From Winogradskyella vincentii (GTDB lineage Bacteria > Bacteroidota > Bacteroidia > Flavobacteriales > Flavobacteriaceae): a stretch of 64,000 nt of DNA. Both the position numbers and the translations under genes were made by a program. Below the pieces are notes generated by a model. The model was not told where the DNA came from and searched no databases. It saw only the letters and a list, made by a program, of their open reading frames with translations. The DNA is taken from contig NZ_JAIUJS010000007.1 in assembly GCF_020166345.1 (NCBI RefSeq), positions 1 through 64,000 of the forward strand, written 5' to 3'. Shown here piece after piece: positions 1 to 64,000 of this stretch (its first letter is position 1; each line of letters opens with the position of its first letter).

Positions 1-79
1 TCTTACCATTCCGAACAGAGTAGTTAAGCCCGTTAGCGCCGATGGTACTGCTTTCTGTGGGAGAGTAGGTCGCCGCCTT
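1..79 (+). rRNA. rrf: 5S ribosomal RNA, 3' part
   Basis: The first bases carry the conserved 3' half of bacterial 5S rRNA: CCGAACAGAG near 11-20, GTTAAGCCC near 23-31, the GCGCCGATGGTACTGC stretch at 36-51 and the closing GTGGGAGAGTAGGTCGCCGCC region ending near 77. The 5' part lies before the window, presumably behind 23S rRNA of an rRNA operon. The exact 3' end is estimated from the family pattern and a terminator follows at once. Confidence 0.93.
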
Positions 80-84
80 TCTTG

Positions 85-119
85 AAGGCCCTTTGCTGTT
101 TTGCAAAGGGCCTTTTTTT
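85..119 (+). terminator. Rho-independent terminator of the rRNA operon
   Basis: A perfect 12-base-pair stem (AAGGCCCTTTGC at 85-96, GCAAAGGGCCTT at 103-114) with a six-base loop is followed by a run of T to 119. It stands directly after 5S rRNA and before any protein gene, so it should end the rRNA transcript. The 155 bases between it and pta show no further gene. Confidence 0.93.
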
Positions 120-274
120 ATGCCTTTTTTTTAATCGTACGACCCCGCTCTTAAAACCAGAGTGGATTGCACTTCTAATTTAATATTTCATTATCTTCGA
201 ACTATCTTTTCATTTTAGTTAAAAATTTAAATAAAACTAAAATTTTTGATCAGCAAAAATAGCATATTATTTAT

Positions 275-2368
275 ATGAATAAAGCGGTATATATCGCATC
301 GAATGATGCAGATAGTGGGAAGTCAATACTTACTATTGGACTGATGAATGCCTTATTAAGACATAAACCGTCAGTTGGTTATTTTCGACCTGTAATTGAC
401 GATAATTTAGAGAATAAAAAGGACAATCATATTAACACAATTTTATCTTATTTCTCAATTGACATAAAGTATGAGGACGCCTATGGTTATACCATGTCAA
501 AACTTATAAAAAAATGGAATAACAATAAAAAAGAAACCATTTTAAATAAGATAATATCAAAATATAAGAAGCTTGAAGAAAGATTTGATTTTGTCATAGT
601 TGAGGGAAGTGATTTTTCAGATTTCAGTTCGATTATTGAACTTGATCTGAATATTTTAATAGCTAAAAATCTTGGTACACCTGTAATTATTATTTCGAGT
701 GCTCTGAATAAAGAAGTAGAAGAATTTTGTGATAGTTTACATCTCACATATGATTCTTTTGATCAAAAGGACGTGAATGTTATAGGAGTAGTCGCTAACA
801 AAGTTGAGGAATATCATTTAAAAACTATAGAAAGGAGTATTGGTAGTTTATTGCCTGATACTATTACTACTAGTATTATACCAGTTGATGATAAGTTGAA
901 AAATCCAACGATGAAAGAACTAGCCGAATATATTAAGGCGGATGTAATGTTTGGATCCGAATTTTTAGATAGACCGACTGGTGAAATTGAAATTGGTGCA
1001 ATGCAATTGCAACACTTTTTAGAACATTTAACAGACGATGCAGTGATTGTTACTCCAGCAGATCGTGAAGATATCTTAATGGGAAGTTTGCAAGCAAATA
1101 TTTCTTCTAATTATCCAAGTCTTGCGGGTATAATATTAAGTGGTAATATGGAATTGTCCCAATCAGTAGTTAAACTTATTGAAGGTTTAGATAAAGTTGT
1201 GCCAATTGTCAGAGTTAAGGAGCCTACTTTTAACATTGCATCTCAATTAGCAAATGTTAGATCGCATATCTATTCTACAAATACTGAAAAAATTAAGAAA
1301 TCGATTGAGATTTTTGAAAATCATGTTGATGTGGACCGTTTGATGGAACATCTTGATTCTTATGAAATAAGCAACCTGATGACACCACGGATGTTTCAAT
1401 ATTATTTGATGAAACGTGCCATGCAAAAACGAAAGCACATTGTTCTTCCTGAAGGGAATGATGATCGCATTCTTTTAGCCGCATCAAAACTTCAGGAATT
1501 AGATATAATAGACTTAACAATCTTAGGTGACATTACTAAAGTCAAGTCTTCTGTAGAAAGGTTAAATATTCCTTTTGATTTTGATAAAACAGCAATTATT
1601 AATCCAAACAATTCTGGTTATTTAGACGAATTCACAAACACACTATATGAATTGAGAAAGCACAAAGGTATAAGCCCAGCAATGGCAGAAGACCTTATGA
1701 GGGATGTCTCATATTTTGGTACCATGATGGTTTATAAAGGCTTAGCTGATGGTATGGTTTCAGGTGCAGCACACACAACTCAACATACTATAAGACCGGC
1801 TTTACAATTTATTAAGACTAAACCTGGTTTTTCAGTGGTGTCATCTGTTTTCTTCATGTGTTTAGAAGACAGGGTAAGTGTTTTTGGCGATTGCGCCATT
1901 AATCCAAATCCTACGGCAGAACAATTATCTGATATTGCAATTGCATCTGCTGATACAAGTATATCATTTGGTATAGATGCCAAAGTAGCCATGTTGTCTT
2001 ATTCTTCTGGAGTTTCTGGACAAGGTGAAGATGTTGATACGGTTAAGAAGGCCACAGCAATTGTTAAAGAAAAGCGTCCTGATATTAAAATTGAAGGACC
2101 AATTCAATATGATGCTGCTGTGGATCCTGAAATTGGGAAGAAAAAATTACCAAACTCTGAAGTTGCAGGACAGGCAAGTGTATTGATTTTTCCCGATCTA
2201 AATACAGGGAATAATACCTATAAAGCAGTTCAACGTGAAACAGGAGCATTGGCAATTGGGCCTATGCTTCAGGGTCTAAATAAACCTATAAATGATTTAA
2301 GTAGAGGTTGTTCTGTAGATGATATATTCAATACAGTTATCATTACAGCAATTCAAGCTCAAGAATAG
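275..2368 (+). CDS. pta: Phosphate acetyltransferase
   Basis: This long-form phosphate acetyltransferase (697 residues) interconverts acetyl-CoA and acetyl phosphate in the cytoplasm. The N-terminal third is the dethiobiotin-synthetase-like P-loop domain of long Pta proteins, with NDADSGKS at residues 10-17. A DRTGG-type regulatory region follows near 210-330, and the catalytic PTA_PTB domain runs from about 370 to the end (RKHIVLPEGNDDRI, then GMVSGAAHTT, then SYSSGVSG). The length matches long-form Pta. The stop is only 11 bases before ackA, so the pair is almost certainly one operon that makes acetate and ATP from acetyl-CoA or works in reverse. No full TAnnTTTG promoter was found upstream; the closest is TATCTTCG near 192-199. 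Confidence 0.97.
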   Translation: MNKAVYIASNDADSGKSILTIGLMNALLRHKPSVGYFRPVIDDNLENKKDNHINTILSYFSIDIKYEDAYGYTMSKLIKKWNNNKKETILNKIISKYKKLEERFDFVIVEGSDFSDFSSIIELDLNILIAKNLGTPVIIISSALNKEVEEFCDSLHLTYDSFDQKDVNVIGVVANKVEEYHLKTIERSIGSLLPDTITTSIIPVDDKLKNPTMKELAEYIKADVMFGSEFLDRPTGEIEIGAMQLQHFLEHLTDDAVIVTPADREDILMGSLQANISSNYPSLAGIILSGNMELSQSVVKLIEGLDKVVPIVRVKEPTFNIASQLANVRSHIYSTNTEKIKKSIEIFENHVDVDRLMEHLDSYEISNLMTPRMFQYYLMKRAMQKRKHIVLPEGNDDRILLAASKLQELDIIDLTILGDITKVKSSVERLNIPFDFDKTAIINPNNSGYLDEFTNTLYELRKHKGISPAMAEDLMRDVSYFGTMMVYKGLADGMVSGAAHTTQHTIRPALQFIKTKPGFSVVSSVFFMCLEDRVSVFGDCAINPNPTAEQLSDIAIASADTSISFGIDAKVAMLSYSSGVSGQGEDVDTVKKATAIVKEKRPDIKIEGPIQYDAAVDPEIGKKKLPNSEVAGQASVLIFPDLNTGNNTYKAVQRETGALAIGPMLQGLNKPINDLSRGCSVDDIFNTVIITAIQAQE

Positions 2369-2379
2369 AACTAAAGAGT

Positions 2380-3570
2380 ATGAAGGTATTAGTATTAAAT
2401 TCAGGTAGTTCCTCTGTAAAGTACCAATTGTTTTCCATGCCAGATGAAATGGTTTTATGCTCCGGTGTTGTAGATAGAATTGGACAACTAGACTCAAGTA
2501 TTAAACACAGGTCTTCAAAACATAACCTTAATAAAAAGATTGAAATTTCAGACCATAAAAATGCTCTAGATTTAATAGTAAACTTATTGCTAGATGAAAA
2601 TAATGGAGCCATTGCTTCGATTGATGAAATTGAAGCAGTAGGGCATCGCGTTGTGCATGGAGGTAGTTCATTTAAAGAGACAATTGAAATTGATTCTATT
2701 GTCAAATCACGAATAGAAGAATTGTTTATCCTGGCACCGTTGCATAATCCTGCCAATCTAGAAGGAATCAATGTGGCAGAATCAGTATTTGTAAATGCAA
2801 AACAAGCTGCTGTATTTGATACTGCATTTCACCAAACTATACCCGAGCACGCCTATAAATATGCGATACCTAATGAATTTTTAGAAGATCATAATATACG
2901 ACTCTATGGTTTTCATGGTACAAGCCACAAATATGTTTCTGAAAAAGCAATTGAATATTTGGGAGTTAAGAATTCTAAAATAATTACCATTCATTTGGGT
3001 AATGGTTGTAGTATATCAGCAGTAGAAAATGGAGAATGTAAGGATCATAGTTTAGGTTTTTCACCAGCTAATGGACTGATTATGGGTACACGCTCTGGGG
3101 ATATAGATCATTCAATTATTTTTTATCTGATCAATTCTTTAAAGTTTGATATTGATGAAGTGAATAAGATTTTGCAAACAAAAAGTGGTATGCTAGGCCT
3201 GACTGGTTTTAGTGACTTACGAGATATCGAAGCAGAAGCTCTTAAAGGAAATTCTGAATGTAAGCTTGCACTAGACATGAGTGTATATAGGATTAAGAAA
3301 TATATTGGATCTTATGTGTCTGCAATGAATGGATTGGATTGCATAGTCTTTACTGCCGGGATTGGAGAAAATTCTGAACTTATGCGTGGATTGGTATGCG
3401 CCGATATGGATGTTTTTGGTATTGAATTAGACGAATCTGCCAATAGTTCTTACTCAAATGGTGTTTCGGACATAAGCAAGAAAAACTCAAAAGTGAAAAT
3501 ATTGATAATACCTACAAATGAAGAATTAGAGATTGCCAGACAAACATATAACCTATTCAATCAAGAATAG
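2380..3570 (+). CDS. ackA: Acetate kinase
   Basis: Acetate kinase (396 residues, usual family length) transfers phosphate between acetyl phosphate and ADP. All signatures of the family are present in order: LVLNSGSSSVKY at 4-15, GHRVVHGG at 88-95, FDTAFH at 146-151 with the catalytic Asp147, GFHGTSH at 177-183, the phosphate-binding HLGNGCS at 205-211, and FTAGIGENS in the C-terminal third. It lies 11 bases after pta and ends at a clear hairpin terminator, so pta-ackA is a two-gene unit. The start ATG fits the family N-terminus exactly. A long antisense reading frame across its 5' half is a shadow of this gene. Confidence 0.98.
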   Translation: MKVLVLNSGSSSVKYQLFSMPDEMVLCSGVVDRIGQLDSSIKHRSSKHNLNKKIEISDHKNALDLIVNLLLDENNGAIASIDEIEAVGHRVVHGGSSFKETIEIDSIVKSRIEELFILAPLHNPANLEGINVAESVFVNAKQAAVFDTAFHQTIPEHAYKYAIPNEFLEDHNIRLYGFHGTSHKYVSEKAIEYLGVKNSKIITIHLGNGCSISAVENGECKDHSLGFSPANGLIMGTRSGDIDHSIIFYLINSLKFDIDEVNKILQTKSGMLGLTGFSDLRDIEAEALKGNSECKLALDMSVYRIKKYIGSYVSAMNGLDCIVFTAGIGENSELMRGLVCADMDVFGIELDESANSSYSNGVSDISKKNSKVKILIIPTNEELEIARQTYNLFNQE

Positions 3571-3578
3571 GCATTAAA

Positions 3579-3610
3579 AAACCGAGTAGAATTACTCGGT
3601 TTATTTATTT
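3579..3610 (+). terminator. Terminator between ackA and the convergent acyl-CoA dehydrogenase gene
   Basis: Arms AAACCGAGTA (3579-3588) and TACTCGGTTT (3593-3602) close a four-base loop and are followed by T-rich sequence. The left flank is A-rich, so the hairpin could end transcripts from both sides. It lies between the convergent ends of ackA and the dehydrogenase gene. Confidence 0.85.
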
Positions 3611-3636
3611 GTGGATATATATTATGTTGTTATTGG

Positions 3637-4779
3637 TTATCCTTTAATAACTCCTCTAGAAATTACGATTTTTTGAATTTCCGATGTGCCTTCATATATC
3701 TGGGTGATTTTGGCATCACGCATTAAACGTTCTACATGGTATTCTTTAACAAAACCATTTCCGCCATGGATTTGAACAGCCTCAACGGTTTGTTCCATTG
3801 CAACCTTAGAAGCATATAGTTTTGCCATTGCACTTGACATATCATGATTAACACCTTGGTCTTTTTCCCAAGCTGATTTCATCACTAAGTGTCTAGCAGC
3901 TTCAATCTCGGTGTACATATCTGCCAATTTAAATGCAATTGCTTGATGGTTACATATTTCTGTACCAAATGCTTTTCTAACTTTAGAATATTCAAGAGCT
4001 AATTCGTAAGCACCAGATGCGATTCCAAGTGCCTGTGAAGCGATACCAATACGACCGCCAGATAAAGTTTTCATAGCAAACTTAAATCCAAAGCCATCCT
4101 CTCCAATTCTATTTTCTTTTGGCACTTTTACGTCATTAAACTGCAAAGTGTGCGTATCACTACCTCTAATACCCAATTTATCTTCCTTTGGTCCAATATC
4201 AAATCCTGGTGTGCCTTTCTCTACAATAAAAGCATTAATACCTCTGTGCCCTTTTTCTCTGTCAGTCTGTGCAATAACAAGATATACATCCGATCTACCA
4301 CCATTTGTAATCCAGTTTTTAGTACCATTAATCACGTAATGGTCACCCATGTCAATGGCTGTAGTTTTTTGTGAGGTTGCATCACTTCCAGCTTCAGGTT
4401 CGCTCAGACAAAAAGCACCTACATATTCTCCCGTAGCAAGTTTGGTAAGATATTTTTGTTTTTGTTCTTCAGTACCATAATTCTCAAGACCATAACAAAC
4501 CAAAGAATTGTTCACAGATACAATAACAGAGGCAGAAGCATCAATTTTAGAAAGTTCTTCCATAATTAAAACATATGAAATTGTATCCATTCCACTTCCA
4601 CCATATTTTGGATCTACCATAATTCCCAAGAATCCAAGTTCTCCCATTTTCTTCACCAATTCATCTGGAAATTCTTGTTTTTCATCACGTTCTATAACAC
4701 CAGGAAGTAGTTCTGTTTTTGCAAAATCACGTGCAGCGTCACGTATCATTAAATGCTCTTCGGTCAAGCTAAAGTCCAT
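3637..4779 (-). CDS. Acyl-CoA dehydrogenase
   Basis: FAD-dependent acyl-CoA dehydrogenase of 380 residues, the usual length for short- and medium-chain enzymes of beta-oxidation or branched-chain amino-acid breakdown. Visible signatures are CLSEPEAGSDA at 124-134, where the flavin and substrate bind, and a C-terminal IYEGTSEIQ in which Glu363 sits at the position of the catalytic base of the short-chain group. The sequence resembles the butyryl-CoA dehydrogenase type most, but chain length cannot be read from sequence alone. The gene stands alone on the minus strand, convergent with ackA and divergent from anmK, and has its own strong promoter 38 bases upstream of the start. Confidence 0.95.
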   Translation of the reverse strand: MDFSLTEEHLMIRDAARDFAKTELLPGVIERDEKQEFPDELVKKMGELGFLGIMVDPKYGGSGMDTISYVLIMEELSKIDASASVIVSVNNSLVCYGLENYGTEEQKQKYLTKLATGEYVGAFCLSEPEAGSDATSQKTTAIDMGDHYVINGTKNWITNGGRSDVYLVIAQTDREKGHRGINAFIVEKGTPGFDIGPKEDKLGIRGSDTHTLQFNDVKVPKENRIGEDGFGFKFAMKTLSGGRIGIASQALGIASGAYELALEYSKVRKAFGTEICNHQAIAFKLADMYTEIEAARHLVMKSAWEKDQGVNHDMSSAMAKLYASKVAMEQTVEAVQIHGGNGFVKEYHVERLMRDAKITQIYEGTSEIQKIVISRGVIKG

Positions 4780-4816
4780 ATAACAAATTAATTATTGATT
4801 TGATAAAATTTTGATG

Positions 4817-4847
4817 CAAAGATAACTCTTATTTGCTGTATTTTCAA
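4817..4847 (-). promoter_or_regulatory. Promoter of the acyl-CoA dehydrogenase gene
   Basis: On the minus strand TTG (4847-4845) is followed after 20 bases by TATCTTTG (4824-4817), a full match to the Bacteroidetes housekeeping pattern TTG-N17 to 23-TAnnTTTG. Transcription should start near 4810, about 30 bases before the ATG at 4779. Confidence 0.75.
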
Positions 4848-4870
4848 TAACTAATAGTATTTTTACTAAT

Positions 4871-5938
4871 ATGATAAAATCTTCTTATAATGTAATTGGA
4901 GTAATGTCCGGAACATCATTGGATGGTGTAGACATAATTTATGCTCAATTTGATTATAATGCTAATTGGAATTTTAAGATAAAATATTCTAATACAGTCC
5001 CTTATTCTAACGAGTGGATAGAAAAATTAAAGTTACTGACTCGTAGTTCAAAGGAGCAATTAATAGGGTTAGATTTATCATACTCCAAATTATTAGCCAA
5101 TATGATAAATGAGTTTATTAAACGGAACGAAATAAAAGATATTGACTTTATTTCGTCACATGGACATACAGCTTTACATAGACCTGACTTAGGTTTTACA
5201 TATCAAATTGGGAATAAACAAATTCTTGCGGATACATTAGGTCAAAAAGTAATATGTGATTTTAGATTACAAGATGTAGAATTAGGTGGCCAAGGTGCAC
5301 CTTTAGTTCCAATTGGTGATCAGCTTTTGTTTTCAGATTACCAATATTGTATTAATCTTGGTGGTTTTGCCAATATTTCATTTGATTTTGAAGATGAAAA
5401 AATAGCTTTTGATATATGCCCAGTTAATATTGTACTGAATCATTATGTTCATGATATAGGATTAGAGTTTGATGAAAGTGGCAAAATTGCATCCAAAGGT
5501 GAAGTAAATAGAAAATTATTAGATGAATTAAACGACCTGCCATTCTATAATCTATCACATCCAAAATCGCTGGGTTTAGAATGGGTTGATGATCATATAT
5601 TTCCAATTATTGACAACTATACTTTAAAACTTGAAGATAAATTATCCACTTTTATTGAGCATATAGCAATTCAGATTTCAAAGTTTATTAGGAAAAAGGG
5701 TGAAAAGGTATTGATTACTGGAGGTGGTGTATATAACAAATATCTAATCTCCAGAATACAAGACCATGCCGATTCAATTATTGTAATTCCATCTAAAGAT
5801 ATTATTGAATTTAAAGAGGCTTTGATTTTCGCTCTATTAGGTATTTTGAAGGATAGAAATGAAGCAAATTGTTTAGCAAGTGTAACTGGCGCTAAAAAGA
5901 ATCACTCATCTGGAAAAATTTTAATGCCGACAGTATAA
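4871..5938 (+). CDS. anmK: Anhydro-N-acetylmuramic acid kinase
   Basis: AnmK phosphorylates and opens 1,6-anhydro-N-acetylmuramic acid released by lytic transglycosylases, feeding recycled cell-wall sugar back to N-acetylmuramate 6-phosphate. The protein has 355 residues. The family signature GVMSGTSLDGVD is at residues 10-21, INLGGFANIS lies in the middle, and LITGGGVYN near 285 completes the ATP site of this hexokinase/actin-like fold. The gene is monocistronic: it diverges from the acyl-CoA dehydrogenase gene and is separated from the following dehydrogenase by a promoter. Only an imperfect -7 element (TATTTTTA) is seen before it. Confidence 0.95.
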   Translation: MIKSSYNVIGVMSGTSLDGVDIIYAQFDYNANWNFKIKYSNTVPYSNEWIEKLKLLTRSSKEQLIGLDLSYSKLLANMINEFIKRNEIKDIDFISSHGHTALHRPDLGFTYQIGNKQILADTLGQKVICDFRLQDVELGGQGAPLVPIGDQLLFSDYQYCINLGGFANISFDFEDEKIAFDICPVNIVLNHYVHDIGLEFDESGKIASKGEVNRKLLDELNDLPFYNLSHPKSLGLEWVDDHIFPIIDNYTLKLEDKLSTFIEHIAIQISKFIRKKGEKVLITGGGVYNKYLISRIQDHADSIIVIPSKDIIEFKEALIFALLGILKDRNEANCLASVTGAKKNHSSGKILMPTV

Positions 5939-5957
5939 ATTAAGTTGTTAATTCACA

Positions 5958-5985
5958 TTGTAGCTTTTTTAGTTTTTTATATTTG
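5958..5985 (+). promoter_or_regulatory. Promoter of the amino-acid dehydrogenase-nhaD operon
   Basis: TTG at 5958-5960 and TATATTTG at 5978-5985 with a 17-base spacer match the Bacteroidetes promoter pattern. The predicted transcription start near 5992 gives a leader of less than 20 bases before the TTG start codon at 6010, which supports that unusual start. Confidence 0.75.
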
Positions 5986-6009
5986 TTATAACTAACTAAA
6001 TCACAACTC

Positions 6010-7239
6010 TTGATAAAGGAATTACTTCAGAAATACGAAAATAAATCTCCAGAAATCGTATTTCATTGGAACGATCCCGAGACAAATGCAGAAGGTTGGA
6101 CCGTCATAAACTCCTTAAGAGGAGGTGCAGCAGGTGGTGGCACCCGTATGCGCAAAGGTCTTGATATGAACGAAGTACTTTCTCTTGCTAAAACTATGGA
6201 AGTAAAGTTTACTGTTTCTGGGCCATTAATCGGTGGTGCTAAATCTGGTATAAACTTTGACCCAAAAGATCCAAGAAAAAAAGGTGTACTTGAACGTTGG
6301 TATAAAGCTGTATCGCCCTTACTTAAAAGTTATTATGGTACAGGTGGTGATTTAAATGTAGATGAAATCCATGAAGTGATACCAATTACTGAGGCGAGTG
6401 GCGTTTGGCACCCACAAGAAGGAGTTTTTGAAGGTCATTTCAGGCCTACACAAGCAGATAAAATAAATAGAATAGGTCAATTGAGACATGGTGTTATTAA
6501 GGTAATTGAAAACCCAAAATATTCTCCAGATGTTTCAAGAAAATACACTGTTGCAGATATGATTACTGGATATGGAGTCGCTATTGCAACAAAGCATTTT
6601 TATGATTTAAATGATGATTCTATAAAAGGTAAAAGAGTTGTTGTGCAAGGGTTTGGCAACGTTGGCGCATCGGCAGCTTTCTATTTTGCACAAATGGGCG
6701 CAAAAATAGTTGGCATCATTGACAAAGTAGGTGGTCTTATTAATCCCGAAGGGTTTTCATTTAATGAAATTATAGAATTATATCTTAATAAAAGTGGTAA
6801 TACTTTAGTAGCAGAAAATTTAATACCTTTTGAGGAAATTAATAGTTTGATCTGGTCCTTAAAAACCGAAGTTTTTGCTCCATGTGCGGCATCTCGCTTG
6901 ATTACCAAAGACCAAATAGATCAAATGATTAATACTGGTTTAGAGGTTATATCTTGTGGAGCTAATGTTCCATTTGCTGATAAGGAGATATTTTTCGGGC
7001 CAATAATGGAACATACAGACCAAAAAGTTAGCTTAATTCCAGATTTTATTTCAAATTGTGGAATGGCAAGAGTTTTTGCTTACTTTATGGAAAGAAAAGT
7101 TCAAATGACTGACGAAGCAATTTTTAAAGATACCTCTAAAGTCATAAGAAAAGCATTAAGAGAAGTAAAGAAAAAGAATCCTAACAGAGTAGGTATTAGT
7201 GAAACTGCATTTGAAATAGCGTTGAGACAATTAATATAA
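6010..7239 (+). CDS. Glu/Leu/Phe/Val dehydrogenase family protein
   Basis: NAD(P)-dependent oxidative deaminase of the Glu/Leu/Phe/Val dehydrogenase family (409 residues). The N-terminal half is the ELFV dimerisation and substrate domain, with GPLIGGAKSGI at 71-81, whose Lys78 corresponds to a conserved active-site lysine. The C-terminal half is a Rossmann domain with VVQGFGNVG at 211-219. The lysine motif differs from the common GGGKGG of classical glutamate dehydrogenases, so substrate choice is open. The best start is TTG at 6010: no ATG fits, the residues after it look native, and the promoter ends just before. The stop is 13 bases before nhaD, which suggests co-transcription. Confidence 0.9.
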   Translation: MIKELLQKYENKSPEIVFHWNDPETNAEGWTVINSLRGGAAGGGTRMRKGLDMNEVLSLAKTMEVKFTVSGPLIGGAKSGINFDPKDPRKKGVLERWYKAVSPLLKSYYGTGGDLNVDEIHEVIPITEASGVWHPQEGVFEGHFRPTQADKINRIGQLRHGVIKVIENPKYSPDVSRKYTVADMITGYGVAIATKHFYDLNDDSIKGKRVVVQGFGNVGASAAFYFAQMGAKIVGIIDKVGGLINPEGFSFNEIIELYLNKSGNTLVAENLIPFEEINSLIWSLKTEVFAPCAASRLITKDQIDQMINTGLEVISCGANVPFADKEIFFGPIMEHTDQKVSLIPDFISNCGMARVFAYFMERKVQMTDEAIFKDTSKVIRKALREVKKKNPNRVGISETAFEIALRQLI

Positions 7240-7252
7240 AACATCCCATAAT

Positions 7253-8644
7253 ATGGAAACAGTAATAATTCTCGTTTTTATTGGTGGCTATTTAGCCATA
7301 ACATTAGAGCATAATATTAAAATAGACAAATTGATTCCTGCTTTAGTCATGATGGCTATAAGTTGGGCCTTAATTTCCCTAGGTATTGATGATTTCTCTC
7401 AATGGTTTGACTCTGGCAAGCATAGCTTGATGGAGAATTTCGGCATGCTAGGTCATGAAGATAAAATGCATTTAATGGAGGAGACTTTATTACATCATTT
7501 GGGTAAAACTGCAGAGATCTTGGTTTTCTTACTTGGTGCAATGACAATCGTTGAAATTATAGATTATTTTGATGGATTTTCTACAATTAAAGCAGCCGTA
7601 AATTTTAATAGTAGAAAGAAATTGTTGTGGATGTTTTCTGTGTTAGCATTTATTTTATCAGCTATAATTGACAACTTAACAGCAACAATTGTATTGATTT
7701 CTATTCTTCAGAAAATTGTTAAAGATAGAAATATCAGAATTTGGTATGCAGGTTTAATAATTATAGCGGCAAATGCAGGTGGAGCTTGGTCTCCAATTGG
7801 AGATGTTACAACTACAATGCTATGGATTGGAGACAAGGTCTCAACAGGTAAATTGTTTATATATTTATTCATCCCATCATTGCTATGTATGGTAGTGCCA
7901 ACCTTTATCGCGTCGCTACTTCCTTCGTTTCAAGGAGACCTGGAATTACAAGCAGATGATAATAAGCCAAAAAATAAGTTTAGCTCTACAATGTTATTTT
8001 TAGGTTTAGGTGCAATTGTATTTGTTCCTATTTTTAAGGTAATCACACACTTGCCACCTTATGTTGGTATGATGTTGTCCTTGGGTGTTGTTGCAATCTT
8101 TGCAGAAATTTATAGTAATTCTAAGTTTGCGATATCAACAATTACTTCAGAGGAGCATCATGAACATGCAAGTCATAGTCCTGTGCACTATTCATTATCA
8201 AAAATAGAATTACCAAGTATCCTATTCTTTTTAGGTATTTTAATGGCTGTTGCGGCGTTAGAGTCATTAGGAATATTGTTTGGTTTTGCCGATGGCTTAA
8301 AAGAAAATATTGGTCTATTAGGCACTGAACCAACAGGAACGATAGTTTCAGATTTGGTTGTACTATTACTAGGAGTTGGCTCTGCTGTAATTGATAATGT
8401 ACCTCTAGTTGCAGCTAGTTTAGGGATGTTCTCAGAACCACTAGATAATCAGTTATGGCATTTTATTGCTTATTCGGCAGGTACTGGCGGAAGTATGTTA
8501 ATTATTGGGTCAGCAGCAGGTGTTGTAGCTATGGGTATGGAAAAAATAGATTTCTTCTGGTATCTAAAGAAAATTTCTTGGTTGGCATTAGTTGGTTTTA
8601 TCGCTGGTGCAGTTGCATTTATGGCCACAAGAGCTCTTTTCTAA
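7253..8644 (+). CDS. nhaD: NhaD-type Na+/H+ antiporter
   Basis: Inner-membrane sodium/proton antiporter of the NhaD family (ion transporter superfamily), 463 residues with about 12 hydrophobic segments. Characteristic stretches include IIDNLTATIVLISIL near 141-155 and the later SAVIDNVPLVAASLGMF near 378-394: two repeated D-N helices, the inverted repeat of this superfamily. The hydrophilic, His-rich loop near 300-310 (EEHHEHASH) is a possible regulatory or metal-binding insertion. It would export Na+ in exchange for protons, as expected of a marine bacterium. It sits 13 bases after the dehydrogenase gene, probably in one transcript. Confidence 0.93.
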   Translation: METVIILVFIGGYLAITLEHNIKIDKLIPALVMMAISWALISLGIDDFSQWFDSGKHSLMENFGMLGHEDKMHLMEETLLHHLGKTAEILVFLLGAMTIVEIIDYFDGFSTIKAAVNFNSRKKLLWMFSVLAFILSAIIDNLTATIVLISILQKIVKDRNIRIWYAGLIIIAANAGGAWSPIGDVTTTMLWIGDKVSTGKLFIYLFIPSLLCMVVPTFIASLLPSFQGDLELQADDNKPKNKFSSTMLFLGLGAIVFVPIFKVITHLPPYVGMMLSLGVVAIFAEIYSNSKFAISTITSEEHHEHASHSPVHYSLSKIELPSILFFLGILMAVAALESLGILFGFADGLKENIGLLGTEPTGTIVSDLVVLLLGVGSAVIDNVPLVAASLGMFSEPLDNQLWHFIAYSAGTGGSMLIIGSAAGVVAMGMEKIDFFWYLKKISWLALVGFIAGAVAFMATRALF

Positions 8645-8707
8645 CATACTTAAGTAAAAAACTTAGCGTTATAACTTACAAGAACTTTTAAAATTAAAAC
8701 TTATCAT

Positions 8708-9403
8708 ATGATATTACTAAGTAATATTCAGGATGAAACTGAACTGTTAACTGATAGTGAATCAGTAGAGAAAACCCTTTCTATAATAGAGTTAATTACC
8801 AGTGGTGGAACATCTGGAATGGTTATTATACTTATTTTATTCTTACTGCTTATTGTTGCTACTTATATTTATTTTGAACGAATTTTTGCTATTAAAGCCG
8901 CGTCCAAAGTGGATTCAAACTTTATGAATCAAATAAAGGACCATGTCAGTAATGGGAAAATTGATTCAGCACAAATGCTCTGTGCCCAAATTAATTCACC
9001 GGTTTCAAGATTAATATCAAAAGGCATAACTAGAATAGGTAAACCATTAGAAGATATAAATACTGCAATTGAAAATGCAGGCAGATTAGAGATTTATAGT
9101 TTAGAAAAGCACGTAAGCGTTTTGGCTACGATTTCTGGTGTGGCACCGATGATTGGATTCTTGGGTACAGTTGTAGGTATGATTCTATCCATTTTTGAAC
9201 TTGCAAATGCTGGAGGAACAATTCAAATGGATGTTTTAGCAAGTGGTTTGTATACAGCCATGACTACAACAGTTGGTGGTTTAATAGTAGGTATAATTGC
9301 ATATGTTGCCTATAACCACATTGTTGTTAGAACAAATAAGGTTGTCTATCAGATGGAGGCTAATTCAGTAGAGTTCTTAGACCATTTAAACGAGCCTATT
9401 TAA
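8708..9403 (+). CDS. exbB: MotA/TolQ/ExbB proton channel family protein
   Basis: Inner-membrane proton-channel subunit (231 residues) that with ExbD converts proton-motive force into movement of TonB. One hydrophobic segment near 38-55 is followed by a cytoplasmic stretch and two more segments near 135-160 and 178-205, the usual ExbB/TolQ topology. The signature GTVVGMILSIFELANAGG near 153-170 and the ALYTAMTTTVGGL-like stretch near 180-192 belong to the MotA_ExbB domain. It begins a compact cluster with ExbD (one base later) and a TonB-like protein. Whether it serves TonB uptake or a Tol-like envelope function cannot be decided, but the TonB gene beside it favours the former. Confidence 0.92.
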   Translation: MILLSNIQDETELLTDSESVEKTLSIIELITSGGTSGMVIILILFLLLIVATYIYFERIFAIKAASKVDSNFMNQIKDHVSNGKIDSAQMLCAQINSPVSRLISKGITRIGKPLEDINTAIENAGRLEIYSLEKHVSVLATISGVAPMIGFLGTVVGMILSIFELANAGGTIQMDVLASGLYTAMTTTVGGLIVGIIAYVAYNHIVVRTNKVVYQMEANSVEFLDHLNEPI

Positions 9404-9404
9404 C

Positions 9405-9797
9405 GTGAATATCAGAGGAAGAAATAAAGTTACTCCAGAATTCAATATGGCCTCAATGACCGATATTGTTTTCTTGTTGCTCATATTTTTTATGATAGCA
9501 TCAACTCTTGTAACTACAAATGCAATTGATATTATTTTACCAAAGGCAAGTGGTAAAACTGAGAATAAAAGATCCGTTGCAGTAAGTATTAAAAAAGACT
9601 TGACTTATTACATTGACCAAAGAAGAGTAGGAGAGAGTATACTAGAAAATGAACTTATTACGGCATTATCCGATCAAGAAAAGCCAACAATTGTTTTAAG
9701 GGCAGAAAAATCGGTTCCTGTTGAGAATGTAGTAAAAGTAATGGATATCGCTAATAGAAATAAATTCAAGGTGATTTTGGCAGTAAAACCAAAATAA
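9405..9797 (+). CDS. exbD: ExbD/TolR family biopolymer transport protein
   Basis: ExbD/TolR family partner of the preceding channel protein (130 residues). It has the expected short cytoplasmic N-terminus, one transmembrane helix near 19-38 that starts with MTDIVFLLLIFFMIAST and carries the conserved membrane Asp20 used for proton passage, and a periplasmic domain ending NKFKVILAVKPK. The start is GTG at 9405, one base after the stop of the previous gene, which implies translational coupling. The next gene encodes the TonB-like transducer 39 bases later. Confidence 0.92.
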   Translation: MNIRGRNKVTPEFNMASMTDIVFLLLIFFMIASTLVTTNAIDIILPKASGKTENKRSVAVSIKKDLTYYIDQRRVGESILENELITALSDQEKPTIVLRAEKSVPVENVVKVMDIANRNKFKVILAVKPK

Positions 9798-9836
9798 GCG
9801 GCATTATTTTTGAATTTATACTAAGAAACTTTAGTA

Positions 9837-10688
9837 ATGAAGTATTTAGAGACTAAACATGAGCGTAATGCGGCGAGAATAACAACCTTGATTTCAATTA
9901 TTTTGTTGTTATTACTATTTGTGGTTGGTCCTCAATATTTAGATCCTCCTGAAGAATATGGTGTGGCTGTTAATTTTGGAACTACCGATTTTGGAAGTGG
10001 TAACAGACCATTGAGCCAACCAAAGAAAGCTGTTAAAGAACAAATTGAAGAATCTCAACCTGAGACTTCTAAAGTTGCACCAACTAAAGCAGAATCAAAA
10101 ACCGAAGAGGTTATCACTGAAGACAATGCAGAAGAAATTGCCATAAAAAAACAGAAAGAGGCAGAGGCAAAAGCAAAGGCAGAAGCAGAAAGAATTGAAA
10201 GGCAAAAGCGCGAAGCTGAGGAAAGAAAAAGAAGAGAGGAAGAAGAAAAGCGAAAGAAGTTAGATAATCTAATTGGTGGTGTTAAAAATTCTGATGGTAA
10301 AACTGATGGAGGTGAAGGGCGAGATAATCAAAACGGTAATATAGGAAAAGTAAATGGAGATCCATATGCACCAAGTATTTTTGGAGGATCAGGACCTGGA
10401 AAGCACGGGATTGGTTTTGGATTGAATGGACGTAAAAGATTGAAATTTACGAGATATCAACATGAATGCAATGAAACAGGATTAGTGGTAATGAGAATTT
10501 TTGTAAACAAGCAAGGAAAAGTAACCAAAGCAGAAACTTATAAGGGTACAGATAATACTGATCCATGTTTGGTTGAACCTGCCAGAAAAATAGCACTTTC
10601 TTATAGGTTTAATGATGTGTCCAATGATCCTCAAGCAAAAGAATTGCAAGTAGGTTTCGTAAGTATTAATTTTGACCTTGGTCAATAA
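9837..10688 (+). CDS. TonB-like energy transducer
   Basis: Periplasm-spanning energy transducer of 283 residues. One N-terminal membrane helix lies near 14-32, followed by a long hydrophilic spacer. Residues about 100-142 are a highly charged Lys/Glu/Arg-rich segment expected to form a helix or coiled coil, then a Gly-rich linker, and a C-terminal TonB-like domain near 200-283 (TGLVVMRIFVNKQGKVTKA). Two cysteines (in HECNETG and TDPCLVEP) could form a disulfide, a feature of many Bacteroidetes TonB domains. Together with the ExbB and ExbD genes just upstream it makes a complete TonB motor for outer-membrane receptors. The following folC starts three bases after its stop. Confidence 0.88.
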   Translation: MKYLETKHERNAARITTLISIILLLLLFVVGPQYLDPPEEYGVAVNFGTTDFGSGNRPLSQPKKAVKEQIEESQPETSKVAPTKAESKTEEVITEDNAEEIAIKKQKEAEAKAKAEAERIERQKREAEERKRREEEEKRKKLDNLIGGVKNSDGKTDGGEGRDNQNGNIGKVNGDPYAPSIFGGSGPGKHGIGFGLNGRKRLKFTRYQHECNETGLVVMRIFVNKQGKVTKAETYKGTDNTDPCLVEPARKIALSYRFNDVSNDPQAKELQVGFVSINFDLGQ

Positions 10689-10691
10689 TCA

Positions 10692-11909
10692 ATGAATTAT
10701 AAGGATACAGTTTCATGGATGTTTAAGCAATTACCTATGTATCAAAATAAAGGTAAAAGTGCTTATAAGGAAGACCTGAGTAATACCATTAAACTAGCCA
10801 GTTATTTAGATAATCCTGAAAATAAATTTAAATCTATACATGTTGCGGGTACAAACGGAAAAGGTTCCACAAGCCATATGCTCGCATCTGTGCTACAAGA
10901 AGCAGGTTACAATGTCGGCCTGTACACTTCTCCTCATTTAAAAGACTTTCGAGAGCGTATTAGGATTAATGGTAAGCCAATAAGCAAGCAATTTGTTATT
11001 GGATTTATGAATAGAAACCTTAATTTTTTTGAAGACAATCAACTCTCTTTTTTTGAAATGACGGTGGGAATGGCATTCGATTATTTTTCTAAAAAAAAGG
11101 TGGATATTGCAGTAATTGAGGTTGGCATGGGAGGACGATTAGATTCTACTAATATTATAATGCCTGAGCTCTCTGTAATAACCAATATCGGATTGGACCA
11201 TATGCAATTTCTGGGTAAAACACTTAGTGCGATTGCAAATGAAAAAGCGGGTATTATAAAACCTAATATTCCGGTTGTAATTGGTGAAACTCAGGCTGAA
11301 ACCAAGGAAGTATTTCATAAGAGAGCTCTAGAAAATAATTCAGAGATATTTTATGCTGATAAAGAAATTGATGAGGTTTACAATAGTGATTTAAAAGGTT
11401 TATATCAAACTCATAATATCAAAACAGTTATTCAGTCTGTTCAGATCTTAAATTCTTTGGGTTATGGCATATCAGACACACATATGCAACACGGTCTATT
11501 AAATGTTATAAATAATACTGGCTTAATGGGGCGTTGGCAAACACTTGGCTATAAACCAAAAATTATTTGTGATACAGCTCATAACAAGGAAGGTATGACA
11601 TATGTTGTGGAGCAACTTAAATTAGAACTCTATGAAAAATTACATATTGTTTTTGGTACGGTAAAGGATAAAGACTTAAGTGCAGTGTTACCATTACTGC
11701 CTAAAAATGCCAAATATTATCTTTGCAAACCAAGTGTTGATAGAGGCTTGCACGTTGATCAATTAGAATATGTATTTAAAGCAGCCAATTTGAATGTGAC
11801 TAAACATGAGAGTGTAAACGAGGCATTAAAAATGGCCCGATTAAATGCTAACCCTGAAGACTTAATATTTGTTGGTGGTAGTACGTTTGTAGTCGCTGAA
11901 ATAATTTAA
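10692..11909 (+). CDS. folC: Folylpolyglutamate synthase/dihydrofolate synthase
   Basis: FolC adds glutamate to dihydropteroate and to folates with ATP. The protein has 405 residues, matching bifunctional bacterial enzymes. The P-loop GTNGKGST is at 53-60, followed by the family motif YTSPHLKDFRERI, a VGMGGRLDSTN signature near 146, and the C-terminal ligase domain with CDTAHNKEG near 298-306. It is the last gene of the exbB-exbD-tonB run (gap of three bases) although its function is unrelated; such folC linkage is probably positional. The tRNA-Val promoter begins about 20 bases after its stop. Confidence 0.95.
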   Translation: MNYKDTVSWMFKQLPMYQNKGKSAYKEDLSNTIKLASYLDNPENKFKSIHVAGTNGKGSTSHMLASVLQEAGYNVGLYTSPHLKDFRERIRINGKPISKQFVIGFMNRNLNFFEDNQLSFFEMTVGMAFDYFSKKKVDIAVIEVGMGGRLDSTNIIMPELSVITNIGLDHMQFLGKTLSAIANEKAGIIKPNIPVVIGETQAETKEVFHKRALENNSEIFYADKEIDEVYNSDLKGLYQTHNIKTVIQSVQILNSLGYGISDTHMQHGLLNVINNTGLMGRWQTLGYKPKIICDTAHNKEGMTYVVEQLKLELYEKLHIVFGTVKDKDLSAVLPLLPKNAKYYLCKPSVDRGLHVDQLEYVFKAANLNVTKHESVNEALKMARLNANPEDLIFVGGSTFVVAEII

Positions 11910-11928
11910 TATTTTTAATAAATTTCTT

Positions 11929-11957
11929 TTGAGATTTTAAAAACTAATCTATATTTG
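11929..11957 (+). promoter_or_regulatory. Promoter of the tRNA-Val pair
   Basis: TTG at 11929-11931 and TATATTTG at 11950-11957, spaced by 18 bases, match the Bacteroidetes promoter pattern. The predicted start lies about 7 bases before the first tRNA-Val. Confidence 0.75.
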
Positions 11958-11970
11958 CAGTCCAATAAAC

Positions 11971-12045
11971 GGGCGCGTAGCTCAGTTGGTTCAGAGCACT
12001 TGGTTTACACCCAAGGGGTCAGGGGTTCGAATCCCTTCGCGCCCA
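11971..12045 (+). tRNA. tRNA-Val (anticodon TAC)
   Basis: The 75-base sequence folds as a standard tRNA: acceptor GGGCGCG (11971-11977) with CGCGCCC (12038-12044), D arm around CTCAGTTGGT, anticodon stem CTTGG/CCAAG with loop TTTACAC giving anticodon TAC (12006-12008), and a T arm containing GGTTCGAATCC-like sequence. Anticodon TAC reads valine codons GUA and GUG. The 3' CCA is not encoded. Confidence 0.96.
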
Positions 12046-12048
12046 CGG

Positions 12049-12075
12049 AAGTCCGCAGAAATGTGGACTTTTTTT
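12049..12075 (+). terminator. Attenuating hairpin between the two tRNA genes
   Basis: Arms AAGTCCGC (12049-12056) and GTGGACTT (12063-12070) pair at seven of eight positions and run into seven T residues. It could end part of the transcripts after the first tRNA-Val, or serve as a processing site. Confidence 0.6.
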
Positions 12076-12086
12076 GTTTTAATATT

Positions 12087-12161
12087 GGGTCATTAACTCA
12101 GTTGGTTTAGAGTGTTACCTTGACAGGGTAGAAGTCACTGGTTCGAATCCAGTATGACCCA
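12087..12161 (+). tRNA. tRNA-Val (anticodon GAC)
   Basis: Second tRNA gene, 75 bases: acceptor GGGTCAT (12087-12093) with ATGACCC (12154-12160), D arm CTCAGTTGGTTTAGAG, anticodon loop TTGACAG with anticodon GAC, and T arm CTGGTTCGAATCCAG. GAC reads valine codon GUC (and GUU). With the preceding TAC isoacceptor it covers all valine codons. No encoded CCA. Confidence 0.95.
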
Positions 12162-12163
12162 CT

Positions 12164-12195
12164 AAAAAGTCCTATGTAATTGCATGGGATTTTTC
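12164..12195 (+). terminator. Terminator after the tRNA-Val pair
   Basis: AAAAAGTCCTATG (12164-12176) pairs with CATGGGATTTTT (12083-type arm at 12183-12194) through two G-T wobbles and ends in a T run. It closes the tRNA transcript. Confidence 0.65.
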
Positions 12196-12409
12196 ATTTT
12201 GTTTGTATTGGTTGTTGCCCGTCTATGATGAACTATGGCTAATACTTCTTTAAACCAAAATTTGAGACATCCTATAGTTATTCCAGAGATTTATACCAAA
12301 TAACTATTTTTCAGGTAATAGAGCGAATTTTCCTATTGGTATGGTTTTTATTTAAATAAAAATCAGTAATTTATTTTCCAATAAATTGCTGAAAACCAAC
12401 CCTATCCAC
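12195..12409. other. Non-coding stretch before the mosaic surface protein gene
   Basis: About 215 AT-rich bases between the tRNA terminator and the start of the large surface protein gene. I see no convincing reading frame, no complete TAnnTTTG promoter and no strong hairpin here. The promoter of the large gene is therefore not identified. Confidence 0.4.
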
Positions 12410-15400
12410 ATGCTATCTTTTTACAAGAGATTTTTTATTTCCTTATCGTTTTTTATTGCTTTTAGTTTAAATGGTCAAACTCCTTATGGTGATACTAATG
12501 ATTTATCTTTATCAGACATAAGTATTAACGATATTCATTTTGAACAGCATTTAGATTATGTTCCAAATGGAGAAGAGCTATCTGAAGTTACAATCACAAC
12601 ACCTGTTGATGCATCGAGATCAAACGCTTTTGTGGATGCCTTTATTACCACATGGCAAACTACGGTGGCCAACGAAATGATTACCATACCCACCGTTGGA
12701 GCAGGCTATAATTATGACGTGGATTGGGGAGATGGCAATACTACAATCGGAGCCGGTGGGAATGCTTCTCATACATATAATGTTCCAGGTATGTATCAAG
12801 TGAGTATTACAGGTACTTTTCCTAGAATATATTTTATAGATGATGCTGTCAATGCCCAGAAAATAATTTCTATTGACCAATGGGGAACCATTGTTTGGTC
12901 ATCCATGGAATCTGCTTTTTTTGATTGTATTAACCTCACCATGAATGCAACTGATATTCCCGATTTATCAAATGTATTGACCATGAGAGCCATGTTTCGT
13001 GGATGCGAGTCTCTTGGAAATGGTACAGGAAACTGGGACTGGGATACAAGTAATGTGACAAATATGTCCGTTTTGTTTAATAGATGTCCCAGTTTTAATA
13101 AGAATATTGGAAGTTGGAACACAAGCAATGTCACAACTATGGCTGTCATGTTTTCTCTAGGAGATGCTTTTAATCAAGATATTGGCAATTGGGATACAAG
13201 CAATGTAACAAACATGGGAGGTATGTTTATTGGGCAAGAGGTTTTTAACCAAGATATTGGCAATTGGGATACAAGCAATGTGACGAATATGCGTGCTATG
13301 TTCATGAGTAATACTTCTTTTAATCAAAATATAAGTAATTGGGATACAGCAAATGTAACAAGTATGGCAATTATGTTTTGGTACGCAACTTCATTTAATC
13401 AAGACATCGGTAATTGGAATACAAGCAATGTCACAGACATGAGTCAAATGTTCTACGAGGCCATATTATTTGATCAAGAAATAGGCAATTGGGTTACAAG
13501 TAGCGTAACTGATATGAGTTCAATGTTTTTAGGAGCAATAGCATTTAATCAAGACATTGGCAATTGGGATACAAGTAACGTTACGAATATGTCATTCATG
13601 CTAAGAGGAGCGACTTTATTCAATCAAGACATTGGTAACTGGAATACCAGTAATGTTACTGATATGGCAGCCATGTTTTGGGATGCAATTTCTTTTAACC
13701 AAAATATTGGTAATTGGGATACGAGTAACGTTACAAATATGTCATCCATGCTAAGAGGAGCGACTTTATTCAATCAAGATATCGGTAATTGGGCGACTTC
13801 AAATGTTTCTGCTATGCCTGTAATGTTTGCTAATGCAACCTCATTTGACCAAGATATTAGTAATTGGGACACTAGTAATGTTATTGACATGGGATTTATG
13901 TTTTACAATGCAACAGCATTTAATCAAGATATTGGTAACTGGAATACCAGTAGTACTACGGATATGGAGCAGATGTTTTTTGATGCAGTTAGTTTTGATC
14001 AAAATCTTGAGAATTGGAACGTGGAAAATGTAACAGTTGCAGATGGTATGTTTCTAGGAGCAACTTTGTCGGTAACAAATTATGACAGTTTACTTATTGG
14101 ATGGAATGCCCAAAATTTAAATCCAAATGTTAATTTTAGTGGTGGCTTAAGTCAGTACTGTGCTGGTGAAGCAGCCAGAACAAATATGATTAATAATGAT
14201 GGTTGGAACATTACAGATGGTGGTTTTGCTGGTGGTGTTTTAGATGATTTGGTAAATCAGGTGGTAAATGGCACATTTACGTTTCCACCGATATCGGGAC
14301 CGAGTTTAACAGGCAATGAAGCCTATTATACGGGAACTAATGGAACTGGGACGCAGTATTTGCCAGGTGATGTCGTTAACTTTAATGATTTTGCAAGTTA
14401 TCCTGTGACTTTATATATCTACCAAAATTATGAGACCACTTGTTTTTCTGAGCAAGATTTTCAATTAACCATAAACAATACCTGCGAGTTCATCACCACT
14501 TGGCAAACTACGGAGGCTAATGAAGAGATTATTATTCCCACATGGCCTCCAGAAACCTATGATTACAATATTGATTGGGGCGATGGCAATGTTACTTTGG
14601 GAGCAACTTCTCATGCTTCGCATATATATGCCACACCAGGTATATATGAAGTAACCATTACAGGATTGTTTCCAAGTATTAATCATGGTGCTGTTTCTCC
14701 TAATTCTGGTCTAAATCTACTGTCGGTAGAGCAATGGGGTTGTAATCCTTGGACATTAATGGAACAGGCTTTTATTGGTTGTCCAAATCTCGTGATTAAC
14801 GCTACGGATACCCCTAATTTAGATAATGTAACGACCACTTTTAACATGTTTTATGGTTGTACTAATTTAGGTTTAGGAACAGGCAATTGGGACTGGGATA
14901 TGACGAATATAGAAACAATAAGGGGTATGTTCGCTTATACCCCTAACTTTAATAAAGATATAAGTTCATGGGATACCAGTAATATTTCTTATATGGGAAG
15001 CGCCTTTTTTGGTTCTGGCTTCAATCAAAATATAGGCAACTGGGACGTCAGTAATGTGAGCTTTCTGCAAGACATGTTTAGGGAGGCTTTCAATTTTGAT
15101 CAACCGCTTGATAATTGGAATGTATCTAACGTAACAAATGCAGGTTCCATGCTTTTAGCTACTAATATGTCCATTGAGAATTATGATAATATTCTTATTA
15201 GCTGGAATGCTCAAAATCTAAACCCTGATGTTCCGTTTACAAGTGATCGGCAATACTGTGCAGGAGAAGCAGCTCGGGCCAATATGATAGCTAATGATGG
15301 CTGGATTATAATAGATGGAGGTTATGCAGGATCTGTAGTTGATGATCTTCCAGACCAAAATACTGTGGGTAGTTTTACCTTTCCAGCAATTACAGGTACT

Positions 15401-18313
15401 AATTTATCGGGTAATGAAGCCTATTATACAGAGCCTAATGGTACAGGAACGCAATATCTGCCAGGTGATATTATCAATTTTGCAGATTTTGCGACCTATC
15501 CAATTACCCTCTATATTTATGATAGTCCAATTCCTGGTTGTGAATCCGAGCAAGACTTTTTGTTAACCATTGATTGTGTACTTTCAACTTTTTACGCTGA
15601 TACGGATGGAGATGGTTTTGGAGATCTAGCCAATACGATACAGGCGTGCACTGCTCCCTCAGGCTATGTTACAGACAGCACAGATTGTGATGATAATAAT
15701 GTTTTGATTAATCCTGGCTTAGATGAAATTTATTGTGATGGTATAGATAATGATTGTAATCCCAACACGCCTGATGACCCTCAATTACCAACTGTAGTAG
15801 GAATAGATTGGATAAAATCAGATGATACAAGATTGTTGGATTATGGTAGCGATGGTGGCTTAGAAAGGATAGGTGCGGTTGGTTGGGAAGTTGGCGCAAA
15901 ATCTACGCCTATTGCAGGTGATTTTAATTTAGAATACGAAGTGGAAATATTTTCGGCTGGTGGCGTTGGAAATGGGGATTGCTTTTTTGGATATGCTACA
16001 AATGATATTGATCCGTCAAATATTGTGGTATATACAAATAATGATGATAGAAAGATGATTTATTTTGATCAAGGATATATGCTATCTGATTGGCCTGCAA
16101 TTTGGGATGATCATGTTAATATTACAGCCTCAGTTGGTGATGTGGTAACTTTAAATATAACAAGAGTTGGAGGTTTAATTACTTATAGTTTAACGGGTGC
16201 CTCTAGTGGAAACGTATCGGGAATTATTGAGTCAGGAAATACGGATGTAGTTTATGCTATAACTTCATTTTACAATGCAGGGTTAAAGCTTAACAAAGCT
16301 ATTTTAAGTGCAACTATAGCAGATTCAAACTTGCCAATTTTTTATGCTGATACCGATGGCGACGGTTTTGGTGATCCGGCAAACACCATTCAAGCCTGTT
16401 CGGCTCCTGATGGTTATGTTGGTAATGATACAGATTGCGATGATAACAATGATACGGTTTATCCGGGTGCACCAGAACTTTGTGATGGTGTAGATAATGA
16501 TTGTGATGGTGATATTGATGAAGGGGCAGCTGTCACTTTCTATGCAGATATGGATGCTGATGGTTTTGGCGATCCGTCAAATACTATAGAGGCTTGCTCA
16601 CCACCACCAGGCTATACTTCAGATAATACAGATTGTGACGACACTTATGATACGGTTTATCCAGGTGCACCAGAATTGTGTGATGGTATAGATAATGATT
16701 GTGACGGAGAAATTGATGAAGGGGTAACCACTACGTATTATGCAGATACAGATGGTGATGGATATGGTGACCCAGCAAATACTATAGAGGCTTGCTCACC
16801 ACCACCTGGCTATACCTCAGATAGTACAGATTGTGATGATACGAATGATACTGTTTATCCAGGAGCTCCAGAACTTTGTGACGGTCTAGACAATGATTGT
16901 GATGGAGAAATAGACGAGGGAGTTGCAACTATTTTTTATGTAGATTCTGATGGTGATGGCTATGGCGATACTAACGACACAGGGATAGAAAGTTGCACGC
17001 AGCCTTTAGGTACAGTTCCTAATAATGATGATTGTGATGACTCAAATGTAATGGTCTATCCAAATGCACCAGAACTTTGTGACGGCTTGGATAATAATTG
17101 TGACGGCCAAATAGATGAAGGGGTCACAACAACCTATTACACAGATTCCGATGGCGATGGCTTTGGGGATGCCAATGATGTAGGCATAGAGAGCTGTACA
17201 CAACCACCAGGTACCGTTTCAAATAGCGAAGATTGCGACGACACTAATAGTACGATTTATCCTGGAGCACCAGAACTTTGTGACGGTCTGGACAATGATT
17301 GTGACGGTCAAACAGATGAAGGTGTAACGACTACTTATTATATCGATGCCGATGGCGATGGTTTTGGTGATTTTAATGATAGTGGAGTAGAAAGTTGTTC
17401 CTCCCCTCCGGGTACTGTAGATAATAATGATGACTGCGATGATAGTAATGTTACGGTGTATCCTAATGCACCAGAACTTTGTGACGGTTTAGATAACAAT
17501 TGTGATGGTGTTATTCCCGAACCCAATCTTGACAATCTAGCAGATCAGATTGTGAATAATACCTTTAACTTGCCTCCAATTTCTGGAATAAATCTTTCCG
17601 GTAATGAGGCGTATTATACAGGCCCAAATGGAACAGGGACACAATATTTTCCAGGAGATATTATTAATTTTGATGATTACCCTTCATATCCTATTACACT
17701 GTACATTTATGATAGTTATGTGGATGGTTGTGACTCGGAACAAACATTTAGCCTTACCATAATTGAACCCTTGCAGTGTGCAAGATTAAGTAGTCCAATA
17801 AATGGAGAATCAAATGTTTTTATTGATACGGACATATCATGGGACCCGATAGATAATGCTACGGGTTATATTATCAGTATTGGTACATCTTTTGAAGGTG
17901 TCGATATTTTAAACAATTTTGATGCTGGCGATGCGGTAATTTATGACCTACCAGAAGATTTACCTTTTTTAACAACTATATATGTAAGTATAGTTCCTTA
18001 TAATGACGAGCACGTGGCACTAGGTTGCTTAACTGAATTTTTTGTCACAGAAAAAGGTGAATCACCACCATTGTTTTTTACACCAAACAATGATGGTCAA
18101 AATGATTACTGGATTGTTCCCGATCGATTTAACAGAATTGATGTAATTCATATTTTTGATAGATATGGGAAATTGTTAAAAGAAATTAATCGCATCGAAC
18201 AAGGTTGGGATGGGACTTATAAAAACAGTCTTATGCCAACAAACGGTTATTGGTATCAAATAACATATAAGGATGGTGAAAGATTAAGAGGTAATTTTAC
18301 CTTAAAGCGCTAG
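12410..18313 (+). CDS. Mosaic BspA-like/MopE-repeat surface protein with T9SS type B sorting domain
   Basis: Very large predicted secreted protein, about 1967 residues from ATG 12410 (a TTG at 12386 is possible, but the signal peptide [19 protein letters not shown] begins here). In order: a PKD-like segment (VDWGDGNTT); 14 units of the 25-residue BspA/DUF285 repeat [16 protein letters not shown] near 13020-14060; a 75-residue GNEAYYTG module; a second PKD-like segment with 4 DUF285 units; a second GNEAYYTG module; one Asp-rich MopE unit ([17 protein letters not shown]); an unrecognised region near 15780-16330; six more MopE units to 17515; a third GNEAYYTG module; a fibronectin-like region; and a C-terminal type B sorting domain ([22 protein letters not shown]). 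DUF285 repeats suggest adhesion and MopE-type units suggest Ca2+ or other metal binding, both inferences. It is a predicted T9SS client exported to the cell surface. Confidence 0.85.
13020..14060 (+). repeat. In-gene array of about 14 units of a 75-base DUF285 repeat
   Basis: Within the mosaic surface protein, a 75-base unit encoding [10 protein letters not shown]-xxMF-xx-A-xx-FNQDIG repeats about 14 times in frame. Two stretches 150 bases apart (from 13591 and from 13741, sharing CTAAGAGGAGCGACTTTATT) are almost identical at the DNA level. That implies a recent duplication of a two-unit block. Four further, more diverged units lie near 14885-15175. Confidence 0.9.
15585..17520 (+). repeat. 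In-gene MopE-type Asp-rich repeats (1 + 6 units)
   Basis: Seven units of about 66 codons encode [12 protein letters not shown], then a CDD motif, then [13 protein letters not shown]. The first unit (15585-15775) is separated from the other six (16335-17515) by about 560 bases of unrelated coding sequence. The Asp patterns resemble putative metal-binding motifs of MopE-like proteins. Units 2-4 and 5-7 form two sub-types, differing in a NTIEAC versus GIESC segment. Confidence 0.88.
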
Positions 18314-18357
18314 AAATATTACATTCTATTATTAAGTTAGATCTACAATATTTATAA

Positions 18358-19638
18358 TTAAAGCGCATCCAATAGCCGCTCTAAAGCCATACCTCTTGAA
18401 CCTTTAATCAATAAGGTTGAGTTGTCGAGTTCCAGTGTTTTTAATATTGGTTGTAAATCATCAAATGATTTAAATTTCTTAGTGCTCGTATTTGTTTTGC
18501 ATCCAAAGAAGTTTTCACCAATTAGGTAAATATTATCTTCAAAATTTTCTTCTGCGAAATCTACAATGTTTTGGTGTTCAATATGAGCTTCCTCTCCGAG
18601 CTCAAACATATCTCCTAAAAACAAGAATTTACGTTTTGCACTTAATTGCTTCAAGTTTTTTAGTACACTTAGCATACTTGTCGGGTTAGCATTGTATGCA
18701 TCTAGTATAATCTTAGTTGAGTCTTTTTCTATAATCTCCGACCGGTTATTTTTTGGCTGATAATTTTCAATCCCTTTTTTAATGTTTTCGGTTGATACAT
18801 TAAAATGATTTCCGATAGCTATTGCCACCGAAATATTACTGAAATTATATGTACCAATTAGGTGGCTCTGTATTTCGGTATTTTTAAAACTTACTTTAAC
18901 GAAAGGATCTGCATTCACAAAATCGATTATGCAATCATTTTCAGGTTTAGATCCGAATGTTACTATTTTGTTGTAGCCTGATATTTGTTCAATTTGCTTA
19001 TTGTCTTCTGTATTTATAAAAGCAGTTTTATTATTTGCTTTTACATAATCATATAACTCTGACTTACCTTTAATAACTCCTTCAATACCACCAAATCCTT
19101 CCAGATGGGCCTTGCCAAAATTTGTAATCAGAGCATAATCTGGTTGAGAAATACTGCTTAAAAACTCAATTTCTTTTTGGTGGTTTGCGCCCATTTCTAC
19201 AATCCCAAAATCTAGATCATCAGCAAAGTCTAACAACGTTAATGGTACACCAATATGATTGTTAAGATTACCTTGTGTTGCGTTTACTTTATAAGTGGTA
19301 GATAATACAGAGTAAATAAGCTCCTTAGTTGTAGTTTTACCATTGCTTCCTGTTAGCCCAATGATTGGAAAATTAAATTGATTCCTATGGTGTTTGGCCA
19401 ACTCTTGTAAACTTGTCAATGTATCATCAACTAACAAGCAATTGTTGTTTATACATGCCGAAGTTTCGTCAACTATACAATACATTGCTCCCTTTTTAAA
19501 AGCTTCATCTACAAATTTATTGCCATTAAAATTTTCACCTTTTAGTGCAAAATACATTGAGCCTTCGGTCAATTTTCTTGTATCAGTAGATAGCTTATTA
19601 CAGGCTTTATATTTTTGATATAATGCTTCTATTTCCAT
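18358..19638 (-). CDS. murF: UDP-N-acetylmuramoyl-tripeptide--D-alanyl-D-alanine ligase
   Basis: MurF joins D-Ala-D-Ala to UDP-MurNAc-tripeptide, the last cytoplasmic step of peptidoglycan precursor synthesis. The protein has 426 residues, typical of the family. The N-terminal substrate domain spans about 1-90, the ATP-binding motif GLTGSNGKTTTKE is at 94-106, VEMGANHQKEIEFLS lies near 165-180, and ILDAYNANPTSM near 310 marks the C-terminal Mur ligase domain. It lies downstream of gldJ on the same strand, but a strong terminator separates the two, so it probably has its own weak promoter or depends on read-through. The large surface-protein gene is convergent with it. Confidence 0.96.
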   Translation of the reverse strand: MEIEALYQKYKACNKLSTDTRKLTEGSMYFALKGENFNGNKFVDEAFKKGAMYCIVDETSACINNNCLLVDDTLTSLQELAKHHRNQFNFPIIGLTGSNGKTTTKELIYSVLSTTYKVNATQGNLNNHIGVPLTLLDFADDLDFGIVEMGANHQKEIEFLSSISQPDYALITNFGKAHLEGFGGIEGVIKGKSELYDYVKANNKTAFINTEDNKQIEQISGYNKIVTFGSKPENDCIIDFVNADPFVKVSFKNTEIQSHLIGTYNFSNISVAIAIGNHFNVSTENIKKGIENYQPKNNRSEIIEKDSTKIILDAYNANPTSMLSVLKNLKQLSAKRKFLFLGDMFELGEEAHIEHQNIVDFAEENFEDNIYLIGENFFGCKTNTSTKKFKSFDDLQPILKTLELDNSTLLIKGSRGMALERLLDAL

Positions 19639-19650
19639 TGGCCTAAAAAT

Positions 19651-19686
19651 AAAAAAGTCCTGATGAATTTCATCAGGACTTTTTTA
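19651..19686 (-). terminator. Strong hairpin terminator between gldJ and murF
   Basis: A nearly perfect palindrome, AAAAAAGTCCTGATGAA (19651-19667) against TTCATCAGGACTTTTTT (19669-19685), with an A run on one side and a T run on the other. It can work in both directions. On the minus strand it should end gldJ transcription 20 bases after the gldJ stop. Confidence 0.9.
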
Positions 19687-19705
19687 TTTATTTAATTAAT
19701 CTAAT

Positions 19706-21388
19706 TTAGTTTCGTCTTTTACTATTCTTCTGAGATTTAGAACCTACTCTTGATACTGCACATCTAAATCCAATATAGTCTGTTGCCATATCTTGAGGGA
19801 AGTAACGGCGTTGAGCTGGATCAATCCAATATGCTCTATCTCTCCAAGATCCGCCTTTGTAAACTCTTACTTCATCATTGATTAAAGATGTTCTGCTACT
19901 AGACTTATCGTATTCTCTCAACAGTTTACCATCTGCAGAATCTATTTCGACAGAATGCTTTGGTGAGTTATACATCTTTCTAGTTAAGTCTTTATTTTCA
20001 TCTCTTTCCTCATCAAAGTTTTCTCTGTAGTAACGTGAAGAGCGTTTGTCACCATCTCTAAAGTTTCTGTTATCACTATCATCAAACTGAGTTCTTAAAT
20101 AAGTTTCTTCTTCGTCAACAGGTATTTTAGCGATTTCACCAGGAAGGTTTCTTGCTATAATTTTACCATTGCTTAAAGTATCATAAACTATTTCTTCAAC
20201 TGTAACTATTTTTACGGTTCCATCTTCATTAAGAGCATTCTTAGTATATACATTACCTCTATAGTAATTGAAATCGTTAAACTCATCATCAACAATTGGT
20301 CTATAAACGTCAGCAACCCATTCTGCAACGTTACCTGCCATGTCATATAAACCATAATCATTAGGTTGGTAAGATTTAACTTCTGCCGTAATATCGGCTC
20401 CATCATCAGACCATCCAGCAATTCCACCGTAATCACCTTTTCCTTGCTTAAAGTTAGCCATTTGGTCACCACGATTCACACGCTTTCCAGATCTTGTGTA
20501 TTGTCCATCCCATGGATACTTTTTACGTCCTCTATATACATTATAGCTGCGTAATTCACTCATACCTAAAGCAGCGTATTCCCACTCTGCTTCAGTTGGG
20601 AGTCTATATTTTACAGGAATAACTCCTGATTCTCTTTTTGCATAAACATTGATCTCATTTCCATCAGCATCAGTCTGAGGCTTACGTCTTCCACCTTTTA
20701 ATACGTCTTCATTTCCTCCATATGTTTGTGAAGGTGCATTAATATAAGTATCAGTACTAAATGTACTTTCTGCATTTACATCAGTATATTGTGCATCTCT
20801 CTTCAGGTATCCAGCTTCTTGAAGCGCTAATTCTGCAACACGATCTGTTCTCCAATTTGCATACTCTACTGCTTGTATCCAACTAACACCTACTACAGGA
20901 TAATTAGCATAACCCGGATGACGTAAGTAATTTTCAGTCATCATTTCATTATACCCTAAACGATTTCTCCATACAAGGGTATCTGGTAATGCTCCTTTGT
21001 ATATTAATGAGTAGTTCGGGTCATCAGGAGGATATACTCCTTTTAAATAATCTAAGTAAAACAGATAATTTAGGTTAGTAACTTCTGTTTCGTCCATGTA
21101 GAATGATTGTACATGTTGTTGATTTGGGGAGTTGTTCCAATCATGCATTGGGTCGTCTTGTACTTTACCCATTGTAAAGGTTCCACCTTCAATAAACGAT
21201 GTTCCTTGAGGCGTTTCTTGCTCCTTGTAATTGGTGTTGTACTGAAAACCACCTTGTTTATCGTTGATTTTCCATCCAGTGGCGCTATCTACGTTACCAG
21301 AACTAGATGATCTTTTACAACCAACAATTGAAGTGCAAACCACTAATGCTAGTATAAATTTGAGGTTTAAGACATTTTTCATATCCAT
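19706..21388 (-). CDS. gldJ: Gliding motility lipoprotein GldJ
   Basis: GldJ is an outer-membrane lipoprotein required for gliding and for the T9SS in Bacteroidetes. The protein has 560 residues. A signal peptide ends in the lipobox SIVGC (Cys24), so the mature protein is lipid-anchored. From about 64 (SFIEGGTFTMGK) to the end it has a formylglycine-generating-enzyme-like (SUMF1) fold: YRLPTEAEWEYAALG near 264-278, MAGNVAEWVADVY near 350-362, and VYKGGSWRDRAYW plus GFRCAVSR near the C-terminus. GldJ is not thought to act as such an enzyme. An alternative start two codons later would also give a good signal peptide. It diverges from porU across 303 bases, matching the gldJ-porU-porV order I recall from Flavobacterium johnsoniae. 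Confidence 0.95.
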   Translation of the reverse strand: MDMKNVLNLKFILALVVCTSIVGCKRSSSSGNVDSATGWKINDKQGGFQYNTNYKEQETPQGTSFIEGGTFTMGKVQDDPMHDWNNSPNQQHVQSFYMDETEVTNLNYLFYLDYLKGVYPPDDPNYSLIYKGALPDTLVWRNRLGYNEMMTENYLRHPGYANYPVVGVSWIQAVEYANWRTDRVAELALQEAGYLKRDAQYTDVNAESTFSTDTYINAPSQTYGGNEDVLKGGRRKPQTDADGNEINVYAKRESGVIPVKYRLPTEAEWEYAALGMSELRSYNVYRGRKKYPWDGQYTRSGKRVNRGDQMANFKQGKGDYGGIAGWSDDGADITAEVKSYQPNDYGLYDMAGNVAEWVADVYRPIVDDEFNDFNYYRGNVYTKNALNEDGTVKIVTVEEIVYDTLSNGKIIARNLPGEIAKIPVDEEETYLRTQFDDSDNRNFRDGDKRSSRYYRENFDEERDENKDLTRKMYNSPKHSVEIDSADGKLLREYDKSSSRTSLINDEVRVYKGGSWRDRAYWIDPAQRRYFPQDMATDYIGFRCAVSRVGSKSQKNSKRRN

Positions 21389-21691
21389 ATGTTTAAGTAA
21401 GCTCGTTTAAAATTTAGATTCGCAATATAACAATTAAAGGTAAACTGACAACTTTTTTTTTCGACAAAATGCAAAAAAAAGTGCATTTCATCCCTTTTTT
21501 TTAACAATATATCGGATTTTTGACCGTTTATCGGGTGTATTTTGCTCTTTAATAACGACCTCAAAAATAAATTATTGTTGTATTTTTGAAATAAAAATTT
21601 AGAGGTCATAATAAGTCTTAATACAAGTCGTTATTTTACTAAAAATTATTGGTTTTAAGGTGAAATGTTTGACCACATCAGAAAAGGATAA
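21389..21691. other. Divergent gldJ/porU control region
   Basis: These 303 AT-rich bases hold the divergent control signals of gldJ and porU. Possible -7 elements are TATTTTTG on the plus strand (21581-21588) and on the minus strand (21562-21569), both without a clear -33 partner. Nested inverted repeats are visible: AATAACGAC (21551-21559) with GTCGTTATT (21627-21635), and GACCTC (21557-21562) with GAGGTC (21602-21607). Any short reading frame here looks accidental. Confidence 0.45.
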
Positions 21692-24600
21692 ATGAAACAA
21701 TTCTATACAGTTATATTTTTTTGCTTTTTTCTATTAAGCTTCAGTCAACAAAAGCAAATTAATATAGAATGGGAAGACGCCAAAGTTTTAGAAAATGACT
21801 TTGGCAAGATGAGGGTTCCAGGTTTTAGTTCAAAACATTTTAGTTATTCAACAGAAAAAGGGCTTGTGTATTTTGCTCAATGGAGTAATAATGCAAAGCG
21901 TATTAATGAAAAATCAGTTAGCCTTTCAAATATTTCATATCAGACCATGACTAGAAATGATTTATTCGATTTAAATGAAGAGTTGATTCCTGAAGAACCT
22001 GTATTCAATATATACAATACCAATGCAAGAGGAAAGAAATCAATTTATTTTGAAATATCACCTATAGTAAAGCAAAATGGTGTGATTAAAAAAATTACGT
22101 CCTTAACCATTAACTACAGTACCACTAATGCTCAAACAAGTGGTTTAGCAAAGGATGGCAACGATATTACAAATTCAGTTTTGGCCAATGGAGAATGGTA
22201 CAGGTTTTATATTGATGAGTCTGGAGTTTTTCAGTTAACCAAGAATTTTTTAAGTAGTTTAGGAATTAATACTAATTCTGTAGATCCTAGAACCATTAAA
22301 ATTTTTGGAAATGGTGGTAGAATGCTACCGTTATCTAATGCTGAGGATTATCCTTTCGATGTTGTAGAAAATGCTGTAAAATTTGTAGGTGAGGAGGATG
22401 GAAGTTTTGATAATGATGATTTTATTCTTTTTTATGGAGAAGGACCAACAACCTATAGTGAAGAGAGTAATACTAATTTGAATCTGTATACAGACAAGAC
22501 CTATTATTATGTGAATATAAGTTCTGGTAATGGTAAAAGAATTCAATCTATGCCAGAAATTGAGCTACCTGCAGATTTTGAAGTAAATACCTTTCAAGAT
22601 TATCAATTTTATGAAGTTGACGAGTATAATCTTGCGAAATTGGGAAGACGCTGGTTTGGAGATCGTTTTGATATAGAAAATCAACAAACCTATAATTTTA
22701 CTTTCCCAAATTTGGTCGCGAATGAACCAATTAATTTTGATGTTGCCGTCGGTGCAGTTTCTGAAACAGCCACTTCTATGATTGTTACGGTTAATAGCAA
22801 TCCGTTAACAACTCTAAATTTAAATGCTATAACTGAGGGTTCCATTTTAGGTTCCGCAGCGAATTTTTCAGATGCTATAAATGTGTCTTCAGATAATATA
22901 ACTGTCGTATTGGATTATATAAACAATGGTAATCCATCTGCAAATGGATATTTAGATTATATAAATATTGAAGCAACAAGACAATTGTCCTATGCAGGTG
23001 GTCAATTGAGGTTTATAAATAAATCTGTGGCAAATTCAGCTGGTATTGTGCAATATAATTTGTCTAATACAGGATCAATAAGAGAGGTCTGGGATATCAC
23101 GGATAGGTTCAATGTACAAAATAAAGTAAATGCACAGGCACAAGGAAGCTATAGTTTTAAAGCACCTGCTGGAGAATTGCGAAGTTATATAGCATTTTCT
23201 TACGGTGACTTACTCGAACCAATTAGAGATGCCATTTCTACAGTGGCAAATCAAGATTTAAAAGGAACAATATTTAATGATGCTCCTATGGGTATTGACT
23301 ATATTATTTTGACACCATCCCAGTTTGTTTCACAGGCAGAGCGCCTCGCTCAAATCAACAGGGATCAAAGTAATCTAGTTGTAAAAGTAGTTGATTTACA
23401 ATTTATATATAATGAATTCAGTACAGGGAGTCAAGATATCGCGGCACTTAGGAATTTTGTTAAATACGTTTATGATATTGGCAGAGACCCTGATAATGGT
23501 TTTGAAAGGCAGTTAAAATACCTATGTCTATTTGGTGATGGGTCATACGATTATAAGGATAGATTAAATAACAATACCAATCTTGTACCATCGTGGTATA
23601 CAAATAGTAGTTTTAGTTTAACTAGTTCTTTCGTTTCCGATGATTTTTATTGTATGATGGATGACAACGAAGGAACAATGGGTGGTGGAGATAGAATGGA
23701 TATTGCTGTTGGAAGAATATTGGCAGAAGATGTTCAAAGAGCAAAGGAAATGGTTGATAAAATTGAAGCTTATTATCAGCCAGAAGCCTATGGCAGTTGG
23801 AGAAATAATTTATTGTTAATTTCTGATGATGTGGATATTGCTTGGGAAAAGATACTTCAAGAAACTACAGATGGAATTGGTACAACAGTTGAAGCTGAAA
23901 AGCCTTTTATGAATGTCGTTAAGATACACACAGATGCGTTCCAGCAAGAGGCGTCATCTGCTGGTAATAGATATCCTCAGGTAAATAAAGCTATTAAAGA
24001 TGCAATTGAAGTTGGCGCATTGGTTGTTAACTATTTTGGGCATGGAGGTGAGGATGGATTGGCCAAGGAACGAATTTTCGATAAAATAGATGCTCAAGAA
24101 ATAAATAATGTTTGCAAGTTCAATCTTTTTGTAACTGTAACTTGTGAATATACAAAGTTTGACGATCCAGGCAGGCCAACAGCTGGCGAGTACACATTTT
24201 GGAATAAAAATGGAGGTGCATCTTCTTTAATTACAACAACAAGGCAAATTTTTGTTACGGTTGGTGTTTCGTATAATGAAGTACTGGATGATTACCTATT
24301 TGCCTTTGGGTCAAATGACTACCCAACTATTGGTGAGGCCTTAAGATTGACTAAAATTGATGATAATATTTCAGGGATAAGTCAAAAAAGATTAGTGTTC
24401 TTAATTGGTGATCCTGCTATGAAGTTGGCATTTCCAGAACCAGATATTCGCCTAACAAAAGTAAATGACGTTGATATTACGCAACCTATTGATACTTTAA
24501 AGGCACTTAGCTATGCCAAGTTAGCCGGTGAAGTAGTTGATACTAATGGTAATATATTATCTAATTATAATGGAACATTAACCGCTACTGTATTTGACAA

Positions 24601-25549
24601 ATCCATTGAGCGCCAAACCTTGGCTAATGATGGAATTACTGAAAATGGACAGCAAATAAAATTAGATTTCACAACGCTTGGAGAAGTTTTATTTAAAGGG
24701 CAGGCTAGTGTAGAAAATGGTCAATTTGAATTCGATTTTGTTGTACCAAGAGACGTAGGTATACCAGTTGGAAATGGTAAAGTAAGTTTTTATGCGCAAA
24801 CAACATCTCCTTTGTCTGATCAAGCCGGAGCAAATTTCGATATTAAAATAGGAGGAATAAACGAGAATGCACCAGAAGATAATATAGGGCCTGTTATCAA
24901 TCTTTTTATGAATGACGAAAATTTCGTTTCTGGAGGGATAACCAACGAGTCACCTACACTTTTAGTGAAGTTACAGGATGACAACGGAATTAATACTGCA
25001 AGCGGCATAGGACATGATATAACAGCTATAATTGATGGTGATGAAACTAATCCTGTAGTTTTAAATGATTATTATCAGGCCAATGTAGATGATTATACAA
25101 ATGGTGTAGTGTCTTATGCCTTTAGAGATATAGAACCAGGTTTACATACACTTACTTTAAAAGCATGGGATGTGTATAATAATTCCTCAACTGCAGAAAT
25201 TTTGTTTAATGTATTTGATAAGGATGAAGAACTTGTTATTGACAATGTTCTAAACTATCCAAACCCTTTTGTTAACTACACAGAGTTTTGGTTTAATCAT
25301 AATAGTGTAGAACCTTTGGATATTTCAGTACAAATATTTACAGTATCCGGAAAATTAGTTAAAACATTAAATGGCCAAACTACTGGTAGTAGCAAAGGTG
25401 TAAGCTCGCTTTCTAAGGATATTGTATGGGATGGAAGGGATGATTTTGGAGATAAAATTGGAAAAGGAGTGTATGTTTATAAACTAAAAGTTAAATCTGA
25501 CCGTTTAAATAAGCAAGTTGAAAAAATTCAAAAACTTGTTATACTATAA
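21692..25549 (+). CDS. porU: Type IX secretion system sortase PorU
   Basis: PorU is the gingipain-like (C25) peptidase of the T9SS that removes the C-terminal signal from cargo at the cell surface and attaches the cargo to lipopolysaccharide or similar glycolipid. The protein has 1285 residues with a signal peptide (MKQFYTVIFFCFFLLSFSQ). The C25 peptidase domain lies near 545-915, with catalytic His784 in NYFGHGGEDG and Cys818 in VTCEYTKFDDPGR. The C-terminus (YPNPFVNYTEFWF, then VYVYKLKV) resembles the sorting domain that PorU itself carries. It is followed by porV from a separate promoter. Confidence 0.95.
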   Translation: MKQFYTVIFFCFFLLSFSQQKQINIEWEDAKVLENDFGKMRVPGFSSKHFSYSTEKGLVYFAQWSNNAKRINEKSVSLSNISYQTMTRNDLFDLNEELIPEEPVFNIYNTNARGKKSIYFEISPIVKQNGVIKKITSLTINYSTTNAQTSGLAKDGNDITNSVLANGEWYRFYIDESGVFQLTKNFLSSLGINTNSVDPRTIKIFGNGGRMLPLSNAEDYPFDVVENAVKFVGEEDGSFDNDDFILFYGEGPTTYSEESNTNLNLYTDKTYYYVNISSGNGKRIQSMPEIELPADFEVNTFQDYQFYEVDEYNLAKLGRRWFGDRFDIENQQTYNFTFPNLVANEPINFDVAVGAVSETATSMIVTVNSNPLTTLNLNAITEGSILGSAANFSDAINVSSDNITVVLDYINNGNPSANGYLDYINIEATRQLSYAGGQLRFINKSVANSAGIVQYNLSNTGSIREVWDITDRFNVQNKVNAQAQGSYSFKAPAGELRSYIAFSYGDLLEPIRDAISTVANQDLKGTIFNDAPMGIDYIILTPSQFVSQAERLAQINRDQSNLVVKVVDLQFIYNEFSTGSQDIAALRNFVKYVYDIGRDPDNGFERQLKYLCLFGDGSYDYKDRLNNNTNLVPSWYTNSSFSLTSSFVSDDFYCMMDDNEGTMGGGDRMDIAVGRILAEDVQRAKEMVDKIEAYYQPEAYGSWRNNLLLISDDVDIAWEKILQETTDGIGTTVEAEKPFMNVVKIHTDAFQQEASSAGNRYPQVNKAIKDAIEVGALVVNYFGHGGEDGLAKERIFDKIDAQEINNVCKFNLFVTVTCEYTKFDDPGRPTAGEYTFWNKNGGASSLITTTRQIFVTVGVSYNEVLDDYLFAFGSNDYPTIGEALRLTKIDDNISGISQKRLVFLIGDPAMKLAFPEPDIRLTKVNDVDITQPIDTLKALSYAKLAGEVVDTNGNILSNYNGTLTATVFDKSIERQTLANDGITENGQQIKLDFTTLGEVLFKGQASVENGQFEFDFVVPRDVGIPVGNGKVSFYAQTTSPLSDQAGANFDIKIGGINENAPEDNIGPVINLFMNDENFVSGGITNESPTLLVKLQDDNGINTASGIGHDITAIIDGDETNPVVLNDYYQANVDDYTNGVVSYAFRDIEPGLHTLTLKAWDVYNNSSTAEILFNVFDKDEELVIDNVLNYPNPFVNYTEFWFNHNSVEPLDISVQIFTVSGKLVKTLNGQTTGSSKGVSSLSKDIVWDGRDDFGDKIGKGVYVYKLKVKSDRLNKQVEKIQKLVIL

Positions 25550-25565
25550 TAAAAATTTATATTTG
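25536..25565 (+). promoter_or_regulatory. Promoter of porV
   Basis: TTG at 25536-25538 and TATATTTG at 25558-25565, spaced by 19 bases, fit the Bacteroidetes promoter pattern very well. The -33 part is inside the end of porU. The transcription start should be near 25572, about 34 bases before porV, so porV can be expressed at higher level than porU. Confidence 0.78.
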
Positions 25566-25605
25566 CTAACGAATTAGTCACTGTCTATCAGTACTAATAA
25601 CCAAC

Positions 25606-26841
25606 ATGACCATGAAGAATTACGTAATTACCCTAATTGCTTTTGCAACGCTTAACCTAACTTTTGGGCAAGAAACAATAACGTTTCCAGACCAATCTTC
25701 AGTAATAACAACCGGAGTTCCTTTTATGCTTATCGCACCTGATGCTAGATCAGCTTCAATGGGAGATATGGGAGTAGCTACATCAGTAGATGGATTCTCA
25801 CAACAGTATAATCCTGCTAAATATGCATTCTCTGAAGCTAAATCGGGATTGAGTTTAAGTTTTACACCATATTTGAGTCGATTGGTAAATGACATTTCTA
25901 TTAGCTATGCTACCTATTTTAATAGATTAAATGAGTATAGTGCCATTTCGGCAAGTTTCAAATATTTTAGTTTGGGTGAAATTACATTAACTCAAGATGC
26001 GGACGATCCAGGAATAGTTGTTAAACCTAATGAATTTACAGCTGATTTCGCTTATGCTTTAAGATTAGGTGAACAATTTTCCATGGCTGTGGCATTACGC
26101 TACATGAGATCAGACTTAAGAATTAATCAAGTAGATAGAAATGCTGATCCAGCTGGTTCATTTAATGCCGATATTACTGGCTATTATCAAAGTGAAGAGG
26201 AAGCATATAATGATTTTAATGGAAGATGGAGACTTGGGTTTGCCATTCAGAACTTAGGTCCAAAATTTAAATATGATGATGGCGGTGAAGATATTTTTCA
26301 ACCTACTAACTTAAGGTTAGGGGCAGGATTCGATTTTATATTCGATGAGTATAATAAACTAGGTTTAACCGCGGAGGTGTCGAAGTTATTGGTGCCAACA
26401 CCTCCACTATACGGATATGTTGACACAAATGGAGATGGTGAACAAACAATGGATGATCCTAGTACACCAGATATTGATGAAGGTGAGCCAGAAATTATTA
26501 CAGAAGGTCAGGACAACAATGTTAGTTTCATAAATGGAGTGTTTCAATCCTTTGGTGATGCGCCAGGAGGATTTAGTGAGGAGTTGAGAGAATTTGTTTG
26601 GTCTGTAGGAGCTGAATATACATATCAAGATAGTTTTGCATTTAGAGCTGGGTATTTTAATGAAGCTGAAGATAAAGGAGCAAGAAAGTTTTTTGCCTTA
26701 GGTGCTGGGTTTAAATACACCACGATAAATATCGATTTATCTTATTTATTCTCTGCCTCTCAAGTACAAAGTCCATTAGAAAATACATTGAGATTCTCAT
26801 TGACATTTAATTTTGGAGATGGTGAGTACGATGAATATTAG
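25606..26841 (+). CDS. porV: Type IX secretion outer-membrane protein PorV (LptO)
   Basis: PorV is an outer-membrane beta-barrel of the FadL-like type. It carries cargo from the SprA translocon to the PorU sortase. The protein has 411 residues and a signal peptide (MTMKNYVITLIAFATLNLTFGQ, possibly starting at the second Met). The mature start is followed by GVPFMLIAPDARSASMGDMG, the hallmark N-terminal stretch of PorV. Alternating hydrophobic strands run to a C-terminus ending FSLTFNFGDGEYDEY. Its place directly after porU, its own strong promoter and the terminator after it fit a highly expressed T9SS part. Confidence 0.95.
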   Translation: MTMKNYVITLIAFATLNLTFGQETITFPDQSSVITTGVPFMLIAPDARSASMGDMGVATSVDGFSQQYNPAKYAFSEAKSGLSLSFTPYLSRLVNDISISYATYFNRLNEYSAISASFKYFSLGEITLTQDADDPGIVVKPNEFTADFAYALRLGEQFSMAVALRYMRSDLRINQVDRNADPAGSFNADITGYYQSEEEAYNDFNGRWRLGFAIQNLGPKFKYDDGGEDIFQPTNLRLGAGFDFIFDEYNKLGLTAEVSKLLVPTPPLYGYVDTNGDGEQTMDDPSTPDIDEGEPEIITEGQDNNVSFINGVFQSFGDAPGGFSEELREFVWSVGAEYTYQDSFAFRAGYFNEAEDKGARKFFALGAGFKYTTINIDLSYLFSASQVQSPLENTLRFSLTFNFGDGEYDEY

Positions 26842-26864
26842 AATACAATATTAATTAGATATTT

Positions 26865-26898
26865 AAACTATTGTTTTGTGAAAGACAATAGTTTTTTT
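26865..26898 (+). terminator. Terminator of porV
   Basis: Arms AAACTATTGT (26865-26874) and ACAATAGTTT (26885-26894) form a perfect 10-base-pair stem with a ten-base loop, followed by a T run. It ends the porV transcript before cdd. Confidence 0.9.
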
Positions 26899-26917
26899 GT
26901 CTTAAATAGATACTGAT

Positions 26918-27400
26918 ATGAAGGAAGTTAAAATAGAAACTACACTACAACTATTTGAGGATATTAGTGAACTTCCTAAAGATATTCAATCCCTAATGTC
27001 CTCAGCTATTGAAGCGAGGGAAAATGCCTATGCACCTTACTCTAATTTTAATGTTGGCGCTTCTATTTTATTAGATAATGAAGAGGTTATAACGGGTAAT
27101 AATCAAGAGAATGCATCTTATCCTTCTGGGCTTTGTGCTGAAAGGACCGCGATATATTATGCTGGTGCCAAATACCCAAATGCCAAGATTTTGAAAATGG
27201 CCTTAACGGCATCTTCTAAAAATAAGCTCACTGATAAACCCATACCTCCCTGTGGTGCATGCAGACAGGCTATAGCCGAATATGAATTAAAGCAAGGCCA
27301 AGCCATAGAAATATATTTTATGGGAGCAACTGGTAGAGTTGCAAAATCCGATTCATTATCTAATTTACTGCCCTTTATTTTCGAAAGTTCAGTTTTATAA
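26918..27400 (+). CDS. cdd: Cytidine deaminase
   Basis: Homotetrameric-type cytidine deaminase (160 residues), which converts cytidine and deoxycytidine to uridine and deoxyuridine in pyrimidine salvage. The active-site motif is GLCAERT at 71-77, with zinc ligand Cys73 and proton-shuttling Glu75, and the second zinc motif is PPCGACRQ at 110-117 with Cys112 and Cys115. The N-terminus is about 20 residues longer than many short Cdd proteins, as is usual in Flavobacteria. It lies between the porV terminator and the pdhA promoter and is probably monocistronic. Confidence 0.95.
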   Translation: MKEVKIETTLQLFEDISELPKDIQSLMSSAIEARENAYAPYSNFNVGASILLDNEEVITGNNQENASYPSGLCAERTAIYYAGAKYPNAKILKMALTASSKNKLTDKPIPPCGACRQAIAEYELKQGQAIEIYFMGATGRVAKSDSLSNLLPFIFESSVL

Positions 27401-27476
27401 AGAATTCTTTAAATTAAAATCAGTTTTCATCGCTATTTTTTACGGAATACTGTTTCTCAATTATTTTCTAAAGTGT

Positions 27477-27484
27477 TATTTTTG
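27477..27484 (+). promoter_or_regulatory. Putative -7 element for pdhA
   Basis: TATTTTTG matches the Bacteroidetes -7 consensus exactly. It would start transcription about 20 bases before the pdhA ATG. The -33 element is poor (TTTC rather than TTTG near 27453), so the assignment is moderate. Confidence 0.55.
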
Positions 27485-27513
27485 TCTTTCGTTTTAAAAG
27501 AATTCATCATAAA

Positions 27514-28512
27514 ATGCAAAAGATAACTAAAGAGATTTACTTAAAATGGTATGAAGACATGCTGTTTTGGCGAAAGTTTGAAGACAAATTAGCCGCAGTT
27601 TATATTCAACAAAAAGTAAGAGGATTTCTTCACCTGTATAATGGGCAAGAAGCTGTATTAGCAGGTGCTCTACATGCAATGGATCTAACAAAAGATAAGA
27701 TGATTACAGCATATCGTAATCATGTGCAACCTATTGGTATGGGTGTAGATCCAAAACGTGTTATGGCGGAACTTTATGGCAAAGCTACAGGTACCTCTCA
27801 AGGCCTTGGTGGATCTATGCACATTTTTTCTAAAGAACATCGTTTCTTTGGTGGTCATGGTATTGTTGGTGGTCAGATTCCATTAGGAGCAGGAATTGCA
27901 TTTGGTGATAAATATCATGGAAGTGATGCTGTAACTTTATGTTGTTTTGGAGACGGAGCAGCAAGACAAGGATCCTTGCATGAGACTTTTAATTTAGCTA
28001 TGCTTTGGAATTTACCTGTTGTTTTTGTTTGTGAGAACAACGGTTATGCAATGGGAACTTCGGTTGAGAGAACTGCTAACCATCCTGATATCTGGAAACT
28101 TGGATTAGGATATGAAATGCCTTCTGGACCAGTTGACGGAATGAACCCTGTTAAAGTTGCAGAAGCATTTGATGAAGCAATACAAAGAGCAAGAAAAGGG
28201 GGAGGTCCATCATTCTTAGAAGTTAAAACCTATAGATATAGAGGACACTCTATGTCAGATGCACAACACTACAGAACAAAAGATGAGGTAGAAGAATACA
28301 AGAAGATAGATCCTATTACGCAGGTCAAGGATGTGCTTTTAGAAAAGAAGTTTGCTTCTGAAGAGGAAATAAAAGAAATAGATAAACGCGTTAAAGCTAG
28401 AGTTTCAGAATGCGAAAAATTTGCTGAAGAATCTCCATACCCAGACCTTAATGTTATGTATGACGCTGTTTACGAACAAGAAGATTATCCATTTATACCA
28501 CATAAATTATAA
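27514..28512 (+). CDS. pdhA: Pyruvate dehydrogenase E1 component, alpha subunit
   Basis: Alpha subunit of the heterotetrameric thiamine-diphosphate-dependent E1, which decarboxylates pyruvate for the pyruvate dehydrogenase complex. The protein has 332 residues, typical of PdhA. The thiamine diphosphate motif GDG starts at residue 146 and ends with NN at 175-176. Residues 265-275 (YRGHSMSDAQHYRT) resemble the phosphorylation-loop region of E1 alpha. The E2 gene follows after three bases. The beta subunit is not in the window, so it must be encoded elsewhere, as in many Flavobacteria. Confidence 0.95.
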   Translation: MQKITKEIYLKWYEDMLFWRKFEDKLAAVYIQQKVRGFLHLYNGQEAVLAGALHAMDLTKDKMITAYRNHVQPIGMGVDPKRVMAELYGKATGTSQGLGGSMHIFSKEHRFFGGHGIVGGQIPLGAGIAFGDKYHGSDAVTLCCFGDGAARQGSLHETFNLAMLWNLPVVFVCENNGYAMGTSVERTANHPDIWKLGLGYEMPSGPVDGMNPVKVAEAFDEAIQRARKGGGPSFLEVKTYRYRGHSMSDAQHYRTKDEVEEYKKIDPITQVKDVLLEKKFASEEEIKEIDKRVKARVSECEKFAEESPYPDLNVMYDAVYEQEDYPFIPHKL

Positions 28513-28515
28513 GCT

Positions 28516-30138
28516 ATGGCAGAAGTAATAAACATGCCGCGTTTAAGCGATACAATGGAAGAAGGTACCGTTGCAGCTTGGTTGAAAAAAGTTGGTGATA
28601 AAGTTGAAGAAGGAGATATCCTGGCTGAAATAGAGACTGACAAGGCAACTATGGAGTTTGAGTCTTTTTATGAAGGTACATTACTTCATATTGGTGTTGA
28701 AGAAGGCCAGACCACTAAAGTAGATGAACTACTTGCAATTATTGGTGATGAAGGTGAAGATATTTCAGGTTTGTTAAATGGGAGTTCAACTGCGAAAGAG
28801 GAATCAGATAGCGAAAGCTCAGAACCTTCTGAAGATGTTGCTGAAAAAGATACAAGTATAGAAACACCAGATATTCCAGAAGGTGTTATAGTGGTTACCA
28901 TGCCTAGATTGAGTGATACAATGGAGGAAGGTACCGTGGCTACGTGGTTAAAGAAAATTGGGGATGAGGTTGAGGAAGGAGATATCCTTGCAGAAATAGA
29001 GACTGACAAAGCAACTATGGAGTTTGAATCCTTTCAAGCAGGAACTTTACTTCACGTAGGATTAGATGAAGGGCAATCGGCAAAAGTAGATGCATTGTTA
29101 GCTATAATTGGACCTGCTGGCACTGATGTTTCTAACATCGCTAAGAACTTTACAATTGGTGGGTCTGATAAAAAAGAGGCTCCTAAGAAAGAAGAAGTTA
29201 AAAAGGAATCACCTAAGACTAATGAACCTAAAAAGACAGAAACCAAGCCTTCAACTTCTGCTTCAATAACTTCAACCACTTCTGGCGGTAGAGTGTTTGC
29301 TTCTCCTCTGGCGAAGAAAATGGCAGAAGAAAAAGGAATAAATCTTTCTCAAGTTTCGGGAACAGGTGAGAATGGTAGAATTGTAAAGCGTGATATAGAA
29401 AACTTCACACCTTCAGCACAAGGTGCAACAGTTGGTAAATTTGTACCGATGGGACAAGAAGATTTTGATGAGGTTCCTAATTCTAACATGCGTAAAGCAA
29501 TTGCCAAGAATTTAGCTAAATCTAAGTTTACTGCACCACATTATTACTTAAATGTGGAGTTTGATATGGATAATGCAATTGCATTCAGAGCGCAATACAA
29601 CTCAATACCTGACACTAAAATATCATTCAACGATATGATAGTTAAAGCGTGTGCTTTAGCATTGAAACAACATCCTCAGGTTAATTCGCAGTGGTTTGAT
29701 GATAGAATGCAATTAAATAACCATGTACATATTGGTGTTGCAGTTGCTGTACCAGACGGATTGGTTGTACCAGTTGTTAAATTTGCTAATGAACAAAGTT
29801 TAACTCAAATTGGCGCAGCGGTTAAAGATTATGCTGGTAAAGCAAGAAATAAAAAACTTACCCTTGATGAGATGGAGGGAAGTACCTTTACTATTTCAAA
29901 TCTAGGAATGTTTGGTATTGAAAGTTTCACTTCAATCATAAATCAACCAAATTCAGCAATTTTGTCTGTAGGAGCAATTGTATCTAAACCAGTAGTGAAA
30001 AATGGACAAGTTGTTCCTGGTAACACTATGAAATTAACAATGGCTTGTGATCATAGAACTGTTGATGGTGCAACAGGTGCACAATTCCTTCAAACATTGA
30101 AGGGATATATTGAGAACCCTGTAACAATGTTGGTTTAA
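28516..30138 (+). CDS. pdhC: Pyruvate dehydrogenase E2, dihydrolipoamide acetyltransferase
   Basis: E2 core of the pyruvate dehydrogenase complex (540 residues), which passes the acetyl group from lipoate to CoA. Two lipoyl domains carry the lipoylated lysine in ETDKATMEFES at Lys43 and Lys165, joined by a Ser/Glu-rich linker. After a Lys/Pro/Thr-rich linker comes the peripheral-subunit-binding domain near 260-296 (VFASPLAKKMAEEKG, then GTGENGRIVKRDI). The catalytic acetyltransferase domain follows, with DHRTVDG near the end (His513, Asp517). The two lipoyl domains are very alike also at the DNA level, which suggests a fairly recent internal duplication. It ends at a terminator. Confidence 0.96.
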   Translation: MAEVINMPRLSDTMEEGTVAAWLKKVGDKVEEGDILAEIETDKATMEFESFYEGTLLHIGVEEGQTTKVDELLAIIGDEGEDISGLLNGSSTAKEESDSESSEPSEDVAEKDTSIETPDIPEGVIVVTMPRLSDTMEEGTVATWLKKIGDEVEEGDILAEIETDKATMEFESFQAGTLLHVGLDEGQSAKVDALLAIIGPAGTDVSNIAKNFTIGGSDKKEAPKKEEVKKESPKTNEPKKTETKPSTSASITSTTSGGRVFASPLAKKMAEEKGINLSQVSGTGENGRIVKRDIENFTPSAQGATVGKFVPMGQEDFDEVPNSNMRKAIAKNLAKSKFTAPHYYLNVEFDMDNAIAFRAQYNSIPDTKISFNDMIVKACALALKQHPQVNSQWFDDRMQLNNHVHIGVAVAVPDGLVVPVVKFANEQSLTQIGAAVKDYAGKARNKKLTLDEMEGSTFTISNLGMFGIESFTSIINQPNSAILSVGAIVSKPVVKNGQVVPGNTMKLTMACDHRTVDGATGAQFLQTLKGYIENPVTMLV

Positions 30139-30165
30139 TGAAAGTAAATCACAATTATAAAATTC

Positions 30166-30200
30166 AAATCCTGTTTCATTTAATTGAATCAGGATTTTTT
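30166..30200 (+). terminator. Terminator of pdhA-pdhC
   Basis: AAATCCTG (30166-30173) pairs with CAGGATTT (30190-30197), extended inward by imperfect TTTCA/TGAA pairing, and is followed by a T run. It lies between pdhC and the next gene. Confidence 0.82.
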
Positions 30201-30216
30201 ATTTAAATATATAAAC

Positions 30217-31230
30217 ATGAAAATAATTTTATCAATTTTTAGTCTTTTTTTGGTCTTTTCTTGTTCAGTTAGACAAAAGGGTCTTGATGGTGCGTCAGGA
30301 AATGATGGAAGCTTAACCAAGGTAGAAGTTTCAGCAAATTCCATAAAAACTAGTATGGAGTATCTGGCTTCAGATGAACTTAATGGGAGAGCCACAGGCA
30401 GTGATGGTATCGAAAAAGCAGCTGTTTTTATTGAGAGTTATTTTAAAGGAAATAACATTAAACCCTTTTTTGAAAATTATCGAGACAATTTTACAGTTAA
30501 AAGAAATGTAGGTGGTGAAGGTAGTGGTGAAGTTATTGAAATTAAGGGTTATAATATTGTTGGATTTGTAGAAGGAAATGATCCTAAACTAAAAAATGAA
30601 TTTGTCATACTTGGCGGTCATTATGATCATATTGGTCAAGGTAGAGAAGTAGAAGGTGATAGTATTGCCAATGGTGCAAATGATGATGCTTCTGGTACAA
30701 TTACCGCTATGGAATTAGGAAGATATTTTTCTAAAACAAAATCTAATAAAAGGAGCTTGTTGATTACCTTGTTTGCAGCAGAAGAAATGGGACTTAAAGG
30801 GTCAGCTCATTTAGCAGAACGATTAAAATCACAAGGACTCAATGTCTATACAATGATAAATTTTGAAATGGTTGGAGTTCCAAGAGCAGAGGGTAAATCA
30901 ATGGCGTACATGAGTGGTTTTGAAAGATCTAATTTTGCGCCAAAACTTAATGAATATGCAGGAGAAGAGGTTGTTGGATTTTTCCCAAAGGCAAAAGAAT
31001 TCCAGTTGTTTTTTAGATCTGACAATTTTCCGTTCTATAAAGAACTCAATATACCTGCACATGCGATATCAACTTTCGATTTTACAAATTATGAATATTA
31101 TCATCATGTAGATGACGAAGCTGATAAAATGGATTATGAGCATATGGCTAGCTTTACAAATAAAATGGCAAAAGCTTTTGAGGGCATATTAAATTCACCA
31201 AATAAAGAAGTTGTATTAAATGAAGAATAA
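30217..31230 (+). CDS. M28 family zinc metallopeptidase, lipoprotein
   Basis: Predicted secreted aminopeptidase-like M28 peptidase (337 residues from ATG 30217; a TTG at 30184 would put the start inside the upstream terminator). The first residues form a lipoprotein signal with lipobox VFSC (Cys16). The two-zinc site of M28 peptidases is visible: GGHYDHIG, NDDASGT, AAEEMGLKGS with the catalytic Glu, and YHHVDDEADKM near the end for the last His. It probably trims peptides in the periplasm or at the outer membrane. The stop overlaps the next gene by 11 bases, so three genes (peptidase, SDR, HAD) seem to form one operon. Confidence 0.9.
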   Translation: MKIILSIFSLFLVFSCSVRQKGLDGASGNDGSLTKVEVSANSIKTSMEYLASDELNGRATGSDGIEKAAVFIESYFKGNNIKPFFENYRDNFTVKRNVGGEGSGEVIEIKGYNIVGFVEGNDPKLKNEFVILGGHYDHIGQGREVEGDSIANGANDDASGTITAMELGRYFSKTKSNKRSLLITLFAAEEMGLKGSAHLAERLKSQGLNVYTMINFEMVGVPRAEGKSMAYMSGFERSNFAPKLNEYAGEEVVGFFPKAKEFQLFFRSDNFPFYKELNIPAHAISTFDFTNYEYYHHVDDEADKMDYEHMASFTNKMAKAFEGILNSPNKEVVLNEE

Positions 31231-31906
31231 GAATATTGTTATAACTGGTACCAGTAGAGGTATTGGATTTGAGTTGGTGAAGCTATTTGCAAGAGAAGGC
31301 CATAATGTGCTAGCATTATCTCGAAATGCTAATCCTGTTACAGAATTGAAACTTAAAAATGTGGTTGCTTTACCATTCGATTTAAGTAACCTAGATGATT
31401 ATATAGATGTTGAAAAGTTGATAAAAGATCAATGGAGCCATGTTGACATTTTAATAAATAATGCTGGTTTACTCCTCAATAAACCTTTCGCTGAAACAAC
31501 ATTTCAAGATTTCCAAAAAGTTTATCAAACTAATGTGTTTGGTGTTTCTGAGCTCTCTAGAGTATTAGTGCCGTATATGCCCCAAGATGGGCATGTTATT
31601 ACGATTAGTTCAATGGGAGGAATACAAGGCAGTATGAAATTTCCAGGTTTGGCAGCCTATAGCTCTAGTAAAGGTGCGGTGATTACTTTAAGTGAATTAT
31701 TGGCTGAAGAGTATAAAGAAACAGGTCCGCAGTTTAATGTTTTGGCATTAGGCGCTGTTCAAACAGAAATGTTGAAAGAAGCTTTTCCAGATTACCAAGC
31801 GCCAACAACTGCTTTAGAAATGGCTACATATATAATGGATTTTGCCTTGTCAGGTAATAAAATTTACAACGGTAAAGTACTACAGGTATCAAATTCTACA
31901 CCCTAA
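31220..31906 (+). CDS. SDR family NAD(P)-dependent oxidoreductase
   Basis: Short-chain dehydrogenase/reductase of 228 residues. The cofactor motif is TGTSRGIG at 9-16, the NNAG motif occurs as INNAGLL, and the catalytic Ser-Tyr-Lys triad is seen as ISSMGG and AAYSSSKGA. The substrate is unknown. It overlaps the peptidase gene by 11 bases and abuts the HAD gene with no gap, so it is translationally coupled to both neighbours, but these give no common pathway. The classical SDR length and intact triad make enzyme activity likely. Confidence 0.9.
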   Translation: MKNKNIVITGTSRGIGFELVKLFAREGHNVLALSRNANPVTELKLKNVVALPFDLSNLDDYIDVEKLIKDQWSHVDILINNAGLLLNKPFAETTFQDFQKVYQTNVFGVSELSRVLVPYMPQDGHVITISSMGGIQGSMKFPGLAAYSSSKGAVITLSELLAEEYKETGPQFNVLALGAVQTEMLKEAFPDYQAPTTALEMATYIMDFALSGNKIYNGKVLQVSNSTP

Positions 31907-32542
31907 ATGAGTAAATACAAGTGTATCATTTTTGATTGTGATGGTGTTCTTGTAGACAGTGAGCCATTGAGTAATCAGGTGATGGTAGATATTGCCAATG
32001 AATTAGGTGCAAATATCAATTTGGATTATGCTCTACGAAATTTTAAGGGTAACTCTTTTAATAACTGTGCAGAACAAATTTCTAACTTAATAGGTAAGGA
32101 AGTCCCTCGTGATCTTGAAGACATTTACCGCCAAAGGTCCTTTGAAAAATTTAGAAATGAAATTAAACCCATCGAAGGAATAAAGGCTGTGCTGGATGTA
32201 TTGAATGTTCCTTTTTGTGTTGCATCAAGTGGGCCTGAGAGTAAAATTAAACTTAATTTAGAGCTGACAGGTTTGTTGGAATACTTCATAGACAATATTT
32301 TTAGTTGTTATACAATTGGTAAATGGAAACCAGATCCATCAATTTTTATTTGGGCTGCCACAACTATGGGTTATAGTCCAAATGAATGTTTAATTATTGA
32401 AGATAGTATAATTGGAGTAAATGCTGCTTTAAAAGGAGGATTTGATGTTTTTGGATATACTGCTCATGATTACAATGATGAATTACAAAAAAAAGCGACA
32501 AAAACCTTCTCGAAGATGTTAATTCTTCCAGAGTTGCTCTAG
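31907..32542 (+). CDS. HAD family hydrolase (beta-phosphoglucomutase-like)
   Basis: Haloacid-dehalogenase-superfamily phosphatase or phosphoglucomutase of 211 residues. Motif I FDCDGVLVDSE at 9-19 supplies the nucleophile Asp10 and acid/base Asp12. Motif II is VASSGP, the motif III lysine lies in GKWKPDPSIF, and motif IV is IIEDSIIGVNAA. The helical cap after motif I is of the C1 type used by beta-phosphoglucomutase and 2-deoxyglucose-6-phosphatase relatives. The substrate cannot be decided. It begins at the base after the stop of the SDR gene and ends the small operon. Confidence 0.9.
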   Translation: MSKYKCIIFDCDGVLVDSEPLSNQVMVDIANELGANINLDYALRNFKGNSFNNCAEQISNLIGKEVPRDLEDIYRQRSFEKFRNEIKPIEGIKAVLDVLNVPFCVASSGPESKIKLNLELTGLLEYFIDNIFSCYTIGKWKPDPSIFIWAATTMGYSPNECLIIEDSIIGVNAALKGGFDVFGYTAHDYNDELQKKATKTFSKMLILPELL

Positions 32543-32581
32543 TTTTGCTTCTAATTTTTATATTTATAGAAAATTCGAATT

Positions 32582-35500
32582 ATGAGAAGAAAATTACCCC
32601 TAAAATTATCTTCTTTCATCTTAATCGTTATATGTTTTCTATCTCAAAAAATTGTGAGTCAATCTTTTGATAGAGTTGAAAATACGATAGGGTTAGGTGT
32701 TTTGCAAGAGAATAATGGTGTGGCCGTAGCTGATTATGACAATGATAATGATCTTGATATTTTCATTGTAGCAAATGCGGTTGAAAACCCAGATATTCCA
32801 TCATCTTACAGTAAGTTATTTAGAAATAACAATGATGGTTCTTACACTGATGTAACCGAATTTTCAGGATTAACCGGTTTATTTACTGAAGAGGACGACG
32901 CTCAAGTAACATTAGCTCAGCAAGGATTTAAATTTGGGGCATCTTGGGGCGACTATAATAACGATGGTTTTCCTGATTTGTTCTTAACTTATTCATACAA
33001 GGTTGAACTTTGGAGAAACCTCGGAAATGGGACATTTGCCAATGTTACAGGAATTTCTGGATTTGATACATCTAATGAATGTATTAACACTGGTGCCACA
33101 TGGTTAGATTATAATAACGACGGTTTTTTGGATATCTATTTTAGTGATTGGAATAGATGTGACTCAAATTCATTTTATAGAAACAACGGTAACGGCACAT
33201 TTACTAATGTTACCGAAGATTTAGGGTTAACGGAAGTTGATTCAAATTATAGTTATACCACAATTCCATTTGATATTAATGATGATGGTTGGATGGATTT
33301 AATTGTTACCAATGATTTAGAGGATGCCAATTATTTATACGTTAATCAAGCAGGTACTTCTTTTATAGAAGATGCATCATCCTACGGTTTAGATAATATG
33401 ATAGACGATATGGCTTTGGCCATAAGTGATTTTGATTTAGATCAAGATTTTGACTTTTTTATTACTGGAATTGATGAAAATGCGCTTCTAGAGAATGATG
33501 GTTCAAACAATTTTGTAGAATCTTCGTCTAATTTCGATTTACTTCCAACAGGATGGTCTTGGGGAGCGAGATTTGCTGATTTTGATTTAGATGGTGATGA
33601 AGATCTTTTCATTGTTAACGGATATGATTTTGAACAAAGAGGACCTGAGTTTAATGTATATTATAGAAACTTACATGCTCAAGGACAGATGGGTTTTGAA
33701 GATGTTTCTGCTACAATAGGATTAAATGCAGAAACCGAAAGTGTAGAAGTATTGGATTTTGATTATGACAATGATGGTGATCTAGATATTATTATTACAA
33801 ATGGAGATGGATCTGTTTTATTCTACGAGAACAAACTGCTCAATTTTGATGATGTTTCACCAGCATCTAACTGGTTTAAGCTTCACCTAGAGGGTACGGT
33901 TTCCAACAGAGACGCTATCGGTACAACAATAAGCCTAACCACTTCTAACGGTACATTGAAGCGTTATTATTCTGGTGTTGGTTTTTTGAGTCAAAGCTTG
34001 CAAGCGGTCCATTTTGGTCTGGACGATGCTACCGAGATAATGGAGTTGGAGATCAAATGGCCATCTGGCCTTGTGGAGACCTACAATTCAATTTCAACCA
34101 ATATTGAGGTAAAAGCCACCGAAGGACAAGGCTATGAGGTGTTGGATATTGACCCTAGCCAAAAGGTATACGGCTGCACAGATCCGGTTTCTTGTAATTA
34201 CAATCCAGATGCCACCTTGGATGATGGGTCTTGTACTTATTTGGATCCGCAGAGTATCGTTGGTCCAACTGAATCCTCATTTTTGAGAACAGAAACCTAT
34301 AGTTATGCCATTGCAAATGGGTCAACGGCACAATGGCAGGTAATGGGAGGCGAACTATTGAGTGGTCAGGGAACAGATACGATAATGGTAAATTGGGGAA
34401 TTGAGGAATCAGGTTTTGTTTCAGTAATAGAATCCGATGATCAGTGTTCTAGCCTACAAGCTTCCATAAACGTAGAATTAAGTGCGGATGATCTGCCTGA
34501 AGATATTTCTATAGCAAGACTATGGAACGAGGCTTTATTGGATGCCATTAGAGGTGACTTTGCCAGACCGACAGTCCATGCACGCAATCTGTTCCATACC
34601 AGTGTTGCCATGTACGATATTTGGGCTATATATGATGAGGTTGCAGAACCTTATTTAATTGGTAACGAAGTAAATGGTTTTACTAGTGGGCTTGAAGATT
34701 TTGTTTTAATAGAAAGCAAGGAGGAGTCCTTGAAACGTGCCATTAGTTATGCAATGTACCGTTTGTTGACACACCGTTTCCAAAATTCGCCAGGTGTTGA
34801 TTCGTCACAAGAACGTTTTGATCTGATCATGGATAGACTGGGCTATGATACTAGTTATTCATCGATGCTTTACGAATTCGGTAATGCAGGAGCTTTAGGA
34901 AACTATGTGGCACAGACTATCATAGATTATGGTCTACAGGATGGGTCAAGAGAAGCAACAGGTTATGATAATGCCTATTACGAGCCTGTTAATGAAGTAT
35001 TTGCACTTGATTCAAATGATAACCCACCGCTTAATGATCCCAACAGATGGCAGCCACTTGGTTTAGATATTTTTATTGATCAAGGTGGTAATTTGGTAGA
35101 TGGCAATGTACCACCGTTTTTGAGTCCTGAATGGGGTAACGTTTATTCCTTTGCGTTAAAAGAAGAGGATAAGATGACCTACGAAAGAGATGGCAATCAA
35201 TATCATGTATTCCATGATCCTTCGGATCCGCCATACATTAGTCTAACTGAGGACAACCAAATGAGCGATGCTTATAAATGGGGCTTTTCAATGGTATCTG
35301 TTTGGCAGTCTCATCTAGATCCTAGTGATGGTGTTATGTGGGACATCTCACCAAATTCCATTGGCAACGTAGATATCGGTACATTCCCAACGGATTATTC
35401 GGACTACCCGAACTTTTATGACTTCTTTGAAGGCGGAAGTACAAGTGCGGGACATAGTATAAATCCGTTTACAGGGAACCCGTATGAGACCAATATGGTG

Positions 35501-36619
35501 CCAAGGGGAGATTATGGAAGGGTGCTTGCGGAATTTTGGGCAGACGGTCCTGACTCTGAGACACCACCGGGACACTGGTTTACTATATTAAACTATGTCA
35601 GCGATCACCCGGAATTCGAAAAGCGGTTCCAGGGAGAGGGAGAAATACTCGATGCGTTGGAGTGGGACGTGAAGTCGTATTTCATACTGGGAGGCGGTAT
35701 GCACGATTCGGCAGTTGCGGCATGGAGCGTTAAGGGCTGGTACGATTATATTAGGCCGATTTCGGCGATTCGCTATATGGCTGAACGTGGACAGAGCACT
35801 GATACTACATTGGACAATTACGATGTGTCAGGGATACCTTTAATTGATGGATATATCGAGGTGATAGAAGCAGGCGATCCTTTAGCTGGCTTTGTGAACC
35901 AATATGTAGGTCAGATTAAGCTTTATACTTGGAAGGGCCACGACTTTATCGATGATACGGAAGTAGACCAGGCTGGAGTTGGGTGGATTAGAGCATCGGA
36001 TTGGTACCCTTACCAGAGGCCAACTTTTGTTACGCCGCCATTTGCTGGTTATGTGTCTGGTCACTCGACATTTTCCCGTGCAGCAGCAGAACTTTTGACA
36101 ATGATGACGGGAAGCGAATTCTTTCCTGGAGGATTGGGAGAGTTTGTTGCCAAGAAAAACGAGTTTCTGGTATTTGAAGAAGGACCATCTGTCGATGTTG
36201 TGCTACAGTGGGCAACTTATAGGGATGCTTCGGACCAGACGAGTCTTAGCAGAATCTGGGGAGGTATTCATCCACCAGCAGACGATATACCAGGACGGTT
36301 TATTGGTCAGGAGGTAGCGGAAGATACATTTGAATTTGCCGTACCTTATTTTAATAGTAGTTTGACTATTGATCAATTTGATGATATTGAGTTTAAGGTA
36401 TATCCTAATCCGACGCTCAATAAGAGGTTGTTTATTACAAACACAGATAGTTTTGATACTATTGAGATATTTGATATCAGAGGTAGGGAAATTAGTATTG
36501 ATAATAGAAGTTATGATGAGTTAAATAATACAACTAGTATTAATCTAAATTCGGCGACACCAGGATTGTATATGCTTAGTGTTAATAGAAATTCAAAAAT
36601 GATTGTTATTAAAGATTAG
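32582..36619 (+). CDS. Secreted FG-GAP/ASPIC and vanadium-haloperoxidase fusion protein with T9SS sorting domain
   Basis: Large predicted secreted protein of 1345 residues with signal peptide (LSSFILIVICFLSQKIVSQ). Residues about 35-420 hold FG-GAP/VCBS repeats (DYDNDNDLDIF, DYNNDGFPDLF, DFDLDGDEDLF), likely a Ca2+-binding beta-propeller. An ASPIC/UnbV-type segment follows near 440-510, and a Cys-containing link CTDPVSCNYNPDATLDDGSC near 531-550. Residues about 660-1240 form a PAP2/vanadium-haloperoxidase domain with all three motifs: Lys1051-x6-Arg1058-Pro, Ser1159-Gly-His1161, and Ser-Arg1224-x5-His1230-x3-Asp1234. The C-terminal 80 residues (YPNPTLNKRLFI, then GLYMLSVN) are a type A T9SS sorting domain. 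It may oxidise halides or act as a phosphatase; the sequence cannot tell. Base composition changes inside the gene. Confidence 0.87.
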   Translation: MRRKLPLKLSSFILIVICFLSQKIVSQSFDRVENTIGLGVLQENNGVAVADYDNDNDLDIFIVANAVENPDIPSSYSKLFRNNNDGSYTDVTEFSGLTGLFTEEDDAQVTLAQQGFKFGASWGDYNNDGFPDLFLTYSYKVELWRNLGNGTFANVTGISGFDTSNECINTGATWLDYNNDGFLDIYFSDWNRCDSNSFYRNNGNGTFTNVTEDLGLTEVDSNYSYTTIPFDINDDGWMDLIVTNDLEDANYLYVNQAGTSFIEDASSYGLDNMIDDMALAISDFDLDQDFDFFITGIDENALLENDGSNNFVESSSNFDLLPTGWSWGARFADFDLDGDEDLFIVNGYDFEQRGPEFNVYYRNLHAQGQMGFEDVSATIGLNAETESVEVLDFDYDNDGDLDIIITNGDGSVLFYENKLLNFDDVSPASNWFKLHLEGTVSNRDAIGTTISLTTSNGTLKRYYSGVGFLSQSLQAVHFGLDDATEIMELEIKWPSGLVETYNSISTNIEVKATEGQGYEVLDIDPSQKVYGCTDPVSCNYNPDATLDDGSCTYLDPQSIVGPTESSFLRTETYSYAIANGSTAQWQVMGGELLSGQGTDTIMVNWGIEESGFVSVIESDDQCSSLQASINVELSADDLPEDISIARLWNEALLDAIRGDFARPTVHARNLFHTSVAMYDIWAIYDEVAEPYLIGNEVNGFTSGLEDFVLIESKEESLKRAISYAMYRLLTHRFQNSPGVDSSQERFDLIMDRLGYDTSYSSMLYEFGNAGALGNYVAQTIIDYGLQDGSREATGYDNAYYEPVNEVFALDSNDNPPLNDPNRWQPLGLDIFIDQGGNLVDGNVPPFLSPEWGNVYSFALKEEDKMTYERDGNQYHVFHDPSDPPYISLTEDNQMSDAYKWGFSMVSVWQSHLDPSDGVMWDISPNSIGNVDIGTFPTDYSDYPNFYDFFEGGSTSAGHSINPFTGNPYETNMVPRGDYGRVLAEFWADGPDSETPPGHWFTILNYVSDHPEFEKRFQGEGEILDALEWDVKSYFILGGGMHDSAVAAWSVKGWYDYIRPISAIRYMAERGQSTDTTLDNYDVSGIPLIDGYIEVIEAGDPLAGFVNQYVGQIKLYTWKGHDFIDDTEVDQAGVGWIRASDWYPYQRPTFVTPPFAGYVSGHSTFSRAAAELLTMMTGSEFFPGGLGEFVAKKNEFLVFEEGPSVDVVLQWATYRDASDQTSLSRIWGGIHPPADDIPGRFIGQEVAEDTFEFAVPYFNSSLTIDQFDDIEFKVYPNPTLNKRLFITNTDSFDTIEIFDIRGREISIDNRSYDELNNTTSINLNSATPGLYMLSVNRNSKMIVIKD

Positions 36620-36649
36620 TAATGAAAGATTACTTATAGCTTTGTAACC

Positions 36650-37246
36650 ATGCAAAAAAATCTTTCCGATTATCTTCCTAAAGATGCAATTGATATGGTG
36701 CAAATCATTTTGGCTAGTGATAATTTGGTCATTAAAGTAAAGAATGAAAGAAAGACCAAGCATGGTGATTATCGCGAATTGCCTAATGGAAAACATCAAA
36801 TAACTATTAATTCTAACCTGAATCCTTTTAGATTTCTAATTACTTTAATTCATGAGATTGCTCATTTTGAGGCTTATAACAAATATGGTAGAAGAATTAG
36901 ACCTCATGGAAAGGAATGGAAGTTAACATTTCAGCATTTAATGTTACCTTTTTTAAGACCAGAAATATTTCCAATAGAATTGTTGCCGTTATTAGCAAAA
37001 CATTTTAAAAACCCAAAAGCATCTAGCGATACAGATTCGTATCTCGCCTTAGCATTAAAGCAATTCGACGAAGGTCCACCTAAGACATACGTTTTTCAAG
37101 TACCTTTGGGTAATAATTTTAAACTTTATAACGGTAGAGTTTTTAAAAAAGGAAGTAAACGTAGAAAACGCTTTGAATGTGTTGAGGTGAAAACAGGGAA
37201 GTTATATTTGTTTAATCCTAATGCAGAAGTAGAAATAATTGATTAA
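36650..37246 (+). CDS. SprT-like zinc metalloprotease-family protein
   Basis: SprT-like protein of 198 residues. The zincin motif HEIAHFEAY gives the HExxH metal site, and a later PHGKEWK contributes the usual third-ligand region. Homologues are poorly understood; SprT-domain proteins of eukaryotes (Spartan) cut protein-DNA crosslinks, but that role is not shown for the short bacterial form. The C-terminal half has a basic GSKRRKRFECVEVKTGK stretch. The stop overlaps the ATG of the guanylyltransferase gene by one base (TAATG). A -7-like TAGCTTTG (36637-36644) lies just upstream, with no -33 partner. Confidence 0.88.
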   Translation: MQKNLSDYLPKDAIDMVQIILASDNLVIKVKNERKTKHGDYRELPNGKHQITINSNLNPFRFLITLIHEIAHFEAYNKYGRRIRPHGKEWKLTFQHLMLPFLRPEIFPIELLPLLAKHFKNPKASSDTDSYLALALKQFDEGPPKTYVFQVPLGNNFKLYNGRVFKKGSKRRKRFECVEVKTGKLYLFNPNAEVEIID

Positions 37247-38328
37247 TGAAAAACAAGAACTATTACGCCATACTTATGGCAGGTGGAGTTGGATCTAGAT
37301 TTTGGCCAGTTAGCACTCAAGATTTCCCAAAACAGTTTCATGATATGTTGGGGACTGGTGAAACTTTGATACAAAAAACATTTAATAGGCTCGCAAGATT
37401 TATACCATCTGAGAATATTTTTATTCTAACTAACGAACGCTATAACGATTTGGTATTCGAACAATTACCAGGCGTGACCAAACGACAGGTTGTTTTAGAA
37501 CCAGCAATGAGGAATACGGCTCCATGCATTTTATATGCCTCTTTAAAAATTCAAAAGGAGAATAAAGACGCCGTAATGATTGTGGCACCAAGTGATCATT
37601 GGATTGAAGATGAAGATGCATTTTCAGAAAATGTCAAGACGGCATTTGATTTTTGCGAATCTAATGATGCATTAATGACTCTTGGAATAACACCAACTTT
37701 TCCTAATACTGGATATGGATATATAGAATATGATAAAACCTCTACCAATGAGATAAAGTCAGTAAATCAGTTCAGAGAAAAACCAGATTATGAAACTGCT
37801 AAAACGTTTTTAGATCAAGGTAATTTTCTTTGGAACGCTGGTATTTTCATGTGGAGTGTAAAAACTGTTGTTAATACATTTAAATCTAATCAGCCTGAAT
37901 TATTTGAGCTTTTTGAAAGCGGTTTCAATGTGTACAATACAGAGTTTGAGGATGATTTTATAAGAGACAACTATGGCAAAGCTGAGAATATTTCTGTTGA
38001 TTATGCCATAATGGAAAAAAGTAGTAATGTATATGTGATCCCAGCCACTTTCGATTGGAATGACCTTGGTACATGGGGAAGTCTTTACGATAAATTAGAT
38101 AAGGACAAAAATGCAAATGCCGTTGTTAACTCTAAAGTTCTGTTAGAGGATTCTAATGGTAATATGATACGTTCAAAAAAAGATAAAATTGTTGTTGTTG
38201 ATGGACTAAATGACTACATAATTGTTGACAAAGACGAAGTTTTACTTATCTTTCCTAAAGAAAAGGAACAAGATATTAAAAAAGTACTCCAAAATGTGAA
38301 AGCTAAATTTGGAGAAGAATATGGTTAA
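37246..38328 (+). CDS. manC: Mannose-1-phosphate guanylyltransferase
   Basis: Makes GDP-mannose from mannose 1-phosphate and GTP for cell-surface polysaccharides. The protein has 360 residues. The nucleotide-binding motif MAGGVGSRFWPVS is at 11-23, the family motif FREKPDYETA lies near 172-181, and FLWNAGIFMW near 193-202. It is of the short type without a C-terminal phosphomannose isomerase domain. Translation is coupled to the SprT-like gene (one-base overlap) and the DUF389 gene follows after six bases, so all three probably share one transcript. Confidence 0.94.
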   Translation: MKNKNYYAILMAGGVGSRFWPVSTQDFPKQFHDMLGTGETLIQKTFNRLARFIPSENIFILTNERYNDLVFEQLPGVTKRQVVLEPAMRNTAPCILYASLKIQKENKDAVMIVAPSDHWIEDEDAFSENVKTAFDFCESNDALMTLGITPTFPNTGYGYIEYDKTSTNEIKSVNQFREKPDYETAKTFLDQGNFLWNAGIFMWSVKTVVNTFKSNQPELFELFESGFNVYNTEFEDDFIRDNYGKAENISVDYAIMEKSSNVYVIPATFDWNDLGTWGSLYDKLDKDKNANAVVNSKVLLEDSNGNMIRSKKDKIVVVDGLNDYIIVDKDEVLLIFPKEKEQDIKKVLQNVKAKFGEEYG

Positions 38329-38334
38329 TAATTA

Positions 38335-39861
38335 ATGGAAGAAAATAAATTTAATTTTTCTGAAGAAGACGAGAGGCAAAAATTAGAAAAGGACAAGACT
38401 GTAGAAGATAAAAAAGAAGCAGTCAAACAAGATGCAAAAGGTCTTTTTGCTAGTATAAGGACATTCCTAAGTGAATTACTTGATTTTAGAGAAGACACAG
38501 ATAGAGATGCTACAATTGCAGCTATAAAGGGTGATATTGCCTTTAAAGGAGCTACAGCTTGGATATTGATATGTTCAATTTTTGTTGCCTCTGTTGGTCT
38601 TAATGCGAACTCCACGGCAGTTGTGATAGGAGCCATGTTAATTTCTCCCTTAATGGGTCCTATATTGGGAGTTGGAATGTCAATTGCAATAAACGATATT
38701 GATACTTTACGACGTTCTTTGATCAATCTAGCAACAATGATTGTACTAAGTTTGATTACTGCATTCCTGTTTTTTTACCTTTTTCCATTAAGTGAAGATA
38801 CCTCAGAACTTCTTGGTAGAACAAGCCCAGATATCCGAGATGTTTTAATTGCCTTTTTTGGTGGGCTTGCATTAATTATAGCTAGAACTAAAAAAGGAAC
38901 TATCGCTTCGGTTATTTTTGGAGTAGCTATTGCCACAGCGTTAATGCCACCACTTTGTACGGCAGGTTATGGATTGGCTAAAGCCTTAAGCGGAGAAACT
39001 GCGATTAATATGCAAGGTAACGTTGTTACAGGATGGGATTATGCCTTAGGAGCAATGTATTTGTTTACCATTAATACAATTTTTATTGCATTGGCAACCT
39101 TTATGGTTCTTAAGGTTTTACGATTTCCTATGCTTAAATATGCGAACTCTGCTAAAAGAAAACGTATAGCTCAGATAGCTTCAATTTTGGCTATAATTGT
39201 AATGATACCCGCCTCATTTACATTTGTTGATGTACTTAAGAAGAGTAGATTTGAATCTGCTGCAAAAGCATTTATTAGTAACGAATTAGAAACACTACCA
39301 AATAGTAATTATATTAAAAAGAATGCCAATCCCATATATGATCCAGAAGGAGAATCTATTATAGAGTTAATACCATTTGGAACAGATGAAATATCTGAGG
39401 ATACCAGAAAATTATTGGAAGCGAGATTTAATGATAAGGATTATGTGCCTTTAAGGAATACTAAGTTAGCTATTAACCAAGTTAAAAATAGAGCTATAAA
39501 TAATCTGGAATATATGGAGGAGTTAAGAACAAGGGACTCTTTGGACTTACTTTCACAAAGCCAGAAAATTTCTTACTTAGAGAATAGGGTTAAAAGTTTA
39601 TCTCGATTAGAAAAAGATCAAATACCATTTCAAGAAGTGGTGGAAGAAGCAAAAATAAATTATGAAAAACTAGAAGCTATAACCTATGCAAAGGAGATAA
39701 AATCTAACTTTTCAAAAACTGATACGTTATCTGTATTTTCATTCAAATGGATAGATTCATTATCTACTCCAGAGTCAATCCAAAAAGATTCAAAGAAGTT
39801 AGGTGAGTGGTTAAAAGTAAAATTGAAAAAGGATACGCTCGTAATAAAGCAATTAAAATAA
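38335..39861 (+). CDS. DUF389 domain-containing membrane protein
   Basis: Integral membrane protein of 508 residues with the DUF389 signature: about six hydrophobic segments between residues 75 and 310, including STAVVIGAMLISPLMGPILG and FGVAIATALMPPLCTAGYG. A hydrophilic, Glu/Lys-rich N-terminus of about 70 residues precedes them, and a long hydrophilic C-terminal part (about 315-508) follows, with likely helical stretches. No function is established for the family. It is the last gene of the SprT-like/manC group, and its stop lies five bases from the end of the convergent ABC ATPase gene. Confidence 0.85.
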   Translation: MEENKFNFSEEDERQKLEKDKTVEDKKEAVKQDAKGLFASIRTFLSELLDFREDTDRDATIAAIKGDIAFKGATAWILICSIFVASVGLNANSTAVVIGAMLISPLMGPILGVGMSIAINDIDTLRRSLINLATMIVLSLITAFLFFYLFPLSEDTSELLGRTSPDIRDVLIAFFGGLALIIARTKKGTIASVIFGVAIATALMPPLCTAGYGLAKALSGETAINMQGNVVTGWDYALGAMYLFTINTIFIALATFMVLKVLRFPMLKYANSAKRKRIAQIASILAIIVMIPASFTFVDVLKKSRFESAAKAFISNELETLPNSNYIKKNANPIYDPEGESIIELIPFGTDEISEDTRKLLEARFNDKDYVPLRNTKLAINQVKNRAINNLEYMEELRTRDSLDLLSQSQKISYLENRVKSLSRLEKDQIPFQEVVEEAKINYEKLEAITYAKEIKSNFSKTDTLSVFSFKWIDSLSTPESIQKDSKKLGEWLKVKLKKDTLVIKQLK

Positions 39862-39866
39862 AATCA

Positions 39867-40634
39867 CTATTGATTCTCTTCCTGGTACATTCTGCGAACT
39901 TTTTTGAATAATTCAGAAGAATAAACAAAGTCTGTTACTGCTTTATTGTCGGTTCTAAAAATTGTTTCTTTAGACCCTTCCCATTCCTTAAAACCATTTT
40001 TAAGAAAAACTATTTTCTCACCAATTTCCATTACAGAATTCATATCGTGCGAGTTAATTACCGTGGTAATGCTAAACTCATCAGTAATTTCTTGAATAAG
40101 GTTATCAATTACAATTGCAGTTTTTGGGTCCAATCCAGAATTTGGTTCATCACAAAATAAATACTTGGGATTATTTACAATAGCCCTTGCAATGGCGACA
40201 CGTTTTTGCATTCCACCCGAAGCCTCACTCGGCATTTTCTTATGAGCATCAGGTAAATTAACACGGTTTAATACCACATTAACTCTATCTTCCATTTCAC
40301 TTAAACTTTGTTTTGTGAACATCCGTAGTGGGAACATTACATTTTCAGCAATCGTCATTGAATCAAACAAGGCACTTCCTTGAAATACCATTCCTATTTT
40401 TGCACGTAAGTCTCTTTTTGCGTCTGGACTTAAATCACTTATAATTTTGCCATCATAAGAAATGGTTCCTTTTTCATAATCAAACAAACCAAGTAAACAT
40501 TTCAAGAACACAGTTTTACCCGAACCACTTTGTCCAATGATAAGATTAGTTTTACCTTTTTCGAAAGAGGTTGTTATGCCCTTAAGAATGTGGGCATCTC
40601 CAAATGATTTATGTAAGTCATTAACCTCAATCAT
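39867..40634 (-). CDS. ABC transporter ATP-binding protein, Mla (lipid asymmetry) type
   Basis: ATPase of an MCE/Mla-type phospholipid transporter (255 residues from ATG 40634). Walker A GQSGSGKT is at 34-41, the signature ASGGMQKRVAIARAI lies in the middle and Walker B LFCDEPNSGLDP follows. A longer reading frame exists upstream, but the start at 40634 fits because it overlaps the stop of the permease gene as TAATG, and MIEVNDLHKSFG is the usual ABC start. Together with the MlaE-like permease it would move lipids between the membranes to keep outer-membrane asymmetry. The MCE protein itself is not in the window. Confidence 0.93.
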   Translation of the reverse strand: MIEVNDLHKSFGDAHILKGITTSFEKGKTNLIIGQSGSGKTVFLKCLLGLFDYEKGTISYDGKIISDLSPDAKRDLRAKIGMVFQGSALFDSMTIAENVMFPLRMFTKQSLSEMEDRVNVVLNRVNLPDAHKKMPSEASGGMQKRVAIARAIVNNPKYLFCDEPNSGLDPKTAIVIDNLIQEITDEFSITTVINSHDMNSVMEIGEKIVFLKNGFKEWEGSKETIFRTDNKAVTDFVYSSELFKKVRRMYQEENQ

Positions 40635-41371
40635 TAGCCTAAAAGTAAACTTGTTATTAAATAATTTACGAGTATTATTACCACACTTGTCCAAACAAAT
40701 GAAGTCGTACTTGCTTTACCCACCTCTAATGCCCCACCTTTCATAAAGTAACCATAAAAAGATGGTATTGTAGCCAAAATAAAAGCAAAAACCATAGTTT
40801 TAAGAAATGCGTATGTCATGTGGAATGGTATAAAATCATTTTGAACACCATCAATATAATCTTCCATCGTGCCATATCCTCCATAAACGCAAGCTGCCAA
40901 TCCACCAACTATGCCAAGAAACATAGCTATAGATATAATAAATGGATACAATGTAAGAGCAATAAATTTTGGAAATACTAAATAGTTAATAGCGTTAATT
41001 CCCATTACTTCTAGTGCGTCAATCTGCTCTGTCACTCGCATCGTGCCAATACTAGAGGTTATAAATGAACCTACTTTACCGGCCATAATAATTGAAATAA
41101 AAGTAGGTGCAAACTCTAAAATAATTGATTGCCTTGTTGCAAAACCAACTAAATATTTTGGAATTAATGGATTACTTATGTTCAGCGACGTTTGGATAGC
41201 AACAACTCCTCCAACAAAAAATGAAATAAATGCTACAATACCCAATGAGTTAATGATAAGATCATCTATATCTTTTAAGATAAGTGTTTTCATCACAGAC
41301 CATTTAGTTGGTTTGCGAAACATATCTTTAATCATTATAAAGTAGGTGCCAATATTATGAAGGTACTTCAT
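40634..41371 (-). CDS. MlaE family lipid ABC transporter permease
   Basis: Permease of 245 residues in the MlaE family with five or six hydrophobic segments. Typical stretches are FISFFVGGVVAIQTSL near 45-60, the GKVGSFITSSIGTMRVTEQIDALEVMG block near 99-125 that is the most conserved part of MlaE, and a C-terminal hydrophobic pair. It is translated first and overlaps the ATPase gene by one base. The complex is predicted to sit in the inner membrane. Its start region diverges from the PafA-like phosphatase gene. Confidence 0.93.
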   Translation of the reverse strand: MKYLHNIGTYFIMIKDMFRKPTKWSVMKTLILKDIDDLIINSLGIVAFISFFVGGVVAIQTSLNISNPLIPKYLVGFATRQSIILEFAPTFISIIMAGKVGSFITSSIGTMRVTEQIDALEVMGINAINYLVFPKFIALTLYPFIISIAMFLGIVGGLAACVYGGYGTMEDYIDGVQNDFIPFHMTYAFLKTMVFAFILATIPSFYGYFMKGGALEVGKASTTSFVWTSVVIILVNYLITSLLLG

Positions 41372-41450
41372 GCATGAATTTCTTAACGCTAAAGTATAAA
41401 AAATGATTAGTTTATTAATGTTAATTTAAATTAAGATGGACTAAAATCCG

Positions 41451-41458
41451 TATTTTTG
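41451..41458 (+). promoter_or_regulatory. Putative -7 element of the PafA-like phosphatase gene
   Basis: TATTTTTG matches the Bacteroidetes -7 consensus and lies 27 bases before the ATG. The -33 part is not recognisable (TTAA near 41429). Confidence 0.5.
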
Positions 41459-41484
41459 AAATACATAAAAAAGACATTTCTGGT

Positions 41485-43128
41485 ATGAAAAAAACACTTC
41501 CTTTATTTCTGTTTTTGTTGATTTTTGGCTCATGCGCAGCTCAGACTGTTAATTCATCTCTAACTGATTCTAGACCAAAATTGGTGGTCGGTATAGTTGT
41601 AGATCAAATGCGATATGATTACCTAACTAGATTTGAATCTAAGTTTGGCAATGGCGGTTTTAAGCGAATGATGAATGAAGGATTTAACTGTAAGAACAAC
41701 CATTTTAACTATGTTCCTACATATACAGGTCCGGGCCATGCTTCTGTTTTTACTGGCACTACACCTAAGTATCATGGAATAATAAGTAATAATTGGTACG
41801 ATAAAGAAACAAAGAAAGTGGTGTATTGCGCAGGCGACGATACTGTTGAATCAGTTGGTACAGAAAGTACTGCAGGTAAAATGTCACCACATAGGATGCT
41901 GACCACAAGTTTTGCGGATGAGAATAGGTTGTTTACTCAGATGAGAGGAAAAACAATAGGTATTGCACAAAAAGATAGAGGAGCAATTTTACCAGCTGGC
42001 CATACTGCAGATGCGGCATATTGGTTTCAAGGTGCAGATGAGGGAGCATGGATTACTAGTACATTCTATATGGAAGAATTACCAAAATGGGTTAATAAAT
42101 TTAATAAGTCAGATGCAGCTGAGTCTTATTTTAAGGATTGGGTTACAATGTATGATATAGAAACTTATATAGAAAGTGGAGCAGATGAGAATGATTTTGA
42201 AGGCGGTTTTACAGGAAAAGAAACTGCCACTTTCCCATATAAATTAGCAGAGTTAAAGGATGAAAATGGAGGATTTGATGTGATTAAATATACACCATAT
42301 GGCAACAGCCTTACCACTGATTTTGCTATAGCTGCAATTGAGGGTGAAAATTTAGGTGAAGACTCAATTACAGATGTACTAACAGTAAGTTATTCTAGTA
42401 CAGATTATGTTGGACATAATTTTGGAGTTAATTCTAAAGAAGTACAAGATACTTACCTGCGTTTAGATAAGGACTTAGAAAGACTTTTTGACTTTCTTGA
42501 CTCAAAGGTTGGAAAAGGAGAGTATACGGTATTTTTAACTTCAGATCATGGTGCAGTGGAAGTGCCTGCTTACTTAGAATCTGTAAGAATTCCAGCCGGT
42601 TATTTAAATTATAATGATAGAAAAGCCAGATTCACAAAGTTTTTAGAGTCCACTTATGGTACTAAGGAAATTGTAGAAAATGTAAGTAATAATCAGATAT
42701 TCTTTAATAAGGCGAAATTAAAGGAGCTAGGATTGAACATTCATGAGGTTGAACAAGCATTGGTTGATGAACAAATTAGTTACCCTAATATTGCGAAGGT
42801 ATATACTGCTACTACCATGAATAGTACAAATTTCACGACAGGCATTGAAGCACTTTTACAAAATGGATTTAATCAGAAAAGATCTGGTGATGTTATAGTG
42901 GTAGATGATATTGCACATATTGCGTACAGCAGAACGGGTTCTACCCATGGTAGTGGACTAAACTATGATACACATGTTCCATTATTGTTTATGGGTAAGG
43001 GAATAAAACAAGGCCATACGTTTAAGAAGACTGTAATCCCAGATATTGCACCAACAATGTCTGCATTATTAGGCATCAGTTTCCCGAATGGTTCTACCGG
43101 CAAGCCGTTAGGATTTGTTTTTGATTAG
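41485..43128 (+). CDS. PafA-like alkaline phosphatase
   Basis: Alkaline-phosphatase-superfamily phosphomonoesterase of 547 residues, similar to the Ca2+/Zn2+-type PafA enzymes of Flavobacteria. A lipoprotein signal peptide ends with FGSC (Cys17). The nucleophile is expected to be Thr81 in TYTGPGHASVFTG. Metal-binding sites are seen as VVDQMRYDY (Asp40), SSTDYVGHNFG, TSDHGAVEVP, and GSTHGSGLNYDTHVPL near 490. It would release phosphate from organic esters outside the inner membrane. Its stop overlaps the stop of the convergent glycosyltransferase gene by four bases (43125-43128). Confidence 0.92.
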   Translation: MKKTLPLFLFLLIFGSCAAQTVNSSLTDSRPKLVVGIVVDQMRYDYLTRFESKFGNGGFKRMMNEGFNCKNNHFNYVPTYTGPGHASVFTGTTPKYHGIISNNWYDKETKKVVYCAGDDTVESVGTESTAGKMSPHRMLTTSFADENRLFTQMRGKTIGIAQKDRGAILPAGHTADAAYWFQGADEGAWITSTFYMEELPKWVNKFNKSDAAESYFKDWVTMYDIETYIESGADENDFEGGFTGKETATFPYKLAELKDENGGFDVIKYTPYGNSLTTDFAIAAIEGENLGEDSITDVLTVSYSSTDYVGHNFGVNSKEVQDTYLRLDKDLERLFDFLDSKVGKGEYTVFLTSDHGAVEVPAYLESVRIPAGYLNYNDRKARFTKFLESTYGTKEIVENVSNNQIFFNKAKLKELGLNIHEVEQALVDEQISYPNIAKVYTATTMNSTNFTTGIEALLQNGFNQKRSGDVIVVDDIAHIAYSRTGSTHGSGLNYDTHVPLLFMGKGIKQGHTFKKTVIPDIAPTMSALLGISFPNGSTGKPLGFVFD

Positions 43129-43973
43129 GTAATTTTTTTCCAAATACCTTTCCATCGAAGTTTTCTTATAAATTTACCCTCTGCTTTGTTTACTAGAAAA
43201 GGAACCTTGTTAGATTTAGCTTTTAGGTAACCTGAGATGTAATGCCAAAATAGCATTACACTGCGTTTTTTATATGCTAATTTTATTGCAGATATTAGTG
43301 TTATCACAAAACCATAGCGCAATTTATACATAGCTTCGCCTTGTAGAGACTTTGATGCTTTATTGTAGGATTTTCCAGTAGGCTTTAAATGCATTACGTG
43401 CAACGATTCGTCTGTTAGTATTTCCCAACTATGATAACTTGCTAATAACTCGTCAACGGTATCCCAACCCATAGACGGTTTTAATTTGCCTATTTGCAAA
43501 AAGCACTCTTTTTTGTAAGCTTTCAATGCACCTCTAATGTGGTCTTTATTGGTGAGGTTTTCTAAAATCCAGTTACCGTTTTTTTCTATATAACAAAAGC
43601 CAGACGCCATACCTAATTTAGGGTTAGATTTAAAATGCTTTGATAATTTTTCTAGATAGTTAATAGGAAAAATAAGATCAGCATCAAATTTGCAAATCAC
43701 ATCGTAATTCTCATCTAATTGTTCAAACCCTTTATAAAATGCATTTATAATTTTAGAACCAGGTAAGTGTATATCACTAGATGTGGAATTTATATAAGTA
43801 ATCCAAGGGAAATTATTTGAATATGATTTCAAAATTTCTTCAGTACCATCAGAAGAATTATCATTAACAACAATTAGTTTTTTTGGTAGAAGTGTCTGTG
43901 TTGAAAGTGATTCAAGTGTTTGTGCTATAAATTTTTCTTCGTTGTGAGCTGGTATGACTATGTAAAAATCCAA
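43125..43973 (-). CDS. Family 2 glycosyltransferase
   Basis: GT-A-fold glycosyltransferase of family 2 (282 residues). IPAHNEEKFIAQTLESL begins near residue 7, VVNDNSSDGTEEIL gives the nucleotide-binding Asp, and FDADLIFP near 94-101 is the DxD metal motif. The C-terminal part is basic and could sit on the membrane. The sugar and acceptor are unknown. It lies 25 bases after the methyltransferase gene and in line with the FabH-like gene, so the three may make or decorate one surface lipid or glycan. Its 3' end overlaps the convergent phosphatase gene by four bases. Confidence 0.9.
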   Translation of the reverse strand: MDFYIVIPAHNEEKFIAQTLESLSTQTLLPKKLIVVNDNSSDGTEEILKSYSNNFPWITYINSTSSDIHLPGSKIINAFYKGFEQLDENYDVICKFDADLIFPINYLEKLSKHFKSNPKLGMASGFCYIEKNGNWILENLTNKDHIRGALKAYKKECFLQIGKLKPSMGWDTVDELLASYHSWEILTDESLHVMHLKPTGKSYNKASKSLQGEAMYKLRYGFVITLISAIKLAYKKRSVMLFWHYISGYLKAKSNKVPFLVNKAEGKFIRKLRWKGIWKKIT

Positions 43974-43998
43974 TAATATTAATTATATAAACTCAAAG

Positions 43999-44520
43999 TT
44001 AAACTCTTTCAGCATATACTATATAATATCTCGGTGTAAACCGCCTTAGAACTGGCCGAATACCAATTTTATCCACAGGATTAGTCCATTTTGCCCTGTC
44101 TTTAATTTTCCAACCTGTTTTTTCAAGTAACCAATCTAATTGCCAGTCTTCAAATTCATGATAGTGTCTGTCACGTTCGTCGGTTTTACTTCTATAGGCC
44201 GAAGAAAACCAAAGTCTAAGAGGTACACTGATTAAGATTTTTTTAGATTTTATAGATTTCAAAACTTCGTAAGGTGAAAGCAAGTGTTCAAAAATCTCAA
44301 AGGCGGTAACAACATCGGATTCTGAGTTAAGGATACTGCTGTGATCTTCGTCCAAATCCTCCCCAGAAGTATTTGTTACATTATAACCTTCAGAAATCAT
44401 TATATCTGAAAATGGATTTTTTACGCCTAAATCTAAAATTGATTGAGATATATCAACGTGCTTTTTTAAAAACTGAAGTGTATGTTTAAAGCGTTTATTT
44501 GGAAAGGTTTTTTCGTACAT
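43999..44520 (-). CDS. Class I SAM-dependent methyltransferase-like protein
   Basis: Short methyltransferase-like protein of 173 residues. SILDLGVKNPFSD near 27-39 occupies the SAM-binding motif I position, though it lacks the usual GxGxG. SDVVTAFEIFEHLLSPYEVLKSI near 68-90 matches the post-motif II region of Methyltransf_11-type enzymes, and KILISVPLR is the following strand. The weak motif I means SAM binding is inferred. It lies between the FabH-like and glycosyltransferase genes, with gaps of 35 and 25 bases, on the same strand, and is probably co-transcribed with them. Confidence 0.72.
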   Translation of the reverse strand: MYEKTFPNKRFKHTLQFLKKHVDISQSILDLGVKNPFSDIMISEGYNVTNTSGEDLDEDHSSILNSESDVVTAFEIFEHLLSPYEVLKSIKSKKILISVPLRLWFSSAYRSKTDERDRHYHEFEDWQLDWLLEKTGWKIKDRAKWTNPVDKIGIRPVLRRFTPRYYIVYAERV

Positions 44521-44555
44521 AAAGGGTTTGCAAAATGTATAAAATGGAAGTAGTA

Positions 44556-45614
44556 TTAATATTTATATACAACTGCATTAATATGCATACCAGCCCCTAC
44601 ACTAGCAAATATGATTACATCACCTTTATTGATTTTGTGATCATCCAATTTATTGTTTCTTATTAAATCGAAAAGTGTTGGGACAGTAGCAACTGAGCTA
44701 TTACCAAGTTTATGAATGCTCATAGGCATAATATCTTCTGGTGCTTGAGATTTAAATAATCTGTAAAATCGTTTAACAATTGCTTCATCCATTTTTTCAT
44801 TGGCTTGATGAATCAATACCTTTTTTACGTCAACTATATCTACACCACTTTTATCCAAACAATCCTTCATTGCCTGTGCGACATTGGTTAATGCAAATTC
44901 ATAGATTTTGCGACCATGCATTTTTATATAACGTGTGTCAGGACACAATGCTTTGTTGTTTGAATTCCCGAAGAACAGATAATAGGCTTCGTCATACGTA
45001 AATGATGCTGATTCATGAGCTAGAATGCCACCTTCTTCCTCTGTAGCTTCTACAATACTTGCACCAGCTCCATCTGAATAAATCATAGAATCCCTATCAT
45101 GTTTGTCCACAACACGTGATAATGTTTCAGTGCCAATTACCAGACATTTTTTTGCCATTCCGGCTTTAATGAAGGCTTGTGCTTGTATAACACCTTCTAC
45201 CCAACCTGGACATCCAAACAGGATATCATATGCCACACATTTAGGATTCTTAATTTTTAAGCGGTGTTTGATTCTTGAAGCTAAACAAGGTAATATATCA
45301 CTTTGAACTGTATTAGCTCTGACATCACCAAAGTTATGAGCACATATTATATAGTCAATCTCTTCTTGATCAATGTCTGCGTCGTCTATGGCTTTTTGTG
45401 CAGCTAAAAAGCCAAGATCTGAAGATGTTAGATTGTCATCCGCATAACGCCTTTCAACAATGCCTGTAATTTCTTTAAATTTTTGAACGATTACTTCATT
45501 TGGATAATTGATTGAAGAGCCATCTGCATTCAAAAATTCATGTTGATGAAAATCCTCGTTTTTTTCAATCTTCTTTGGTATGTAACTACCTGTTCCAGTT
45601 ATTTTAATGCTCAT
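44556..45614 (-). CDS. 3-oxoacyl-ACP synthase III (FabH-like) family protein
   Basis: Thiolase-fold condensing enzyme of 352 residues. The KAS III triad is intact: Cys135 in DILFGCPGWVEG, His269 in VLIHQANEKMD and Asn305 in KLGNSSVATVPT. The N-terminus ITGTGSYIPKK and C-terminus FASVGAGMHINAVVYKY are typical. It is longer than housekeeping FabH (about 320-330 residues), and no fab genes adjoin it, so it may prime a special fatty acid, polyketide or alkylresorcinol-like product. It is first in a same-strand group with a methyltransferase-like and a glycosyltransferase gene. A -7 element lies about 65 bases upstream. Confidence 0.88.
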   Translation of the reverse strand: MSIKITGTGSYIPKKIEKNEDFHQHEFLNADGSSINYPNEVIVQKFKEITGIVERRYADDNLTSSDLGFLAAQKAIDDADIDQEEIDYIICAHNFGDVRANTVQSDILPCLASRIKHRLKIKNPKCVAYDILFGCPGWVEGVIQAQAFIKAGMAKKCLVIGTETLSRVVDKHDRDSMIYSDGAGASIVEATEEEGGILAHESASFTYDEAYYLFFGNSNNKALCPDTRYIKMHGRKIYEFALTNVAQAMKDCLDKSGVDIVDVKKVLIHQANEKMDEAIVKRFYRLFKSQAPEDIMPMSIHKLGNSSVATVPTLFDLIRNNKLDDHKINKGDVIIFASVGAGMHINAVVYKY

Positions 45615-45675
45615 AATCCGTTTTCTAAAATTTTCATTTAAAGTAAAAAAGCAATGTAATTATATTTATTTAAAA

Positions 45676-45683
45676 CAAAAGTA
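45676..45683 (-). promoter_or_regulatory. Putative -7 element of the FabH-like gene
   Basis: Minus-strand TACTTTTG matches TAnnTTTG. A TTTG ending at 45708 lies 24 bases further upstream, slightly longer than usual spacing. The element is in the gap after gcvP and would drive the FabH-like/methyltransferase/glycosyltransferase group. Confidence 0.5.
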
Positions 45684-45719
45684 AAACATGTTCGTTTTTA
45701 CGATGTTCAAACACTAAAA

Positions 45720-48569
45720 TTAGGCTTCCGTATAAGCTTCAATCGGTGCGCAGCTACACACTAAATTTCTATCACCAAAGGCTTCGTCAACACGTCTAAC
45801 AGTTGGCCAAAACTTATTATCCTTTACATAGTCTAATGGAAAAGCGGCAGTTTCTCTAGTATAGGGCAGCAGCCATTCATCTGCAGTCAACATTTCTAAT
45901 GTGTGTGGTGCATTTTTTAAAACGTTATTAGGCTCTTCCTTGGAAGTTTTATCAATTTCTTTTCTAATAGATATCATTGCCTCACAGAAACGATCCATTT
46001 CCACTTTACTTTCACTTTCAGTCGGTTCTATCATCATTGTGCCAGCAACCGGGAATGAAACCGTTGGAGCGTGAAAACCGTAGTCCATAAGTCTTTTGGC
46101 TATGTCTGTAACTTCAATTCCTCTAGATTTGAATTCACGGCAATCTATTATCATTTCGTGTGCTGCCCTACCATTTTCACCTGTATATAGTGTATCATAG
46201 TAGCCCTCTAGTCGTTCTTTAATGTAGTTGGCATTTAAGATTGCAACTTCAGTGGCTTCTTTTAGTCCATTTGCACCGAGCATTTTAATATATCCATATG
46301 ATATAATACAAGCCAATGAAGAACCAAATGGTGCAGCTGAAATAGCAGAAATAGCTTGATGTCCACCTGTTTTAATTATTGGGTTCCCAGGTAAAAAAGG
46401 AACTAGTTGTTCAGCAACACAAATTGGCCCAACTCCTGGACCGCCACCACCATGAGGAATAGCAAAAGTTTTATGCAGGTTCAAATGACATACATCCGCA
46501 CCTATATTGCCTGGGTGTGTTAAACCTACTTGTGCATTCATATTGGCACCATCCATATACACTTGACCGCCATTATCATGTATAATCTGAGTAATATCTT
46601 TAATTGCAGATTCAAATACTCCATGGGTGGAAGGATAAGTAACCATTAATGCAGATAGATTGTCTTTGTGCAATTCTGCCTTTTCCCTTAAATCATCGAC
46701 GTCAATATTGCCGTCTTCTGATGCTTTTGTTACAACAACTTTCATTCCGGCCATAACGGCACTTGCAGGATTTGTACCATGTGCAGATGATGGGATCAAG
46801 CATATGTTTCTATGATGGTCACCTCGTGACTCATGATACGCTTTAATTACCATTAGACCTGCAAACTCACCTTGAGCACCTGAATTTGGTTGTAGCGATG
46901 TTGCCGCAAAACCAGTTATTTCAGTTAATTGATTTTCTAAAGAATTAAGCATAAGGTGATATCCTGCAGCCTGATTAATTGGAGCAAAAGGATGCATATT
47001 TCCCCAACTTCCCCAGCTTAATGGCAACATTTCAGAAGCAGCATTAAGTTTCATAGTACAAGACCCTAGTGAAATCATAGAATGATTTAGTGCTAAATCT
47101 TTACGTTCTAACTTTTTGATATAACGCATAAGTTCAGTTTCAGAATGATATGAATTAAAAACTTCATAGCTTAAAAAATCTGACTTGCGTTTCAGGGTAT
47201 TAGGTATTGTGTCCTCTTCAGTTATAGAGGTAATTTTGTCTGTTTTTTTGCCTGTAACTTTTTCAAAAATTGAGATTATTTCATTTAAATCTGCTATGGT
47301 TGTAGTCTCATTGATTGAGATGGTTACAGTATTGTTGTCAGGATAATAAAAATTCACTTCTTGTTTTTCTGCTTCGTACATCACCTTAACAGGGTCAGCT
47401 TTAATTTGAAGCGTATCAAAATAGTGAGAGTTTATTTGATCTAATCCTAATTTTTCAAGTGCTTTCGCCAAAGTTGAGGTTGAGTTTTTTACTTTATCCG
47501 CTATAAAAGTTAAACCCTTTGGACCGTGATAAACGGCATACATACCAGCCATAACAGCTAGTAATACCTGAGCGGTACAAATGTTAGAAGTTGCTTTATC
47601 CCTTTTAATGTGTTGCTCTCGAGTTTGCAGAGCCATTCTTAGTGCTCTGTTGCCGTTTGTGTCTTTGGTAACTCCTATTATTCTTCCAGGGACATCACGT
47701 TTGTATGCTTCTTTCGTTGCGAAATAAGCCGCGTGTGGTCCACCATATCCCATCGGTATACCAAATCGTTGTGTTGTCCCCACAACAACATCTGCACCAA
47801 ATTTCCCAGGGGCTTCTAATTTAACTAGGCTTAAAATGTCTGCAGCAACAGCCACTTTAATATTAGAGTTCTTGGCTTTTTCAATAAAAGCTTTTATATC
47901 TGTAATTTGCCCATTTTTACCAGGGTACTGTACTAAGGCACCGAAAAATTCATCACTTAAATTAAATTCTGCCTCATTTCCAATCACTAATTCAATCCCA
48001 ATTGGGACAGCCCTTGTTTCAAGTAATGCTATTGTTTGTGGTAATACTAAATCAGAAACAAAAAATTTGTTGACTCCGACTTTCTTTTGCGCTCTTTCTC
48101 TAACAGCATACAATAGTCCCATTGCTTCGGCTGCCGCAGTACTTTCATCTAGTAATGAAGCGTTAGCAATTTCCATTCCAGTCAAATCAATGACCATTGT
48201 TTGAAAGTTTAATAATGCCTCTAAACGTCCTTGAGCAATTTCTGCTTGATAAGGAGTGTAAGCAGTATACCATCCTGGATTTTCTAAAATATTACGCTGT
48301 ATTACTGCTGGTAAATTAGCTGGGTGATATCCTAATCCTATATATGATTTGTAAACTTTATTTAATTGCGAAAGTTTATAAATGTGACTTAAATATTCTT
48401 GTTCGCTCATTGCAGGATCTAATTCTAAATCCTTATCGAGACGAATCCCAGCGGGAATAGTTTCGGAAACTAATTGTTCAATACTTGTTACGCCAATTGT
48501 ATTAAGCATAACTTTCTGATCGTGAGAATTTGGGCCAATATGCCTTAGTGCAAAAGAGGTAGTATCCAT
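45720..48569 (-). CDS. gcvP: Glycine dehydrogenase (decarboxylating), P-protein
   Basis: P-protein of the glycine cleavage system, about 949 residues, the usual length of the single-chain form. It decarboxylates glycine with pyridoxal phosphate and loads the aminomethyl group on the H-protein. The N-terminal half (alpha-like) begins FALRHIGPN. The PLP lysine lies in HLNLHKTFAIPHGGGGPG in the second half. I chose ATG at 48569 over an in-frame start at 48599, because a -7 element at 48597-48604 would lie over the earlier start and because MDTTSFALRHIGPN is the normal N-terminus. No glycine riboswitch-like structure is seen; the leader is only about 20 bases. Confidence 0.96.
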   Translation of the reverse strand: MDTTSFALRHIGPNSHDQKVMLNTIGVTSIEQLVSETIPAGIRLDKDLELDPAMSEQEYLSHIYKLSQLNKVYKSYIGLGYHPANLPAVIQRNILENPGWYTAYTPYQAEIAQGRLEALLNFQTMVIDLTGMEIANASLLDESTAAAEAMGLLYAVRERAQKKVGVNKFFVSDLVLPQTIALLETRAVPIGIELVIGNEAEFNLSDEFFGALVQYPGKNGQITDIKAFIEKAKNSNIKVAVAADILSLVKLEAPGKFGADVVVGTTQRFGIPMGYGGPHAAYFATKEAYKRDVPGRIIGVTKDTNGNRALRMALQTREQHIKRDKATSNICTAQVLLAVMAGMYAVYHGPKGLTFIADKVKNSTSTLAKALEKLGLDQINSHYFDTLQIKADPVKVMYEAEKQEVNFYYPDNNTVTISINETTTIADLNEIISIFEKVTGKKTDKITSITEEDTIPNTLKRKSDFLSYEVFNSYHSETELMRYIKKLERKDLALNHSMISLGSCTMKLNAASEMLPLSWGSWGNMHPFAPINQAAGYHLMLNSLENQLTEITGFAATSLQPNSGAQGEFAGLMVIKAYHESRGDHHRNICLIPSSAHGTNPASAVMAGMKVVVTKASEDGNIDVDDLREKAELHKDNLSALMVTYPSTHGVFESAIKDITQIIHDNGGQVYMDGANMNAQVGLTHPGNIGADVCHLNLHKTFAIPHGGGGPGVGPICVAEQLVPFLPGNPIIKTGGHQAISAISAAPFGSSLACIISYGYIKMLGANGLKEATEVAILNANYIKERLEGYYDTLYTGENGRAAHEMIIDCREFKSRGIEVTDIAKRLMDYGFHAPTVSFPVAGTMMIEPTESESKVEMDRFCEAMISIRKEIDKTSKEEPNNVLKNAPHTLEMLTADEWLLPYTRETAAFPLDYVKDNKFWPTVRRVDEAFGDRNLVCSCAPIEAYTEA

Positions 48570-48596
48570 TCTTTTTAGTGCTATTTTTTTGATAAG

Positions 48597-48604
48597 CAAA
48601 AATA
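48597..48604 (-). promoter_or_regulatory. -7 element of gcvP
   Basis: Minus-strand TATTTTTG, an exact TAnnTTTG match, predicts transcription from about 48590, leaving a leader of about 20 bases before the ATG at 48569. The -33 part is weak. It decides against the upstream start of gcvP. Confidence 0.6.
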
Positions 48605-48690
48605 CGTAAATACCCTCTTTTATTAGTTAAGGAAAACTAAAGTTTTTAACGGATTTAAAGGGTTATTAACACATTGACTATTTTTGTAAT

Positions 48691-49524
48691 GTGAGGAATA
48701 TTAAACAACTTTTTCATTTCTATATCAATAGTAGTATTCATGTAGCATTAGCGGCATATGCATTAACATGGGTTACTCTTTTAGAATATGATCTGGAATA
48801 TGATAAAAACAGCCTTTATTTCGTCTTTTTTGCAACCATTACAGGATACAATTTTGTTAAGTATTTTGGTGTTGCAAAATTTCATCATCGAAGATTGGCA
48901 AATTGGTTAAAAGCCATACAGTTGTTTTCATTTATTGCGTTTATAGCATTGGCATATTATGCCTTTCAACTTTTGGTGAATTCTAAAGTTTTGATTCTAC
49001 TGTTAGGGGTTATAACATTTTTGTATGCCATTCCCTTGTTACCAAAGAAATATTTTATTGATGATCAAAGCAACCTTCGACAGATTAGTGGGCTTAAGGT
49101 TTATGTAATCGCAATTGTATGGTCTTTATCAACGGTTGTTTTACCACTAATTCAAAATGAAATAGAAATTGGTGCAGATGTTGTTATTACAAGTCTTCAG
49201 AGGTTTTGCTATATAATTGTATTAATGCTGCCATTTGAAATTAGAGATTTAAACTATGATAGTTTAAAACTTGGGACAATTCCGCAACGAATTGGAGTTA
49301 AACGAACAAAAATTATTGGAATATTTCTTTTAATGCTTTTCTTTTTCTTGGAATATTTTAAAAATGAAATTGATTCTAAAGCGCTAATTATTTTACTGAC
49401 AATAACATTTGTTACAGCTCTGTTTTTAGTTTTTTCCAATAAAAATCAATCGAAGTATTATAGTGCTTTCTGGGTAGAAAGTTTGCCTGTTTTTTGGCTG
49501 GTTTTATTTTTGATGCTTAGCTAG
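48691..49524 (+). CDS. Degenerate UbiA-like membrane protein
   Basis: Integral membrane protein of 277 residues with about eight hydrophobic segments. It resembles UbiA prenyltransferases: LYAIPLLPKK near 111-120, then RQISGLKVYVIAIVWS near 130-145, and a second Asp motif FEIRDLNYD (Asp186-x3-Asp190) followed by GTIPQRIG at 195-202, like the RD-xx-D-xxx-GT-xx-xx-G of the family. The first Asp-rich motif expected near residues 53-65 is absent (NFVKYFGVAKFHH instead). Prenyltransferase activity is therefore doubtful. The start is GTG at 48691, only four bases after a perfect TATTTTTG (48679-48686), so the mRNA may be leaderless or start further in. Its 3' end overlaps the convergent anti-sigma-like gene by 21 bases. 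Confidence 0.7.
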   Translation: MRNIKQLFHFYINSSIHVALAAYALTWVTLLEYDLEYDKNSLYFVFFATITGYNFVKYFGVAKFHHRRLANWLKAIQLFSFIAFIALAYYAFQLLVNSKVLILLLGVITFLYAIPLLPKKYFIDDQSNLRQISGLKVYVIAIVWSLSTVVLPLIQNEIEIGADVVITSLQRFCYIIVLMLPFEIRDLNYDSLKLGTIPQRIGVKRTKIIGIFLLMLFFFLEYFKNEIDSKALIILLTITFVTALFLVFSNKNQSKYYSAFWVESLPVFWLVLFLMLS

Positions 49525-49758
49525 TTCTTTTTCAAATGCTACTTTAATCTGATCTTTTGCCGAGTGGTCTAAGTATTCCATTTTAGAGGATTTAACCAAT
49601 TTAGTTAACTTGGAGTTCCTTGCTGTGTATTTACGGCATGCTCTACAGTAAATTAAATGTAAATTCAGTTTAACTTTTTCCCAAAAGCTAGCTTCCTTGT
49701 ATTGTGTTTTATCACAAACATGATTTGCCTCCTCACAACTTAATTTAAACTTACTCAT
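49504..49758 (-). CDS. Small ZAS-type anti-sigma-like protein
   Basis: Small cytoplasmic protein of 84 residues. It has the zinc-binding anti-sigma pattern His34-x3-Cys38-x2-Cys41 (HLIYCRAC), preceded by Cys8 and His13/Cys15 as possible extra ligands. It has no membrane segment and is basic after residue 40. It starts three bases after the stop of a sigma factor gene, the usual place for a cognate anti-sigma factor. Pairing with that sigma factor is inferred from position and motif. Redox or metal sensing through the cysteines is possible. Confidence 0.75.
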   Translation of the reverse strand: MSKFKLSCEEANHVCDKTQYKEASFWEKVKLNLHLIYCRACRKYTARNSKLTKLVKSSKMEYLDHSAKDQIKVAFEKELAKHQK

Positions 49759-49761
49759 AAT

Positions 49762-50316
49762 TTAAAACCAGTTTTTTTCCATGCAATCAGCCAAAGCAGT
49801 ACGTGCTCTATGGATGATTACCCAGAGGTTAGACGCAGTAATTCCTAATTCATTACAAATAGTTTCTGTGTCATAACCTAATATTGTTTTCATTTTAAAA
49901 ACTTCTGCTTGTTTTTGTGGTAATTTGTCTAAACAGTCATATATAGCATTACCTAACTCAGCGTTTTCCAATTTATCTTCTGCGGTCTTATCAAAAGGAT
50001 CTGCTATTCTTTCTTCCAGCCAATCACCTTCGGCATCAGAATCATTGCTGTAACTCATTCTAACTTCAGCCTTGCCTTTTTTCGAGTTTATTTTACGGTA
50101 GTGATCAATAATTTTTCGTTTGAGTATTGAAACTAACCAGGTCCTTTCACTAGCTTCACCTTTAAAGTTTGCCATGGATTTTAAACCGGCCAAAAACGTT
50201 TCAGATACTAAATCTTGCGCAATTATCCGATCACTTACTCTTGTAACCGTGTAATTAAAAAGATAATCTGAATATTGTGAAATCCAGTTGTTGGGATCTA
50301 TTTGATGATTAGGCAT
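49762..50316 (-). CDS. ECF-type RNA polymerase sigma factor
   Basis: Sigma-70 family factor of 184 residues with only regions 2 and 4, the ECF layout. Region 2 is seen as SDYLFNYTVTRVSDRIIAQDLVSETFLAGL and TWLVSILKRKIIDHYRK. An acidic linker follows (DSDAEGDWLEERIADPFDKTAED). Region 4 is LDKLPQKQAEVFKMK then ETICNELGITASNLWVIIHRAR, the promoter-recognising helix-turn-helix. The anti-sigma-like gene follows after three bases. A TATTTTTG -7 element on the same strand (50345-50338) would put the transcription start about 15 bases before the ATG. The regulon cannot be read here. Confidence 0.93.
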   Translation of the reverse strand: MPNHQIDPNNWISQYSDYLFNYTVTRVSDRIIAQDLVSETFLAGLKSMANFKGEASERTWLVSILKRKIIDHYRKINSKKGKAEVRMSYSNDSDAEGDWLEERIADPFDKTAEDKLENAELGNAIYDCLDKLPQKQAEVFKMKTILGYDTETICNELGITASNLWVIIHRARTALADCMEKNWF

Positions 50317-50337
50317 TTTTCTTTTTCATTGCTGTCT

Positions 50338-50345
50338 CAAAAATA
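50338..50345 (-). promoter_or_regulatory. Putative -7 element of the sigma/anti-sigma operon
   Basis: Minus-strand TATTTTTG, an exact match to the Bacteroidetes -7 consensus, 22 bases before the sigma-factor ATG. No good TTG lies at the -33 distance. Confidence 0.5.
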
Positions 50346-50377
50346 GGTTAAATTAATAAATTCTAAAACTGTAAATA

Positions 50378-50426
50378 AAACAGATTGAATGAAGTCTTTT
50401 TAAGAATATCCTAATTCAATCTGTTT
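50378..50426 (-). terminator. Terminator of the three-gene membrane-protein operon
   Basis: A 13-base perfect inverted repeat, AAACAGATTGAAT (50378-50390) and ATTCAATCTGTTT (50414-50426), with a 23-base loop that can itself pair weakly. On the minus strand it is followed by T-rich sequence, about 20 bases after the last membrane-protein gene. It isolates that operon from the sigma factor gene. Confidence 0.78.
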
Positions 50427-50446
50427 AACACTTTAAATTTGATTTT

Positions 50447-50839
50447 TTAAACTATGAAGTTTTTAGTTTTTATAGTCATTCTAGATTTACTTCTACCTCT
50501 AAAAAACAGGTATAAGTTTAGAAATAACATAACACCAAGGTATATTGTATAGCCACCAATTTTCTTGCTCAATATTTCCATTAGAGTTTGGTTGCTCATA
50601 TCATAGTTACTGCTGTAGCCATAAATTTTCATAATATATAGAGCAAAGCCAATATTGATGAGATAAAATCCAATTTCAAATAATTTATTGGTTGCCAATG
50701 CAATATCTTCTTTTCCTCTAAATATATCTATCATAAAATGCTTACCGTTTTTAAAAAGCATTTTGGAAATGTAGATTGTAAGAACAATGACAATAGGTAA
50801 ATAGATAGCATAACCGATTACAATTTTTGAATTTTCCAT
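50447..50839 (-). CDS. Small membrane protein, paralogue of the preceding gene
   Basis: Unrecognised membrane protein of 130 residues with three or four hydrophobic segments (near 6-27, 52-72 and 93-114) and a basic C-terminal tail (RGRSKSRMTIKTKNF). It is clearly related to the 117-residue protein encoded just upstream: both have IYLPI near the start, then F-KNG-xx-F, then NIGxA in the second segment. It is last in a three-gene operon with two-base gaps, downstream of a GbsR/MarR-type regulator, and is followed by a terminator. No function can be given. A role in envelope or stress response is a guess from the regulator. Confidence 0.75.
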   Translation of the reverse strand: MENSKIVIGYAIYLPIVIVLTIYISKMLFKNGKHFMIDIFRGKEDIALATNKLFEIGFYLINIGFALYIMKIYGYSSNYDMSNQTLMEILSKKIGGYTIYLGVMLFLNLYLFFRGRSKSRMTIKTKNFIV

Positions 50840-50841
50840 AA

Positions 50842-51195
50842 TTAATGATTTAAAAGTTTAGAATTATTTAATTGTCTTAGCCAAAATATGTTGTTGTAAT
50901 GCATAATAGCTAGGAGCAAGATAATTTTGCCAATGGTTTTTGAGAGTGAATTGATCATCTCTATTGCTGAGGTCAAATTTTCCCAATATGAAATTGTTAT
51001 GATGGCGTAACCTATGTTGGTTAAATAATACCCAATAAGCAAGAGGTTATTTATGCTTTTAACCAGAGCTGCATTATTATGAAAAAGGTTTAACAGAAAG
51101 ACTTCCCCATTTTTATAAAAAAGCCAACCAATTTTTACCATAATAAATGAGATTATTGGCAAGTAGATGTAATATGTTATAATATTATAATTCAT
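50842..51195 (-). CDS. Small membrane protein, first of a paralogous pair
   Basis: Unrecognised membrane protein of 117 residues with three hydrophobic segments near 8-27, 50-70 and 88-105. Shared with the next protein are YYIYLPI, FYKNGEVFLLNLF and LIGYYLTNIGYAI, so the two genes arose by tandem duplication and diverged widely. It sits two bases after the 141-residue membrane protein gene and two before its paralogue, which implies one polycistronic mRNA and perhaps a joint complex. The start is ATG with no visible Shine-Dalgarno, normal for this phylum. Confidence 0.75.
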   Translation of the reverse strand: MNYNIITYYIYLPIISFIMVKIGWLFYKNGEVFLLNLFHNNAALVKSINNLLLIGYYLTNIGYAIITISYWENLTSAIEMINSLSKTIGKIILLLAIMHYNNIFWLRQLNNSKLLNH

Positions 51196-51197
51196 AA

Positions 51198-51623
51198 TTA
51201 AATTAAGTTAGATATAGCCAAGTAAGTATATATTGTTGCGAAAAGTGTAAATAAGAAGTTCATGAAATAACTACCTATTTTGAAAATTAATTTTTGTGGA
51301 ATCTGATACATTGGATAGTAGGCAATTTGGGTTATTACTTTACCAACCCAATAGGCAGCAATAAGTGTAGTTAGAGCAAAGGCCAATCTAGTTCCATTTT
51401 TTAAATCATTGGGCAGTAAAATTGCTATTAAACCAAAAGAAAAGTTTAGACCTTGTATGTATCTTCCATATGTTTTGGCAATTTCTTGGTTAAGGGGTTT
51501 TAGCAGTTTTACATCATTGTACCAATCAAAAACGTTATGTCTTATATATGGATAAATAAGTGCGGTAAAGATTTGACCAACACCGCCTAATACGATCAAC
51601 CAATTTGGAATTTGAAATTTCAT
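51198..51623 (-). CDS. Four-segment membrane protein, first gene of the regulated operon
   Basis: Unrecognised membrane protein of 141 residues with four hydrophobic segments (near 8-24, 58-70, 80-98 and 116-138), separate from the paralogous pair that follows. It starts 22 bases after an operator-like inverted repeat identical in half-sites to that before the regulator gene. It is the first of three genes with two-base gaps. I do not recognise a family with confidence. The genes are compact, share one strand and have normal AT-rich composition, so they are likely real. Confidence 0.78.
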   Translation of the reverse strand: MKFQIPNWLIVLGGVGQIFTALIYPYIRHNVFDWYNDVKLLKPLNQEIAKTYGRYIQGLNFSFGLIAILLPNDLKNGTRLAFALTTLIAAYWVGKVITQIAYYPMYQIPQKLIFKIGSYFMNFLFTLFATIYTYLAISNLI

Positions 51624-51644
51624 ATAAGTGTTATTTTAGTTTTT

Positions 51645-51670
51645 AAACTTTCAGAAATAATTGAAAGTTG
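51645..51670 (-). promoter_or_regulatory. Operator O2 before the membrane-protein operon
   Basis: Inverted repeat AACTTTCA (51646-51653), eight bases, TGAAAGTT (51662-51669). Half-sites and spacing are the same as in the palindrome before the regulator gene. It ends 22 bases before the ATG of the first membrane-protein gene. Read on the minus strand, the tract TGAAAGTTTAAAAA leads into a weak -7 match (TAACACTT) at the same distance as at the regulator's own promoter, so a bound regulator would cover the promoter. Confidence 0.7.
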
Positions 51671-51690
51671 TAATTAAAAAAAATATGAAC

Positions 51691-52194
51691 CTATTTTAGC
51701 ATTTTTAAAACTGATTTTGTTACCCAATTTTGATTTTGGTTTACAAGTTTGGTCATAAGGTTATCTAAGTCTTCAGTGATTACGTGTAAGGCTTTGGTCT
51801 GTTTAATAAGTTCTTTTGTTTTTTCGCTTCCATCATTCTTGATAGAAGAGACTTCATTTAATACTTTTATCACAGGTCTTATTTCTCGTCTACTGCGTTC
51901 TTTGGCAATTACCCTTGCTAATTCTTGTACGTCCTTCTCAGTTGTAAAATACTCTCTGCGTTCTCCAGTTTTTAATACTTTGGTTACAATTCCCCAATCC
52001 ATAAGTTGACGTAAATTCATACTAGTATTACCACGAGAGATCTTGAGTTCTTCCATAATGTCTTCCATAGAAAGAGGCGTAGTAGAAATAAAAAGAAGTG
52101 CTTGAATTTGAGCCATAGCTTTATTTATGCCCCAAAGTGTGCCTAAACTTCCCCAAGTATTTATAAACTTTTCTTTTGCTTCTTCGTAACTCAT
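51691..52194 (-). CDS. GbsR/MarR family transcriptional regulator
   Basis: DNA-binding regulator of 167 residues from ATG 52194 (an in-frame TTG 15 bases earlier lies in the -7 element and is less likely). The winged helix-turn-helix is at about 40-90: LSMEDIMEELKISRGNTSMN, then LRQLMDWGIVTKV and the wing GERREYFTTE. A helical C-terminal dimer and sensor region follows. This pattern belongs to GbsR-like members of the MarR superfamily, known in Bacillus to repress glycine-betaine synthesis genes when choline is absent. The ligand here is unknown. Two matching palindromes, over its own promoter and before the next operon, indicate autoregulation and control of the three membrane-protein genes. 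Confidence 0.9.
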   Translation of the reverse strand: MSYEEAKEKFINTWGSLGTLWGINKAMAQIQALLFISTTPLSMEDIMEELKISRGNTSMNLRQLMDWGIVTKVLKTGERREYFTTEKDVQELARVIAKERSRREIRPVIKVLNEVSSIKNDGSEKTKELIKQTKALHVITEDLDNLMTKLVNQNQNWVTKSVLKMLK

Positions 52195-52198
52195 AGTA

Positions 52199-52227
52199 CA
52201 AAGATACAATTATTTTTAAACTTTCAA
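52199..52227 (-). promoter_or_regulatory. Promoter of the GbsR/MarR regulator gene
   Basis: On the minus strand TTG (52227-52225) and TATCTTTG (52206-52199) are spaced by 18 bases. The -33 part lies inside the palindrome at 52218-52243. The predicted start is within a few bases of the ATG at 52194, so the mRNA may be nearly leaderless. Confidence 0.7.
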
Positions 52228-52243
52228 TAAGTATTGAAAGTTT
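52218..52243. promoter_or_regulatory. Operator O1, 26-base perfect palindrome at the regulator promoter
   Basis: AAACTTTCAATA (52218-52229), two bases, TATTGAAAGTTT (52232-52243): perfect 12-base arms. It contains AACTTTCA-N8-TGAAAGTT, the same architecture as O2. It overlaps the -33 element of the regulator gene and reaches the stop codon of the upstream peptidase-like gene. Confidence 0.85.
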
Positions 52244-53018
52244 ATTTTATTTCAAAATGAATATGATCATCATGTCGAACAGACTGGCATCCATGAAAGC
52301 GAATTTCATTATAATCTTGAAGTTTGAGTTCTTTCTTTAAATAAGGTTCTATAAAGATTTTGGAGTTTTTTGCACGATAGAGCAAACCCTGTATAAGTGT
52401 TTTTGTATTTTCCTTATCCAAAGTGAGTTCTTTATTTGAACCAAAGGTTAGGTACTTTGTTATGTCATATTGCCAAAATCCTATGCTCTTACAATAATTT
52501 AATGTGGGATTTGAATCAGATGTGTATGCACCATAACCGCTAGTTGACGGTTTTTTGTTTGTTTTTTTGCCGTTTTCTAGATACATAAATGCAATATCTA
52601 TTTTATTACCATCATCATGACTAATATGTGGCAACAAAGGGAAGCCATCAATAAAAGGAAAATTTGCATCGAGGTATGTCACTCTTATTCCAAGATGTGC
52701 CAAGTCAATTGATGATTGTAACAACAAGGAATTAAGTTCCTTACTCACATAATTTCTAAACAGTAATGGGTAAATTAAATTATGTGGTTTCAATGTATTG
52801 CTTGTTACTGGTAGTTTAGTTCTACCAAATAATGGTGCAGTAATTGGAATTACAAACAGATTAAAGGCTAGATAAAGAATGGGGAAAACATATCTTTTTT
52901 TCTTTTTCCATTTATAGCAAATTATAAGGCAGAGCAACCACATTAGTCCTCCAATTTGAGTAAGAATAGTTAAGACAATTACTATAAAGACATGTAGAGC
53001 TATTTTAAAAATCACCAT
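52242..53018 (-). CDS. Membrane-anchored LAS-type zinc peptidase-like protein
   Basis: Protein of 258 residues with two N-terminal hydrophobic segments (about 4-33 and 44-63) and a soluble domain. The soluble part has the zinc-site pattern of LAS peptidases (MepA, VanY/VanX and lysostaphin relatives): His134-x6-Asp141 in SHDDGNKIDIAF and His252-x-His254 in RHDDHIHFEIK, with His249 as a possible general base. Such enzymes usually cut peptidoglycan peptides. I see no closer family match, so the substrate is an inference. It lies upstream of the GbsR/MarR-type gene on the same strand; its stop touches operator O1. Confidence 0.72.
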   Translation of the reverse strand: MVIFKIALHVFIVIVLTILTQIGGLMWLLCLIICYKWKKKKRYVFPILYLAFNLFVIPITAPLFGRTKLPVTSNTLKPHNLIYPLLFRNYVSKELNSLLLQSSIDLAHLGIRVTYLDANFPFIDGFPLLPHISHDDGNKIDIAFMYLENGKKTNKKPSTSGYGAYTSDSNPTLNYCKSIGFWQYDITKYLTFGSNKELTLDKENTKTLIQGLLYRAKNSKIFIEPYLKKELKLQDYNEIRFHGCQSVRHDDHIHFEIK

Positions 53019-53045
53019 ATCTTTAAAACGAATTAATATTACATC

Positions 53046-55076
53046 TTATTTTATCAACCCAGCTCGTCGCAACAATGCTTCTGGTTTGGGTTCTTGCCCT
53101 CTGAATTTTTTGTATAAAGTCATTGGGTTTTCGGTGCCACCTTGAGACAAGACATAAGTTTTAAACTTATTAGCAACTGTTTTATTAAATATACCTTCTT
53201 CCTTAAAATACTCAAAAGCATCTGCATCTAATACTTCGGCCCATTTATAACTATAATAACCTGATGAGTATCCGCCTTGGAATATATGTGCAAATGCAGT
53301 ACTCATACAGTTCTCTTTAACATCTGGATAAAGTTGTGTTTCGCCAAATGCCTTGAGTTCATAAGTTTTTACATCCATTATGTCAGATGGGTCAACACCA
53401 TGCCATGCCATATCTAGCATACCAAAACTTAACTGTCTTAGGGTTTGTATTCCTTCATTAAAGGTTGCTGATTTTTTAATCTTTTCTATTAATTCCATCG
53501 GAATTACTTCATCAGTTTTATAATGTTTGGCAAATAGCTTCAACGTTTCTTCTTCATAACACCAATTCTCTAAAATCTGACTTGGTAGCTCCACAAAATC
53601 CCAATATACACTTGTGCCAGAAAGGCTTGGGTAGGTTGTATTGGCCAACATGCCATGTAGTGCGTGGCCAAACTCATGAAATAGTGTGGTAACCTCGTTA
53701 AAAGTTAATAATGAAGGTTTACTCTTTGTTGGCTTTGTAAAATTGCAAACAATTGACACATGTGGTCTTTCATTAGTGCCATTTTTTATCATCTGCGGTT
53801 TAAATGATGTCATCCATGCACCATTTCGTTTTCCTGCTCTAGGAAAAAAGTCCGCGTAGAAAATAGATACTAATTCTCCATCTGCATCTACAACCTTATA
53901 GGTCATTACATCTTCATGATACTTGTCTATAGTATCTATTTCATTAAACTCTAATCCGAATAATTTGTTGGCCACAGTAAATGCACCTTCAATGACATTT
54001 TCTAGTTTAAAATAAGGTTTCAATTTTTCATCATCTAAGTCGAACAACTTCTGTTTCAATTTTTCGGAATAGTAAGCAGAATCCCATTTTTGTAACTGAT
54101 CAATATCATCTAATTCCTTAGCAAAATCTTGGAGTTTTTTAAATTCTTTTATGGCTGCAGGTTTGGCTTTTCCTAATAGGTCTTCTAGAAAATGATTTAC
54201 TTTAATAGGAGATTCGGCCATACGTTCTTCGAGAACAAAATGTGCATGGGTCTTATAACCTAATAATTGAGCCCGTTCATATCTGAGATTGGATATTTTT
54301 AAAACAATATCCTTGTTGTCTAATTCATCATTTTTAAAACCTTTACTCCCAAAAGCTTTAGATAAATTTTTTCTTAGACTTCTGCTTTTAGCGTAAGTCA
54401 TAAATGGAATATAACTTGGGTAATCTAAAGTTATTAGCCAACCTTTTTTACCTTTACTTTCTGCCAACTGCTGCGCTGCTTCTTTGGCACCTTCTGGTAA
54501 TCCATCTAAATCGTCTTTTTGAGTTAAGTGCATTTCAAACTTATTGGTTTCGGCTAATATGTGCTCACCAAACTTTAGTTTAAGTTGACTTAATTCTTTA
54601 TCAATGGCTCTCAGTCTTTCTTTTTTATCTTCAAGTAAATTAGCACCGTTTCTAGCAAAACTTTTATATTTTTTATCTAGTAACGTTGCTTGTTCTGTAT
54701 TTAATTTTAAATCTGATTTAGAATCGTATACTGATTTAACACGCTTAAATAAATCTTCATTCAGGGTTATGTCATTACTAAATTCTGAAAGTAGTGGTGA
54801 CACTTCTTGAGCAATCTTTTGTATTTCATCATTGGTTTCGGCAGAATTAAGATTAAAGAAAATACTAGATATTCTGTCTAACTCTTCACCTGAATAGTCG
54901 AGTGCCTCAATGGTATTTTGAAATGTTGGCTTTTCTTTGTTATTAACAATAGTATCAATCTCTAATTTAGCTTTTTTAATTGCTGTCTTAAAAGCGGATA
55001 AAAATTCTTCGGTTTTTAGTTTTGAAAATGGAGCTGTATTGTACTGTGTATCAAAGGGTTTATTGAGAATTGTCAT
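53046..55076 (-). CDS. M3 family metallopeptidase (oligopeptidase A/Dcp type)
   Basis: Zinc oligopeptidase of 676 residues, matching the M3 family (oligopeptidase A, peptidyl-dipeptidase Dcp). The zinc motif LFHEFGHALHG gives HExxH, followed about 25 residues later by the third-ligand Glu region (WDFVELPSQILENW). The C-terminal block FQGGYSSGYYSYKWAEVLDADAF is strongly typical. There is no signal peptide, so it most likely degrades short peptides in the cytoplasm. It starts 183 bases downstream of purE on the same strand, with a candidate plus-strand RNA in between. Confidence 0.95.
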   Translation of the reverse strand: MTILNKPFDTQYNTAPFSKLKTEEFLSAFKTAIKKAKLEIDTIVNNKEKPTFQNTIEALDYSGEELDRISSIFFNLNSAETNDEIQKIAQEVSPLLSEFSNDITLNEDLFKRVKSVYDSKSDLKLNTEQATLLDKKYKSFARNGANLLEDKKERLRAIDKELSQLKLKFGEHILAETNKFEMHLTQKDDLDGLPEGAKEAAQQLAESKGKKGWLITLDYPSYIPFMTYAKSRSLRKNLSKAFGSKGFKNDELDNKDIVLKISNLRYERAQLLGYKTHAHFVLEERMAESPIKVNHFLEDLLGKAKPAAIKEFKKLQDFAKELDDIDQLQKWDSAYYSEKLKQKLFDLDDEKLKPYFKLENVIEGAFTVANKLFGLEFNEIDTIDKYHEDVMTYKVVDADGELVSIFYADFFPRAGKRNGAWMTSFKPQMIKNGTNERPHVSIVCNFTKPTKSKPSLLTFNEVTTLFHEFGHALHGMLANTTYPSLSGTSVYWDFVELPSQILENWCYEEETLKLFAKHYKTDEVIPMELIEKIKKSATFNEGIQTLRQLSFGMLDMAWHGVDPSDIMDVKTYELKAFGETQLYPDVKENCMSTAFAHIFQGGYSSGYYSYKWAEVLDADAFEYFKEEGIFNKTVANKFKTYVLSQGGTENPMTLYKKFRGQEPKPEALLRRAGLIK

Positions 55077-55172
55077 TTTATGCCGTCTTAATTTTCTTAC
55101 TATATTGCTGATATTGTGAACTTTAACTCAATTTTAAGTTCATAAAAATCAATTTCGTATTTATCTTTTGTT

Positions 55173-55180
55173 TATTTTTG
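55173..55180 (+). promoter_or_regulatory. Orphan plus-strand -7 element
   Basis: TATTTTTG, an exact TAnnTTTG, in a region where both neighbouring genes lie on the minus strand. The -33 part is imperfect (TTTCG near 55153, 15 bases away). It would start a transcript near 55187 that ends at the hairpin and T run at 55233-55261. Confidence 0.5.
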
Positions 55181-55186
55181 TAACTC

Positions 55187-55261
55187 TTTTAGAACAAAAT
55201 CTATTGTTCAAAAAGGATTGGTTAATAGCGAGAAGCCTTGGCGATAGTCAAGGCTTTTTTT
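55187..55261 (+). ncRNA. Candidate small RNA between the M3 peptidase gene and purE
   Basis: About 75 bases on the plus strand run from the predicted start of the orphan promoter to a classic terminator: AAGCCTTG (55233-55240) and CAAGGCTT (55249-55256) followed by T residues to 55261. A second hairpin, GAACAA (55192-55197) with TTGTTC (55204-55209), lies near the 5' end. No open reading frame of note is inside. The T run exists only on the plus strand, yet no plus-strand gene ends here, so the terminator needs another transcript to explain it. The class is unknown; a 6S-like or Flavobacteria-specific RNA is possible. Confidence 0.45.
55233..55261 (+). terminator. Plus-strand terminator without a plus-strand gene
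   Basis: Eight-base stem AAGCCTTG/CAAGGCTT with loop GCGATAGT and seven T residues. The T run abuts the purE stop codon on the other strand. It is oriented for plus-strand transcription only. Confidence 0.8.
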
Positions 55262-55739
55262 ATAAATCTTTTGCAGATTCTATAACCTTTGCCTTTAAAC
55301 CTTCTTTGTAGACTACAATTTTATCTAAAATACATTGGTCTGCACTTCCTAAAATTTGTGCGGCCAAAATACCTGCATTTTTAGCACCGTTTAAAGCAAC
55401 AGTTGCTACGGGTACTCCTCCTGGCATTTGTAAGATGGATAATACAGAATCCCAACCATCAATGGAGTTGCTACTTTTTACAGGCACACCAATAACAGGT
55501 AATGGAGATAAAGAAGCCACCATGCCTGGTAAATGTGCAGCGCCTCCAGCACCTGCAACAATAACTTTTATGCCGCGTACATGAGCATTTTTACCATAAT
55601 AGAATAACTTATCTGGTGTTCTATGTGCAGAGACAATATCAACCTCTACTTCAACATCAAATCCTTTTAAAATATCAATAGCGTCTTGCATAACGGGCAA
55701 ATCGCTTTTGCTTCCCATAATTACACCTACTTTACTCAT
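55260..55739 (-). CDS. purE: 5-(carboxyamino)imidazole ribonucleotide mutase
   Basis: PurE converts N5-CAIR to CAIR in purine biosynthesis. The protein has 159 residues, the usual length of class I PurE. Motifs are MGSKSDLPVM at 8-17 and SAHRTPDKLFYY near 38-49, then AGAGGAAHLPGMVAS near 67-81 at the active site. It follows purK with a three-base gap, so purK-purE is an operon; together they need ATP and bicarbonate for the carboxylation step. Its stop touches the T run of the plus-strand hairpin. Confidence 0.97.
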   Translation of the reverse strand: MSKVGVIMGSKSDLPVMQDAIDILKGFDVEVEVDIVSAHRTPDKLFYYGKNAHVRGIKVIVAGAGGAAHLPGMVASLSPLPVIGVPVKSSNSIDGWDSVLSILQMPGGVPVATVALNGAKNAGILAAQILGSADQCILDKIVVYKEGLKAKVIESAKDL

Positions 55740-55742
55740 AAT

Positions 55743-56897
55743 TTATTCACTTATAACTTGGATTGTTCTTTTTACTTTTTCTGCTATCGCTCTAGCTTTG
55801 TCAATATCTTCATTTACTATGGTGACATGACCCATCTTTCTGAAAGGTCTTGTCTGTTTTTTGCCATAAATATGTGGTGTTACACCATCCATCGCAAGAA
55901 TTTTTTCAATGTTTTTGTAAAGTACATTGCCTGTGTAATCTTCTGCGCCAACAAGATTAACCATAACACCAGCAACTGTACTTTCAGTTTTACCTAACGG
56001 TAAACCTAATATAGCTCTGAGATGTTGTTCAAATTGATCTGTATAACTTGCTTCGATGCTATAATGGCCAGAATTGTGTGGTCTTGGAGCAACTTCATTG
56101 ACTAAAATATCATCATCTTCCGTCTGAAACATTTCGACTGCCAATAGACCAACATGTTCATAGGCAGCTGCAGTTTTTAAGGCTACTAGTTCAGCTTTTT
56201 TAGCTATATGATCTGGTATTCTTGCAGGACAAATCACATATTCCACTTGATTCGCCTCTGGGTGAAATTCCATTTCAACTACAGGGTAGGTTTTTAAGTC
56301 ACCTTTTGTATTTCGTGCAACAATAACGGCCAATTCATTTTTAAATGGAATTAGATTTTCTGCAATACATTCAACATTGGGCAAATCAATTAAATCCGTA
56401 TATCGTTTCACTATTTTTACGCCTTGACCATCATATCCAAATTTGGCACTTTTCCAAACAAATGGGTAACTCAACCCGCCATTGTCCACAGCCTCATCAA
56501 TTTCCGATGTATAGGCAAATCTTGAGAAATCTGCAGTTGGTATATTATGATCTCGATAAAATAGTTTTTGGTGTGCTTTGTTCTGAATGGTTTTTAAAGT
56601 CTTAGCCGAAGGATAGACCTTCACACCATCATTTTCAAGTTTTTCTAAGGCGTCAACATTAACATTTTCAATTTCAATAGTTAAAATGTCTACTTTTTTG
56701 CCAAAATCAATGACTGTATCATAATCTAACAAGTCACCAACAGTAAATTCATCACAAGCTAATCTTGCTGGAGCATCCTTACTAGGATCTAATACACAAG
56801 TATAAATATCAAATTTCCGTGTGGAATACAATATCATTTTACCCAATTGTCCACCGCCTAAAATACCAAGTTTAAATTTTGAAGAGAAGTAATTCAT
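55743..56897 (-). CDS. purK: 5-(carboxyamino)imidazole ribonucleotide synthase
   Basis: PurK, an ATP-grasp enzyme, makes N5-CAIR from AIR, ATP and bicarbonate. The protein has 384 residues. The N-terminal LGILGGGQLGKMI at 11-23 is the family start, the ATP-grasp lid region KSAKFGYDGQGVKIV lies near 158-172, and EVAPRPHNSGHYSIEA near 270-285 carries metal and substrate residues. It is the first gene of the purK-purE pair and diverges from the hpt-adk fusion gene over about 150 bases. Coupled expression with purE is expected. Confidence 0.97.
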   Translation of the reverse strand: MNYFSSKFKLGILGGGQLGKMILYSTRKFDIYTCVLDPSKDAPARLACDEFTVGDLLDYDTVIDFGKKVDILTIEIENVNVDALEKLENDGVKVYPSAKTLKTIQNKAHQKLFYRDHNIPTADFSRFAYTSEIDEAVDNGGLSYPFVWKSAKFGYDGQGVKIVKRYTDLIDLPNVECIAENLIPFKNELAVIVARNTKGDLKTYPVVEMEFHPEANQVEYVICPARIPDHIAKKAELVALKTAAAYEHVGLLAVEMFQTEDDDILVNEVAPRPHNSGHYSIEASYTDQFEQHLRAILGLPLGKTESTVAGVMVNLVGAEDYTGNVLYKNIEKILAMDGVTPHIYGKKQTRPFRKMGHVTIVNEDIDKARAIAEKVKRTIQVISE

Positions 56898-57014
56898 TTT
56901 AAATATCTATCTAGATACCAACTTAAATTGCGTTAAAGAGACAAAAATACACTAATTATAGTACAAAATTCTAAAATCATAAATCAAAAAATAGTCTTTC
57001 GTTAATCAAATGAT

Positions 57015-57022
57015 TATCTTTG
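57015..57022 (+). promoter_or_regulatory. -7 element of the hpt-adk operon
   Basis: TATCTTTG matches TAnnTTTG exactly. A TTTCG at 56997-57001 lies at about the -33 distance. Transcription would start near 57029, about 16 bases before the TTG start codon at 57045. Confidence 0.6.
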
Positions 57023-57044
57023 CATTTCTAATAATTAGTGCACA

Positions 57045-58154
57045 TTGATTAAGCTTCACGATTTATATTTTAAACCCTTTATTTCTGAAGAGCAAATTCA
57101 ATCTTCAGTTGAAAAATTGGTCGAAGAAATCGCTTCGGATCTTGGAGATGAGATGCCTGTTTTTGTTGGTATACTCAACGGCTCATTTATGTTTGTGAGC
57201 GACTTTGTGAAATTATATCCAAAACCTTGTGAAGTAACTTTTATTAAGTTAGCATCATATGAAGGTGTAAAGTCTACTGAGGATATACAAAGGTTAATTG
57301 GATTAACACAAGATTTAACAGGTAGAACTGTTGTAATATTAGAAGATATTATAGATTCTGGTAATACGTTGGAAGAAGTACATAGAATTTTTAGAAATGA
57401 GAATGTAAAACAGCTAATTATTGCTACGTTATTCTATAAACCAGAAGCTTACAAAAAAGATTATAAACTCCATTATGTTGGTATGGAGATTCCTAATAAG
57501 TTTATCGTCGGTTACGGATTAGACTATAAGGGACTTGGAAGAGACATGCCAGCTGTATATCAATTAAAAACAACTCAATACATGACTAATATCGTTCTAT
57601 TTGGCCCTCCAGGTGCAGGTAAAGGAACTCAAGCGAATTTTTTAAAGGAAAAATATGATTTAGTGCACATCTCAACAGGTGATGTATTTCGTTATAACAT
57701 TAAGAATGAGACTGCTCTTGGAATGTTAGCTAAGTCTTATATGGATAAAGGAGAATTGGTGCCAGACCAAGTTACCATTGATATGCTTAATAAGGAAGTT
57801 GAAAAAAATGCCGATGCAAAAGGTTTTATTTTCGATGGTTTTCCAAGAACCAATGCACAAGCAAAAGCATTAGATAACTTAATGGAATCTAAAGATTCTC
57901 AAATTAATGCGATGGTAGCACTTGAGGTAGAGGATGAAGTATTAGTTGGTAGATTGTTAGAGCGTGGTAAAACAAGTGGAAGGGCTGATGATGCTGATGA
58001 GAGTATTATTAGAAATAGAATAAAGGAATACTACGACAAAACTGCAATTCTTAAAGACTACTATTCAGATCAAGACAAGTATTTTGGCGTTGATGGTGTT
58101 GGAAGTATTGAAGAAATTACTGTAAGGTTAAGTGGCGTTATAGATAAATTGTAG
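57045..58154 (+). CDS. Hypoxanthine phosphoribosyltransferase-adenylate kinase fusion
   Basis: Single reading frame of 369 residues joining two purine enzymes usually made separately. Residues 1-178 form a hypoxanthine phosphoribosyltransferase with the PRPP motif VVILEDIIDSGNT near 95-107, for salvage of hypoxanthine to IMP. From Met180 onward comes a complete adenylate kinase: P-loop GPPGAGKGTQ at 186-195, STGDVFR, FDGFPRT near 265-271, and GRADDADESIIRNRI in the lid and C-terminal part. The lid is short and lacks zinc cysteines. There is no stop or frameshift between them. The start is TTG at 57045, supported by the promoter 23 bases upstream. The ATG of Met180 could also start a free adenylate kinase. 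Confidence 0.93.
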   Translation: MIKLHDLYFKPFISEEQIQSSVEKLVEEIASDLGDEMPVFVGILNGSFMFVSDFVKLYPKPCEVTFIKLASYEGVKSTEDIQRLIGLTQDLTGRTVVILEDIIDSGNTLEEVHRIFRNENVKQLIIATLFYKPEAYKKDYKLHYVGMEIPNKFIVGYGLDYKGLGRDMPAVYQLKTTQYMTNIVLFGPPGAGKGTQANFLKEKYDLVHISTGDVFRYNIKNETALGMLAKSYMDKGELVPDQVTIDMLNKEVEKNADAKGFIFDGFPRTNAQAKALDNLMESKDSQINAMVALEVEDEVLVGRLLERGKTSGRADDADESIIRNRIKEYYDKTAILKDYYSDQDKYFGVDGVGSIEEITVRLSGVIDKL

Positions 58155-58158
58155 CCTG

Positions 58159-58365
58159 ATGGATTTCATCACTCCAATAGGAGCTTTGATTTGGATTGTA
58201 TTATCAATTCTATTTTTTCTATTGCCAATATTGGCATTAATAAGCATTTTGAGAAATAAGTTTCCGGATAATGATAAACTTATTTGGGTAATCGTAGTTT
58301 TGCTACTTCCATATTTTGGTTCAATTTTATACTTTATTATTGGTCGCAATAAGAAAATTCGGTAA
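58159..58365 (+). CDS. PLDc_N-type two-helix membrane protein
   Basis: Small protein of 68 residues with two membrane helices (about 8-30 and 42-62) and the pattern P-x-L-x-L-xx-I-L near 24-32, then DKLIWVIVVLLLPYFGSILYFIIGR, typical of the short PLDc_N (phospholipase D-nuclease N-terminal) family. Despite the name it has no catalytic motif. The function is unknown. It lies four bases after the hpt-adk gene and 50 before obgE, which suggests one transcript. Confidence 0.85.
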   Translation: MDFITPIGALIWIVLSILFFLLPILALISILRNKFPDNDKLIWVIVVLLLPYFGSILYFIIGRNKKIR

Positions 58366-58415
58366 ACTTTAACTCCAACAAATAATTTAAATTTCCACTA
58401 TCGTGGGATACTGAC

Positions 58416-59414
58416 ATGACAGAAGGAAATTTTGTAGACTACGTTAAAATGCATGTGGCCTCAGGTAATGGAGGCAAGGGATCTGCACATTTACATCGCG
58501 AAAAATATATTCAAAAAGGCGGGCCTGATGGTGGTGATGGTGGCCGTGGTGGTCATATAATAATTAAAGGCAATGCAAACCTCTGGACATTAATTCACTT
58601 AAAGTTTAAACGTCATATCAAAGCAGGTCATGGTGCACATGGTAGTTCAGGTAGAAGTACTGGAGCAGATGGTGAAGATGCAATTATAGAAGTGCCATTA
58701 GGAACCGTTGTTCGTGATACTGAAACTAATGACATACTTTTTGAAATTACCGAAGATGGCGAAGAGAAGATTGTCGCAGAAGGAGGTAAAGGTGGACGCG
58801 GAAACTGGCATTTTAAGAGCTCTACAAATCAAACGCCTCGTTATGCACAGCCTGGTATTCCTCTTGAAGAAAAGGAAATTACTTTAGAGCTGAAAGTCCT
58901 CGCAGATGTTGGGCTAGTTGGATTTCCTAATGCAGGTAAATCTACGCTATTGTCTGTATTAACTTCAGCAAAACCAAAAATTGCTGATTATGAGTTTACT
59001 ACATTAAAACCAAATCTAGGTATTGTAAAATATCGCGATTATCAATCATTTGTTATGGCTGATATTCCTGGTATAATTGAAGGTGCGGCAGAAGGTAAAG
59101 GTCTTGGTTATTACTTTTTGAGACATATAGAGCGAAATTCAATATTATTATTCTTAATTCCTGCTGATGCTAAAGACATTGTAGAGCAGTATAACATATT
59201 GGTAGATGAATTAAGAAGATATAATCCCGAAATGTTGGACAAAGAGAGATTTGTTGTAATTTCAAAATCTGATATGTTAGATGATGAATTGAAGTCTGAA
59301 ATTTCTACTATTTTAGATGAAGATCTGGAGGCTGATTATATGTTTATTTCTTCAGTAGCCCAACAAGGTCTAACAGAATTAAAAGATAAACTCTGGCAAA
59401 TGTTAAATGAATAA
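58416..59414 (+). CDS. obgE: Obg family GTPase
   Basis: Essential GTPase linked to 50S ribosome assembly and stress control. The protein has 332 residues. The N-terminal Gly-rich Obg fold spans about 1-158 ([31 protein letters not shown]), and the G domain follows with G1 GFPNAGKS at 169-176, G3 [17 protein letters not shown] near 215-231 and G4 SKSD near 284-287. It lacks the extra C-terminal domain of some Obg proteins. It follows the hpt-adk/PLDc_N genes; adk-obgE neighbourhood is common in Flavobacteria. The next gene follows after about a dozen bases. Confidence 0.97.
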
Positions 59415-59426
59415 TTGTTAATTATT

Positions 59427-60140
59427 ATGAAGGCTTACATAAAAAGTATTGTCGAATATAATAACAACAAGCTTAGCAGGAGCTTTGCTTTTTTCATTCA
59501 ATTTTTAATTGTCCTTTCTGTCATAACATTTTCAATTGAGACCGTACCCAATTTAAAGCCTCAAACACGAGTAATATTAAATTCAATTGAGATATTTTGT
59601 GTTACCATTTTTACGATAGAATATATTGCAAGAATTTATGTGGCAGATAAAAAATTTAAATTCATTTTTAGTTTTTTTGGCTTAATTGACCTCTTTGCCA
59701 TACTTCCTTTTTATTTATCCTTTGGTGTGGATTTAAGATCACTTAGAGTTTTAAGAATGTTCAGATTATTTAGACTCTTAAAATTAGTAAGGTATAATAA
59801 GGCTATGCGCCATTTTACAAAAGCAATGCTAATGGCAAAAGAGCAAATCATCCTTTTTATGGCCATAACATTGGTGCTAATCTATTTTGCTGCTGTAGGA
59901 ATCTATTATTTTGAAAACGAAGCACAACCAGAACATTTCTCCTCCATTTTTGATAGTCTATGGTGGTCAATAATTACGCTTACAACTGTAGGTTATGGTG
60001 ATGTTTATCCCGTAACTATGGGTGGGCGAATCTTCACTTTTTTTATACTTTTAATTGGTTTGGGAATTGTGGCAATTCCAACAGGTATAATATCTTCTTC
60101 TCTTACCAAAGTGTTTGATTTAACTGATGATGAAGAATAG
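59427..60140 (+). CDS. Voltage-gated potassium channel-like ion transporter
   Basis: Six-helix channel subunit of 237 residues from ATG 59427 (a TTG four codons earlier is possible). Helices S1-S3 lie between about 18 and 100, S4 has a regular series of basic residues (RSLRVLRMFRLFRLLKLVRY near 104-123) as voltage sensor, and the pore loop carries the K+ filter TVGYGD at 187-192 before the last helix. The short C-terminus lacks a regulatory domain. It should form a tetrameric inner-membrane K+ channel. It begins 12 bases after obgE and may share its transcript. Confidence 0.93.
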   Translation: MKAYIKSIVEYNNNKLSRSFAFFIQFLIVLSVITFSIETVPNLKPQTRVILNSIEIFCVTIFTIEYIARIYVADKKFKFIFSFFGLIDLFAILPFYLSFGVDLRSLRVLRMFRLFRLLKLVRYNKAMRHFTKAMLMAKEQIILFMAITLVLIYFAAVGIYYFENEAQPEHFSSIFDSLWWSIITLTTVGYGDVYPVTMGGRIFTFFILLIGLGIVAIPTGIISSSLTKVFDLTDDEE

Positions 60141-60188
60141 TTAAAACACTTTAGTGCACTGTGCTTTTTTAGTATCTTTAAAAGAAAA

Positions 60189-60710
60189 ATGAAAGTTTTT
60201 AAGTATCTGATTCTTTTTATAGTGGCAGTTTCCTGTGGGCCATTAGTATCATATGACTATGAAGAATCAACGGATTTTTCCAAATATAAAAGCTATAATT
60301 ATTTTGATGATATGGAAACTGGTCTAAGTTTTTTTGATCAAAAACGAATGATAAGAGCAATTGATTCTCAACTCACAAAATTGGGTTTGGAGCGTAAGTA
60401 CAATGCAGATTTTTATATAGATATAAGTTGTAAAGATGCACAGAATAGAACTAACTCGAGCTTTGGTATTGGTGTAGGAGGAACAGGCGGTAACGTTGGA
60501 GGTGCAATATCTGTTGGTGTACCTGTTACAAACAATTTGCGATCAAGAGAAGTGGTCATAGAATTTATTGATTTGAAACAGACCGAAAAATTAATATGGA
60601 AGGCAATTACCGAATCATATTATAAACCTAATGACACACCAGAAAATAGAGAGGAGCATTTCAATACAGTTGCTGAAAGAATTTTTAAAAGGTATCCACC
60701 GAAAAAATAA
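60189..60710 (+). CDS. DUF4136 lipoprotein
   Basis: Predicted lipoprotein of 173 residues. The signal peptide MKVFKYLILFIVAVSCG has a lipobox ending in Cys16 (AVSC). The mature part matches the DUF4136 pattern: YDYEESTDFSKYKSYNY near the start, a Gly-rich GIGVGGTGGNVGGAISVGVP segment near 97-116, then EVVIEFIDLKQTEKLIWKA and the closing ERIFKRYPPKK. Function is unknown. It lies about 50 bases after the channel gene on the same strand. Confidence 0.85.
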   Translation: MKVFKYLILFIVAVSCGPLVSYDYEESTDFSKYKSYNYFDDMETGLSFFDQKRMIRAIDSQLTKLGLERKYNADFYIDISCKDAQNRTNSSFGIGVGGTGGNVGGAISVGVPVTNNLRSREVVIEFIDLKQTEKLIWKAITESYYKPNDTPENREEHFNTVAERIFKRYPPKK

Positions 60711-60783
60711 GTTAATCTACTGTTAATCAAAATAAACAGGGCGTATTTGTTGTTATATTTAATAAAACTAAGACTTCCAAAAT

Positions 60784-61335
60784 ATGACAACCAAGATCCA
60801 TTCTATTGTATTTCTCATTATTTTTTCAATTTCAAATGTAACTGCTCAGATGGTTGTTAAACCGCCAAGAGGCTATTCTAATGATATTGGTAATATGATA
60901 TCGATGCTTGATAATCTTAAGAGCAGGGTAGAAAGACACGTTGTTAATTTAGACCAACAAGGAACTGATTTTTTACTAGATGATAACGCAAATTCTCCGG
61001 GTGCTATAATTTATCATTTAGCTGCAACAGAGGCTTACTATCAAGTCTATACTTTTGAAGGTAGAGGCTTTAATGCAGAAGAAAAGGCTAAGTGGGAAAC
61101 CGCATTAAATCTAGGTGTAAAAGCTCGAGAAGAATTTAAAAATAAACCCATAGATTATTACCTAAAAATATATGATGAAGTAAGGTCCAAAACCAAAAAA
61201 CTTTTAAAAGAAAAGGATGATATTTGGTTTAAGAAAAAAAATGGCAATATGAGTAATCATTGGGCTTGGTTCCATGTTATGGAACATCAAGCAAATCATA
61301 TGGGTCAACTCGCTCTTATAACAAAACGTATTTAA
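60784..61335 (+). CDS. Exported DinB-like protein
   Basis: Four-helix DinB-family protein of 183 residues with a predicted signal peptide (MTTKIHSIVFLIIFSISNVTAQ). The expected metal ligands are seen as IIYHLAATE (His near 77) and the HVMEHQANHMGQL block near the C-terminus (His162, His166-type spacing HxxEHxxxH). DinB relatives are often metal-dependent thiol transferases in the cytoplasm, so export is notable. The substrate is unknown. It overlaps the end of the convergent A2M gene by four bases. Confidence 0.8.
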   Translation: MTTKIHSIVFLIIFSISNVTAQMVVKPPRGYSNDIGNMISMLDNLKSRVERHVVNLDQQGTDFLLDDNANSPGAIIYHLAATEAYYQVYTFEGRGFNAEEKAKWETALNLGVKAREEFKNKPIDYYLKIYDEVRSKTKKLLKEKDDIWFKKKNGNMSNHWAWFHVMEHQANHMGQLALITKRI

Positions 61336-64000
61336 TTAATCTTAATTCTTACACCGTCACTATGGCTGCTAAACTCTGGTGCATACATAGATTGAATTCT
61401 GCTAATTCCATTACTCATGTTACCTGCATTATTAACTCTTAAGTCGTACTCAAAAACAAATATGCCTTTAGGTAAATAATCAATAAAGAAATTGGTAGAA
61501 GCGTCTTTGGTACTTTCATAATATCCAAGTCCATCTTGCCATTTATATTGTGATAATACATTGATTGGCTCTAGGCCTGATGCTCTCATATCCTTTAGAT
61601 GGATAAATTCCATTGAACGGTCAGTACTTAACTCTATACGAACGCGCACAAGGTCACCAACTTTTAATTCGGTACTATCCGTTATTTCTGATATTTCTTC
61701 ACCTATATCTCTATTTGTTTTTAGAAATAGTTTTTTACTTAACTTTAAAGGAGATTCTGACGTGGTGATTTTATCTAAGTCTTCAAAATATTGCCAATAC
61801 ATTGCTCCCCAAGCTATACCATCGCCTTTTTTCGATACCGTAACGTAAGCCATTTTTTGAGTGATTTCTGGCCCAGACCATGATGTTTTATAATAACCCG
61901 TACCTGCTTCTAATTTCACGTCCTCAAGGGTTCTAGGTGAAATAGTCTCATTACCAACCTTTACATCCACCATGTCAGTGACATCTAACCAAGAACTGCC
62001 TTGCAACAATAAAGCATACACTGCTTCAGTGGTTGCTTTGGTAGTTTTCCACTGGTTAGTTTGTTTGTTTTTGAGTAACCAAATCTTCAGATTGTCAATT
62101 GTAGTAATATCATTATCAATTTCACTAAACGCTTCAATTAATAAGGCCTGTGTCTCAATAGGTGCCTGATACCAGTGCCAAGAATTGGTATTTTCTTTCC
62201 AGTACATGCCTAATTCATCAGAAGTAATACTGTTTTCTTTTAATGATTTCAATATGGCATTGCTAGTTTTTGAATCCTCCATTCTATGCATAGTTAAAGC
62301 CATTAATCCTTTAGCATATAATGATCGTTTTAACCAATACTTTTTTATTTGACCTTTATAATAAGAGATGATGTCTTTTACTTCGTTTGATGAAGGTGCC
62401 TCAGGATAAAAACTACGTACATACAAGTAATGTAGTTGCATGTAGGACAAATGGTCCTTTGATAAATCTATATTACTATTATACTTTTTAAGGTTTTTAT
62501 ACTCTTTTACAAATTCTGCATCTAAATATCTTAATGCCTTCATCACCATATCATGGTTGTCATGTTGTGTTAAGTTTACATTGAGTTGCTTTAGATGCCC
62601 AAATCCTGCTAATATATGCTGTGTTATATAGCGATTGTCTCTGCCACCATTAAACCAAGGCCAGGCTCCACTAGCAGATTGGTTGTTCTGTAACTTAAGT
62701 TTAGCAGATTGTAATTCGTTATTCATTTTATTCAAATCAAATAGCAATCCGATACGTTTCTTTTGCTCAGTTTCAGTTTGAGCATCTCTTAGCCAAGGTG
62801 TTTCTTGGATAAGAATATTTTTGAGCTCTTTGTTATTTTCTAAATTAGAAAGCAAGGCATCTGAGGATTTCCATTGATTAAAAACGGCTTCTATTTTTGT
62901 GTTAGATTGTACAATATGTTGTGCCAGTGCATTGGCATAATAGCGAGAAAACGTTTGTTCATTGCAGTCGTAAGGATATTCCATTAAATAGGGCAGTGCT
63001 TGTACAGCATACCAAGCTGGATTTGAAGTCATCTCTAAGGTTAACTTATAGTTGCTCAATGTCTTTGAGGTATAATCCTTAAGCTTGTCTAGAGTGAATG
63101 TTTTGCTTTGATTAGATCTTACCCACATTGGTAAGGTTTCTGTCACCAGCATTCGGTTGCTTAAAACGGGTAATGCATTTTGTTCACCATCACTAAATTC
63201 ACCTGTTGTAGCTATGACCTTGTATTGAACTGCTTGAATATTTTCAGGAATAAACAATGTCCATGATACATTTGTATTACCCTTTGGGTCTACAGCAAAA
63301 TTCTGATCAGTTAATTCTGTCATAACCGTGAAGTTGCGACCAGATTCACCTTTTAGTAATGTCGTTAAGAATTTTCCAGTTACAGGATCTGTCAGTTCTA
63401 AACGTACCATTCCTGTAAGCTCTTTCTCTGTGAGATTTGCAATTTTACTACCTATCGTTATTTCATCACCTTCTCGTAAAAATCGAGGTGCGTTAGGTAT
63501 AACCATAAGTTCTTTTTGTGTAACCGTTTCCATTTGGGTTACGGTGCTTTCTAAGTTTTTAGTGTGTGCTAATAATTGCAATTTCCATTTAGTCAATGCC
63601 TCTGGTGCTTTAAAACTAAAATTCACATTTCCTTCGTTATCAGTCTTTAGCTGTGGAAAGAAAAAAGCTGTCTCATTCAAGTTTTTACGGATTTGGACTG
63701 TGGTTAAATCAGAATCCAGATCTTTTTTTGTATTTGAATCTAATTCTTGAATATTTGCATTGCCTGTGACGTTATATCCACCAACAACAACCTCTTCAAG
63801 ATCCGCTTCATCTTCTGTTGCTATAAACGCATCAGAAACTACTGGTGCGACAAGTGCTTCGGGATAATCACCATCACGAGCCCGCATTTTTCTCATGGCA
63901 TATCCAACATTTCCAAAATAAAAACCAAACCAATTTAACTTGTCATATAATTGTGGTGAAACGCCAGTTATACCATTAAATCTATTATGCAAATCAAAGG
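61332..64000 (-). CDS. Alpha-2-macroglobulin family protein, C-terminal part (cut by window edge)
   Basis: C-terminal 889 codons or so of a bacterial alpha-2-macroglobulin-like protein. The frame stays open to the right edge, so the N-terminus lies outside. The A2M domain appears at LNETAFFFPQLKTDNEGNVNF and the following FKAPEALTKWKLQLLAHT. A thioester motif CNEQ (CxEQ) lies in YPYDCNEQTFSRYY, encoded around 62955-62967, and a long alpha/alpha-toroid of the TED type follows. The C-terminal domain ends in DLRVNNAGNMSNGISRIQ. Bacterial members are envelope proteins thought to trap foreign proteases. The gene is convergent with the DinB-like gene. Confidence 0.9.
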   Translation of the reverse strand, partial: FDLHNRFNGITGVSPQLYDKLNWFGFYFGNVGYAMRKMRARDGDYPEALVAPVVSDAFIATEDEADLEEVVVGGYNVTGNANIQELDSNTKKDLDSDLTTVQIRKNLNETAFFFPQLKTDNEGNVNFSFKAPEALTKWKLQLLAHTKNLESTVTQMETVTQKELMVIPNAPRFLREGDEITIGSKIANLTEKELTGMVRLELTDPVTGKFLTTLLKGESGRNFTVMTELTDQNFAVDPKGNTNVSWTLFIPENIQAVQYKVIATTGEFSDGEQNALPVLSNRMLVTETLPMWVRSNQSKTFTLDKLKDYTSKTLSNYKLTLEMTSNPAWYAVQALPYLMEYPYDCNEQTFSRYYANALAQHIVQSNTKIEAVFNQWKSSDALLSNLENNKELKNILIQETPWLRDAQTETEQKKRIGLLFDLNKMNNELQSAKLKLQNNQSASGAWPWFNGGRDNRYITQHILAGFGHLKQLNVNLTQHDNHDMVMKALRYLDAEFVKEYKNLKKYNSNIDLSKDHLSYMQLHYLYVRSFYPEAPSSNEVKDIISYYKGQIKKYWLKRSLYAKGLMALTMHRMEDSKTSNAILKSLKENSITSDELGMYWKENTNSWHWYQAPIETQALLIEAFSEIDNDITTIDNLKIWLLKNKQTNQWKTTKATTEAVYALLLQGSSWLDVTDMVDVKVGNETISPRTLEDVKLEAGTGYYKTSWSGPEITQKMAYVTVSKKGDGIAWGAMYWQYFEDLDKITTSESPLKLSKKLFLKTNRDIGEEISEITDSTELKVGDLVRVRIELSTDRSMEFIHLKDMRASGLEPINVLSQYKWQDGLGYYESTKDASTNFFIDYLPKGIFVFEYDLRVNNAGNMSNGISRIQSMYAPEFSSHSDGVRIKIN

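Follow-up and report, generated by a model that had tools for sequence, protein, structure and literature searches.

In Bacillus subtilis, GbsR represses by a roadblock and regulates its own gene, and OpcR occludes the -35 region, as the accessible part of PMC7396694 describes. The reading heads of MJ223 from Methanocaldococcus jannaschii (1ku9) have been reported not to fit standard B-DNA unless moved, as told in the available portion of PMC6207618, and the same 2018 family survey, as far as its accessible text goes, found GbsR-type genes of Bacteroidetes without a consistent neighbourhood. No description of the operator or locus considered here was found in the open-licence literature on flavobacterial GbsR proteins or on the gene modules described below. 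Here we consider a window of 64,000 nucleotides of Winogradskyella vincentii (contig NZ_JAIUJS010000007.1, positions 1 to 64,000), in which a regulator gene of this kind lies between two copies of an inverted repeat, O1 and O2 (Table 1). Comparison of the sequence with its relatives makes it probable that this is a dedicated local MarR-type regulator, with operators O1 and O2 bracketing its gene, which would control both itself and an exchangeable operon.

Table 1. Features of the locus, in positions of the window
Feature	Position	Strand	Remark
PEPT	53046..55076	-	676-aa peptidase-like gene, other slot edge
UP	52242..53018	-	258-aa gene abutting O1, between PEPT and O1
Operator O1 (predicted)	52219..52242	.	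upstream of regulator; covers TTG at -33 of predicted start
-7 box TATCTTTG of P1	52199..52206	-	exact TAnnTTTG; G 4 nt before regulator ATG
Regulator	51691..52194	-	167 aa, GbsR/MJ223-like branch of MarR superfamily
A/T element	51673..51678	-	consensus TTTAA at -9 to -5 before O2; fixed distance in relatives
Operator O2 (predicted)	51646..51669	.	between regulator stop codon and first operon gene
M1	51198..51623	-	141-aa membrane protein; modelled four-helix bundle, mean pLDDT 83.8
M2	50842..51195	-	117-aa membrane protein, distant M3 relative
M3	50447..50839	-	130-aa membrane protein; weaker model (mean pLDDT 76.8) showing three long helices
Inverted repeat ACAGATTGAAT...ATTCAATCTGT, then TTTATTT	50380..50424	-	possible terminator after M3, by eye
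ECF-type sigma factor gene	49762..50316	-	slot edge outside cassette; present in 13/13 cassette-free genomes

The regulator passed the Pfam MarR_2 model for the MarR-type winged helix-turn-helix (34.6 bits, cutoff 27) as well as the ArsR-type HTH_5 model (30.6, cutoff 22). By sequence its closest solved structure is MJ223 (E 8.2e-20, residues 3-133), and the CudC model matches it at E 1.8e-13, indicating kinship to MJ223 and to GbsR/CudC-type proteins, with a score of 50.7 bits that did not reach the cutoff of 218 of the CudC equivalog NF047500. Across 25 relatives the first Met, SRGN (53-56), N60 and R62 do not vary, and SRGN, N60 and R62 are the putative DNA-reading residues. A defence system was rejected: in a PADLOC run on 10 proteins the regulator gave nothing beyond weak HTH matches, and the one other match, to a methyltransferase (mad2), was generic.

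Both inverted repeats read AACTTTCA-N8-TGAAAGTT with 0 mismatches, in agreement with the preliminary description of this DNA, which had also correctly placed 22 bases between the end of O2 and the ATG of M1 (51623), and a TTG inside O1 (52225-52227) lies at -33 from the A of the regulator ATG. The description of O1 as a perfect 26-base palindrome has to be amended, because 52218-52243 consists of two perfect 12-base arms around a central AG (52230-52231) that is not self-complementary; the arms of O2 are perfect over 8 bases each. In its exact form the motif occurs in the 3,294,130-base genome (64 contigs) solely as O1 and O2, with five more places matching at 2 mismatches. When up to 2 mismatches were allowed genome-wide, 7 places per strand were found against 10 for the reversed pattern, and at up to 3 mismatches the window held 3 matches against 1.30 expected, a count reached by 13 of 100 shuffles. 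With mismatches allowed the motif is thus no commoner than the controls, and only the exact form and its conservation stand out.

Beside orthologues of the regulator, the core TTTCA-N8-TGAAA was found upstream in 134, downstream in 128 and on both sides in 127 of 136 distinct loci, down to 44% protein identity, counts which do not represent independent events since the loci are related. This set includes the window, holds identical sequences once and sets 3 edge loci aside; the core is missing from its expected place at O2 in 8 loci and at O1 in 2. As controls, 250,284 bp further downstream at the same loci contained 9 cores, and the core arose in about 0.1% of letter-shuffled flanks. All 28 other same-genus orthologue loci (L006-L033; 80-85% identity) carry both sites with at most 1 mismatch each. 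In a hand-made list of 98 loci, one per genome, no more than 2 mismatches were counted at O1 in 93 loci and at O2 in 90, and TTTCA and TGAAA are invariant in the 97 (O1) and 95 (O2) rows used for the column counts. Another 80 loci from named records, which largely repeat the same genomes and were kept out of the 136 and scored apart, show at most 2 mismatches at O1 in 80 and at O2 in 79. A class-wide draw matched the regulator in 99 of 295 genomes, and the 29 loci new to the set (44-57% identity; four in the family of the window and one in its order) have the core upstream in 27 and downstream in 23, the corresponding figures for the 24 loci outside that family and order being 22 and 18. The scan of Flavobacteriaceae genomes that had been proposed for this motif thus finds both sites beside regulator orthologues throughout the family and beyond it, in support of the proposal that the regulator would bind both. 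Across relatives, the spacer letters and the neighbourhood of O2 differ from those of O1. One 44% orthologue (L101, genome G049) keeps an upstream TTTCA-N8-TGAAA with a GC-richer spacer in otherwise different DNA, and O2 is absent there.

The motif also follows the regulator from genome to genome. Regulator matches at E 1e-20 or better are present in 59 of 299 family genomes, and comparison of the two lists places the exact motif in 48 of these 59 and in 0 of the 240 genomes without the regulator, no listed site lying more than about 110 bp from the regulator gene; the reversed motif gave no match in the 299 genomes. Within the genus, 53 of 68 genomes contain the exact motif in at most 2 copies each (reversed control 0). 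A search for a wider regulon found no third exact copy in any genome of the genus (68) or of the family (299). The regulator is present in all 18 family genomes that have M3; M1 is more loosely associated, 4 of 20 M1-positive family genomes lacking the regulator. At two loci (L140, genome G175; L138, genome G129) M1 occupies the slot without a regulator, which might represent remnants or a different mode of control. In Gelidibacter japonicus the regulator occurs at two loci, each on its own contig (L249, L252), possibly two cassettes in one genome.

After O1, 94 of 97 loci have a box that departs from TAnnTTTG at no more than 1 position (90 fit it exactly), and its G stands exactly 4 nt 5' of the ATG in 82 of the 94 box-bearing loci; the distance from O1 to the ATG is 24-25 bp in 82 of 98. 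Together with the TTG at -33 that O1 overlaps, this places the operator within the regulator's own predicted promoter, P1. In Flavobacterium psychrophilum the -7 box spans -12 to -5 and leaderless mRNAs make up 5.5%, according to the accessible part of PMC9723704. Given that position of the box and the 4-nt gap, transcription should start on the A of the ATG, and the P1 transcript probably begins at 52194, giving a leaderless mRNA. The -33 element is less certain than the -7 box, since F. johnsoniae showed no -33 motif, as stated in the available text of PMC7366714.

The same promoter layout had been proposed for O2, and only part of it stands. On the minus strand TGAAAGTTTAAAAA does follow both sites, but the -7-like site is found at O1 and not at O2, where the window has TAACACTT at that distance, with 3 of the 6 specified letters of TAnnTTTG wrong. 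Among relatives the box occurs at O2 in 6 and is absent in 90 of 96 loci, and O2 lies too near the start codon, at a median of 16 bp from the operon ATG and less than 20 bp in 83 of the 91 loci (out of 96) with an assigned start; equal boxes at the two sites were thus rejected. An ECF-type promoter inside O2 was discarded for its spacing, judged by eye. At three loci (L014, L019 and L053) the operon start was clearly assigned to a later ATG, and since the skipped start of L014 and L019 resembles an sm111-like ORF, the payload recorded as desaturase-MT may hide a small gene. The TTTAA element before O2 is conserved at 83-95% per alignment column. TAnnTTTG with at most 1 mismatch also starts at -12 to -17 before O2 in many loci, at scattered offsets within a T-tract, where T runs match easily. 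The regulator stop precedes O2 by 13-23 bp in most loci. Between the two, a hairpin of -6 kcal/mol or lower was predicted in 17 of 96 loci, part of which simply have longer spacers; some of these hairpins (e.g. L079, L082, L091 and L092) look like terminators with T runs behind them, and in those loci a promoter of the operon close to O2 is favoured.

Beyond what had been claimed before, the regulator, its operators and the operon form a presence/absence cassette with exchangeable payload between a peptidase and a sigma-factor gene. In all 13 same-genus genomes without the exact motif and without the regulator in the slot, the slot is empty: peptidase and sigma-factor genes are neighbours, and the DNA separating them contains no module-like ORF and none reaching 110 aa. 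Absence of the regulator was established by slot search in all 13 and by genome-wide search in 8, two of which gave only weak distant matches. Among these empty-site genomes is G025, the nearest row to the window by flanking proteins (95%). PEPT, which we take to be an M3 peptidase, marks one edge. The UP gene is itself present or absent, being shown in 29 of 55 loci; it has no Pfam match at E 1 or better, and its C-terminal HDDHIHFE presumably recalls a metallopeptidase motif. The ECF sigma factor (49504-50316 region) resembles TIGR02943 below cutoff and has an anti-sigma-like neighbour, and this pair stays in the flank with or without the cassette. Beside the anti-sigma gene, a converging membrane-protein gene (48691-49524) is conserved in the flank; it is UbiA-like by eye, and no Pfam family was found for it above cutoff.

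The content of the cassette varies widely. Annotation covered 55 loci (the window, 51 of the genus and 3 of other family genera), and 50 cassettes reaching the sigma-factor gene were taken as complete, five without a far edge being excluded; the peptidase gene is seen on 48 of the 50, and the other two stretches do not show it. These 50 contain 21 gene sets, or 16 when sm111, sm92 and the small or odd ORFs without a name are left aside. The commonest are sm111-M1-MT (10), sm111-desaturase-MT (7), DCC-M2-M3-epimerase (4) and desaturase-MT (4), and M1-M2-M3 of the window is unique among them. The earlier proposal of a regulator controlling a three-gene membrane operon could thus be kept as regards the conserved pair of sites, but the operon is one of 21 payloads. 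M1, desaturase, M2 and DUF2071 co-occur only twice. In one locus (L183, genome G076) the regulator is separated from sm111 by two unnamed ORFs of 313 and 221 aa. The modules, named from one representative each, match TIGR01777/DUF1731 epimerase, DUF2071, a CMAS-like methyltransferase, DCC1, fatty-acid desaturase and DoxX_3, with a Polyketide_cyc2 match below cutoff; sm111 and sm92 have no family match. Structure searches of the PDB with M1 (Foldseek, VIA-align) and with M3 (Foldseek) recovered common helix bundles only, none at E <0.001. Other families of the class also have similar genes following the regulator, some at about 21-35% identity and uncertain. These module names suggest that the payloads may have a membrane or lipid role.

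Of 26 pairs whose regulators share at least 97% identity, 19 carry different payloads (18 after collapse), and two genomes (G033 and G067) with identical regulator proteins have different payloads. Parsimony on the regulator tree, whose resolution is poor (stars on 3 of its 46 inner branches), requires at least 32 payload changes, the minimum for 21 states being 20. The flanking-protein tree, limited to the 33 of 68 rows whose stretch includes both flanking genes, gave 19 changes of payload, with the empty slot treated as a state of its own, and 9 changes between presence and absence. Six pairs were hand-picked for near-identical regulators and different payloads. In five of them the shared DNA runs out somewhere from the regulator stop to about 52 bp beyond O2, the sixth having the first payload gene in common; in three of the six it begins at most about 5 bp from O1. 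One pair (L185/L188) shares 93% over just O1-regulator-O2. As genes abut the operators, these edges may reflect only gene boundaries.

Given these observations, it is reasonable to suggest that a regulator dimer would bind two operators with the core TTTCA-N8-TGAAA on either side of its own gene. At O1 it would cover the -33 region of a promoter whose mRNA is probably leaderless, self-repression being the most likely outcome. At O2 it would control the operon, most likely as an obstacle to RNA polymerase at the operon start or immediately behind it, through occlusion or roadblock, modes for which OpcR and GbsR of B. subtilis are precedents, and a signal, perhaps membrane- or lipid-related, might release it. 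O1, regulator and O2 would form a control head in the peptidase/sigma-factor slot, with exchangeable genes, here M1-M2-M3, behind it. Alternatively, a single P1 transcript might cover regulator and operon, with O2 inside the unit instead of at a promoter and the regulator bound there pausing or blocking the polymerase or looping with O1, so setting the ratio of regulator to operon mRNA. The lack of a conserved -7 box at O2 and the tight fit of O2 between the regulator stop and the operon ATG would suit such a transcript, but several of the hairpins predicted in 17 of 96 loci are terminator-like and would cut it, and we regard it as possible but rather unlikely.

It seems improbable that the regulator activates the operon from O2 with no repression. 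The constant neighbourhood of O2, with its upstream A/T element and spacer letters unlike those of O1, could be read in this way; nevertheless, with a median of 16 bp between O2 and the ATG, a promoter could hardly be accommodated after an activator site, and the characterised relatives act as repressors as far as the accessible sources describe them. The palindromes might also belong to another DNA-binding protein or to an RNA hairpin that merely sits at this locus, and by eye O2 RNA could indeed fold just before the operon ATG. We consider this very unlikely, since the exact motif lies beside the regulator gene and was found in no family genome lacking it, and since O1 carries the motif yet lies upstream of the predicted transcription start and would be outside the RNA. 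As for chance repeats in AT-rich DNA, the shuffles reaching the window count and the excess of the reversed pattern at 2 mismatches would be in their favour, but conservation beside orthologues contradicts them and their probability appears negligible.

With local control by a dedicated regulator as the preferred reading, our results tentatively raise a broader and somewhat doubtful possibility, namely that the locus is an ancient plug-in control socket of the class, in which a leaderless, self-limiting switch is fixed, the payload is exchanged and the operators mark the boundaries, perhaps also helping exchange as short repeated homologies. The switch would have been kept across families and exchange would be combinatorial, taking place in the genus of the window at one chromosomal slot; if so, the diversity of payloads might result from selection for diverse membrane chemistry, for instance as protection from phages, toxins or stress. 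A payload varying behind a fixed operator pair could explain the inconsistent neighbourhood noted in the 2018 survey. For widespread regulators whose role that survey, in its accessible part, could not infer, the locus offers a concrete candidate operator and target operons, so that a single short DNA site and the naturally occurring series of payloads would suffice to test effector and function. It also adds a compact regulator-operator pair, probably leaderless, to the few switches defined in the phylum.

Among known systems, the Bacteroidetes GbsR-type regulators of the 2018 survey share phylum and branch with the present one, and the available part of PMC6207618 describes no operator or modular payload for them. 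GbsR of B. subtilis, the repressor of gbsAB and opuB, resembles it in belonging to the same branch of the MarR superfamily, in autoregulation and roadblock repression, and in an A/T-rich inverted-repeat operator near the transcription start, as given in the accessible text of PMC7396694. By the same text its half-sites are 4 bp apart, whereas the A/T-rich inverted repeat here has an 8-bp spacer, and no gene-bracketing operator pair is described for it. Its targets are choline/betaine genes, as opposed to the membrane and lipid-type genes here, and no choline, betaine or Opu genes were found among the window neighbours and payload modules, three payload ORFs being unnamed. OpcR of B. subtilis has opuB/opuC as targets and an operator whose sequence and spacer differ from O1 and O2, as far as its available description goes; nevertheless, it blocks the -35 region (PMC7396694, accessible part), much like the action proposed for O1 at -33.
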